Shown piece by piece: positions 1 to 64,000 of a stretch of 64,000 bases of DNA. The translations under genes and the position numbers were made by a program. The stretch comes from Diprion similis (Eukaryota; Arthropoda; Insecta; Hymenoptera; Diprionidae): contig NC_060113.1 in NCBI RefSeq assembly GCF_021155765.1, forward strand, positions 6,587,001-6,651,000, read 5' to 3'. The notes under the pieces are model-generated. The model was given only the letters and a program-made list of their open reading frames with translations, did no database searches and was not told where the DNA came from. The first letter of the stretch is position 1; each line of letters starts with the position of its first letter.

Positions 1-1
1 A

Positions 2-500
2 ATACCCCTTCATGAAACAGGTACAGACATGAGGATGCTATCCACAAAATGTATGCAAGAGTATAATGTTTATGAGAACATTAATGCAGCAGCAAAATAT
101 CTGACAACGAAACCTTCCTTATTAGCAGCCATAATCGCTGTAACCTTTGCCGTCGGTCTTCCAGTACTCCTATTCACTCTTTTCGCAATAACTACCATCA
201 TCTGTACATTTACAGGATTTATACTTATTGAAGGTAAGCTTGGATTAATTTACCTTCTTGATTTATAATACAATCATTTAATTTGTCTAATTATGAATAT
301 TTCTAGTTCATCGACTCCGCGTAATTAGCTGCACTTCATTAAATTGTATTTTACTTATAGGGACAATATTGGCATTCGGAACTGTTGTCTTATGTGGAGT
401 GCTGCTGTCTACAATAATGTCAATACTGATGCTCGGAACATGCCTAGTAATAGTTTATTACATCTGCCTTCAAGTGTGTAGTGTGTTTAAAAAAGTCTAA
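2..500 (+). CDS. LDAF1: Promethin/LDAF1-like lipid-droplet assembly protein, 3' part
   Basis: Two exons, 2-233 and 361-500, join in phase (one base plus two) and end at TAA 498-500. The frame is open to the left edge, so the 5' end is missing; the ATG at 29 need not be the start. About 122 residues are visible: a short soluble stretch, then two or three long hydrophobic segments with Pro and Gly near the start of the first and an F-I-L-I-E-G motif at the splice junction. This pattern is typical of promethin (TMEM159/LDAF1), an ER membrane protein that works with seipin where lipid droplets form. The donor is AAG|GTAAGC and the acceptor TTATAG. An AATAAA polyadenylation signal lies at about 543-548. 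The name rests on the hydrophobic pattern and the P-G/E-G landmarks only, so another small hairpin membrane protein is possible. Confidence 0.65.
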
Positions 501-1468
501 CAGATTTGTCGTTTGGAGCTTTTACAATGTCTAAATGACATCAATAAAATACTTTATGGACAGAGCAGAAAAAGTAAAAATTACATTGTTCGAATGTTGT
601 GACTGACCTTGGATCAAAAGTTAATGAATCATTTTTTAAGGACTGAACATTACTTCAGAAGTTTTATTCAGTTCTTAGATATTCGAAAATAGTTTGTCAT
701 ACTATTTTGTTCGAACATAATATTTCATCCGTTTTGAGGACTGACAACATCCCATTTTATTCACATTTTGTATCATTGATTTTGGAGCTCTAATCCCTCT
801 GTATTGCTAGTGGTTCTGAATTAAATCTGGTAATAGGACCTCACTTTCCGTAAATATGAAAAAATGAACCTCGCCTTCGCTATGAATATTTAGCTCTGTC
901 CAAAAGCTCTCTGGAACAAATTGGCGTCTTGTGCTCCACCTTACTACTTATTTATGTGTGAAGATTAGAGAGTTACATTGTTTTTGTTATTACTGTATTG
1001 TGCGGTTTTCAGTTTTTAATCGCGCAACAGTTTATTATTTTCGTTTATATAGTATATATAGTGATAAAAACAGATCTAAGAAATTTTTGCAGGTGAACTA
1101 TAGTTCCGAGATATTAGTTATCGATTTGATTGTTTTAATTTTACCCACCTGTTATCGAACTGATGTAATATATTGTTTGCTTAATAATATGTATTTTACA
1201 TTTTATAGTACTCTTTTAATAAACCACACATTGAACTATTCATTGACGTATGAAGAGAACAACATAAATTATTTTGAATCTATTTGGATATCAGATTGTT
1301 TTCTATTCCAGTGAATTGAAAGGTGATTTATCTACACAATATTTTACGAGGATAATCTGTACAATAATCATATTTATGAAATCAATTTCATACTATCACT
1401 TTGTGTGATATTGTCCACGATATACACATTCAATGGTTAATTCTGTAATTGTAGATCAATTGTTGAAC

Positions 1469-2709
1469 TTACTTATTCACTGAATTATTTTCTTTTTCTT
1501 CATCGGTCTTGGAGAAATTTTTGTCCACTGAAAGTTGTATTTCTTTCCATAAAAGATCGCTCAACTCGTTACTCCCAATATCTTTGTGGAAAGAAAATGT
1601 GTGAATGTAGCTTTTTCTGTCTGTAACAACTGATGTTGGCTGAATGTAAGGAAAATACACTAAATATTTATACATATTGGAGAAAATAAAATTTTTCATC
1701 TAATTTGACTCACTAATTTAAACTGACCCACCAAATTTTTTCTCAGCTCTAAGTTCTCCAAGCAATCGTCTATAAAATACCTATAACGGACTAATGTTTC
1801 TTACAATTAGTTATAAACAAAGGATACGGCCTTTTCTTGCTTGGTCAAGTGCACCGTAGTCCCATCGTATCCTTGTAAATTGTTTGTACAAGTTAAATTT
1901 TTTCCTGAAACAGAATAAACTTACTGTGAAACAATGTGTTTAGAATATGAATCAAGTGTCACATTAAGTATATTTTCAATAAAAACAATCAATTACGAAA
2001 TAAGATCAAATATTTGGAAAATTTACACGGATTTATAAATCCGTATACTTACTGTCCAAGGTCCAGAAGGCACTGATCTCTCAAGCTAGGTTTGATTACT
2101 CTCAATTCATTGCATTTTCGTTCAAGGTTGTAATTAGTTTTAATTATTTTATCCCTCTCAGTCTCTAATTCTTTCTAAAAAAAAAAAAGTAGTACGTAGT
2201 CAAATTTTGTGTAATAATTGCTACGTCAATGATAGTGATGCGGGAATTAGTTCAACACCATTGTAGTCTTTGAATGAAATCAAGTTTGGACTTACAAGTT
2301 TCTGGTTTTCTATATTTAACTTGATTGCTTTTTCTTCAAGAACTTTCTTGTTGATATTAAGCTTGTCTTTTGCTTCAGAAAGTTGGAGATACAGATCTTC
2401 AATTCTGCGCTGATCCTCTGCAAACAAAAATAATATTAAAAGTCAGCCATGATATACTACAATTCATTAATTTAACGTGGAAGTTGGGAATATTTATATA
2501 GCCACAGCTTTACAAAATCCTTACAAAGGATTCCACAAAGTTCAAGTAGCAAAAATACATTTCTTACTGTTCAAATACTAACCAGTCAAACGCACATCGT
2601 TCTCCTGCATGAAGGAATCAGTAACGGACATATGGTGGGTGATCATCTTGCATATCGCCTTGCTGGTGGGACAAGGATGATTTCTTTTATGCTTCGTAAT
2701 ATCAGTCAT
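1469..2709 (-). CDS. SPC24: Kinetochore protein Spc24 (NDC80 complex subunit)
   Basis: Five exons on the minus strand: 2583-2709, 2296-2417, 2053-2174, 1828-1904 and 1469-1629 (609 nt, 202 residues, close to the usual length of about 200). The first part is acidic and leads into a long coiled coil rich in E, K and L. The C-terminal globular domain carries the family motif L-Y-x4-T-x-I-R-W-D-Y, followed by a K-G, an H-T-F-S-F strand and an ending helix with L-W-K-E. Spc24 pairs with Spc25 to anchor the NDC80 complex on the inner kinetochore. The fourth exon is the weak point: its donor is read as GGCC|GTATCC, and reading through it meets a TAA a few codons later. The last codon overlaps a good donor (AATAA|GTAAGTT), so a further small exon is possible. 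It shares its upstream spacer with the divergent DXO gene. Confidence 0.85.
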
Positions 2710-3129
2710 ATTTATTGATATTCGTAGCCAAAGCCGCAAGAGTCAAGTTACTTCGCTTGGTTTCGCTCGTTTCGCTTTGAATTGAACGTTCCTCAAACCG
2801 AAGTGTCTGGAACAGTATTACTGTGATAGTTGTACAACCGCAAGAGAGATGAGTTATTACAGCTCATTTGTAAACAAGCATGACGAATCGGTAATTTTCT
2901 CAACTTCCAGCGACTCTTTACAACATTTGAATTGATCGAATCACACGATAAACACAGTAATCGCAGAAAACACTACTCGGAGAACCGTTGTTCCGTCATA
3001 ATATTTTTAAACTGAAACTTTTTCTATGACTATGCAACTAGTATGGTTGGACTTCGCTAGAATATAGCGATTTCAACATACTTTCACGCCATCTCGTGGA
3101 TTTTAGTGAAACCTGCAAGATAACTGCGT

Positions 3130-3400
3130 TCCAAAATTTGCTGGCAGCAGCGCTAAAAACTCCCTAAGACAGAGACAGAGGGAGTCACGAACTCGTGAGA
3201 GCAAAAGAGATGGAAAATTGATGACAGCACTGGAAGCTAATTTCGGAATAGACCCTAATGAGGTCCATTCATCCCTAGAGCATATATTGGGTGCGTTCCG
3301 AAATTAGCTTCCAGTGCTGTCAACTATCTTTTATCTCTTTTTCGCTGCCGAGTTTATTACTAGCTCCGTCTCGGTCCTAGGGAGTTTTTTTTATAGAGAT
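3130..3400. repeat. Foldback (inverted-repeat) element in the SPC24/DXO spacer
   Basis: A perfect 26-bp inverted repeat, GACAGCACTGGAAGCTAATT plus TCGGAA at 3223-3248, is matched by its complement at 3296-3321, separated by a 47-bp loop. Similarity continues outward more weakly: both arms carry a TATCTCTTTT-like stretch and then a TAGGGAGTTTTT block, so each arm is about 100-120 bp. A further copy of the GCGTTCC motif occurs near 3128. It looks like a non-autonomous foldback or MITE-type element. It sits in the probable shared promoter or 5' UTR of SPC24 and DXO, and its right arm comes within 80-160 bp of the DXO start codon. Confidence 0.6.
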
Positions 3401-3479
3401 TACAGTACCGTATATGCTCTAAGCATTCATCATTCTGTAAACAACCAAAATACGGATTCCCAATATTTTGTAAATTCCA

Positions 3480-5060
3480 ATGGAAAGTTCGAAATTTTGC
3501 GTCCATAGGTCTTGGACTGGCGAGGGTTTCCCACATTTTAGTAGACCGGAGGTATCTGGCTGCTTTAGTCTAAATGAAAACAGGGAATTTCTGCCAAACA
3601 CTATGCAATTGAAATACTTCAATGCACCGCCGTCGGAATCTGTCAAATTTGATCTGAAAGAGAGTTATGATTTGGTTATACGAAAACCAGCCGAAGCCGA
3701 TAATGAGAGATTAGATCACTTGTTACGGTGGATTCTTTTGAATTCCCACAAGATTCGTGCTCCACCTGACACCGATCGATGGTTTGAATTTTTCAAAGTA
3801 AATTATTCATCACACGTTAAATGTTTCAATCTTTTCTTAGTAGCGCATTTGTCAGTTGCTAAAATGAGTTTAATTAGAATAAGTGATAATTATTGATGAT
3901 TGACAATGTTCTTTATAATTGTTTATCGATTGCAGGCTACAGCCTCATTTTGTATGCTTCCGGGGTTTACTGACAATGCTTTGGTGTACTCCATTTGAAA
4001 AACAAGAAGGATGGATAATTTGTGCATCGAAGTGGCGGGGCACGATATACCTTTGCGCCTTCGATACAAAGGAGAAAAAGCTGCGAAAAAGCAACATATC
4101 TAAAAAGCAGCTACAATTTATGTCCTGGGGATTCAAATTTGAGCAATACTTACTCACCGGTATAAACAATTATTGATTGTTTATTACAATATCACTGATT
4201 TTTACGCTTTTCCCATCCCACCTCCTCCTTTCTTCATTCTCAATTAGTACTGTGTACTATTTTTCCAGATTTATATTCAGTGAGTTTAGGATCTTACAGA
4301 TTCACCTGGAAAATTACCAGACACTTCAGAACCTGTTAATGAAGCTGAAGAATTTTGCTGTATGTTTTCATCCCGCCTTGGCAATAATAGATTGTTGTAT
4401 GGCGCAGAGATGGATGGGGTTTCGTCCAATGAGATTTTAAGCGAGCCAATTGACTGGAAAAGGGTTAGATTTGTTGAGCTGAAGACAAGTCGAGTTATCG
4501 AAAACAGGCGTCAAGACGAAAACTTTAGAAAATATAAGTTAATTAAATGGTGGTGCCAAAGTTTTTTGGTCGGGATCGAAAATGTTTGTTGTGGATTCCG
4601 AGATGATCATGGTATAGTCAGAAATTTGACCAATTACAGTGTACCTGAGATGACTAGGATGTCAAAGGTGATTTAGTTTTATAAAGAATCCTTCAGATAT
4701 CAGAGAACAGCATATTTTTCAGAAACATCAACGTTAATGTTAGATTTCTGGAAAATCTTTTTCTAGTATCTATAACTGTAATTATCGTAATTTTATTTAT
4801 AAACCTTTGTGTAATTCGCAAAAATTCTATTATTATTGTTGTAGGGAATTTGGAACGCTTCAGAGTGTATGAACTTTTGCAATGAATTTTTGAATTTTGT
4901 TCAATCAGTTGTTGCAAAAGACTATAACGCATGTGTCTACAAATTCGAGTGGACACCGGGGAACGATGTGCAGGTTCATCGTATGGATAGTGAATCTGAG
5001 TACTCTTTCCTTCCTCAATGGTTCATTGATAAAGCCAAAGTACAAATGATGGAGCGGTGA
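3480..5060 (+). CDS. DXO: DXO/Rai1-family decapping exonuclease
   Basis: Four exons, 3480-3797, 3943-4159, 4300-4667 and 4845-5060, give 372 residues ending at TGA 5058-5060. Family landmarks appear in order: an N-terminal S-R-P-E-V-x-G-C-F-S block, D-R-W-F-E-F-F-K, then F-V-C-F-R-G-L-L-T-x-L-W-C-T-P-F-E, R-G-T-I-Y, and F-E-Q-Y-L. The metal-binding residues are present: G-A-E-M-D (E215, D217), E-L-K-T (E238, K240) and W-W-C-Q-S-F (Q265). DXO/Rai1 enzymes remove incomplete, unmethylated or NAD caps from RNA and degrade it 5'-3', mainly in the nucleus. The acceptor at 3942 (CTACAG) is preferred to the earlier TTGCAG at 3935 because only it keeps the frame. The ATG at 3480 starts the conserved N-terminus. 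A polyadenylation signal (AATAAA) follows near 5099. The stop is about 320 bp from that of convergent PDRG1. Confidence 0.93.
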
Positions 5061-5379
5061 TAGTTTATCCACAGCTAAAGAAACAAAATTGTACAAAAAA
5101 TAAACGTGGTCATTCAGTGTGACATTTTATTGAAAAGTTTAAGTTTTTACAAAACATTACCCTTACTTTTCCAATAATTATAAACAAGTAATAAGGTGTA
5201 ATGTTTGCTTGTATATAATTTTTCTCAATGGTTCCTTGACCACAACTTTCTTTTCTTAAAAATTAAAATTCTTTCGGCTTCTCGTTTCCTATGACTAGTG
5301 ACAGATAACCAGGTATTTTATATTACCTTTATTAACTTCGTCAAACTTTTCGATCTGAATCTCTTTCAACATCAACCAT

Positions 5380-5879
5380 TCAAAGACTTTTGCCAAGAAC
5401 TTGATTTACTGCTAACATTTCTTGACGGGACATTGGATTTAACATTAGTCCTGGAACAGGCTGAGTGTGCTCTAAATCACGAAGCTCGTTCACTTTAACT
5501 CTCAAATCACTCCTAATTTTGTTGATTTCAATATCGCACTCTCTTTGATCTACAACATGAAAAGAACTTTTGAAATTATTTTTTGAATGTACAGGATTGT
5601 ACTCAATTGAACTTTCCTATATTTTTAAGTTTAGTTCTTTCACTAAATTCTACCTTTTGCAAGCAACTCTTGAGCAGAGTTTGTCGTCATTTTTATCAGT
5701 AATGGTCCAACAGCCATCCAAGTTTTATCAGATTTTTGATTCCTCAGAGCCCGCTCCCCCATTCTATCATCATTCCTTCGTTTATCCAGTGCAACAATTT
5801 CCTGCCTATCCATCAATATCTCTTCAGCCTTGGCCTCAACTTCTTCCAGATATTTCAATGTCTTCTGCTCGTCATTCAT
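5380..5879 (-). CDS. PDRG1: PDRG1, prefoldin-like co-chaperone subunit
   Basis: Two minus-strand exons, 5654-5879 and 5380-5549, give 131 residues, nearly the length of vertebrate PDRG1. The first exon holds the conserved K-Y-L-E-E-V-E-A-x-A-E-E-I-L helix and I-V-A-L-D-x-K/R-R-N, then M-x-x-G-P-L-L-I-K-M. The second completes the paired coiled coil (I-x-K-I-R-x-D-L-R-V-K-V-N-E-L) and ends in L-M-L-N-P-M followed by about 14 more residues. PDRG1 is a beta-type prefoldin-like subunit of the R2TP/prefoldin-like chaperone complex that helps assemble RNA polymerases and other large complexes. The start chosen is the ATG at 5879, because family members begin a few residues before the first helix. 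An upstream in-frame ATG at 5933 would add 18 residues of non-family sequence. Confidence 0.9.
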
Positions 5880-5933
5880 TGCGTAGTCTTTGTTACTATG
5901 CGAGAAACAGATCATAATGCTATATAATATCAC

Positions 5934-7580
5934 AATCGTATCAATAAAAATCTAACAATTACTCAGATTATTGCATATGTTTTTTCGAGTACATTGAACA
6001 TATCTTCATTTTGTAAAAAAGTCTACTTGGTTTATTGTCTCTTTATTCTGATTGAGATTACCAATCTTACGATTAGGTATAACTGATCCTAACAAGACAT
6101 GGAAACAATAATTAACATCAGTTTATAATTTCTTGAAAATCACAAAAGTAAGTAGCACATCTTTTTGTACACATTGTAGAAAACAAAGTGCTTACATCAT
6201 TCATTCCAGTCGTACCAATAGTCAATGAATCTTTTTTCCACTTCACCAAAAAGGGAATATACTACAAGCTTTGCAAAATAAAGAGTAATGCACGTATCGA
6301 AAGGAATTATAATATGAAGTTTTAAAACCAAGTTTTTAAGAGGGATTCTAGTCTGGAAATTTCCAAAAATAAATGTTTTTTTTTTTTTTATTGCATATTT
6401 TTTAAGTGGAAACCTATGCATGCATTCAGTTTACATAGGCTTTTGTTATTCGGACAATGGATTTGTCAATAATAATGTTATGACCGTGCTTTTTTAAAGT
6501 TCAAAGCAGTGTTATGCTGCAAGAGGATATAATTTATAATTTGGTCAATTTTCAAACTTTTCACTAAACCTAAGTGAATCTATAATCAATAACTTATATT
6601 TAAAGAATCTTTTTTTTCATTCAGGTAAAATTTATGATCCATAGAGGTTGCACCAATTGGGCCCCCGTGTCCCATATTTTTATACATAAAAAATCACAAA
6701 ACTTCACAAATACATGTAATAAATGTTGCAAGAAAAAATAATTAATTGAGATGTCATTTCCTTCATAAAAAAAATCATGATTCTAACCATTCGTATGCAA
6801 CTTCCAGACTGGGATACTCTCTTCATTTGCAACTTTGTAAAATAATGCAGGTTGATTGAACCATTAACAACTCGTATCGTATGAATGATTTTCTACTGAA
6901 GTTGTAGATATTTTCAACATGTTACATTAAATGAAGTGAGACTCGTACGTCTCCAGAATACGTGGAACGAAGTGTCCAAAACAATGCAGTGTAATTATTT
7001 TTCATCTTCCACTACCAAATTGTTTGTGTTCAGTCTTAGAGTCTTGGAAGTTTGGTTCTATACGTCAAGAATACATACATAAAACATATGATGTAGGCAC
7101 TTTGCTACTTGAATTGTAATCTCAACTGCAGCCGTGTCTATACTACCTAACTATTTATATATTGTGTATAGCAATTCATACTAAATCAACTGTCACACCA
7201 TTGATTTTTAAACAGTAATAAAATACACATCTTATGGTTGTTCAATCATTGAACATTAGATTCTAGAACAAGTAGTCTGGGAAAAAGCTGTTACTCGTAT
7301 CGTTTGATCTTACACAGCTTCTTCGGTTAATAGCCTTTTTTGATCATATTGAAGTTAGAAACATTATTGTAATGAGGCATGTTGAGGAAAACCGTTCATT
7401 TCGCGAGATCGTAACTGTCTGAATTTCAGTAAACAATCGTACTCATATTTTGAAAATTTATATCCTTCAAAGTTCTTGTAACATGGAAAAATAGTCATGT
7501 TTTTTTCAATGTTTCGTTACAATAACATAACTAATTTCAACCTCATTTTTCTTCAACACTTTCCTAACGACTCAATTATT
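5934..7580. other. Intergenic/UTR stretch with no recognised gene
   Basis: This AT-rich stretch of 1.6 kb lies upstream of PDRG1 and downstream of the unnamed exon at 7581-7769. I see homopolymer runs (T-run near 6378-6389), no convincing long open frame and no domain. A 74-codon minus frame at 6197-6421 has skewed composition and no splice support. Part of the left end is probably PDRG1 5' UTR and promoter. Confidence 0.5.
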
Positions 7581-7769
7581 CTAAAGTAATTGTAGTGCTC
7601 TATACAAATTTGAAGTAAGTTGCTCCAGCCTTCTTTTTACTCTCTGATCAAACTCCTCTTCATTTGTGTAGAATAATTCTGATCCGATGCTCCGCACTTT
7701 CCTTGCCTCAAACTCAATATCTTGATCTCCATACATCCAGTTTTCGTCCACAATAATCTTACGTCGCCT
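7581..7769 (-). CDS. Unidentified open terminal exon (62 residues)
   Basis: After an acceptor (GGTATTAG, minus strand) the sequence is open for 62 codons to TAG at 7581-7583, exactly in phase from the acceptor. The predicted peptide is charged and helical: R-R-R-K-I-I-V-D-E-N-W-M-Y-G-D-Q at its start, a middle F-E-A-R-K-V-R-S-I-G, and an amphipathic end with F-D-Q-R-V-K-R-R-L-E-Q-L. Composition and codon use look coding. I do not recognise the family. Its 5' partner exon is not clear: a further open stretch lies at about 7810-7990 (ATG at 7989) but ends in its own stop without a clean donor. It could be a separate small gene or an alternative 3' end of the GPANK1 transcript that lies just upstream. 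Confidence 0.4.
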   Translation of the reverse strand, partial: RRRKIIVDENWMYGDQDIEFEARKVRSIGSELFYTNEEEFDQRVKRRLEQLTSNLYRALQLL

Positions 7770-8105
7770 CTAATACCCACATATCCTTTAATAATATTTT
7801 TTTAAACAATCAATATCCGAGCGATGTTCGTTCAATGTCAGCTAAGCTGTAGTGACGACAAATTTGTTTCTTCCTTTTTAAAGCTGACAAATCCAATCCA
7901 ATCGATTCTTGCGAACAAATGATTATTGCATTCAAATCTTTCTTACAGAAACACAGGTAATTTCTGTTTTCTGATATGAAAGAAAGCATTATAATAAACT
8001 TTCTTCTGACCTTACACTTGCAAGAAGCTATTGCAACTCAATTGAATAGTTATTCCTCCACCGCAACGCCAGTGGCAGCTGAATTACGGCTGAAAATGGG
8101 CAAAT

Positions 8106-9233
8106 TCAAGACAATGCTATTCTTATCATTCGATCTTTCATAGCTTCTCTGGACAATAATTTTTCTCTATCTTTTTTCCTTAAGGTCTTTGGACGGATTA
8201 GCCGTACTGGCGAAACTGCAGATGCATCCTCTGGCTTAAAATGAGTTACTCGAGCTTCTTTGTTATCTCCTTGACCTAGACCTTTTCGATCTCTTTTAAG
8301 AATTGTCTTGATTGGATACTTTGCGCCCTGGCCTGAAGGTCCCAGCCCAGTTTCTTCATCCCATCCGGTATTCAAAAGCATCTGATACCCTTTATTTTGT
8401 TTCGTTATCCCGTATGCAACAGAGCGCAATTTTGGTTTAGTATTAAAAATGTGCAGCGTTGAAGACTCATGCTGCTTAACAGATGTTTCTTTGAAAGCAG
8501 CTCTGCATATTTCACAATAAAACTCAAATTTTAAATTGTTGGCATTTTGTCGAATGGATTGAAGCTCATTTTTAAGTGACCCTTCTACTTTTGTTGTTTT
8601 AGCCCGTTCATCGTCACGTGAAAAAACAATGTCATTTTTATCACATGACAAAGTTGGGCTACTTTTGATATCTTCAGTCTCTTTCTGACTACTTTTCTTT
8701 CTCAGTAGAGCTACGATATTCAAATGATTTCTTTTAAGAGCTAACTGAGCCGCTGTCAAACCAGATTTCTCCTTTGCTTTCTTATTTACCCCAAGTTTCA
8801 ACAGATATTGAATAATTTCAAAATTACCATTATATGCTGCTGACATCAACGGAGTCCACCCAAAATCGTCGGACACATTAACATTATCTGAATTCAAATG
8901 TTTCCTTAAAAAATGTAAATCATTCTGCTCCACTGCTTTCAGAATTGAATTCGTGCTGACATTCTTGATGACTTTTTGTGTAAATAGGGAATTGTTAGAA
9001 TTGAATAGATTGCTATGTTGTTCTCTAGCTGTGTCAGATTTGGCCCAAGTATCCTGCTGAAAATTTTGGTAGATGATACCTTCGTAAGTTTTCTTCGCCT
9101 CGATTCCTTCGAAATTAAGTCGTCCAGAAAAATTCTTTGCAGATTTACTCGGCACCTCAGCGGACTCCTTGACGAAACTTTTCCAAGGTATGTCAACTGT
9201 AGTTAACGCAACCCAGTTTGGATGCAAAGACAT
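8106..9233 (-). CDS. GPANK1: GPANK1: G-patch and ankyrin repeat protein
   Basis: A single exon of 375 residues from ATG 9233 to TGA 8106. Domains in order: a variable N-terminus, two to three ankyrin repeats (about 95-180, with G-W-T-P-L-M-S-A-A-Y and L-T-A-A-Q-L-A), a C2H2-like zinc finger (C240, C243, H255, H261 in F-Y-C-E-I-C), and a G-patch (about 282-325, with the glycines G-Y-x-M-L-x-x-x-G-W and G-L-G). The C-terminus is basic. This order matches GPANK1. G-patch proteins usually bind RNA or activate DEAH-box helicases; the specific job of GPANK1 is not well established. The lack of introns contrasts with every neighbour. It is divergent from TECPR1, with 1.6 kb between the two start codons. 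Confidence 0.9.
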   Translation of the reverse strand: MSLHPNWVALTTVDIPWKSFVKESAEVPSKSAKNFSGRLNFEGIEAKKTYEGIIYQNFQQDTWAKSDTAREQHSNLFNSNNSLFTQKVIKNVSTNSILKAVEQNDLHFLRKHLNSDNVNVSDDFGWTPLMSAAYNGNFEIIQYLLKLGVNKKAKEKSGLTAAQLALKRNHLNIVALLRKKSSQKETEDIKSSPTLSCDKNDIVFSRDDERAKTTKVEGSLKNELQSIRQNANNLKFEFYCEICRAAFKETSVKQHESSTLHIFNTKPKLRSVAYGITKQNKGYQMLLNTGWDEETGLGPSGQGAKYPIKTILKRDRKGLGQGDNKEARVTHFKPEDASAVSPVRLIRPKTLRKKDREKLLSREAMKDRMIRIALS

Positions 9234-10843
9234 GGCAAAGTGTTTTCGTTCAAACTCGAGGTTGTGAGTATTAGTTTATTTCGAAAACTGGTGATGCACA
9301 GAATTAAAATAAGCAATTTGACTCGCAATTTGATGTGTAAATTTTGCTAGTTTATGATGACAGCTTCAAGACTTCCCTGTCAATATCCATGGTTAGGAAT
9401 GTTATTACGAAAAAGAAGCCTACCATCGTAGAAATGCATATCTGAATTTTTTACCTTAAAAAATTCTTCGATTTTAGGCTTTTAGTTTCTTATGTCTGTT
9501 TATTCGCTTCACGAGGCTATGTTTACGACGAAGTGGTATCTACGGTCACAATTGCTACTACTCAGTGACCATAAATAAGCCTGAGAACATAGTCTGTGAA
9601 GGCTGTCGCTGGGTACTTCTAGTTCTAGGGGTCTCTAGTCTCTAACTACTGACTCTATACTGTGATGTAACAAAATAAAATGTGTTCCTCCGGTGGTCGT
9701 GTTTTCGTCCTGTTCTGCGCCGACCATATGAAAGCCATCTTTCAGACAATCCCGAATGCGATAGATTAAAAATCCAAGATGGCCTTCATATGGAAGAGGT
9801 ACGCGCATAGACTTATTGTGATAGACTGCGCAGCCCGCGCACCGAGCTGAATTCGTAATTAAAATGAGAAGGCAACAGCTTACCCTGTAAGATTTCTGCG
9901 ACAATGATCTGGCGACACTGGCTGCGCAGAAATACATGATTATGTTCTTACATCACGAGCACTATGCGAGCTACTTTCTACTTATAGTGCCATCTAGCGT
10001 ATCTCTGCGGTATTGAATTTGAGCAGAACCCGAAGGTCAAGTGGATCGACACAAACAAAAGAGAAATAAAATCCAAACCGTTTCCAAACTGACAGCCGCC
10101 TTTGAACAATCGCGTCTGACAAACCCTCTAAGCTGTCAAACGTTATGACTTGTTGACGTAGAAATACATATTTGGTAAGCACTGATAATGACATATGGAC
10201 AGAATTGCGCGATTTTTTACTGAACGATCGATTCGTTTCTCTGCGCTACTGTCTACTTTTTATAACTCCAATCCACAGAAGTGTGACGGCAACCTCACAA
10301 TCCAAGATATCATAGGTTAAAATACGTACGCAACACTTCACTTGCGTTTCCATGTGTATTTTTGTAAGAAAGTATCCAATAATATAAAATAATATAAATC
10401 GTAATTTTGTACGGCATCGAACACATACGTGTATAACGTATGTATTATTTCAATCCTTAGATGATTCAAGACTCCTTAATCCGATTTAATCCATTGATAC
10501 TGAAACTTGTCAATATATTACTCAACACTGTCAAACACAGTGTTAAACGAAGTATTTCTCATTTCTGTTATAAGAATTCATTTTACTGTATATCTTGTAC
10601 GTAATATTCACACTGTCGTGAATAATTACAAAAAATTTTCTATCAATCTTCAACTACACTTTTTTTAATGTGTGTAATAAAACTTCTAAATTATATTGAC
10701 TTATAGTTTTAATCCTAGGTATATCGTACCTTGATGAATTTAATTTTGGAAATCAAAATTGTACAGTGCTTTTAATTATACTTTGAACTTTGTGTTTATC
10801 ATTGAAATAATAATTCTTATAATATTATACCTCAAGAGTTGAG
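9234..10843. other. Divergent promoter region between GPANK1 and TECPR1
   Basis: No gene is recognised here. It must hold the promoters of the two divergent genes. The segment 9500-10250 is GC-richer than its surroundings and contains the short hairpin at 9724-9793. A 100-codon minus frame at 9635-9937 runs across that hairpin and shows no domain, so I do not call it a gene. Confidence 0.5.
9724..9793. repeat. Short inverted repeat (18-bp arms, 34-bp loop)
   Basis: CCATATGAAAGCCATCTT at 9724-9741 pairs with AAGATGGCCTTCATATGG at 9776-9793, with 17 of 18 bases complementary. It lies in the GPANK1/TECPR1 spacer. It could be a remnant of a small foldback element or a structured transcript; nothing else supports a function. 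Confidence 0.6.
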
Positions 10844-13800
10844 ATGCCGAGTTCGTACTTATACGCCATTAACAATGAGGGAAGAGTATTCGGACTTTCG
10901 ACATCAGGCAACATGTGGAGAGAATTCATGTACTTGGGACTGGAGTTTAAACAACTCTCTGCAGTGCCTCATTTCATGTGGGCCATTGGGGGTGATCGTC
11001 AAGTTTACGTCCACGTACATGGACTAGATATACCCATACGCATCAAGGAAGAAACCTATGAAAACGAAGTAGGTTTGTCTGCCTATTACTGATCCTTGTT
11101 ATAAGAAAATCATTTATATTCCATGTAATGAAAATTTATTATTCTCAGTTCATATTGATTTTTCACTTTTCGAAGCAAATGTGTTTAAGGAATCGTTTTA
11201 CACGATAAAACTTTGAAAAAGTGCTGTACCAGTTGTTACACAATAATTCTACAATCACATTCAAACTCAGTTTCAAAATGCCAAATAAAATTACTCTTTT
11301 CAGCTATAACTCAAAACTGAATTCTGTCACTATCAACATCTTTTATGGTTTAGATTTTATCATATATTTAGAAAAGAAAATTAAGGAAGGCCGAAATTGA
11401 TGCACCGCAACATAAAGGAAGCGATATCTAAAATTACTGGATTTCTACTGTTAATTGTTTAAGATGCAAGACAAATTAAATGAAGTAATTTCGATAGCTC
11501 TTTCAGTCAATTCACATCCATTCGCGGAGTTGTTCTAACATGACTGGCACTGTTTCAAAAACGAGCATTTACTTCACTTTGAGTTTTCTCAAAAACGTGA
11601 TATGAGGAAAAGTTTCTGTTAACAAATTCGTATTTGGCATCAAAACATGCTCATGAAAGAGTTTACTCATTCTATAATGAAAAACCTATGTAAGACAGTT
11701 TTATAAGACTGATACAAAATTCCTTTCTAGATCATTTTACTTTCCTCGTTATATCCTATCTCAAGTAATGATTGGCAAAAACTTGGGCCGTGAAAAGTTA
11801 ACTAATATTTATTGTAATTTTATCTTACTTCAGCGTTGGCTACCCTTGGAAGGTTTCAGTGGGCGACTTTTACCAACAGATAGATACAACTTTTCAAGTC
11901 AAGATGGTACGGTTGATCGTAGTCGCGATAAAGTTAAGCTTCCATCTATGGCATGGCAGTGGGAAGGCGATTGGCACATTGAAACAACGCTCGATGGTCA
12001 GCCATTAGATCATGATGTATGTGCAACTTTCACATGTGACCTTAGATATTATCTATGTGAATTTGGTATAACCAAGATTGCAAATTCATAAAAAAACACA
12101 CCCTTTAGGGCTGGACTTACGCAGTGGACTTTCCAGCAACTTATTCGACAAATAAACAGTGGAAATCATGCGTCAGAAGGCGGAAATGGGTTCGATATCG
12201 GAGGTACAGTGCAATGAACTCGTGGTGCGCTATAGCACCTCTGCACAAAGATGCTACTAAGGTAACGAGCAACAGAATAACTGTGGATACAATCGTACGA
12301 CAGACTCAATTTTCTACGTATTGACGTTCAAACTGTATTTGAAATGTTTGAAACTGTAGGAGCCTTTCATAGATGTGGCTGTCGGTGGAAATCAGATTCT
12401 TGGTGGGCATTCGGGAAGCATGGTAGTTTGGGCAGTCACGGCCCATGGTAGGGTATGTATTACTATTATTATTAAAGATTATATATTACTTTTCAACTAT
12501 CAATTTCTACCTCAATATTCGATAATTGCTGTATCCAGATAATGTTCAGAGTCGGAGTAAGCACAACATCACCAGAAGGACAAAGGTGGAGTGCCATCAA
12601 GACGTCCAATGGCTACGAGGCTATTCAAGTCAGTGTTGGACCGACTGGACTTGCTTGGATCATACTAACGAATGGAAAGGCACTCGTCCGCACTGGAGTG
12701 TGCAGAGAAAATCTTATGGGTACATCGAACATTGATTAAATCCAAGTTCGGACATATATTTAAATAAATATTTTACTTCTTTTTATTCTTTCAACCTCCT
12801 TTTACAGCTATTTTATTTTTTCGTTAAATAACAGAGTTCTCCAGCTGATATTGGATAAATAATAATATCAGGACGCAGAATGCCACTGAAAGGTTTAATA
12901 AATTTGGCACTTTCCTTGTCTTACTCTTGAATACCATTAAAAATTTGAGTAACTTTTCAAAAATCGGCAAATTCATATTTCAATCCATAACAAGTAAGAG
13001 TATGTTTCCTTACATTCCAATTGACTTAGTTGCTAATTACTTTGATACATCAATTTCTCAGGTGATGGCTGGGCAGAGGTAGAACCGCCAAATGATAAAC
13101 TCCGCCTAACTCAAGTTGGAGTTGGCATAGATTCCGTGTGGGCTATTACTAATGACGGTAGTGTTTGGTTCAGAAAAGGTGTTAATGGCCAGTCGAGTAT
13201 GTTGTGTGAACAGATGGCTACAGGAACTGGATGGGTTGATATGCTAAGTAAAATGGCTCTAGTTTCAGTTTCACCGGGTGATCAGGTGATGCAATAAAGC
13301 CTTTCCATGCAAACAAATGTGACTGAGAATCCAACACGTTAATTAATGAAGTAAATATGTTTAAAGGTATGGGCGATAGGTCATGACGATCGCTGTTTAT
13401 ATTACCGAACTGGAATCCGGGGGACAGATCGAACTGGAAAAAAATGGAGGATGATTAACGCACCTCTCCAGCTTAGCAGGGCAAGCAGTAATGCTAGCCT
13501 TTCATCTAGTAATCGTCATAGTCTTTGTGGTACTCCACAGCAACAGCGGCACCAAAGTTGGGGCTCCTTGGTAAAGTAATATTTAATAAAAATGACTAAG
13601 ATCAGTGAATTTTATTAACGCTGTTCTTGAAATCAATGTTTGCATTTTTTAGACTCGGCCACACAGTACTGGGGATGGAGCGGCACTGATCAGGGATTGG
13701 GAAGAACAATCTAGATCCGCACCTACCCCCACATCTTTGAAATTGTTGCAACGCACAAGCGATGGTACTTCCACAAACAATTTGCAACAGACCTCATCCC

Positions 13801-16800
13801 AGGAATCTTATCTTAATGAGAATAAAAATAGGTGAATAAGTATAAAAATAACGTTACAATGCGTTTACGTAATTCAAGATGATTGTCAAATTCTTTTTTC
13901 GAACTACTTCGCAGATCATCAAATTCAGTGAATACGAATGACTTGACTGAAGCTAGTGTTGCCAATATAACAATATCCAACGAGTCATTAACCAAAGGTG
14001 GAGAATCCATCGTCGTTTCTGGGAAAGGAATGAGCAATACCGTTAAGGTTAATTAAAACTAAAATATTTAAATATTCTTTGTTTTTCGTCTCTGACAAAG
14101 TATATTACTTTGATAAGTTTTCAGGTAAATCCGGCTGCATGGAGCCCGGTTCATTCGGTAGGATCTATGGTTGGTGTTGAAGCACATCCCGAAACAGACG
14201 GCAGTGTATTTGATCCTGATTTAACTGGAGATTCCGGTGTTTATGGAGAAGATGAAAGTACAGCTGCGATGTATTGGGCTGAATATGACGTTTTATGGTG
14301 CAAGATCGAAGCTGGTGCCTGTTTCATTGATCAGGCTAACCCTCCAAAGTGGCGAGTTAAAAATATACTGTTAAAATATAAACCTCAGAAAACAATAACA
14401 TATACGTTAATTTGATTTTAACAGTATGAAAAAACTTGATTTCATCTAAAATGTAAAAATCATTTCAAAGCTTTAGGTACTTCATTATTTTGCGTGTTAT
14501 TATTGTCGACCATATAAGTATGTGATAGAGGTAGCGGTGATATACGTGGAAAGTCTTTCGTTAAACAACAACGAAAGCTATAACAATATTTTACTTATTT
14601 AAAATTTCCTTCGTATTTTAGGATGATAGAGGGTGATGGCACTGCTTGTGGTGAACTAACTGAACCATGGAGGGAGCATATTCTTTGCAATCTTAAGAAG
14701 CGATTAAAAGACTTGGACGCGAATACCTTATCGTATGAAAAAGCAATTGAAATGTGGGTTTTCATTAAGAATAATTATTACCATTTTTAAATTTGAATAT
14801 GATACGAAGAGAATAATGAAAATACATTCGAACACTGGTAAATTGCACGTATTGGGTCGTCTAGGTCATCCTCTGTGAAAAATGGTGATGCACGATGTCA
14901 ATTGAAAGGCAGCAAAGCATATGAAGACTGTGTTCTTGAACTAGAATGGATTAGCAATACAAGTGGTTACGTAGATTCTGGTACACTTACCATTTTGAAT
15001 ACAGACGGTGCAACTACCATGGTAAAACAAATTTTTAACAATCACTGCTTTTTCATTATCATTTGTTCGTACTTGCTAGATGACTTTGGCCAAAATATAT
15101 AATTCTCAAATTCCACTTTCAGTTGCAATTCCCAATATCCGAAATAGTATGCGTAGTCTGCTGCAGCGAGCCAGGAAACCCAAGACTTGCAATACACACT
15201 CCTAATTTAACCCGCTCAAAAATCTTAAGACTGCAATTTGCTAGTGATACTGAGATGGAAGATTGGATGGATAATCTTACTACAGGTAAGACTAATGAAA
15301 AAATACAATATTATTTCAATAACTCTATCAGTAATACACAAGTTATGTGAAAAAAAATAAGGATAATTTCGATTCCTAATTGCTAATGTTAATTTCAGTC
15401 TCGTGCCAAATAAATAATCTTCATGGAAAGCCGGGTCCAAATTCAATTTGGGTAACTACTGGTCTTGGAGATGTCTTCGTTTATGATACAGGAATGGCTG
15501 AGGTAATTTTTCTATGAAAAAATTCTGTTAAATAATTGGTACACTTGAATGTTTTAATTTTAGAAACTTCACTTTTCTGATTTATTCTAGGCTAGCCAAT
15601 TAGTTGACGGTGTTTATACACAGGAATTACATACATCTGGAAACCAATTACCATTTGAAAGCATTTTACACAATGGATTCGGACCTGGAAGTTCTTTACA
15701 CATGTCGGTTTGCCTTTATGACGACGCGGACAGGTACTCATATTTTTCTGGAATCATTGTTGTACTGAACAACATTCCTGACAGCTTGCTGCAAGAAAAA
15801 GTTCATTTCTAACAAGACAATAACTATTTTGAAATAGATTGAGAAAGATTTCTTGAGATATTGAGATTTTATAACAACTGGTTATTAGATTTGAACTAAG
15901 ACGTATAATTGATATTACAACAGATTGGCAATAAATCTGGTTTGCTATACAACAACGACAATGAAGCAACAAAAAGCAGCTGAAGGTCATGACATAGCTC
16001 TGCACTTCAATCCCCGATTAAACGAAGACGTGATTGTGAGAAATACGTATCAGTCCGGTCAATGGGGCGACGAAGAAAGAGTTGGAGAGAGTCCGTTGAA
16101 GGCAGGCTCCGATTATACCCTGAAATTCGTCTGTGAGCAAAGGGGGTACAGAATTTTTATTAATGACGTCGAATATACCTTTTACAGTCACAGAATACCA
16201 CCAGAGAACATAACGCATCTTCGCATCAAAGGGCTGATGACACTAAGTAGTGTTTGTTACAAAACGACATCTGTAAGTGAAACTCGCTAATCTCTTCAAA
16301 ACATAAAAATAAGTGAAAAGTATCTCATTTCTTATTTCAGCATGTGTATTACTAATGTTCAGAATTTTACTTATTTTCTTACTGTTGCAGGTAATCATTG
16401 AGCCAATAAAAATATTTTGGAGACAAATGGGAGGACATTTGAGGAGGGTGGAAACGTGTAGTGTTGGAGTAACATGGGGAATAGGATACGATAATACAGC
16501 GTACGTTTATACAGGAGGCTGGGGTGGAAATTTCTTGAAAGGTTATTGAATCAACTGCAATTAGTTTGCAGTGTTACATTTGCTACTCGTATACTTACTA
16601 ATCGATATTTATTACTCACAATCAGTTACAAAATTCGAATATTTTAGGTTTACGGTCTAACAATACCGGCATCAATTCAATGGTAGATACGCACAACTAC
16701 TTTGTTTATGAGAATCAACGATGGAATCCTGTTACCGGTTATACATCCCATGGATTACCAACCGATCGATATATGTGGAGTGACGTAACAGGGCGTCACA

Positions 16801-18811
16801 AGCGAACGCGAGAACACACCAAAACTCTATCAATGCACTGGCAATGGGTAGGGACAAAATTATCCATTTAAATTTAACAATTTCAACAATCGTGAATACT
16901 TTTGTTGAATTAGGTATCAGACTGGATAATAGACTTCCATACTCCTGGTGGTGTTGATAGAGATGGTTGGCAATATGCCATGGATTTCCCTGCACAATAC
17001 CACGGTCGTAAACAGTTCACCGATTATGTAAGAAGACGAAGGTGGTTTAGGCGTTGTCAGTTGAAAACTAGCGGACCCTGGCAGGAACTAGGAAATACAA
17101 AAATCGTCGACGTCTCGTTATACGTGAGCAAATTCATCGTCGTATGATGTACAATGATCTTCATTTTATCGGTAACAGCTGTAGATGCCTCAATCGAAAG
17201 AAAATAGGATTCAAAGTACTGATATGTTACTGATTTAAATTTCCTAGTATTTCTGAAATATATGTACAGGCCAGATCCATTTCTTGTTAAGAAATAGGAT
17301 GCATTCTTTTCTTTCTTGTTTAAGAGCACTGTAGAACAATCGCATCCCCGGATTTTATAAGTTAAATATGATACTGAAATCGAATTCACATATTTGAGAA
17401 CATCGTATCTAAATATTTTAAACATGAGCACCATTGGGTGATGATTAATTACTAGAAATCATTTCATATACTATCCAGATTCCAGATGGCACTGATAGTT
17501 TACATTAGGGTTTAATTATTCCTAATTTATGGCATCTTAGACAACAAGTAAACCAGGTGATGACGGTTTCATAAACGTATGGGCTGTTGCTGCTAATGGG
17601 GAAGCATTGTTCAGGCGTGGTGTTTCAGAATCGTGCCCATTAGTGAGTATAATATTTTGGTTAACTTTAGATAACTGCGATAATGTCCTCACGATAGTAT
17701 GTAAAGGTTCTCATTATTTTCGTTGCGAAAAAATTTGCACATTAAAAAATATCCCAGATGTAAATGATATGTAATTTTTCCAAAATTAACCTTTACAACA
17801 TATATGAGTATTATGAAAATTGATGACTTTCTCTATTCCCAGGGAGTTTCCTGGGAACATATACCCAGTGATCAGGCACTGATCGGCATTAGCTGCGGTC
17901 CAGAGGGTCAAGTTTGGGCTGTTGGTAAAAATGGAACTTCATACTGGAGATTTGGAATAAGTTCATCCAAGCCAACTGGTAAATATCTCCTCAGAGATGT
18001 GTCCACTTATTAAAATCAATGGTAATTAATAATGATTATTAATTATCATTTCAGGTGAAACGTGGCAAAATGTAGAGCCTCCATCAGGGGCCCAGGTGAA
18101 ACAGATTTCAGTCGGAAAAGATGTAGTTTGGGCACTGGATACAACCGGCCGATTATCAGTACGTCGGGAAGTTACAGCAAAAATTTTCCCCGAAGGAACA
18201 TACTGGCAAACTTTACCAGCCATGCCAAATGATCCAATCCATATCGGTGCGAGAAAGTATTTTTTACAAAACTTTTTCAGTTCTCCCTTGTTTTCTTTCG
18301 ATATCACGAAACATTGCAGAAGCACCATGTTAGAAATGCTAAGAGGTGCATTTACACAAGTTTATGTTACCTTTTTTTTTGTTGCATTTGTTATGTTATC
18401 ATGTATCCAATAGTAGCATATTAAGTAGTGATTTGGCACCGTTTTTTCATTTATTGTAATTACTTTTTTGTTGTAGCAACAATTGTTGAAAACGATAACA
18501 TAGCAGACAATTTTTGTATATTATATACAGATACTTCTGTTCCAACTGCCAAACAAGGATTTCGTCATATATCTGTGGGTAGAGAAAAGGGTCAAGTATG
18601 GGCTGTCTCTGGAGCTGGCATTGTTTGTCGGAGAATAGGTATAACTGATGAAAATCCAGCTGGAACCGGATGGACAACTGGTATTGGTGTAAGTATAGAT
18701 TTGTCGTTATTCTATTAATAATTTTACCAACCATCTGTTTTAATAAATTCGTTTCTTTAGGCAAATTGGCAGTACATAAGTGCCGGTGGTCTTGTAAACC
18801 AGGTACAATAA
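10844..18811 (+). CDS. TECPR1: TECPR1/Pex23-like tectonin protein with inserted galectin domain
   Basis: 24 exons, 4050 nt, 1349 residues: 10844-11068, 11834-12016, 12109-12261, 12360-12452, 12539-12719, 13062-13285, 13367-13570, 13653-13831, 13915-14047, 14125-14351, 14622-14753, 14865-15021, 15123-15285, 15399-15502, 15591-15733, 15924-16272, 16391-16541, 16648-16847, 16914-17123, 17541-17642, 17843-17978, 18055-18246, 18531-18688, 18761-18811. Domain order: tectonin blades; DysF (Y-E-N-E-x-W, about 70-185); tectonin repeats (188-420); Ser-rich linker; PH-like domain (about 560-745); galectin domain (about 790-950); second DysF (Y-E-N-Q-R-W-N-P, P-T-D-R-Y-M-W-S-D, about 1015-1120); C-terminal tectonin repeats with V-W-A signatures. 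TECPR1 binds sphingomyelin on damaged lysosomes, recruits ATG5-ATG12 and tethers autophagosomes. The DysF-PH-DysF-tectonin order matches; vertebrate TECPR1 as I know it lacks the galectin insert. The exon 10 donor is ambiguous (see findings). Confidence 0.93.
15591..16272 (+). other. Galectin carbohydrate-recognition domain within TECPR1 (exons 15-16)
   Basis: Exons 15 (15591-15733) and 16 (15924-16272) encode a complete galectin fold between the PH-like domain and the second DysF domain. Exon 15 gives the opening strands with G-F-G-P-G-S-S-L. Exon 16 gives I-A-L-H-F-N-P-R, V-R-N and W-G-D-E-E-R. The residues that contact beta-galactoside in canonical galectins are all kept: H861, N863, R865, V872, N874, W881, E884 and R886. 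The domain ends near K-G-L-M-T-L-S-S-V. Flanking introns are of phase 0 (before 15591 and after 16272), so the two exons form a symmetric cassette that could have been inserted without breaking frame. Binding activity is inferred from residues only. Confidence 0.9.
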
Positions 18812-21576
18812 CATCAGTTATTCATCGCAAAAACCATTGAAGTACACAACCAAAGAGCATAAAGTTGCAGCAGAACTTTATTGTTATCAACTTCGATCGG
18901 TCCATTGATCCTCTTTTTCACTTCAGTAAGCTTTCCCAATGACATGTGAGAGTACCCAATTAATTTGATCATGGGCCCAAGCTCCAGTCAAGGATATTGC
19001 ATAACTCCTTTATTTTAAAAACATAAATCCAGAGCAGTTCATGAAAACGCACTGCTCCTGTACTGAAGGAATTACCATTGAATTAATGTACATATAATAC
19101 TCCAATTATTCGAATTGTTATAGACCATAATTGTCAGATATTTTTATCATTCCTTTAAGATTCAAAATAATGATCAAAATGTTTAGAAGCAACAGAAGAT
19201 CATTCAAATACAAATCACGAATTGTGACAGTTAGAAATTTAGAAAATCAGCTTACAAAATAATCTGGTGGCCGAATCAAACTTAAGTAATCAATCATCGT
19301 TTCGTGCTTAATAGTTTAGCCAAGATTATATCAGCATAATGTCAAAATTGTTATTTAACAGTTTTTCAATGGAGACGGAAAAAGTCTATTGCTAGTACGT
19401 TTTGCTCGTTGAATTAAATAACGCTTTTAGGATAAAGTATTCTCTGAAGAAAAAAAGGACACCAAGATAAGAAGATATGATTATGCAGTATTATTATGCA
19501 AAAAATTGATCAGTCATTTAAAAAGATTCTGGAATTCGAGCTTATTATCTCGAAAAATAGACTTGAATTTTTCTACAAGCGTAGTGATATTTGTCAGGTA
19601 CTTCGTTTTCATATTCATATCTAAAATATTGTATACTTTCTAAGCGAAAACCTATTTTGTGATAAGCATTGAAGATATATTTGAGGTTCACCTACCCAGT
19701 ATCACTGTACCAAAAACGTTAGATTTTATTGTAGGCACTTATAGTGTACAAGATTATTTATCGGCTGTTCAGCATGAGTATGACTAAAGCAGCCCGTTTT
19801 AATAAACCTAATCCGGTCTTTTGTTTAAAATTTAGATGTTCAGTAATCAATAGTTGACCCTGTAGATTCAAAAGATAGAATTTATTATATTCTTTTCGTA
19901 GCAAATGAGTGGTTCACATAATATAATATGTTGTTGTGGAGTAATTTTAATATCTTCATTAATTTGGTAGTTATTTCAACATGTTTCTTATTTTTCTCAA
20001 TCGAACACTCGCTAAGAGATCAACTAATGATTCCAGTCCTCCACATCTTACGCTATCACAGTGTTGCATTCCTTACTTGATAGGAGTGTTAGTAGATATG
20101 AGGATCCAGTCATTTTAAGTTGGCGATGAGTGAGTTTTTGTATCAACTGATTAATGTCCCAATTTTCTCTCAATGCAAACATACAACAATTTGTAACTGC
20201 TTCCTAACTCTTGAATCATTGAAGCACTTCTCGTCTTATACATTGGATCATAAAGACAATATCTTTGTGTAAAGTAATTTTATTTTTGCTACCAATATTT
20301 ATTTTCGTAATCTAGAATTTAGAATCGTAATATTCTTATCAGACATAATCGAGCATAGATGCTGCTGAGTTGAAATACGGTCGTACGGCTGTGATTTTCC
20401 ACCAAAAAATGTGTTTTGCATAATTTATCTTTTACTTATTCATCGTATTACGCAATACAATGAAATCAGCATTGCTAGTTTTACTGCAAAAAAATGAGTT
20501 TTAACATAAATAAAATTAATGAAACTATGGCAATTCACTTATTGAATATATATTCATCATTGAAAACACAGAAAACAGTTCTCTTAAGGGGCGACTTTGG
20601 TGAAATTGTGATAAACCGAAGCTTTTGTTTTTAAAATGACTGAAGGAAATGCACACGAAAATTCCTTCCTATAAGACTTAGATTATGATAGCATGACATG
20701 TCCTGATAAAAATTTCAATCTTCTGTGAAGAATATTCATAGCAGAAAATTGAAGTTTTTGTATAGGATACGTACTACTGTAAATTGAATTTTCTGTTACA
20801 TCTCTTTAAATCATTCCCCCCCCCCCCCCCTTCCCGCCCCTCAATAGAGATACATTAATCTTTTATTGGGATTCTTACATCTGGGCTAATACTAAGTATA
20901 AACCGTGGCATAAATACTCAAAGAACATAATACTAAATTTCTTTTAAACCTAATTATAATAGCTAAGCACCTTCTCAAATGAAGTACTGAAAAATAAATA
21001 TTATTTATAATATCAATATTTTCCTATATATTTCAATTTTTACAGATAAAATGTTTCGTCCAATATTTCAAATCATTTACCTTTTAGAATTCACTCCTGC
21101 GATCAGATTAGAAAGAATTGTAATTTCAATGTTGCCTAAATTTACATTCATAATTGTCACTATTCAGTAATGATATCAGTGCATGGGGTCGACACATCTC
21201 GCGGCTTCAATTAAGTACTAATTGTGTACAATTAAACACATAATATAAACGAAACTGTCATGCTTTCATAAAATAGCATTTTAACTAATTAACGGCTGAT
21301 TTCACAAGTCCGGTACATTTTAGCTTGGTTGGGAATCACATATTATTATATAAATAATATAAAAACTTTGCGATTACTCTGATATGTGACAGATTTTCTT
21401 AGAAAACTTTTCACAGTTGCGCTTTCCTTTATACGGAGTTACTTCATTGTGAGTTGCATTACTACGAGGGTGAAATCTTGCAAAGAATATTAACTCCATA
21501 TTCATACATCATGCATACTGATTGTCATAATATCTTTTACCCACAATACATCACAGGTCGTATCGGGAATCCTGTT
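18812..21576. other. TECPR1/transporter convergent spacer, no gene seen
   Basis: About 2.8 kb between the TECPR1 stop and the transporter stop. It is strongly AT-rich with no open frame of note. The left end is presumably TECPR1 3' UTR and the right end transporter 3' UTR. A 15-base C run lies at 20816-20830, followed by a C-rich tail. No repeat with clear ends was found. Confidence 0.5.
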
Positions 21577-24500
21577 CTAAAATTTAGTTCCTTCCGAAAG
21601 TTTTTTATCTTGACTTTCATTTCGCTGAACTAATTCTTTTCTTTCGACTTTATCTTTAGCACCTTGGACGCTGGTATTGATTCCATATGTGAAGTAAATT
21701 ACAAACCCTATGAAAAAAAACATACTCAAATTATTTCTATGTTCTTTCGGATCGTTCAAAGGTACTTTTCTTTTTATCGAAAGAGCAGATTCAGGTACTC
21801 AAGTTTTAGATCTTACCAATAAACATCCAAGCAGCAAATCTGATCCAAGTGTATACATCCAGTTGTAGCATCAAGTAGAGATTAACGGCAACACTCACGC
21901 ATGGTATTAGAGGGACGAGAGGGACCTGTAATATGGAAATATCGAATATTAGTAGCAATATTTTCAAAGCCTAACAATCGACCCACTATCTTAATTACCT
22001 TGAAGGCCAATTTGATGTCAAGAACTGGTTGCCTGCCAATGGCAAAAACAATGAGCACCTCAATAAGCACCATTATAGATACAGCTAAGATTATTCCTAC
22101 ATGGCCATTCTGTATGTTTTCTATGTTACTATCTACTGTATACCCCAATGGTATTATCAATACACCTGAAACAAGACAAAAAGGAAAATTAAATAATGAT
22201 TAGGCTTAATAAGTTCCATATTAGCACTAAGGCTGTTCTGTATAAAAAAAAATGACCTTAATTTTTTCTATGGATTCAGTCAGTACTTTGTGTTTACTGA
22301 AATACCACTAATCAAAATCGAAATACCGATTTCAAAAAAGTAATAGCATTTGGAATAATCAGTACAAAACACAAATTCTAATTAGGAACGACAAATATCG
22401 AGATTTGCATGATAAAACTGTGTTCTTGAGGAAGAAATTGTCGTCGTATGTTGGAGTTATATTTGAAGCACCTTGAGCGAAATAGTTAGAATGGTACGTT
22501 CAGACACTAATTTTACAATACGAAATTCTTTAACAAATTTTTTACAATGGCACCAGGCTTCTTTTGAAGTTTATCTTATTACTATTTTATAAACGAAGAA
22601 TTGGTTTTGAGAGTGCAAGTTGAATACAAGTGCAATTGCCTTGAAGAATATAAAGGCGGTTATTGTTTTGACACTCTTAGATGTATGGTAAATGGCAGAT
22701 GCAATGTCACCTGAATTTCCAGTTGATATTTAAGACGACACTAGCCTATCACAACTTACCGAAAACAACAACACCCCAGCTGGCAACACGACCAGAGAAT
22801 TTAGTCGGCTCCTTCAGACCATTAAGATTAAAGATCTGTTTGAAACCATTCCACAACGTCAATTCTGGCTCCAGAACGTAATTGTCAACTACGTTACTGT
22901 GGGAGGATTCGGGCTGATACCTAAATTTTCACACACAACAATCTTAAGGTACACCGTAAATTGTGACGTCTATGAAAAACACCATATACCGGCCTTTCAA
23001 AAATAATGCAAGCAATTTACCTCAGAATTAAAACGCACAAAGCTACAATTGCATAGGCCATAAGTGTTCCAATGGACATCATGTCAATGAGTTGATTTAT
23101 ATTAAATATGAGTGTCATAAAGCCTGGAACGAAGATTGAACAAAATGAGAAATTAATTAAACAATTTCTTATGCAAATAGCGTAATCTACGTTTTAAGAT
23201 ATAAACTCACCAGAAAGAAGCCCGGAAACAATAGTACCATAAAGTGGAGTCTGAGTCTTAGAGTTGACAATACCCAAGAATTTGAAAATAATTCCATCAG
23301 TCGCCATGGCGTACAAGACTCGGGGTAAAGGAAACATAGCTCCAAGCATACTTGTGCATAGGGCAAAAACCGCACCGACATTTACGATCCATTTGATAAC
23401 GGGCCATCCAATTTGATCAAATACGTAGGGAAAAGGTGCTTCCGCGTTCTGAAAACGTTGGATGAAGTTTTCTCGGAATAAAATGGGTGCTACGCATTGT
23501 GCAATGCGTTATTGGATTGAAAATTGATTGACTAAGCTACCTGATCGTAGTAAGGCCACATCATCGTGAGCACAGTTGAAATGGAGAAATACGCTAAGAA
23601 AACGACGGCTAAAGATATGACGATAGCCAACGGTATGTTCTTCTGTGGATTTTTGGCTTCCTCTCCGGTGGTAGCTATCGTGTCGAAACCCACAAAGGCA
23701 TAAAAGCACGTCGCTGCACCAGCCATCACCCCGTTGAAACCGAAGGGCATGAAGCCACCCACCCCAGCAGTTTCCGTAAACTCCGGAGGGATGTCCTCTT
23801 GGGCGATGTACCAATTTCCTGGATCAGCTGTATCAAGCGTTGGATAAACAAATGTAAAGAAAAAAATATAACATTAGACACGAGAAATATTGTGAGGAAT
23901 ACTACTCATGGTAATCTCTGATTACCGTTCATTGATCCAGCGACTATGATCACCGAAAGAGTTAGCAGGTTAATGGTGGTGAACGCGTTGTTCAACCATG
24001 AAGACTCTCTCACTCCAGTTGCAAGTAATACAGCTAGCAGTAATACCATGCCGAAGGCAAAGAAGTCTGGGTATTCAGACAGGAAAGAAACGTTGATCGG
24101 CATTGCTTCTCGCAAGGCTTGACTCATTACGTTTCCAACCAGGTAATCGAGGTAGTTGCTGAAACCTCGGGCAACGCTCGCTGTACCTGTAAATCATAAT
24201 GAGGATAAAACAGTACACGATTATGTTCTTAATGCGATTGATTACCACTTGAGAGCGACTATCGTGAAAAATTATACAAGAATGATTATTTCTTGGCATT
24301 GGTACTATAGTTAATCATTGGCCTTGTGGTTGGAAATTGGTACAAATTCATACAGTTCTTGGGATAACAAGTCTGCACAGTTCAATCGGGAGGCCAAAGA
24401 GTTGAGTACCAAGAAACTGAAATATTTCCAAATTCACATGAGACCATTAATGGTGAGGATTAGTAAAAAGAACCAAGATTGAAAGTTGAAGAAAAAAATT

Positions 24501-25923
24501 GAAAAATGATTTGAAGATTCTTCACATAAATCTATATATAGAAAGAATGTTTTCCAAAGAATGCTCGTTGATCCAGATATTATAGATTAAACGAGTTTAC
24601 ATGTACAATTACCTATAACGTATTCCAAAATGAGATTCCATCCGATCAAAAAGGCAACAAATTCTCCAACCGTTACGTAACTGTAGACGTAAGCAGACCC
24701 TGCTTTCGGTACTCGTGAGGCAAATTCAGCATAGCATAATCCTAAAACGTCGTAAGGATGTTGTAAACATAGCAACGGAACTCCGACAGTAGTAGTAAAC
24801 AGAAAAAATTATCGTTCTTGGCACGATGCTTGGTGAATTTTTCATAGTAAAATAAACAACGTAGATTAATTTCTGTTTGAGAAAACAAAATCAGCTTCGT
24901 GTAAAAGTTTGCTTATAAATATTATCTGGCCGATGATTGAACCTTCGGCCAGTTTTGTGTGGGGTAAAAATTTCAATTTGGCTGACAATTGGATAAGTTG
25001 CAGTCTATACCGAAGTGTGAAAATAATTTAATTTTTAGATCTCTAGGCCTTAAAGTTTTCGCGAAATACGTCGATCTGCAGTTTTATCCATTTTTCGAAT
25101 TGTAAGTTTGTCCTTAGATTTTCACACATTTTCAAACAATTTGAATTCAAGCGTCAATCTTCATAGCTTATTTGCTCACAATTCCAGTATTTCGTATTTC
25201 TGTACTTTTAACACTAGAACTGTAACAGACCAGTCAAAATGAATGTTTTTACAATTTTATTTTAAAATTTCTACTTCATGTTTAAATTTTTCCCCGCAAT
25301 GATGTAATGACTTTTACATCGATAACCAAAGGAGTAATATAATTAATTTTATTTTTGTTTGATTGAACTGGTATTATACTTTCATTTTAAAATTCCCACT
25401 TCATGTTACATTTTACCTCTGTAGTTCTAGTGTTAACTATCCCGATAACGTTTTTGGCCATTTTTAACCCGCTAACGAGTGTCCAAATATTCTAAAAAAA
25501 TTCAGGGAATTAGTTAAACATTTGTAATTGACGATCCAATGGTTTGTGTTAAAAAAATTTTAGTTTTTTAACAAATATAAATTTTTTTTAAAATTGGAAA
25601 ACTCACGAGATACCGAGAACCCCAAAAATTTTCACGCAGACTGTACGTTCTCCTATTATTTGAAATCCATTGTCATGATTATACGTGCCTGCCAATGCGG
25701 ATGCTGCTGCCGCAATCAAAAACGAGATACAGACTGCAGGTCCGGCGGTATCTTTTGCGACAGCTCCTGCGAGGACGTAAGCTCCAAGACCCAGAGTGGA
25801 ACCAATTCCAAGGGCCGTTAAGTCAAGCAATCCGAGGCATCGAGACAACGCGGTATCAGCGGTGATATCATCCGGCGAATCCAGTCTACGCCGAGATAAT
25901 GCTGCCCAGCATTTTGCTGCCAT
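21577..25923 (-). CDS. Cationic amino-acid transporter (SLC7/CAT family)
   Basis: Ten coding exons on the minus strand: 25689-25923, 24613-24741, 23926-24186, 23541-23827, 23211-23448, 23021-23123, 22760-22920, 21999-22165, 21817-21925, 21577-21707 (1821 nt, 606 residues). The product has about 14 hydrophobic segments. Family marks: [12 protein letters not shown]-x-G-A-Y-V-L-A-G in segment 1; [17 protein letters not shown]-x-[24 protein letters not shown]; and the later [11 protein letters not shown]-x-D-G. These define plasma-membrane (or lysosomal) carriers of arginine, lysine and ornithine; CAT1-4 subtype is not resolved. The first intron has a GC donor (GGCAG|GCACGT), needed to read A-L-A-G-L-C-Y-A-E-F in frame. 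An acceptor (TTTCAG) lies in the 5' leader at about 25980, so at least one upstream non-coding exon exists, and the gene may reach far into the 13-kb gap. Confidence 0.92.
25208..25436. mobile_element. piggyBac-type MITE with TTAA ends, inside transporter intron 1
   Basis: A 229-bp unit bounded by TTAACACTAGAACT at 25208-25221 and its exact complement AGTTCTAGTGTTAA at 25423-25436. Read as TTAA target duplication plus a 10-bp terminal repeat CACTAGAACT, this is the usual layout of piggyBac-derived non-autonomous elements. There is no open frame. Two internal copies of a TTTTAAAATT(T/C)C(T/C)ACTTCATGTT motif lie in direct orientation. It lies in the intron between transporter coding exons 1 and 2. 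Confidence 0.7.
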
Positions 25924-28900
25924 TTTTTGCCGATATTTCGGAGTTGGATTTCAATTCTCCCTAAAATTTATGATCTGAAAATGAAAATCAGCTTTAGTGA
26001 GCGATGTGCTGATGGAATTTACGGGATTTGATGAGCTTTAATCCCCTTAGAAAGTTCCACACATAGAGCCTATATATTTAGGCTTTCCGATGGTTAACGT
26101 TAAGGAAAAATTCAAAAGTTGTAGTTTTGCATTAGACTGCTGAGTCTGCTGGAAAAAATGATCACGAATACAAAGTTAGTTTTTTTTTTTTGAAAGTCAT
26201 GAATCATATCTCAAAAACCGGTCAACAGATTTTCATGATTTTGGTTTCAGTTGACGAGGACCTTTTTTATGTAACAACTGATCAGATCTTGCAGTCGACG
26301 GGTCCAGTAATTTATCTAATATTTAAAGGAAAAAAATTGTAACAAAATAAAATATCAAGCATATCCAAACGGGAAGTTCTTAAGCTGACCCATCAACGTC
26401 GGCCGAATTACCCACTTGGTTTAATTTGATGTATTTCCCATTGTTGATTTTAACTATGTACAATTAAGACAACACCAAGTGTACATACATTCAAGGCAAA
26501 TATAGTTAGAGAATATTAGTAAATTTTGCTAACAGAGGGAATAACAATTCCAATCACGCTGTATATATTCAGTTATTTGAATCAATCAGGTCAATTAAAG
26601 TTTAAACTTTTGAGAACTCGTTTCAGTATGATAAGAAAAGGAAAAATTATCTCCTTTCAGAAAAATTCTGTTTTTTCTGGTGAGTCCCAAATTGATCCCT
26701 GAAATGATTTTAATCATTGGCCTTTCATGCATTTCCTGAAAAGAATGAAACTATACCTAAACTGTACTTAATTTTAATTAAATTCTCTACATACTGGATG
26801 AAAAAATGGTTGGATTTTTTTTTCTACTGCAAATTTAGTGAAACAATAATCTCTAAATTGTACAGAATCGATTTTCGGGTAACTCGCAACTTTTAGACAG
26901 TGCAAAAGTGTGATCAATGCTTCCGAATTCGAAATCTTTTCGTTTTGCATAAAGAGATAATTATGCATAATTAGTATCCATTGACGTAGAAACATTTCAA
27001 GGATCTGAGTCAATGCCGATAATCTGCCCTATAATACTTCCAATATCGCCAATATATTCTGCTTTTTTCTCTCTCTTTTTTTCTCAACTGCATGAATTTT
27101 CTCAGCGATGAGAAACACGTGTAAAACTGTTTTGTCATTACTCACATCTCGATACCAAAGGTGTTAAAAGCTTACGAGCTTAATCGGAAGTCCGTTCGCG
27201 TCTGGCAGAGCTCTCGTTATGAATGGTGTAACGCGTATGATACATATCTTATTATAGATTTATAGATATGTTCGTAAACAGCGGATCGAATGAAATGATC
27301 CATACTCGAAGAGTTCGATATCACTTTGAATATCGAACGCTCGTTAACGTTCATAATTCATTCCAATTATCTTGTTTTCATAATATTAGGCCGAGCACCT
27401 GCTGCAGTGCGATGCAATATTGGCGAGTATTTTAACTACCTATATATTACAAAAATACCTACGTTTTTTGGGTTTTGGAAATTTGAAAATGTTTAACCAG
27501 TGTATAGTATCGTGTAACAAATAAAAAAATATTTCTATTCAGGAGTTAAAGAAATGATTATTTACTCGCTTCTGCACGGTTGTTATCGGCAATTGCTGAT
27601 AATAAATTACCTAAAATGGGTTACAGAAAGGCTAAACCTTTACTGGCATCGTCGATGTATCTTTTCGTCAATGTTACGTGTGTCCAAAAATTGAGGAAAG
27701 AAAAATGAGACCTGAAAGTATAACTAACCGAAATTAATACATTTGTTTGAGTTTTGATTTCAGCCGATTTTTCACTATCGCATGTGTTGAAGATAAAGGA
27801 ACCAGACTTCGAGACGCTGGTTCGTGCGTCAAGTTAACATAGGATACCTACAAAGTGTTTAGTGACAAGGCTGATACGCAGTAGATTAAACAATTTATGC
27901 CTACAATGAGATCTGATAGCCTGACTATCTAACGTTACGTATATATCGATGCATATCGAGAATCCCATCCGATATCTTATACGAATCTTTTATCTAATAT
28001 GATTGAACATGCGTTTGAATTATTAATTAATTTTTAAGTATAATTTCGTAGCTCTTACAATTAGCACTTTACTATATATCGTTTCACGTATATCGATGTG
28101 ATATACAATTTTTTCAGTTTTCTATAAATTCACTTTACTTAGTTTTTTTTTTTTTTTTTTTTTTTTTTTTGCGTACCTTTAAAAGTCCGGTTTTTATGTC
28201 CACTCTGATCACCAATTTCTACTTCGTCTACGAGAAAATATCGTTTAAGAAAGAGGAATGAGAACTAGGCTATAGTCAACGGAAGCTCGAAGAAGAGTGG
28301 CCGATATTTGCAGGGAGATTTTCTTTCCATCTTTCCTAATCTTAAGCTTGAAATCTTCCCCCCACCTTTTCCAATCGCTTTAAGAACCAGCTGAAGTTGT
28401 TAAATCATCCGAAGATAAGAAGAGTAGCTGGTACAGGTCTGAGTCATATATATATATATCGTCTGGCACGTTTCTGATAAAATTTTGAATTTGATTGATT
28501 CGACTTTGTATCTTTGACAATAATGCAGTACAATGAAATTGTAATACTTTAATCGATACAGACTGATTGCACAGATAACTGGCCTTAATTTTCTCTCACA
28601 TCCATCAACGTTTGACGGATAATTAATTTTTTTTATACACTGGTCCAATCAACCAACCAGATTTTAATGTTTCATTTATACAGTGAATAATATCCTTGTA
28701 ATAAAATATAATGTATAACAAATGCAGCGGACAAGTAAACCATTTGAAAAGTTTAATACAAATTTAACAAACGGATAGTAACAACTCTGCTGTTATATAC
28801 GAAAAAAAAAAGAAAACTTAGGAACAAGTGTATTTATACAGGTGAAGGGAAACGATAAGTGAAAGTGAAAGACAAGAGGGCACGTGAAGATAAAAGGTAA

Positions 28901-29603
28901 AGAAAAAATCACTTCGTGGTTACTGTCCCAGATAAGTTAGTGTAAATTTAAGAAACCGAAAGGTCGTCGACACCAAATTTTCGCAAGTGGGAATGACAAC
29001 GCAATAAATCGATGATCTATATCTCCATTCTTATTAATATGTGAGAGAAAATTTCCACAGACTAAATTGCGTGTGATCGATTAATCGAATATACAACAGG
29101 TTACAACATTCGTTCGGCTAAAGGATTTTTCATGTATCAATCGTATATAACCGCTTTATTATTCTGCGACGGACGTTAACCCCTCGTATTATGAATGCTT
29201 TACTGAAATGTGCAGATAAGTTTATAACAGATAACGATAACGATGTAAACGCCTTTCAATTTCTAAACAGCTCATTCTATTTTTCATTTCGTTAAAAATT
29301 CTTCGGGGCTGGAATGCTCGCACTTTTCTCTTTGAATAACCGGCTCTGCTGTTATTCAACGTACGCAGAAGCGAAAGGATTAGCTTAATTTGCCAAATAT
29401 AGGGTTAAGATATGTGGAAAGGAATGTTTATTCGATTCATATAAACGTTATTTGATTCATCAGAAAAAGTGGTCAGATCGATAACTTGTGATATCCAGTG
29501 AAACCGGATTCATTTAAATTAACATAATATTTTCTTCGCCATATTTGATTGCTACGTATTTGACAAATTAAACCGAATTTTTTTTTGCGGTATGGTATGA
29601 TAC

Positions 29604-29634
<31 letters not shown>

Positions 29635-31249
29635 ATAATTCACGCGTTACGAAGATATGTAAATTTCAAACGAAAGAAATACGTCGATTTTATCGCGATT
29701 ATGATAAGATCATGACGATCATATAGCACGCGACAAGTGTATAATTAATAATTCACTATCTTAAGAGCATAGATTATACGAGACAGTAATCAGTTTAGCA
29801 GAACTGATAACAACTGCTAAAAATGACGAGACAGAATTTCGCCTTACATAGCTTTTGCGATAGGCAGAAGAAGCATTATAGGTGACTTTTTTGCAAATCC
29901 GACCTTGCAGGATTGATAAAACATATAGGTATTAAGATGTGAAAAAAAAAAAATAAAGAAGTGAAGAGATCAATCTTTGATTCGCACGTAAGTGTAATTA
30001 TTTTATCAGTTTGAAAGCTAAAATATTATTGAAAGCCGGTCTTGCAAACTTATTGAACTATAACAAGTGCTAATAGCCTCCATTAGATACGATATAAGCT
30101 CACCCCGTTGTGAAAGTAAGAGAAAATCTGAATGATGGCATAAGTTTATCAGTTTATTACCGATATTAAATTATATTACTCTCTTATTTATTCGCCGTAT
30201 TAGCGGGCAACGCACTTGATTTACACGCACGGTATTGCAGTAAATTGCAGTTGTTATTATACACGTCATAGAAAATGAATAAATTTGTTTTTTCCGCTAC
30301 GTAATTCCTACATACTTCGAAAAGCGATGTCCCAACGTCTCTTCCTGTTTTATTGCAAACATTTCCTCGATGTATATTCCGAAGGACGAATCGCGGCTGT
30401 TTAATCGATCTAGTCGTTGGCATTGTTGGAAAATAAACTGACATTTATCGGCAAGAAAAATTGTTAGAATTAAACCTCGACATTCTCGAAGAATGTTGAA
30501 TGCTGATTTTCTATTTCGTAGTTTTAGAGAAGAATTTTTTTTTTTTTCACCAATATCGAGTTTAACGCAGTTTTTTTAATCTACGGTTCAATTACTCAAG
30601 TATTTGCTTTTAATTGCTTGATACCATTCGCTTTAGCGAGTCAACGGTTGAACTGCATCGGGGAAAGTTATACGATGTATGTATATATAGGTAAATGCAA
30701 TAGCTACTTGTTGGATGGCGCAAAATGTTTGAAAAGAGCTGTAGCGTTGCTTTGCACGTGTGACTGATCGGTCAAGCCTTGTATACCTAAGTTACACAGC
30801 GTTAAACTGATCGTCGTGAAAAACTGGTTTGAAAAATGAGGCCAAATCGAGCAATTTTTGTAGAAGTCTGCAAAGGTCAGACCATTCCGCACATTACACG
30901 TAGAATGTGCGTAAAACCGTAGTCAGAATTCCCCCGTATAACTTTGCAAATGAGAAGTAATAACTAAAGTGGAATGAAAAAAGAGTTGCGACCACAGATA
31001 ATAACATTGATCAACATGTATGTATGTATATATATATATATATAGCTAACTGCAAATACACTTGAAGATGCAGATAAGATCTTTGAGTCGAATTATTATT
31101 CAAGGTATTTAATTAACATGTAAATCTCGATAAGTTAAAACGAAAGCAGCGTCGATGCGTGGGCAGCGAATTGGCAAATATTAAAAGAGAAAAGACGACG
31201 AGGGAAATAAATTCTCCGATTTTATCATACCTGCACGTTGTGTGAGTGA
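25924..31249. other. Upstream region/possible 5' introns of the transporter, no gene seen
   Basis: A gene-poor AT-rich stretch of 5.3 kb. It contains a 28-base T run (28143-28170), a 26-base A run (29604-29629) and short TA arrays (near 28447 and 31014-31044). No long open frame shows a domain. It is probably intergenic, or a 5' intron of the minus-strand transporter. Confidence 0.4.
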
Positions 31250-31525
31250 TACATGGTGTACCTAGGAGTACAGCTTCTTTTTCCAATAAAGTTTCTCTCT
31301 CGCGCTGGACTGGACTTTAAGTAAGATGCGTACCAACGGCGCCAAAATACCCTAGATTTGTGGTGATTAATTGTTGTGACGTTGAATCTGCGTGGGCAAA
31401 AGTTCGCAAGGAAAATAGTTCCCTAATAATAAAAGGATTTCTTTAGACAGTTGGTACACGTCTCACTTAAAGACCTTAACCCCGAAAACAAGGTTGTGTC
31501 GTAGGAGTTCTAGGCACACCATGTA
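31250..31525. mobile_element. Foldback/MITE-like element, copy 1 of a tandem pair
   Basis: Outer inverted ends TACATGGTGTACCTAGG (about 31250) and CTAGGCACACCATGTA (about 31508-31524) bound the unit. Inner inverted repeats CTTTAAGTAAGATGCGTACC and GGTACACGTCTCACTTAAAG lie inside. No open frame. It resembles a non-autonomous DNA element; family not recognised. A diverged second copy lies immediately downstream. Confidence 0.6.
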
Positions 31526-31539
31526 TACTCAAATCACGC

Positions 31540-31850
31540 TAGGAGTGGAGATTCTTTCTCCAAAAAAGTTTCTCTCTCGCGCTGGACTAGACTTAAGTAA
31601 GATGCATACCAACGGCGCTGAAATTCCCTAGATCGATGGGGATTAATTGTAGTGACGTTGAATCTGCATGGGAAAAAATGAGCGAGATTTTAAAAAACTC
31701 ACACCACAACTATACGTGATGATATTACCAAGCAGGTTGGCGTTCGTCAGAAAAATAATTCCCTAACAATATAGGGATTTTTTTAGACAGTTGGTACACA
31801 TCTTACTTAAAGTTTTTAACCTCTAAGAAAGGGTCGTGTCGTAGTAATTA
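31540..31850. repeat. Diverged direct copy 2 of the 31250 element
   Basis: From TTTCTCTCTCGCGCTGGACT onward this stretch repeats the order of copy 1: AAGTAAGATGCATACCAACG, CCCTAGAT, TTAATTG, GTGACGTTGAATCTGC, then AGTTGGTACACATCTTACTT and GTCGTGTCGTAG. It carries about 80 bases of extra sequence in the middle (around 31675-31760) that copy 1 lacks, and the outer TACATGGTGT ends are not visible. Confidence 0.65.
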
Positions 31851-31859
31851 TACTCACAG

Positions 31860-34800
31860 CACGCTGTAGTCTCGTGTGTGACGATCGCTTCGAGCTGCTT
31901 CTGCAATGCAGGTTCGCTATTGACGCTGTTGTAACGCGTAATGAGAGACTGTACGAAATAACCGATCATGGTTGCACTCAGCATGCACCTATCGTATGGT
32001 TACACAGGTAGGTATTACAGGTGTGTCAATGCCAGGTGTATAAGCTATACGAACAATATCGTGTACGCGTTTCGCAATTTCGCATACTGCGGAGTTACGG
32101 GAATCCCAATGGATCATGATATACGCGTCTAGAGATGTCAATTTAAGATCACGATGCATCGATCGATCTGTCTCTTAATCACCGAACTCAAAAAATATTC
32201 GTTCAAACTCTAACGAACGTATAGATGTTAGAATGTAGACAAAAAATTTGGCAAGATCATATCGAGGTAAATTAATGTCCAATTTCTTGTGTCAGAGTCT
32301 CCATATATTTTTAACGTTTCATAAATTCAACACACACAAACGCTTTCCAAATTTCTTCACATTTTTTCAATAACGTTATATACCGAGAAAATTTTCCAGT
32401 TCTAGTTACGTTATACTGTCCTTAATTACTCTCTCATATCTTACTTCGATTAAGGCCGTATTCAACGAAAAAATTTACTAAACCGTACAAACGTATTTAA
32501 TGTTACAATAACCAGGAAATCTAGCATTAACAAGTATAATTACGCTATTTTGTTATTGTAAAAATACCCAGTTAAACGGTATTTTTAATGACTATAACAA
32601 ATTACATTTTCTCGGTGTATGACACTTACTGGAACTTGACGTCGTAACTTTTGTTAGAATTTTACAATCATAATACTAATTATAACTATACAAAACTGAC
32701 GTCACAGCATGTCAAGGAAATCACTTCGCAGTTACGTAAAAAGAAAAGAAAAAAAAGTCCCAAGAAATCTGTGGTTTCTTTAGTTTATTTTCTTGTATTT
32801 TATCGTAAATTTATGCTTACGGAGCGATAATAAATAAGGAAGAAATAAAGATATATATGCGGTTACAGTCTAAAACTGATATTTCGAAGTTACAGCTTAT
32901 ATACGTGTGTAGTTTGAACGTTAATTTCACGTCGGTATTATAATCTATTATACCTAATGTACACGATCAAGTTGAAAACTGTTCGACTATCGGTTGAAAA
33001 TATAGTAAAATAAATGTAAAAAAAAAAAAACGTATATCCTTGTGAACATTTCAACTTGGCATATTGTTGTTTACATATGTGTATATGGGGCTTTCCACGT
33101 GAAATTAGCAGTCCATTTACCTCATCCTCCTTCATTTTAATCATTTTTTAGTATGATGTTTATACCGATCCGAAAAGATAAACAAGTCCTTGAGTTTTTG
33201 GTTGATGGCTATAATATGGGTGCATGCTTATTAGGAAGAACACAGAAAACGTTTTTACCGAGATGTAATGGACTTACGAACGACGTTATTAAGTGCAATA
33301 TAATGAGAGCATGATGGGAGATTACGCTTGGGTCTCGATACGAAAAAATTCAAACAAATCATAGAAGTAGTACAAAAAATATTAATTTTTGAACATTGTT
33401 TATAAATTATTTGACATTTGAAACTAAAGTTTGTTTAATTGTTATTTACAATAAATGTTTGAAAAATTAGATAAATTTTCTTTAAATCAGAAATATTCTT
33501 CTAGTTTCTACAAAAGTAAACTTTATCTATCAAAACAATTTTTTCTTTCATCAGTTACGTGGAAGAAATCAAAATTGACGTTTAGAATCCAGACTCAAAA
33601 TTCACGTTGACCGTTGTAATCGTAAAACCCCGAGTTCAGAGGCCCTTAAGTATTCGTTATTCAATGCAAGTACAAGTTCTGCGCGCAATTACATCACAAG
33701 TAATATAAGTCAGTCGACTTACGTTTAGACCCACTGTTGTAACAATCGGCCTTCGGTATTCGTATGGAATTCTGTAGCGTTTGGAGGTCGCAATATTCGA
33801 GGTAAAAATGTCTTAGCTTTATACATATAACTTGCGATTTTTATTTATTCCAGACGTTTGGATTCCAAGGAGTTATCAAAAGATCTAAGAATCTAGGAAA
33901 TTCATTTTCTTGAACCGAATGGTATCCACTTGCACTTAAAAAATTTCAAATCCATGCGTGTGACAAATTTGCACATTTGTCTCGTGGGTGCGATAATGTA
34001 CCGATACTCGATGGGATTCAACGTACTGCAGATTTCCTCATCGCTGATCGATCATTGATCCGCAAATACTCGCCTGTCCTTTGATTATGATAAATTGCGG
34101 AGAAGAGTCTAGATGCGTGTGCTAGAAACGCGTGAATTCCACTAATCGGAGGAGAAGATAACAATCGATCAAATTCGCTGTCACTTGTCAGATAAAAATT
34201 AAGCACTCGCTGATCCCACGATCAGCTAAGAAAGTACTTCATTATCTCTGGCGTCGTACAGTGTCTACAGTTACAGGTGAACAAGATATTCGTGTGTTCC
34301 CCTTTTCCCTCTGTCACAATTGTTTCGCCCGTTCTACAGACGATCATGCTTTTCAGAAGCCGAAAATTTTCCTTCCCAAATTACAAAAGAATGATTAATA
34401 CTTCGAGCCGAATGGCCGGGTATTCATAGTCAATTCATTTTTCAGTGCCAAATTAGGAATGATTGTATCAATTAACTAATAGACTGTGAAACTACCTTGA
34501 ACACAAGAACTAACTATATATATATATTATATATAGATACCCGAATCTATGCAACACAACATCGAGCGTGAAAAATGTGTTTTCGCAACTCGGAATGATA
34601 AGGAGAACAGCGGACGTGTATACAATAATAAATATTTGCGATCTGATCGGTTCGAAGTGAAAATCGTTCAAAGTCGTTACAGGACTTGACTTTCTTCCGC
34701 ATTTTGCATTCTAGTACACAGTATAATGCAATTATTACACGACACCAATTTCTGCGAAGTAGTTCTAGCCAACTTTCGTATAACAATTGTATTTTAAGTA

Positions 34801-35239
34801 AGCATTATGTTTGTGGATAAAATGATTAGCGTTGTTATGTATATACTCACAGAGGTTCTTCGGGGGTGATGATCAAGCTCAAATAGGGTGCGATTAGAGA
34901 GACTTCGCATCAGTCCAAACTTGTTGGTTTTTACTTTGCGGTGAAAGAAGACAACGAAAACGAGCGGTAAATTGAAACGCGGAATTCCGAGCAGAGATAA
35001 CAGACGATAGTGAAAAAACTGGGTTACCACCTGATCGGCTGCTCTGAGCAAGGCGACGCGAAGTGAACTCTGCGAAAGTTGATTCCGCTCTAAAGTACTC
35101 GAGGCTTTAAACTCTGGTGTATAGGATAGGAATCGTAAAATACGTCCAGTAGGTCGAGACTATATCGGCGGTTCGAACCGAACGGCGGAAATTTCGCGAG
35201 TCCAAAGTTCTCGCAAGGCTTGGGGTCCTTTTCAATCAT
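31860..35239. other. Non-coding stretch, no gene seen; possible distal transporter promoter at its right end
   Basis: No domain-bearing frame was found in 3.4 kb. The right end (34850-35300) is GC-richer, and read on the minus strand has a TATA-like CGATATAG followed by a leader that ends in a plausible donor (CGATCAG|GTGGTAA at about 35034). This could be a first exon and promoter for the minus-strand transporter about 9 kb away. That is inference only. Confidence 0.25.
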
Positions 35240-35265
35240 CCCCCCCCCCCCCCCCCCCCCCCCCC
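35240..35265. repeat. Poly-C homopolymer (26 bases)
   Basis: An uninterrupted run of about 26 C residues. Such tracts are prone to sequencing error in length, and on the complementary strand form a G26 run able to adopt quadruplex structure. It sits about 200 bp upstream of the putative leader described at the left. Confidence 0.9.
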
Positions 35266-35551
35266 TCGCCCGCCAATCCTTCATTTCATCACCTGTCCGA
35301 ATCCTGTCTGATTGGTCCTTCTCACAGCTCCAAACTCGTTTGGATTCTTGACGGGTATTCCTCAGAAGCCGAAGCCTTTAGATCCAGGGATCACATTTCC
35401 CCTTCTACTTCGATTCTTTCGCTCTGTGTGAAATGGACAGGGATTATTCTCTCGACGGATAATTCAGTATATACTGAAAATATCAATTCATATCGTCACG
35501 AGATCGGATGACTTTGTGTCTGTGATCGCTGTTTTTCAGCACGAAACTTGA

Positions 35552-36290
35552 AGGGATCGTCTCAGTGTGACCTTTGGAAAAATCACTGATTTTCGGGATT
35601 TTTTTTTTTTTTTTAATGTTGTAATAAACTAATCGGTCTGGTTTTCTTTTTATAAATAAATACATTCATGCCGAATACAAAATGATTTTTGTTACGTTCA
35701 TTTATTTAGTATATAATAATTAAATAAATTGTTGAAATAACACGTTGAAAAAAAAAGGTCCTGTACGATGTCCACGATTGCGGCCGCAATTTTGATCTGA
35801 TGTGAAACAAAAATTTCAAAAATATTATTAATCTGTAGGAAAGTCGCTATCGCGCTATGGAGGTTTTGTTTTTTTTTACTGAAATTTGACAAAATGGCGA
35901 CGGTTTGAACAAAAAGTATCGAATTTGGCCCTTTTTTTCGACAGTTTTTTGTAAAAGAAAATAGGAGGATTTCAAAAAAATAAAAAAAAGCCTCCATAGC
36001 GCGATAGCGACTTTCCTACAGATTAGTAATCTTTTTGAAATTTTTGTTTCAGATCAAAATTGCGGCCGCAATCGTGGACATCGTACAGGACCTTTTTTTT
36101 AACGTGTCATTTCAACGATTTATCTAATTATTATATACTAAATAAATGAACGTAAAAAAAATCATATTGTATTCGGTATAAATGTATTTATTTATAAAAA
36201 GAAAACCAGACCGATTAGTTTGTTACAAAATTTAAAAAAAAAATCCCGAAAATCAGTAATTTCTCGAAAGGTCACACTGAGACGATCCCT
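35552..36290. repeat. Large foldback element, arms of about 300 bp
   Basis: The left arm, about 35552-35863, runs from AAGGGATCGTCTCAGTGTGA to TCGCTATCGCGCTATGGAGG. The right arm, about 35991-36290, is its near-complete complement, from CCTCCATAGCGCGATAGCGA to TCACACTGAGACGATCCCT. Shared internal marks include TGCGGCCGCAAT and GTGGACATCGTACAGGACC. The 127-bp loop is T- and A-rich. Differences between the arms are small indels in homopolymers and scattered substitutions. There is no open frame of note. If transcribed it would form a long hairpin RNA. Confidence 0.85.
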
Positions 36291-36299
36291 GAAGTCGTC

Positions 36300-36640
36300 G
36301 AAAAGACGTCTGAACGATGTCTTATGCGCCATTTTCTTGCGCCTGAAAGATATCTTTATGTCCTGAAGATATCTTCACGCCTAACAGATGTCCTTGTCGT
36401 AAAATCGTGCTTCACACCTCTTTTAACGACTTCAAGTTTTGTGCTGGCTGGATTTGAAAGACGTCATTTTGTTACTTCTCATTTAGCCACTGAAAATTTA
36501 TATCGCCAATGCTTCTCCGTTTTCGCTCTCTGTTTTGGGAATTGCTACCCTCAAATCTACTTGAACTCCCTCTTTTTAGGCCCCACCGACGAGATTTTAA
36601 CTAATTTAGACATAGTTTAGTTTAGTTTAATTTAATTTAG
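36300..36640 (+). pseudogene. Possible 3' remnant of a non-LTR retrotransposon
   Basis: An open frame of about 98 codons (36324-36620) ends just before a TTTAGTTTAG-type AT-rich stretch. After the MITE at 36659-36980 the sequence continues to an AATAAATG followed by a TATTCTATATTCTATTCTA tail (about 37135-37170). A short 3' reading frame end, AT-rich trailer and simple-repeat tail are how many insect LINE elements terminate. I see no reverse-transcriptase or endonuclease motif, so this is tentative. If right, the MITE is nested within it. Confidence 0.25.
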
Positions 36641-36658
36641 CCTTAGTTCTAGTTGTAA

Positions 36659-36980
36659 ATTAGGTATTTGAATGAAAAATTCCATTAGTATCGTCAGATA
36701 GAATGTCGAAAAATAATTGACACATATTTTTTCTTTTTTCAATTCAACGTTCCCTAACAAAGATATAGCAGTTTGAAATTGACGCGTGACGTCACAATGT
36801 TACTAAATATAGATATACTACAATGTAATAAATGTATAACATTATGACGTCACGCGGAATTCTACTTGCTATATATCTTTGTTAGTAAACATTGAATTGA
36901 AAAAAGAAAAAATACGTGTCGATTATTTTTCGACATTCTATCTGACGATACTAATGGAATTTTTTATTCGAATACCTAAT
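36659..36980. mobile_element. Long-TIR MITE/foldback (about 322 bp, arms of about 110 bp)
   Basis: It begins ATTAGGTATTTGAATGAAAA and ends with the complement TTCGAATACCTAAT. The two arms (about 36659-36772 and 36869-36980) match over most of their length, including ATTCCATTAGTATCGTCAGA and TAGAATGTCGAAAAATAAT. Only a short unique centre, rich in TA and with ACGTCA motifs, separates them. No open frame. No clear target-site duplication was identified. Confidence 0.8.
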
Positions 36981-36989
36981 TGCTAGATT

Positions 36990-39367
36990 TTATTGTCCAT
37001 CTCGCTCATCTTTCTTTTCAGTATTCGCTGTATAATTTCCTCATGATTTTACCTCTGTCATGTTATATATGTATACTGTTTTCTGTTTCTTTTTTCTCTT
37101 AATTACGTTTGTAACATTATTCTATATTGCTATAGATAAATAAATGTGCTATTCTATATTCTATTCTAATTCAATTCTTAATCAGAAATTAAATTAGCCC
37201 TGGATTTCCTTGAATCCAAATCCACGTCGGTGTGGTTACAATGACGAAAAAGTTTGCTTAGCCCTTTATAAGAAAAATAGTTGTACAAATCTAATCAGAA
37301 TTGGAATTTTTATGTGGCAACTTTTAAACTTGTTTTGGGCCGCATTTGGTTACAGCTGAGATATTTGAAGTGTATAGTCTTTTTATATGTATGTATAAGT
37401 GACAATTAATGATGATCACACCGAGACGTAATCGCCTCACGTAACGAAGAATCCAAAGTTACGAAGCTAAACGCGTGAGGTTTTATTTTTCCTACTAAAA
37501 GGACTGTGAACGATATCGAAGGTTGAAAAAAGTGATTTTCCGAGTAAAATAAGCTACCATTGAGTGGCCAAAAGGTGATAGAAATACATGTGCACTTAAG
37601 TGAAAATTAACTGCACTCAGAAAATATGAAATAAAAAATGTATGGTTATTCATTTTCTTAACATAAAAACAAAAAACTAACGTGGAAGAAAATTACTTAA
37701 AGTAAGATGATTATGAGGAAAATTATTGCATAAAAAGTGATTCGGAATAAGACATGTTCATTTTTAATTTCGCAGAGTAGCAGAAATTTTAATATCCCGC
37801 AAAATGTATCTCAATTTTTTATCTTAGAGTTTTTCAAACTTCCGAAGTAACTGAAAATCATATCATAAAAATTACAAAAATTGTTCGGTATAGGTGAACA
37901 TTAAAAATAGCGGGTGAAATTAAACTTTGTTAGCATTTCAATATGCTACTTTCACATTCAACTCCTTATATTCAATGTACTCAAGAAACAGAACCGAATT
38001 TTTTCGCACGTGAACATGCTCCTCGTATACATACTGACTGAATTGTGATGCCACGTTTTTCGACTCCAAATTTGAAAACATTGGTACACGCAACAATGAA
38101 AAAGTGTGAAAAAGGAGAAGTTTTTGATTTTCAATTTCAAATGAAACTAATTCTAAATTATAATGAGGTTGTCTGAACTCACATGGCAATAAAGTACAAA
38201 GTAGAAGGGAGAAATTCCGTTAAAAATTACTCAAAGCAGAGATCATCTTTGCTGAAAGTAACGTCAAAGAGGATAAAAGTTAATAAAAAAAGAATTTATA
38301 AATAGTCCTACCTGCATGAGTCAAGGAGGGAAGAATGCAAGGTCGCAGGTGCAGTGTAGGAACCTGTAAACACAAGCACCAAGTAAAATCATATACTCTT
38401 CGAATTGATGTACACAAAATTTTACAAATTGTGCATTTCTCTAATTACCTAATTTTTATTCACTAAAAAAAGAATCAGTAACAAAATTATTATTATTATA
38501 CATTTTGCTTCGTTGTTATCCAAGTTTTGCACAATTGTAAGCGAAGAATACTTCTGAAGTTTTTAACTTTCTTGGAAATAAAATTTCGAGATGATATTTA
38601 ATCATTTTTCGTTGCAACGAACGCGTAGAATAAAACTTAAATACTTGACTCAAAAGTAAATAGAACAAGTTTCAGAATAGTGGTTTAAAAAAAAAAAATT
38701 AAAAAAAATCCATTTCTTGATACTTTCATGGTTCAAGAATTTCTTACTTCTCTCTTCTTTCTCTGCAATACATTGCCAATATTATTACATCCATGTAAAA
38801 TCCAGCGGAATCCAGTTGCGGAAACAATGAAACTTTGAAACAAGATACTTCGTGATAATCACGGCTGGAAAAATGAAGTTTGTTACATTCTTCCAACGTT
38901 AATGACGGCGATAATCAGAAAGACTGGAAGACAGGATTTCAAGTAATGAATTCTCCGCGAAACCAACTCGTGATTAGTTCACCAGCTTCATTCACCGCAA
39001 GGTCAGAATCGCTGTTATTGAACGCGCGTTTGAGCTCATTGCGCAATGCAATTAATTGTCGTGTTTACAGCTGACAAAGGATCAATCATTGCATTGAAGT
39101 GCGTTGAAGAGCTGTCAATCGCATTTTACTGACCAGTGACCTTATAGAGAATAGCTGAATACTTCAAAGTAAATAATACAGTATAAGCAATACTATGGAT
39201 TTTTTTTTAGTAAAAACTTAAAAAATGTAAGGCGTTGTTACAAAAAAAAGTTTTGGTAAACTTTTTTCACTTTTATTTTATCGGTTTGCTTAAGTCTAAG
39301 GATAAATTAAATTTGATAAGTATAAAAACCATGTATCACTGTAGATCAATACATTTACTTTTTCGCT
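36990..39367. other. Stretch downstream of GTF2H2 with no recognised gene
   Basis: 2.4 kb of AT-rich sequence. The only gene-like signal is a minus-strand 52-bp segment at 38312-38363 bounded by TTTACAG and CAG|GTAGGAC, suitable as an internal or leader exon. It is open in one frame (V-P-T-L-H-L-R-P-C-I-L-P) but too short to assign. It could be a 5' exon of the transporter, 12 kb away. Confidence 0.3.
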
Positions 39368-42075
39368 CTAATTGATTGGAACTTTCTCTGAAGATATTTG
39401 AAACGTATCAGGATTCGTTGCACATCCAGGACAAGTGTGGAGCGTTTCGTGAATAAATATTTCACAGTCCAAACAAAAGCCTTGCTGACATTTACCGCAC
39501 ATGTATACCTGAAACAATAAAGTCATAACGTTTGAGTTTTAAGTATTAGAATGAACATCTCCATGAAGCAAAATACATACGTCATTTATATACCTATGTA
39601 ATGAACAATTTTACCAATTAAGACAGGTAATTTCAGGGAAAATAGGGGACAACTTGTGAAAATAGGAGAACATTAGGGTTCCAAAAGTTTTGTGCAGTCA
39701 CAGGAAAAAAACGTTGAGACGATGTTATATTTAATTTCGATGTGGACTTAAATATCTCCAAATATTCAAGTCCACAGATTTTTAATGCAAAGAACAGCAT
39801 AACAGCCACATTCGACCTGCGAGTCTAAATAAAAACAAGCTAAAGCGTGCTTAAAGGTACATTTAAAGAAAACCTTAGGTTTTACAGTACTTGTAGGGTA
39901 CTTTTAGCGAAATAGAGAAACCACCGTAAAATCTACAATCGAATGTAACTCACCTTCTTATCTAATTGAGTGAGGACTTTTCTACACCCATAACATATAG
40001 AAGGAGATCCTTCATACGTTTCTTCTCTATAGTTTTCAACCGGAAATAAATGGTGATAAGAACGAGCCAAATGAGGAGCTGACACAAGGGTCAGTCCACA
40101 TGCTCGACATTCGACGGGTAATTCGCAATGTTTACTCAGACATTGTGGACACAAGTATCCAGTTGTCACAAGCTTGCTATCTTCTTCCGAACTTTCACAG
40201 TGGCTGAATGCAGGAATAAGAAATAAAAATTAAAACAATCATAATAAAGGTATAAATAAAGATACCTTTGTTCAAATAATTACATAATAAGAAGAATAAT
40301 ATTAATAGGAATGAAAGAAACTTATTTTGACCGTGTAGTGGTCTTGCAAAAATTATAACAAACAGTACTTGCCACATGCACATCGTCATTGGTGTTTCCG
40401 CAGTCGAATGCAATGCATGATGAGGGAAGCCCATCTTCACCAGGGCCGAGTCTAATCTGGTAGCAGCTGCTGGTGGATCTACATGAATGCTCAACTGTTC
40501 CTTGTAATGCTTGTCGTCTAAAACAACTCCGTGATCGCCACCAGTTGCGGTAGCCAAACGTTTACAGATATGTAATTCAGCAGCCAATCCTATCACACTA
40601 CAGCGCACTCCTTCAGATTTTAAAGTCTGTAATTAGAATCGTAAGCTGATTATGAGAACATCAAGAGTATTGTTCTTAAAAACATGTTCTACAGTATCAC
40701 GAATTGCGATACCAAAACGTACTTCTATTGTAGTATTGATGTCCCCTGGGTCACAGGTAGTTAGCGAACCCATCAACACAAGGATTTCCCTACTTGCATG
40801 CGACGGCAGCAATTTTAGGGATTTTAGTGCCAGTTCTAGTGAGTTTTGAATCGACGGTTCACCCGTCAAAGCTGTAAGATGCAAGCCCTTCAATTCCTGA
40901 GATAGAAAAAGGCAAGTATGCTAAATGTGATAATGAAGTTCAAGATAAAGCTCATCGACATTGATATAAGACTAATAAAGATAGGTACTTTGATTCAAAT
41001 GGATACAAGATATATTCACGCACTATAAAATGATTCCCAACAGAAAATTTACGCTATTGTGAGGCCTGTGTGATCGTTAATGATAAAAGAACAAGTAGTT
41101 GGAGATTTTCGGAGTTTCAAATCACATTTAAGTTTGGCGCAATACCTTGATGTGTTTCTTTGGGTTTCCGGCAAGCTCGCTCAATTTCTCAGCCCGTTTA
41201 TTCCTTGTTACGATCAAACCAAGTTGACTTATAGGATTTTGATCGAAGAATTCATCAATGAAATCTTCCAAAAGCTGAAATAAAATACTTTTTATGAAAT
41301 AAAATTGATCTACGATTGCTACATAGTGAAAATCAAACCACTTAAATCAAATCCCTTGAATTTTTGAAACAGATTTCAATCATTTTTTTTGGAGTATGAT
41401 ATAGAATGATTGAAAAAATTCATCAAATACAAATTGAATGCTGAAGCTCGACATGACTGATGAAGAAAATGTGGATTATGCATATCGAGAAGAATGATGG
41501 TAATTTCAACTGAACTTTCCCAAACAATAAAACTCCCAGACTACTGTTAGTTTTTAAAGTCTGCTAGGTTCGTGTAAGCCTACTTTTATGGAACAAAGTA
41601 ATCTCGTTGGTTTCAAGTCCTGATTAGACATAGCTTCCGAACAGTCTAAAACAATGTAAAGATGTCTCATCATTCCCAGCCTTGCACCGCCATGTCTTTC
41701 CGACTGACGTTTCCTCTTCGCTCTTTGAATAATATCTGCCACCGCTCCTTCCAACAACCCATCGTCGTCTTCCTTGATCGCCTCCCTGAAGAATTGTAGA
41801 TACACGGTACTGATATGCTTGCATGTAAAAATATGAGCCAATTTACCAAAGAAAACAATGTTCTGATTTTTGAATTGGTTGATTTAGGTGTGAATCTCCA
41901 ATTAATCAAGTGTAATCGAAAATTCAATGTTCGGGAACTGAAGGCACGGTGAATTCGTTGATTATAAGTCTTAATTTGGTCGCTAAGCAATTTACCGACA
42001 TTTCTGAATAGCTTACCATGTTTTCTCATATCCAGTTTCCCACCGATATTCCTTTCCGTCATCCTCGTCAGCCAT
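39368..42075 (-). CDS. GTF2H2: TFIIH core subunit p44 (general transcription factor IIH subunit 2)
   Basis: Seven minus-strand exons: 42017-42075, 41584-41785, 41146-41274, 40723-40896, 40373-40626, 39954-40203, 39368-39508 (1209 nt, 402 residues; human p44 has 395). N-terminus [12 protein letters not shown], then the von Willebrand A-like domain starting R-H-L-Y-I-V-L-D and including D-Q-D-L-K-P-x-R, G-N-P-K-K-H-I and L-T-T-C-D-P-G-D-I. The C-terminus has the C4 zinc finger ([33 protein letters not shown] in blocks) and a RING-like module (C-G-K-C, C-L-D-C, H-T-C-P-G-C). p44 activates the XPD helicase in transcription initiation and nucleotide-excision repair. The intron between exons 5 and 6 uses a GC donor with the perfect form GTG|GCAAGT; the nearby GT donor breaks the frame. 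Confidence 0.96.
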
Positions 42076-44544
42076 GGTTTGAATAATTCTAACACATAAA
42101 GTGGTTAATGAATATTGCAATTAAATTTTTCAATGTGAAAACAATAAGATTTTTATTAATATTCAAACCAATCTCATTGCTCGAATATTGATTACGCACA
42201 AGCTTCCTTACTTTCGACAGAATATGCTCGCCTTAGCTCAAAAATGAAGAAATATACATAAACTATTGTAGCCAAATTAACAATTCACAAGGTATCGAGA
42301 ACTTGGGGGTGAAAAATTTTTGGTGAACTTATTCCACTGACGTATGTTAATTTTGATACAAATGATATGTTGACCCGATTTGGTAAAGTTTGATCATGGT
42401 TTGATCTATACCTGTAAATATATATAATTAAAAAACTTGTTACGCACACACTCATGTGCATTTATAACCTCAAATTTCATGACATTTCAAGTTTTGACCG
42501 TTTTGACGAAGATTCGAATACCCGACTGGTCCTTGATTCGTTCTAAAGATTGTTAAACAAGATTCTGTGAAAAATAAGTAAGCATTAGCGCGCAGGTTGG
42601 CGCAAATCAAGAAAATTTCAGAGCCATGAGGCTAGTTCGAAGATTGGAAAAATTTTTGTACTGTAACATGGGAATTGGACGGATGGCAAATAATATTATA
42701 CCTCAAATAATAGTGTCGTTTTCTTAAATAAAAAGGGATACCAGAGTTTATTTCACTTTATTTAGTCCGTGTATTACACAATAGAACAACCAACATGATC
42801 AAACATTATTAACAACTTTGGTTATTACGGTGCATGGAGGTTATATTTGTTTATATCGCAAGGCATGCCAATATGGCGGTGAAAAAATTCTACCCAGATT
42901 TTTCTATTCATTTTAGGTTTACTCCCTGGTTTACGGCAAGTGGAAATGCTGCGATAATAGTGATAATAACAATGATACTTGTTAATAACAACAGTAGCAA
43001 CGGATACAGCTACGATGCGTTAAACTGGCGCGAAAGTATAGTCAAATATATAATTTTCCACAACTTATATTTATTTTTGAAACGCCGGGAAGTTCGAGTA
43101 AAACAGTGTTTTAGTAATTATACGGATAGATATATCATATCATCCAGCTTCAATCTAACGAAATAATTTTAAGTACTACGTAATGTGTGCGTATCGTTTG
43201 AGCAGAGAGATTTTATTGAATAAATGCACCCGGATTATTCAGTGGTTGAACCACGAAAGATGCGAAAAATAATTCTTATAAATAAATTTCAATGGCTATT
43301 GATTTTCGAAGCGCAAACTCGAATATTCCAATCAAGATTCTGGCAAATCGAAATTATCAGCTTATGTACTTGGACTACGCACTTGCGGATCCGGCTTCAC
43401 CAGCGGGAAATTCAAACTCGTTTCTTTGATTGCCGAATGAAATAGCTCTTGCAGATTGATCGACGAACTTTTTCAGGTGAAAAAAGCGAAGGTAAATACT
43501 TCGAGTTGCGTGTAGGCCTGAGGAATTTCCCCAAATCTCGCAGTCGTGCTTTCAAACAAAGAAGAAATACATTCCCGCCAAAATTATTGTGCCGCCGTGG
43601 CGGGTGAGCGATATAAGCGTTTGGCGCCACCGTCGCGAGACGCGATCGCTGTTTTTGTCCTGAGGATTGACGGGAATTTTCTATAATATCGTAGCTTCAT
43701 CATACGATTATTATACGCCGGATAGTATTTAATTAACGCGCGTAAGTTTTTCTCAAATAAAAAGTCCCTGAATCGAAATTTACCAATTATCGGACAAGTG
43801 TGTTCGAAAATATATATTTGTCAAGAGGGGAAGTGATTCCCTAATTTCCGCGATAGTTTTCATGGTGGAAGAGCCATCTTGACGAGGATCGGCTTGCTCG
43901 TGGACGGTGGACGGACTGTAGAAATTCATAGTCGTGTGTTGCTGCAGCGGCGGCAATGGCATCCCGAATAAAATCATCGAAATTAACCTCGGACTACAGA
44001 TTCCATTAAAACATCGTGCGCCCAAACACCGCCGTTCAATCGGCCCGAAAGACCCACGCTTTACGACCGGGTATTTATTCTCCTCGGCTCTCATATCATA
44101 AAAATCCAGCCAAATTTTACGCCACTGGTTGTCGCGTTCGTTCGACTCTACCACGCTCCCCAACCTCCTTGACCACTTTTATGCGGGAATGTCGGATTTC
44201 GTTCAAACCCTATTTGTTATGCCTTGCATATTTTTCACACTGTTTTCATTTCGTTTTAACCAATTTTGTATACGAATGCGACTACGTTCCGTATTTCTTT
44301 ACTGAGCATATACCTATATTAGCTGCAACGTATGTATTTATGAAGAAACTATGAAGCTCAACAATAGATGTTGTACACGAAGAATTACTTGTTCTTTTGT
44401 TTTTATATCAAATATAAAATTTTACTGTCATTGTTACATGTCAAATGTATGAGATATAAACCTTCAACCTTATTTCTTAAACCAAGAATTCATTTTAGAA
44501 AATAATCGACCTCGAGAGGCATCAAAGACGATAGCCGCAGCAAG
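42076..44544. other. Divergent promoter region between GTF2H2 and Chromator-like gene
   Basis: 2.5 kb with no recognised gene. The segment 43350-44200 is notably richer in CG dinucleotides and GC than the rest and probably holds the Chromator-like promoter and leader. Overlapping frames here (minus 43780-44163, plus 44016-44354) are open by virtue of that composition; neither has a recognisable domain. Confidence 0.45.
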
Positions 44545-47500
44545 ATGGAAGGAGGCGATGGCCCTGCGGCCATAAACAAAAATCCTGCTGCAATTAAAGG
44601 TAACTTTAACTTTCATTACTGTATGCATACACACAGTAAACCAGGCAGCACGCTGGTACATCATTTTCAAGAACCTGGTGCTCCGGTATCCTATAACGTA
44701 CAAGGCTCGCAGCAATTCACTTTCCACTCGCCAATTCGCCATTCTTGATGCAACCAGGTGGGTTTACTTTAAAGCAATTTGAGGCAATTTCACTTTTTTA
44801 TACAAAATTAATGAGAGTGAGTTTCTCATCCCTTATTTCTGAGGTTTGGTTCCATTTTATTCATATTAATGTTAATGTAATGATGAATTTTTTGAAAAAC
44901 TCGTTATTTTTCAAGTTTAGAATAATTTGAAATTAAGTAAACCGTAATACAGCATCAAATAACTCAGACTCTGTAAATTCAACTTCTCCAGTTATTCTGA
45001 AGACACAAAATAGTAATTTTTGTTTCAATGTTTCATTGTACGTTAACGTTACTAACTTCAGCCTCATTTAAGTTTAGCAATTTTAAGTTCAGTTTCAGAT
45101 AACTGATTATAAGGCTTCCCGAAAACTTGATATTTGGAATGTTTTATCCCAATCGCAACAGTGAAACTGTAGATGAAAAATATCAAGTCTTTCCAATATC
45201 CCAATATTGGCAGAAATACACAACAAACTTGATAAGCTTAATGTAATACATGGGAGGAATCTTTCCCCAAGTATCGCCAACTTAGCTAGTGACAATAATT
45301 CCTTTAATGTAAAAAGTCATATTGTTTGAGAGCTTGGTAATGTTTAATGCAGCATTCACTCACTGTGAAATTTACAAATTGAAACTAAGAATCGTAGTTT
45401 CAAGGTTCATACAATAACAGTAATAGTCGATGTTTTTTAATTGAACGAATGTGCGACAAATCTTACGAGTTACTTTGCCAAATCAAAGTCAAATACTTCA
45501 CATTTCTAAGATACGTTATCTACCGCATGACCCGGACGTACAATCAAAATTCATTATTCAATAGATATAAATTATATCCAATTTTCTACAGCTGTGCTAT
45601 TTTTCCTCTAATTAATTTATCAATTTCAATCGATGCTGAACTCACTGAAATGATATTCGGTACTGTAATTTTGGTTAAAAACTGAGTTTGCGTCTTTGTA
45701 GGTGTAACCACACGATTTTTCTTATGCTGCCAAAACATAGTCATCGTAGTCTTAAAGTACAGGAAAAATATGATACTTTCTATTATAAAATTTTTATATT
45801 TCAGTGGTTAAAATTTATGCCTGGAATTGAATTGTCAATAAAATCCTTGCGTTTATACCTCATCCAAAATACACGTGTTTTGGATATACTCTCAAAATAT
45901 ATTTCTGACTCTTTTTCCTTTAGGGGGTGTGCAGTTCGTCTAAACTGGTTGTAAATTTTTTATCGGATAGTAGCGGCAATACTCAGTACAATTACTACTC
46001 GTACAATAAAGTATTTACTGAGAATATAGCTGAAATGCATGTATTTTAAATGGGGAAACGTTATAATCAATGTTTTAGTATTTTACTGGTTCCATTACAG
46101 TGTACGGAATAGAAATCTTATACTCAAAGCTATTGTAAAGTCTTGGCCTTAATCGATTGTCATTTTATTCAGTGGCGCAAGAGGAAATGGGAAAGCTCGA
46201 CGTACTAGTCTGCGGTCAATGTCACTCTGTTTTTCACTTCGTCGAAGAATTCCAGGAGCATCGTACTACCGAAGGAGCATGCTCCAAAGTGTCACATTTT
46301 CGTGAAAATAGTAACGTTAGTATACAAGTCTTTCCAAACACTAAATCTGTCCGCAACAATACTACTAAAATAACTGAATATTATCAAATCCTAATTTTTA
46401 GAAGAAAAAAAAAACTAACATAAATAATTTTACAGAATGAACAAAAGGCGCAAGTATGGGCATTTCTCCTATGGAAGGATTCACAAATACAGCAGGAAGG
46501 AACAGACAGGGACGCAGCCAATTCATGGAAGTTGTATCAAAAATGGTGTAAAATGGATACCCACATTAGAGATTCTTGGATCGCAGCTGGAAAGACTATC
46601 CAAACATTTACGAAAATCAGCAACGCTAAAATGCAAGAAGTATCCGTGCGTCAACAGACTACTGTTAATCCCGAAGGTAATTGTAACGATTTACAATATA
46701 TTTCTTCATTTTATTTATGCGAATCACCTTAAAACTTGAATATTTTGAGTGTATCCTGGAGAAAAATTTCTTAATAATATTGTTGCCTAGTGAGTGTGAT
46801 AATATTGAAATTAATTTGTACAATCAGGAGTGAAGCGAATGATAGTTCGCAAAGTAATTCGCAATGGACAACCTGACGAAGCCTCAGAGCCTAAGAAGGA
46901 AGTTGCCAAGCCTGTTGAGACGAAAACTTTGGTTAAGGTTTCTGAACAGGTAGCGAGTGAGCAAGAGAAGAAAGAAGTACCGCAGCTAAAGCCTCCAATG
47001 AAGCGTAAGGTGAGCGAGAAATACAGAGTGAACGAGATGAATTTATAATTCGATGATTGAAATAGTTCTGATCCTCTCGGAGAAATTTGACTGAATTGGA
47101 CCGAGACGTGATTATTTACGACCTATGCATTCTAGATGAAACCTGCTAAGCTCCCTGGTGAAGAGGACGGCGATTCAAGCGACGAAGAATATGTCGTTGA
47201 ACGAATTTTGGCCAAAAGATTTAATCCAAAGAAAAAATGCTTCGAATACTTACTGAAATGGGAAGGATTTCCACAGTAAGTTGCTGCTAAAATGCAACAT
47301 TCAGAAATTTTCCAAGTTTTTGTACGACAAAGTTCTTCAGTTTATTGCCCTATGAATTGTCAGATTTACTTGATTCATTTTCATTCTATACGAAAGTATT
47401 CAATTGTTTATACAGTCAATCGTTTCAAAATTGTTGTAGTGAGCAAACCACGTGGGAACCAGCGGAGAATATGGAAGCGTGTAAACATCTTCTTGATGAA

Positions 47501-50500
47501 TTTGAGCGAAGTCTCGCCAAGCAGAAAGAACTCAAGGCAGCACAGCAGCAAGCGGCTGCGTTAAAGTCAGCGGCAGCGCGACCCTCCTTGCCTGCACAAA
47601 AACCAACTCCTAAGCCTGAAGCTGGCAAACCTGGTCCAAGTAGTGCTGCCCAAGCAACGTAAGTGTCTGTTTATAATAGGTAGTTATATTCTGTCCATTG
47701 AAACTGAACATCAGAATTCCGTTCTCAAGTGTGTTTCGGTTTTTGTATACACAGATTCAAAGGTCATTTAAAATGTTGTCAATAAAGTTTATAACCTTTT
47801 ATTTGAATTCTAGGAGACCCATGCGATCTAGTAAGTCAAAGGCTATGGACCAAGTCAAGCAGTGGTGCGGCTCGATGAAAGATGAAGATAGCGAACGTGA
47901 GTGACAACTGTTAGCTGAATATCTTCAGTCATACGTAGACATTACCTGTAAAATTGAACGAAAATGTTTTTACAGTGCTGGGAAAGAGGCGCATTGCATT
48001 TTCGGATAGCGATTCAGAAGAAACTGGTAGCGTTAACGCAAAACGAATGAAAACTGATACTGGTAGTGACGATGATTGGTCGGGAGACTCGGAAGACGAA
48101 TCCATGGGCCGCAGTGACGTTATACAACGAGCGTTCAATCGAGCAACTGCACAATCGAATGGATCAAATCGCACAGTTGTCTCAGGAACCGACCTTGCAA
48201 CTTCTCTAGGCCTACAGTCACCAGAGGCACCAAAATCTGGTCAAACTCCAGTCCTAGTAGCTAGTGCTAAAGGCGTCGTCAAAGTTGATCCGAAACAAAT
48301 GCCAAACCTAACGTCCGGAGTCTATGTAATGTCAAGAAAAGATGGTATAATAAAACTAGACTCATCACCCAGTGGTAAACTTGGTGTTAAAGGATCGCCA
48401 ACCCCCCAAGGCGTCCTGATGGTACAAAATCGCGATGCTTCTGGAGTGGTTCGTAAGCAAGTTCTTTCTGCTGGACAACCAACTTCCACTATTACGCCAG
48501 TGAAAGTTGTCTCAAAGCCCGACGGTAGTCAGGTTGTAACTCAAATGAAGATAGTATCCAAAGGATCTTCTCCAAAGGCCGTAACTACAACGGTACAGAA
48601 ACAAGAACCCATTAAGATTCAGCCAAAGCCTGAGGTCAACCAACTACAACAAATCCATGTTGTTACCGCTGTACCAAACCTACCGACGATGGGACTGCAG
48701 CCCAGAATGAGTGCTGGAATACGGGGGAATCTAGGAACCACGCAGCGTGGCGTTAACCGCCCATTGCTAGCCAGAACACCACTTCGAGGTACAACACCTA
48801 CTAGTATACTGGGTTCTACGCTTCGTACCCCGGTCAGAGCTCCAGCACCCAAGCAATTGCAGGGACAGCAAAGTAGACAAATGCTTCAAAAGCGTCCATC
48901 CACTGGAGCTGTGCAAAGTCCTACATCCGCAGGAAGTCCTAGCCCTGGTACGACGCAAGTAAAACCGAAGTACACTGTACTTAGTGCCCAACCAAAGCAG
49001 ATGCAGAAGACTGTAGGCAGTCCTCAAGCAAAACAAGGACCAAGACCTCAGCTTGCCAAACAACAGTCGCTGCTTTCACCTCAGCAAAAATTATTGATGG
49101 CAAAGAAGAAAGCACAGGAAGCAGCTGGCGTGCACAAACCTGTTCGCGGCCTCTTGGCCGGTGCTCGTGGAACTCCAGGACGTGGAAGAGGTAAAACTGG
49201 CGAAGCAGCGTCCGTAACGCCTGGTGCCAACAAACCGAAAGAAAGTAAGCTCGCCGACGGGGATGGTTTGCATATGGAATTTCACGAAGTTGGTTCTGAA
49301 GAGAGTAGCAGTGACGGTGAGCCCGAACCTTCTCTTGATTCAGGGCCAATTCCTCCCATTGAACCCGATAGCCCGCCCCGTCCCTTCACACTCTGTCCTC
49401 TGACAGGTCGCATCGTGGGTCCGGATGGAGAGCCGGTGGAACAGCCTGCTGAACAAACACCTGAGCCTACCCCAGCTACAACTTCGCAAACTACCGGTGG
49501 TACGGTTGCGGTTGCTGCTGTTGCTACCGGTGCCACGGTTGTTACTACCACCACAACCACCACCATAACTGCCGCTGTTGCAGATACTAAAAGCAACATA
49601 GTCGACACGACTACTTCAACAACAACCACAACCCCAGCAAGTGCTGAACTGGTTTTACCGTCGCTAGATTCTCTTACCGAAGGTACTGGCATTATGAGGG
49701 TAGAGATGAGCCCAGGTGGAACGACGGGCACTATTGTCCAGACTAGCGAAGCGACGCAAATTAACTTATCGGACGTAGCTGTTGCTGCGACTGCTGCTCC
49801 AGACCTTCCTTGTCTGGATGACAGTGCTCCTCCCGCTGTAACGGCAACGACTACCTCTGCGTCAACTTCGCTGACAGAATCAACGTCAGTAACCGAAATT
49901 CCGGCTGCTACGTCTTTGACTACAACTCCAACTACTACAGCTGCTGTAATTTCTACCACATCTATGACTTCGCCTGCAGCTACAGTGTCGACTTCTGTTA
50001 CTACTTCTCCGGTTTCAACCGATGAAAAGACTGAAGACAAAGTTGACGACGATAAGAAGGTCGCTGAGGATACGTCTGGCTTAGTAACTATAACCAGTGA
50101 AGATGGTGTGGTTTATCAAGTAACTGGTCAAGGCGAAGATGGTCAAACCTTACTAGTTACGCAAGGTGCTGACGGTGAACAGCAGTGCGTCTATGTCACG
50201 ACTGAGCAACAAGGTGATGATGGTTCCGTGTTGACATTAGACCATGCAGTAGCTGAAGCTGTTGCCCAACTAATGCCGGACCAAGTGAATCTCACCCCTC
50301 AGTTCTACGTCAAAGAAGGAGATGCCGAATCATCTGATAGTCAAATGGTAATGTCTATTATGGATAATAACGGCACAGCTGTTGCAGCAGGGCAGGAAGA
50401 AGCTGATGGGCAAGCTCAGGTTGTTGCACAAGTCGTACAAGCAGATGAACCTACACCAGGTAATTATCGTTACGTGTTGAAAGACGTTTAATATTTTGCA

Positions 50501-50900
50501 AAACTATATTCAGATATTTATCTTTTACTTCAAGGTTTTACTACTCCTGAAATATGCATGCTATTGCACTAATTATTTGCAAACACATATCTTACAACAA
50601 TAGTAATGTTTAAAATTGCGAAATTGATAACGCACACATGCCATAGAAATCATTATATATGAATATTTTGAATTCTGATATCGCTGGACACCCTGTTCAC
50701 CTTCTATGTATGAATATGTACGATTTAAAAAAAATAGTTTTTTGAAAGTTTATCGTTACTTACAGTCAAGACTGAAATTATTAAATGTGTTGTGGTTCAC
50801 AGGTGGCACTCGAAGAGTGGTACTACTATTGCCGGATGGACATTTAATGATGACTGAAGTAGACGAAGAGCAGTACGCAGCTTTAGAACTGGACAAGTGA
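44545..50900 (+). CDS. Chro: Chromator/Chriz-like chromodomain protein
   Basis: Nine exons: 44545-44599, 46173-46315, 46436-46676, 46828-47009, 47136-47275, 47440-47658, 47814-47896, 47976-50459, 50803-50900 (3645 nt, 1214 residues). Residues 26-55 form a C2HC-like finger (C32, C35, H48, C55). The chromodomain spans about 225-276, E-E-Y-V-V-E-R-I-L, L-L-K-W-E-G-F, T-T-W-E-P, with cage residues Y226, W249 and F252. After it come an Ala/Gln/Pro-rich helix, an acidic S-D-S-D-S-E-E stretch, a long low-complexity basic Pro/Gln/Lys part, a Thr/Ala-rich part and a conserved-looking acidic end with R-R-V-V-L-L-L-P-D-G. One chromodomain in an otherwise disordered nuclear protein with an N-terminal finger fits insect Chromator, which marks interbands and domain borders, binds JIL-1 kinase and joins the spindle matrix. 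The family call is from memory of architecture. Retaining the last intron gives a different C-terminus ending at 50491. Confidence 0.8.
44600..46172 (+). other. First intron of the Chromator-like gene
   Basis: A 1.57-kb AT-rich intron between ATTAAAG|GTAACT and TTATTCAG. Phase 1 on both sides supports direct joining of exon 1 and exon 2. The open frames inside it (for example 45449-45685 and 45688-45954) are AT-rich and show no domain. Confidence 0.6.
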
Positions 50901-52632
50901 ATGGATTTTCATACATTGACATAAATGAAGAGTTGAAGAATTTTAAACCCAGCATAGCGTTATGCCTTGGAATCTGTGTTGACAAAAGGGTAACATGCAA
51001 GGGTTGTACATATGTAGAAATACGTTCACTTCGTACGGTAAAAATATGATAGACTTTTCGATTGACCAGACAAGTATAATAATGATTGTGTGGTTGGAGT
51101 TTTGTAAAAACAAGTATCAAATAAGACAATCTAGGCTTATAGATTTAATTGATATTATGTTTTAGAAGTTCATGTCTCAATGTGTAACGGTACTTGCTCA
51201 CTCTTGAGTTTCTATGTCTTTTATGTATAAACATACAGCCGCATCTGCCGTCGAGCAAATAACATTTTAAAATTAATATTATTATCGCTATATCCATAGA
51301 TTTGCGAAGCATTGTATTTTTAGACTAGTAAAGTATACACTAGGATTTTATATTTATCATATTGAACATCGATTGAAAATTATTTTCCGAGATGGATAAT
51401 TAATTTGAGTGTATTTAGTAAAGATGTAAATAACGCAGCAGCACATTCGGTTGAATATTTTGTACCGGATGAAAACCCGTACAAAAAATATGGTGTAGTG
51501 ACATCAAAATGGTATGAAACCAATTTTCAATTGTACCTATGTACTAGTCTCGTACGCCTAAACTTGATTTAACTGAGAACGTGTTGTAATATTTTACACT
51601 ATTCTTTCATTGATATTTTTTTCTTTCCATTTTTATTTATGGGCAAGAACATCATCGGTGCATATGTATACAGGTTCCTTCCTTCCTTCCTTCCTTCCTT
51701 CCTTTCTCTCTCATGGTTTTCTGGGCTATTTAATATTGATTTACAACACATATCCAACTTTACAATGTCAGAAACGCACAGTTAGTTTTACGTTCGAAAT
51801 GCTCTCGACAACAGAATCGAACAGCTTACCCATTTTAATTAAACTGAAAAATTTCATCCCATTACTTATTGGGTACCCCTTACCTGTCCACCTTGTCCAC
51901 TTCTGTAGATTCTCCTGCGTAACTTGTTTACGTTCTCTGGCGTATTTTGAGCAAATACGAACTGTGCTGAACACATAAATTACAGATATATTAATTTTGG
52001 ATACTGCGGTATTAATGATAAAGGTTTTATCATGTCTATGCAGATTGGTAGCTATGAGCAAGTTTGAGGATCGATCCCATTTTTTATTGTGGTTAACATG
52101 ATAAAGTTGGAGTTATTGACATTACGATATGTGTGTGTAACCCATGGTCTTATCCATTTCTGTTTCATGCACTTAAATTTGGATTAAGCGTACAGTAACC
52201 AGTTTCTCATCCAATTGATTGATTGATTGCATAAAAGTAAATAAAATATTAATGGTGACTCCGAAAAATATGATTACGGTATTTACGTATGTACGGATTG
52301 AGTGGATGCAGGAAGGTTGCAAGTTTCCATGAAATGTAAGATCCTAGTATTTTACTTACATGACTTCTGTACATAATATTATCATAATACATCTTTATAT
52401 AGCAATTGTTTTTTTTTGAAATAAACAATATCTACAAAATTAATATGATATCTTAATGTTTTCAACTTTTGTATCATATATACTATAAAACTAGTTTATT
52501 GGCCTAAAGTAAACTGGCCTAAAATACGTTTAACAAAAGAAGACTTGATGCAGAATTGATTTGATTCAACAGCTGATGTCATTATGTTTCTGTCTATTCC
52601 TCAGTGATTCAGAAAATCATCATCTAGACAAT
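50901..52632. other. 3' UTR of the Chromator-like gene and spacer before DLEC1
   Basis: 1.7 kb without a recognised gene. Candidate polyadenylation signals (AATAAA) occur at about 52238 and 52421. A (TTCC)n microsatellite of about seven units lies at 51675-51704. An acceptor-like TCCTCAG at 52604 shortly before the DLEC1 start suggests that the gene may have an upstream leader exon here. Confidence 0.5.
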
Positions 52633-55600
52633 ATGGAACCCTTACCTTTGATACCATATAATGAGAATAATATTATTCCAGAAATGGGATGTCTAGTGCG
52701 AGAAATCTTTCAAAATACATTTCAAGCCAATGCCGCAACTTGGCAAATGTCAATGAATCTTTCAAAGTCATGCCGACAAAATTTAGAGTTGAAAGAAATG
52801 GCTGAGCAAATGCAGACGGTAAACGAAAAACGTTTAACTAGATTCAAAATGAAAAGTACTCCATTTTCTGAGGACAATTAAAATATTCTTTCCTTAACTT
52901 TTGTTGCATTCGTTTTATAAATAGGAAATGGTTCGTCATAAAAGGATTCACGATGACTTAGAGTATGCTGAAATGCAAATAATGAAATCTCAAGGATATC
53001 ATCTGTGCAGAGATGAGAGGATTATGTCAAACGACAGAGCGATGGAAATAATACGCTTGAAACGTCATCCACTGTACATTGATTTACATCCAGATATTGT
53101 AAAAGAATATCCTCTTCTGCAATCAGATGACCTGTTACCTGCAACTCACGAGTGTTGTACAGGTTTATTGTAGTTTTCACAATATTGTACGATACTAAGT
53201 CCAAAGTACATGATAATTAATTGAATGAGCCTTGGTCAGCAAGGATTTTTATAAGTAAGACGAACCAGTACAATAACCAAGATTCAATTTATTCAGTATA
53301 TTTTTGGCCTCTATTTGCTTCTTCAATGTATTCTACATATTTAGATTTGTTTATGTTGCTTGATTATAGATTTCCGCCTGCATAAGACGGATAGAATCCG
53401 GATGAAGAAAAGATTGTACAGAAGCAGAGACTCGTTACTAGATGAAGAATTATTGCCAACTGTTGCTTCCCAAGTTAGCACATTTGATACTGAGATTGCG
53501 CAAAAATCAAGGTACTTGTTCGACAGCAGTATGAAAAAACGTGTCATCTCGACCGAGGACAAATTTTTCATTAATAGGGCACTGGAATTTCGTTTGCATG
53601 AAGTATACGAAGCATTTTTTTCCAATTGTTCGTTACATTGAATTTATTAATTTATGAGTTGTAACATGCTCAATGATGAAAACAATGGTTAATCTGTAAG
53701 CCCAATGTACGATTCTGTGTGAATATCATTCTAATTCCGTAATTTATATAATTTTTGTTTCGTTTAACAACTTGAAAAATTCAAAAGAATATTTTTTTGT
53801 ACAATTTTATGTGAAAGTTTGTGGTTCCTCATTATGAAGGCTGAGTAAATGAGGCAATGACACAATTATTGAATCTATTAAAGAAAAGTGCTTCGAATAA
53901 TTCATAAACCCAAAATTTCAATGCTGGATCAATGAAAAATTTGTCCTCAGTCGAGACGTCACGTTCTCCTTTCACAATCTGAAGTGTCATGTTCTTCCAT
54001 ACTGCCATGTTTTTGACCAAGGAATTTATGTTTAATTTCATTCATGTGTGGTTATACGGATGCAAAAAATATGAAACAGTCCAATTCAAGTTTAATTAAC
54101 GAGTTAAAAATATAATTACATAGTTATTTTACTTATTCGTCTAATAACGATTGTCAGAAATGTGAGAACTCGAGAAAGATCGACGACCACAAGGGTGCTT
54201 GTTCATGAAAGAAGTATAATCAGATCAGAATACGCCAAAAGAGTTTTGATTGCGGAGCCAGAAGAACTGCTTTTTCATAATTTTCAATACAATAAAGTGT
54301 ATAAGGTATGCATTCATAAAATTAATGACTGAGTTAATTTAATGAATAAAACTGTATATGTATTGCTTTAGAAGATCGTGCTGCTGAAAAATGTCGGGAA
54401 TTCTATGGCCATGTATAAAATTGAAAGAAGATTACCTAATTCCAAATTTACCGTTCTCCTCAACACAGCAGCTATGAAAATGCAAAAAATTGCACCTGGC
54501 ATGCACATTAAGTTGACGGTTTTATTCCGATGTGATGTTATCGAAGATCCAGAAGAATTTCTTATAATAAACGTATATTCAGGAAAAACGGTATGCATAA
54601 AAATGCATGGGTATCGAGATCCTCCTCTGCTGAGAGGTATTCTTTCTGAATTTCACATGTCGCCTAAGTAAATGGCTACCCTCAACCTTAACTACGTAAC
54701 TAATCTAAACATGTACTTTCCAAAAGTTGTGAAAACTTTGTATCAATCTTCGTCATGTTCTCAATCCATCGCCACGGACATAGAAAAAAGTAGGTCATCT
54801 TTTCTAAGTATTACTGAAGAAGAGAAGCTCGAAATCCCCGGGGAACAGGTCTTGTCACTTTGCTCGTTTCAGTTAGAAATTTACGTTTTCTGTGACTCAA
54901 TAGAAACCATTGTTACAATTTAGCTCACTGGAACTCACTGTGGAGATATTGGAAAATACAATGACGGCAAACTTGTCAGATGTACCATGAATTTGGGAGC
55001 AAATTTTGAATGTGGAAAGTGTTTTATCGGCGAGCGAACCATTATATCAAGACGATTTGTTAATGATGGTGGCGATGGGAAATTTTTTATCATGAGTGAG
55101 ATCGACTGGTGTACAATGAATCTTGAGGCAAGTTAATTTTAATTAGACTGAACTCTTCTTTTCTTCATTCTTTCTCGCAAGTTTGATAAATAAATTAAAT
55201 GTTTCAGGATATTATGGATTGTAATATGATTCTTGTACCACCTTTTGCTGTATGGCCAGTATATTTTTCACTAAAAACTGGTGAATATGTAGATATTCGT
55301 ACATATTTTTGTCCTGAGTCGTACGGCATGCAAGTAATTATTAAAGAATATCATCTGTATCGTAATATAGAATTTCGCAATAAGTTGTCTGAATTAAATA
55401 TCCAGTTTGTTTTGCTGGAAGCTTCTTAAACTTCTGTGATTTGTATGTAATAATTGTACTTCATAATTTTTGTAGGTCGATAAGTTATATATACTTTGTG
55501 ACAATCATGCTGTTCATCCGATAGAACTTATGGGAGATGGAGTCTGGTACGACCCAAACTTTATTCGCTTTGGGAACGTATGTTAATGCACTATTAAGAT

Positions 55601-58600
55601 GTCAAATCGAATTTTTAAATAATCTTGAAGGGGCAACAACGATTCTAATTACAGAAATACTTTCAGAATATGGAAATATGTTGCTCCCCTCAAGACAACG
55701 ATATAACTTTGGTTGATTACCGTCTAAATATGGCTAGCACAGTTCCAGGCGATGTTCTAAAAAAACATATTTTCCTTACAAATAATAGGTGAGTTGCAAT
55801 AAAAGAGAATCAATTATGCAATATATAATATGATAAGTAAAAAATCATGAGCTGTCAGCAAAAGGATTTAAAAAAAAAGTAACAATGCAATTTCTAATCC
55901 TAAACTTCTCTGATTTTGGAATATTCTTAAGCGACATGGAAATGTCCTATCGATGGGAAAAGCATTCGACAATATGTTCTACGTCGGATTCAAAAAACAG
56001 CTGGTCACATTTACCAATGGAAAACCTGACCATTCAGCCAATTATGGGTTCTCTGAATGCAAATTCGATAACATTTTTCAAAGTTGTTGTACAGATGAAT
56101 GATATGGAGCCTGGTGAATATTGTACTACTCTACGGTAAGAATGCACAAAGACTCAACAAAAATGATCGATTCTTCACACTTTTTTAATAATCCAATATT
56201 GGATTAGCTTTTTTCAATGTCAATGGAGGTAATCCTAAAAATCTATTTTATAAAACAGTCGTATTACTGTGTTTCAGACTATACATCGAGGATATACCTT
56301 TGGCGGCCATACCAAAGAATTGTGATTTCAGGATTACGGAATCTCGTGAAAAGCGGAGGAACTGTTCTATTGTAAGTTGCCAATAATGTTGAAAGGAAAA
56401 CTACTAACACATGATTAAACATTCAAGACTGTGGACATTTTAGTCACTGATGTTGAGGTCTGGGTAAGCTGTATCCTTCCAGAAGATGGTGTAGATGCTA
56501 ATATTGTGCAAAAAATGGATAGTAAAACAAGGTGACTAAAATACTGAACGTTTCTGTGTTAAAAACAATGTTTTTCCCTTGACTATTCGCAATGATAAAA
56601 TTACGTAGCTATAAAAGTTTTTTGATCGCCAAAATTCATAATTCAGATTCTCAGACGAAGCTGCAGAGGAAAATACGAATGTAGATTACCATTCACCCTT
56701 AGATTCAGTGTCTGCGATAAAACACGCTTTTGATGAGTTTGGCACAGCGGCTGATCATGCATCAATTTGTGGGGTGAATGATGTCAAGTGCATTGAAGAT
56801 TACAGAGAGGTAAAAGATGTAAAATATTATATGGTAGTATGCTTAAACTTCGCTTCTTGATCATTACTTCCACGTGCACACTCGTTTTTTTTCGTTAATT
56901 TTGAAGAAATTCATCATCTATAATTTGAAATTTAGTCTGGCCATCTTTGGAATGCATCTCTTAGCATGGCGCAGAATCATGAAATAGATACGGCTGCACC
57001 ATCCATTCCTAGGCTTGATTTTCCCTACCAAATGGTGAATACAGCAATTCTAAGGCCTGAAAGGTATAGTGTTAATTTTTTTGTCCTGTAACAGGTGGTA
57101 GGACATTTTTTTTGAATTCAACAAATGATTGTGCAACACATTATAGTGATCTGAAATTTTACTAGCGACTAAAAACTTTTAGTGTATGTCCCACATTTCA
57201 TAAGAATGATCACTTTGGTTAATCTAACAATAATTAAACTTGTCACAGATCATTATATGTTGGTATAAAGGAAACATACTTATTAACGCTACGAAATTTG
57301 ACCTGTAAGCCTGTGTCTTATGCCTGGGGACTACCGCCAGAGAAAGATGGGTGTAGAATGAAAGTATATTTCAATCCCAAGGAGGGTTTGATTCCTCCAA
57401 CTGATGTAGCTACGATCGAAGTGATCTGTTTGCCGACAAACACTGTGAGATATGTTCTGTACATTTATCATACAATATTCCTTTTATTGATTCACTATTT
57501 GTACTCTTTTATCAGGGGATAATTGAGGGTTTGTATATCCCATGTTTTGTCGGGGGTAGCCAAGATCCCATTATGCTGGGAATTCAATGTACTATTGATG
57601 CCTTGAATGTTACCTTTCTTTTTTTACCACCGCCGAACGCCATGCCATCTCCATGTGTTGATTCAATACGTGTTGAGTGGCACAAGTCTGGTCATTCATC
57701 TGCACTTAATCTAAACGTAAGTTTCACACTTTTCGAATCTATTACAGATCTCATATTAGTTGAATTTCACAGTGGAACAGGTATACAGTAAATGGGAGAA
57801 ATATAGTTACTTATCGATCAATATTGCAGTTTATAAATGCAAAATTGTACAGATGTTGCCATTGAGTATGCTTACGCATGTTACGGCACGATTAATACAC
57901 AATTAAAATCATGGATTTGTCTAGATTAGAACTTGAAGATGACTCGACATTCCAAACTTGAAGAGGAACAGGAATTGAAGAACATAAATTTGGATGCTGG
58001 ACAGGTAATCGCAACTACTGCGGTCGGTCCAGAGGATGTGAATATCGACAATACATCACTAGTCTCATCCATTAAAAATCAATCTTCACCGAAACAAAAA
58101 CTTTATGTAAGATTCATGATTAGAATTTTTCAATAGTTTAGAATTATTGGCCAAGAAGTATTTGATGACTTCATAAACATTTATAAAACCAAAATGATGT
58201 ATTTCAGAAAAATGAGGTTGCTGAAGAACAAAACAAATTTGTCAAGGAAACGAAACTTGAAAGTAGCGTCACATTAGATACTGAATCCGATAATGAAGAT
58301 CTATATGAACCACGGAGCTGGGAAAGCTTGTTGAAAGGCATCGTTTGGACAGTCGACAGGCCTGATGAATTTATTTCTCTACCTAAACCACAACCCGTAG
58401 TCCCTTTTTATAAAACAGTTGTTCCTCCCGTTATGCAACCTTTGGCAATTGAATTTACTAACTTGCCTTTACGAACAGGTAAAATATCAGTGTATAATTT
58501 TTCGATTATGTCCTAGTTTTCGAAAATCTCAATACAAAATCAATAGAGTGTGAAAGATCATATCATTTATTTGTGTTGTGAAATGCTCGAACGCTGCTTT

Positions 58601-60700
58601 TTAACCATTCTTATAATACGTAATTCTTTAGTGGAGAAAAGAACATTTGTAATTCGGAATGAAACTCCAGCTGAATCAACATTTTCTATATCTTCAAAAC
58701 AATTTGGCCCTATTAAGTATACGAAAGAATTGGAACCAGAGGATGTAATTAATTCTACATATGCCACTGTGATGGGGCATAAAACAAGTAATGTGTAATA
58801 TGTCAGACGATTGGAATGGGAGCGTCATAAATTTTTTTTTTCTATATCATCATTGAAATTGATAGATTATACCTGACTTTCATTGTAGTATTTAATCTTT
58901 TGAACAAACAGTGAAGAGTTAAAAAGTTCTTGGCATTAGGCTTTATTATAAGGTCCATCATTGTTTATTAATGTAAAACAAAGAAAAACTCTTCATCATT
59001 TTCGAGATATTAAAAATCTTAAAACCGGTCTTCCAAAATCGGGGAGAAAAAAAAAAACCTCAAACGAACCCATTCCATTTTAGCTGTTTATATTTATTTT
59101 TGGTTCTGCTTATTGATCAGAAAAGTTCTGCTGACTTGTTGATCAGAAAATTGTAAGTTGCTTTTTCATCATAACATAATCTTTGACTTTTGAAAAAATT
59201 TGAATTTAATAGAGACTTATTGGGAAAAAATTAAGCCACCAGTCCAAGGTGTTGTTTTGGTAATAGAACCTACGAATGGTTCTCTTGCTCGTTACGAAAC
59301 AGTTTCTGTCGACATTTATGTCTACGCTGACACTTGGGGCGTTTACATTGACGAAATCGCAGTATCCATTGCTGGCTTGCCTGATTACATCTTTGGTGTT
59401 TGTATTGAAGTTATTGGATCACCTGTAACATATCCTATCTGCAAAAATGGGATACATGAGATACCGACAATGAGGTACCTAGTATAAATTATGTAATTAG
59501 TTACACCCTTGTATCTATATTTATGTAAATTTCTTTGGAATACTGAAATCTTTGTTATTAATTGCATGGTAAAAATTAATTTCGGACTTTAGATTTGGGA
59601 CTGTAAATTTTGGCACAGAGAAAGTAACACGAAAAATAATAATCGAAAATACAAGCACTGTAATGCTCGCTATAAATTGGCAGAGTTATGTGATTGACTC
59701 TGAGGTGACCGAGAATTCTATACCTTTCAACATCACCTTGCAAATGTTTACCCCACTTGCAAATGAAATGTCCAATGCAACGTGTACGGACTTGATAAGG
59801 ACTTCCGATTTGGCGATAGAAGAGTCACAACAAGATATACCGAATTACAGCAAGTGTGATAGTCTCAGAAGTTCGGTGACAGTTGAAAGTAACTTATTTC
59901 AATCTCAAGATGAAATCCCTTGGACTCGAGCTTCGTACGTATTCAAATCTTCTGACTTGACAGCTGTTCCAAACGTTTCATGGTTTTTAATGAAAAGCCA
60001 TACTTAGTAAACACTCCATATCCAGCTCATCCCGGTACAAATGCTGTTATGAAAGCCATGCATCACGTAATGAGGCTTTGTGTCAGAATACCGACAGTAA
60101 TGTGGAAATTAGTGTTGGAATAAATAATTCTAATGAGGATTCTGTGGAGTACATTACTGAAACTGAACTAACAACAATCAACTGGAGTGAACAAACTGTT
60201 GCGAGAGAAACTGATATAGAAATTGCCATGACACCTTACTACGGAACCCCGGACTATTGTATGTTCAGAGTAAGGAACAAATTTATACATGCATCATAGA
60301 TATGGAAGTTTCAACGGCAATAAATAATTTCTTACTAGGTAACTCCACCAGAACTAGTTATACCAGTTAAGGGGAAACAGTCTTTAGAAATTACTCTGAA
60401 TATTGGTCAACTTCCTATACAAAATGGTGCGAGTGAAGTTCGTGGCCGTCTTGTGGGATTCATACGAATTGCACCTATGCACAAGTATTATACGAATCTT
60501 GAGTAAATGTCAGCTTTGATTGTAATATCGGTGTAATATAAATCCATTGAATTAATAGGTACAAAGCAGATTGTTACTCCCGTAATGACGGTATAATGCT
60601 CACACCTACTGAAATAAAGCTGGAAGCTAATATTCTGCAACCAGTACCAACACACGAAGATTCCCTCAGTGATGGAAATTTCAACATTTTTGAGAATTGA
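52633..60700 (+). CDS. DLEC1: DLEC1-like ciliary/flagellar ASH-domain protein
   Basis: About 25 exons, roughly 1534 residues: 52633-52818, 52925-53162, 53370-53631, 54158-54305, 54372-54667, 54794-54848, 54924-55127, 55208-55333, 55476-55577, 55667-55788, 55932-56135, 56278-56371, 56428-56531, 56647-56809, 56936-57063, 57249-57444, 57516-57716, 57930-58106, 58208-58478, 58632-58787, 59213-59474, 59593-59934, 60008-60269, 60339-60502, 60559-60700. After a helical N-terminus the protein is a string of ASH/MSP-type beta domains, e.g. D-P-P-L-L-R-G-I, F-E-C-G-K-C-F-I-G-E-R, L-Y-I-L-C-D-N. The best family match is V-I-G-S-P-V then M-R-F-G-T-V-N-F-G with an N-W-Q-S-Y-V strand. DLEC1 belongs to the Hydin-related axonemal proteins; in insects a role in sperm flagella or sensory cilia would be expected. 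Weak points: the exon 3 donor (TGTTC|GTTACA) and the start of exon 6. The exon 7 donor is GC (GAG|GCAAGT). Confidence 0.82.
53877..53965 (-). pseudogene. Inverted partial copy of a DLEC1 exon 3 segment
   Basis: Read on the minus strand, this 89-bp stretch matches 53539-53626 of DLEC1 exon 3 at roughly three quarters of positions. Both read S-T-E-D-K-F-F-I, then a similar helix ending E-A-x-F-F-N or E-A-F-F-S-N. It lies in the following DLEC1 intron in the opposite orientation, so the transcript could fold back on its own exon. The minus frame around it (53832-54041, 69 codons) has no other recognised feature. Confidence 0.65.
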
Positions 60701-60983
60701 AGTCCTTTAAAGTTAGTTAATTATTATGCATTCTCATTATTTACAACGAATTGACAGTAATGCTAGCAATATTAAAACAAGGTGTGTCCCAAATTCCTCA
60801 AATTGATCAAAATTAGAGTTATTGTTCTGAACAAACATCCACTGATCGAAAGCAAACCTAGGCTTGTATAGAAATACTCAACGAAAAGCAACGAGAATTA
60901 CAGCTAGTGGAATACTTTTCTCTTATACACACTTGGTTACCTGGATAGTCAAAAATATGTGAAAATTATTTACTTAGTTTAAT

Positions 60984-63136
<2,153 letters not shown>

Positions 63137-64000
63137 CGTGACGATTTGATATATGTATGCGTACAATTGTCCTTTCTCCTTAAAAGTCCTGATGAAAACA
63201 AGTGCATATAGTCTTGATGTAGTCGAATCGTTTACAAGCACGTGTGATTCTCCGGAAATAAACTTTCCTCTGCAGAACCGGGAAGCCCCCACCCAACTGT
63301 ACGTTGCTACACATGGATCTGAACACATCTGACATTTGTATCTGACGTAAAGATACTGACACTTGCTTGATAGTGACAGTATATGCATCGCGTGGTTTGC
63401 TAAAGCTTACACGCTGGAGATTTTTTGATGATTTTCACTCGTCGACATGAATTAATGATTATATTATGTTCGCTTGGATGTGAGTTGAAAACTGAAATCA
63501 CCTTCTAAAGGGATATAGAAATCGTTTAGAAATTGAATAACAGCATCAGAAATTATAATATCGACACATATAGGATATAATGTATTATGGGGGTCATACA
63601 ATTTTAATATTCTTAAGAATAATATTGATCGAGTTGCGTCTTTTCGAATATCGTAAATCTGCAATAGATCGAGATCGGTTCCTTATGCATCCGCTCTCCG
63701 GTATTTGCTGGAATGATTGATGCCGATATCGTTCATCAAAGAGCTAAAATGTAACGAATTCGTTGCAGGCCATCCATATCGGCAAGCTGCACCGTTAACG
63801 GTCGCCAAGAACTCGTCTGACGATTAATAAAAAACGCAGCATGAGACAGAGGTATTTGGGGATGATAAAGAAGATAAAAAAGTACGAAGAAGAGGTATTT
63901 GGCTCGTAAAAGTATTTCATTTTCCATTTTCATCCTCTAATTTGCATTAGAGCACGTGTTATTGCAAGGTTCGATTTTCAAAGGATAAATTGTAGAGTTT
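63137..64000. other. Upstream region of NSUN6, no gene seen
   Basis: It should contain the NSUN6 promoter and leader. Minus-strand frames at 63464-63664 and 63736-63933 are short, without recognised domains or clear splice links. The window ends here, so an exon of an off-window gene cannot be excluded. Confidence 0.4.

Follow-up and report, generated by a model that had tools for sequence, protein, structure and literature searches.

The TECPR1 locus and its galectin-coding exons

Examination of the window, the whole stretch of 64,000 nucleotides from Diprion similis that was analysed, revealed on its plus strand a gene of 24 coding exons which, judged from its sequence, is an ordinary orthologue of the autophagy and lysosome-damage protein TECPR1. 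The exon model was assembled by picking splice borders that hold the frame open, and all chosen introns are of the GT-AG type. Where an exon allowed alternative borders, as several did, a simple splice score decided; for exons 15 and 16, each with two possible ends, the choice fell on those of an earlier note made on this DNA. The model runs from a start codon to the first in-frame stop in exon 24, which ends at 18811, and a further 3' exon may follow. The features discussed below are:

10844-18811, plus strand: TECPR1/Pex23 orthologue, 24 coding exons, 1348 amino acids (exon model with GT-AG introns and Pfam)
10844-12261, plus strand: exons 1-3, N-terminal DysF domain (residues about 61-171) and LIR-like motif W175CAI178 (phmmer match to human TECPR1 8p5p, E 4.9e-39)
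14622-14753, plus strand: exon 11, position of the ATG5-interacting AIR (W616) (phmmer hit on 4tq1_B, weak at E 0.84)
15399-15502, plus strand: exon 14, tectonin-repeat strand WVTTGLGDVFVYD directly 5' of the insert (exon model)
15591-15733, plus strand: exon 15, N-terminal part of the galectin domain, coding for residues 786-832 plus the first two bases of codon 833 and beginning in phase 0 (exon model, Pfam)
15924-16272, plus strand: exon 16, part of the galectin domain in which all eight ligand contacts lie, running from the last base of codon 833 through residue 949 and ending in phase 0 (PF00337, E 2.7e-29)
16391-16541, plus strand: exon 17, tectonin repeat that follows the insert (KIFWRQMGGHL...), beginning in phase 0 (exon model)
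16648-17123, plus strand: exons 18-19, C-terminal DysF domain (phmmer match to 8p5p, E 7.9e-23)

A Pfam hmmscan of the spliced protein returned five families at E 0.01, among them Hyd_WA (1e-66, eight stretches), Tectonin (1.6e-31, four stretches) and Pex24p/DysF (1.9e-17, two stretches). Two separated DysF domains combined with tectonin repeats, as looked for in a TECPR1, are present in the Pfam matches, and both DysF domains match 8p5p. The earlier note had counted 1349 residues; the model has 1348, and the residue numbers given there near the galectin domain are one too high.

Two of the exons, 15 and 16, code for a galectin domain. They had been claimed at 15591-16272 with phase-0 outer borders, and the same coordinates were recovered, with GT-AG introns, phases 0/0 at the outer borders and phase 2 at the inner intron; together they comprise 492 nt, or 164 codons. 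Residues 806-943 of the spliced protein match PF00337 (Gal-bind_lectin) with an E-value of 9.9e-33 and a score of 112.8 bits, where the cut-off lies at 22.1, and exon 16 on its own matches the same family (E 2.7e-29), values that rule out a chance match and bear out the proposal that TECPR1 carries a full galectin domain here. The best solved-structure matches of the domain are the galectins 5glt and 4hl0 (about 1e-38), followed by galectin-9 and galectin-8. When exon 16 was modelled by itself with single-sequence AlphaFold2, the result was of low quality (pLDDT 49.4). The GC content of the galectin exons (0.42, and 0.40 at third positions) is near that of the remaining coding sequence (0.45 and 0.36, respectively), so that composition gives no sign of a foreign origin. 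Searches for relatives were run against viral, bacterial and archaeal collections, which have no bearing on the distribution of the insert among animals: no relatives were found among viral contigs with the galectin domain or the first 387 residues of the protein, nor among genome contigs with the C-terminal 399 residues or exon 16.

The galectin domain is set into the linker that joins the tectonin strand of exon 14 to the tryptophan of the following repeat (KIFW, exon 17). Without exons 15 and 16 this linker would be 14 residues long, and six other linkers measure 11, 11, 18, 11, 11 and 11 residues according to a repeat pattern that found seven cores against the eight Hyd_WA stretches of Pfam and therefore missed some repeats. 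Such an ordinary length suggests a clean insertion into an inter-repeat loop. The domain had been placed between a PH-like and the second DysF domain; that position stands and can be narrowed to an inter-repeat tectonin linker, but the term PH-like is warranted by position only, as no PH domain was found among the Pfam matches of this protein at E 0.01. In vertebrate galectin genes, an intron lies at a comparable point, ahead of the HFNPR motif, a layout that would be consistent with a shuffling of genomic exons.

Several other coding stretches were observed in the window. An open frame of 389 amino acids at 8106-9275 on the minus strand, divergent from TECPR1 and about 1.6 kb from its start, carries ankyrin repeats (Ank_2, 2.8e-15) and a G-patch (6.9e-13), and we take it to be GPANK1-like. 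The minus strand also encodes part of a homologue of Ssl1, the p44 subunit of TFIIH, at 40195-40632 (PF04056, 1.2e-22), and part of a RAI1-like nuclease lies at 3474-3896 on the plus strand (PF08652, 2.2e-12). An open frame of 850 amino acids at 47939-50491 on the plus strand, in which Thr, Ser, Val and Pro are abundant by eye, stands out by its GC content: 0.50 in its 2-kb bin, the bins on either side having 0.38 and 0.36. It matched no Pfam family at E 0.01. Across the whole window, neither Rfam at the gathering threshold nor a tRNA scan gave a match.

Residues of the predicted sugar-binding and lipid-binding sites

The eight positions listed in the earlier note as the canonical beta-galactoside contacts of galectins read H-N-R-V-N-W-E-R. 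All eight are kept in the TECPR1 insert, as H860, N862, R864, V871, N873, W880, E883 and R885 in the 1348-residue numbering; the residues had been named correctly beforehand under numbers shifted by one (H861 for H860, and so on). For comparison, five of the 162 matching PDB sequences, with two domains each, were aligned, and six of these ten domains were tabulated. The same eight letters occur in domain 2 of 4hl0, in both galectin-9 domains of 3wv6 and in domain 2 of galectin-8 (3vkl), and one contact differs in domain 1 of 4hl0 (N to S) and in domain 1 of galectin-8 (last R to I). The domains outside the table are both of 5glt, which read like 4hl0 in the contact stretches, and both of 8yzq, which have F for W. 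The ligand site thus looks intact, and the galectin domain of TECPR1 is by its sequence competent for sugar binding, glycan binding itself being predicted.

Galectins are also able to make protein contacts, and a domain embedded in a linker between tectonin repeats could serve the propeller as a scaffold or as a module for protein interactions, independently of glycans, its ligand residues being kept by fold constraints or by recent ancestry. We regard this as unlikely: the insert could be of any age, but the retention of eight out of eight ligand residues would be unexpected if binding had been dispensable over long times.

The N-terminal DysF domain is identical to that of human TECPR1 (PDB 8p5p) at 59 of 111 positions, in a gapless alignment in which even the residue numbers coincide. 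Passages of the study of the human protein (PMC10476172) name six sphingomyelin-site residues, by their charge or as exposed tryptophans (R76, W77, D143, K152, K153 and W154), with W154 being essential. Five of the six are kept here (R76, W77, D143, K152 and W154), and K153 is replaced by glutamine (Q153). The structural Trp and Arg residues named in those passages are all kept (8/8). The LIR-like motif W175CAI178 is in register with the LC3-interacting motif given for human TECPR1, W175AKI178 (PMC7293217). At the AIR, the match to 4tq1_B, which is TECPR1 by its PDB name, is weak (E 0.84, third of six rows). In the C-terminal DysF domain (16648-17123), phenylalanine (KQF) is found where the lipid-inserting W154 would stand. 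Of the two human DysF domains, only the N-terminal one accumulates on damaged membranes according to passages of PMC10476172, whereas in other work both contribute to lipid binding (PMC12128658 among the passages concerned). Judged by its residues, this TECPR1 combines an intact galectin ligand site with the LIR and with five of the six lipid-site residues of DysF, lipid binding being likewise predicted.

Human, fly and honey-bee counterparts

The second tectonin-repeat region (TR2) of human TECPR1 is described as residues 722-1165, or 444 amino acids (PMC7293217). The matching stretch of the Diprion protein, with its start set at V751, has 598 amino acids with the galectin domain and 434 without it, a length comparison that leaves no room for a galectin in human TECPR1. 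The two proteins are alike in their DysF domains, in the position of the LIR and in the sphingomyelin-site residues, but the human one is without room for the 164-residue cassette, and no galectin is among the domains named in the passages of PMC7293217 that describe it. Human TECPR1 thus appears, from its sequence length and described domains, to be without a galectin domain.

The insert has its family and its ligand motif in common with galectin-8, galectin-9 and the galectins 4hl0 and 5glt, which are stand-alone lectins, not known to be fused to tectonin or DysF domains. Galectin-8 is described as a cytosolic sensor of exposed glycans (PMC10476172).

The nearest counterparts in insects were compared through their published descriptions rather than their sequences. 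Drosophila Pex23/CG32226 (Q9VWB0) is an orthologue of TECPR1. Its protein of 1350 amino acids, against 1348 here, is presented as the likely TECPR1 counterpart in passages of a study in which RNAi of the putative Pex23 in S2 cells led to more and smaller peroxisomes (PMC3837297). In a muscle RNAi screen, CG32226 was paired with human TECPR1 and scored as a positive regulator of autophagy (PMC4334200). The entry TECPR_DROME (Q9VWB0) was grouped with TECPR1 elsewhere, in a paper whose main text does not contain the word galectin (PMC8172628). A honey-bee gene, apparently the orthologue of CG32226, was called galectin-family as early as 2008, the relevant passage giving no domain positions (PMC2447852).

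The earlier suggestion that the insert may occur in other invertebrates receives indirect support, for bee and fly, from the galectin-family label of the one and the length of the other, as these sources give them. TECPR1 of both insects probably carries a galectin domain, and the same two observations make it unlikely that the insert is new to this species. They also bear on the exon model itself. A cassette of 492 nt with symmetrical phase 0 borders is frame-neutral, so that a form in which the exons are skipped is possible; the galectin exons might then belong to a minor splice form only, or else to a separate nested gene that was mis-joined to the model and lies outside the TECPR1 mRNA. 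Such an arrangement is very improbable in view of the GT-AG signals at every border, the published label of the bee orthologue and the reported length of the fly protein, which is near 1348 and not near the 1184 amino acids that would be left without the cassette. The Diprion gene probably adds one more example to a TECPR1-galectin architecture of insects that was already visible in annotation, its function being predicted. A full-text literature search, whose coverage leaves out most subscription journals, yielded no discussion of a galectin domain of TECPR1 among the titles and passages covered, and in three papers on TECPR1 and lysosome damage (PMC12128658, PMC10476172, PMC10481663) the word Drosophila had 0 occurrences.

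A putative receptor for two damage signals

Human TECPR1 is described as binding, through its N-terminal DysF domain, to sphingomyelin exposed on damaged endomembranes and as forming an E3-like complex with ATG5-ATG12 (PMC10476172, PMC10481663); it recruits ATG5 and conjugates LC3 at these membranes (PMC10476172). Passages of the same studies have it arriving at the damage minutes before galectin-3 (PMC10481663) and ahead of galectin-8 (PMC10476172), and LC3 conjugation at ruptured lysosomes may need extra, galectin-dependent signals (PMC12128658). The main sphingolipid of invertebrate membranes is described as ceramide phosphoethanolamine and not sphingomyelin (PMC6433908), the former being the Drosophila analogue of the latter (PMC9550178).

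In the mechanism that we propose, the second tectonin-repeat region would carry the galectin carbohydrate-recognition domain as a two-exon, frame-neutral cassette. The N-terminal DysF finger would engage a lumenal sphingolipid, either sphingomyelin or ceramide phosphoethanolamine, exposed early in damage, and the galectin domain would then bind beta-galactosides bared by the rupture of the membrane. Through this glycan hold, TECPR1 would stay on the broken vesicle together with its partner ATG12-ATG5, or more of both would be added there, for ATG8 conjugation. A TECPR1 acting with its galectin domain as a two-signal damage receptor is the most likely reading, to which we assign a probability of about 0.5; for this protein we infer glycan binding, recruitment to damaged vesicles and recruitment of ATG5. 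Counted in its favour are the PF00337 match (E 9.9e-33), the complete set of contacts (8/8), the likeness of the N-terminal DysF domain (59/111), the LIR and the published autophagy score of CG32226. Counted against it are the change of K153 to Q, the prevalence of ceramide phosphoethanolamine, the weak AIR match (E 0.84), the missing Pfam match for a PH domain, the reported link of the fly gene to peroxisomes and the fact that the contacts were assigned by alignment.

The broad ligand range of galectins also allows for a domain that binds other glycans, such as glycosphingolipids, nuclear or cytosolic glycans or those of microbial surfaces, which would make TECPR1 a direct sensor of pathogen coats instead of rupture. 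The bee orthologue of CG32226 fits with this, since a passage of PMC2447852 has it, beside two immunity-linked genes, as apparently upregulated in Varroa-tolerant bees. We consider such a role improbable, as human TECPR1 is described at damaged endolysosomes (PMC10476172, PMC10481663) and no sequence feature points to microbial ligands.

Turning again to the two-signal receptor, the earlier note had pictured a single-protein coincidence detector. The elements of a dual sensor (the domain, its ligand residues, the DysF site and the LIR) were all found in the sequence, but the reported order of arrival favours reinforcement over AND-logic: since TECPR1 precedes galectin-3 and galectin-8 in mammalian cells, a sensor that works in sequence or by reinforcement is no less likely than a coincidence detector. 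In the simplest view, the galectin on TECPR1 would be a second, later-engaging anchor on ruptured vesicles. As ceramide phosphoethanolamine is the main sphingolipid in invertebrates, this may be the lipid recognised by the conserved W154 finger, in which case a larger share of the sensing in insects may fall to the galectin domain.

More tentatively, and at somewhat less than even odds, TECPR1 of insects and perhaps of other invertebrates would be a single-chain receptor that responds to lipid scrambling as well as to exposed glycans on broken endolysosomes. It would unite two pathways that vertebrates split between TECPR1 and galectin-8 or galectin-3, the galectin arm having arisen in invertebrates or else disappeared from the vertebrate line. 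If true, both damage signals would be read by the very protein that installs ATG8 on damaged vesicles, and the order and logic of lipid and glycan sensing could be tested by point mutations in a single gene, Drosophila Pex23. It would also bear on how TECPR1 and galectins came to divide the labour between them.
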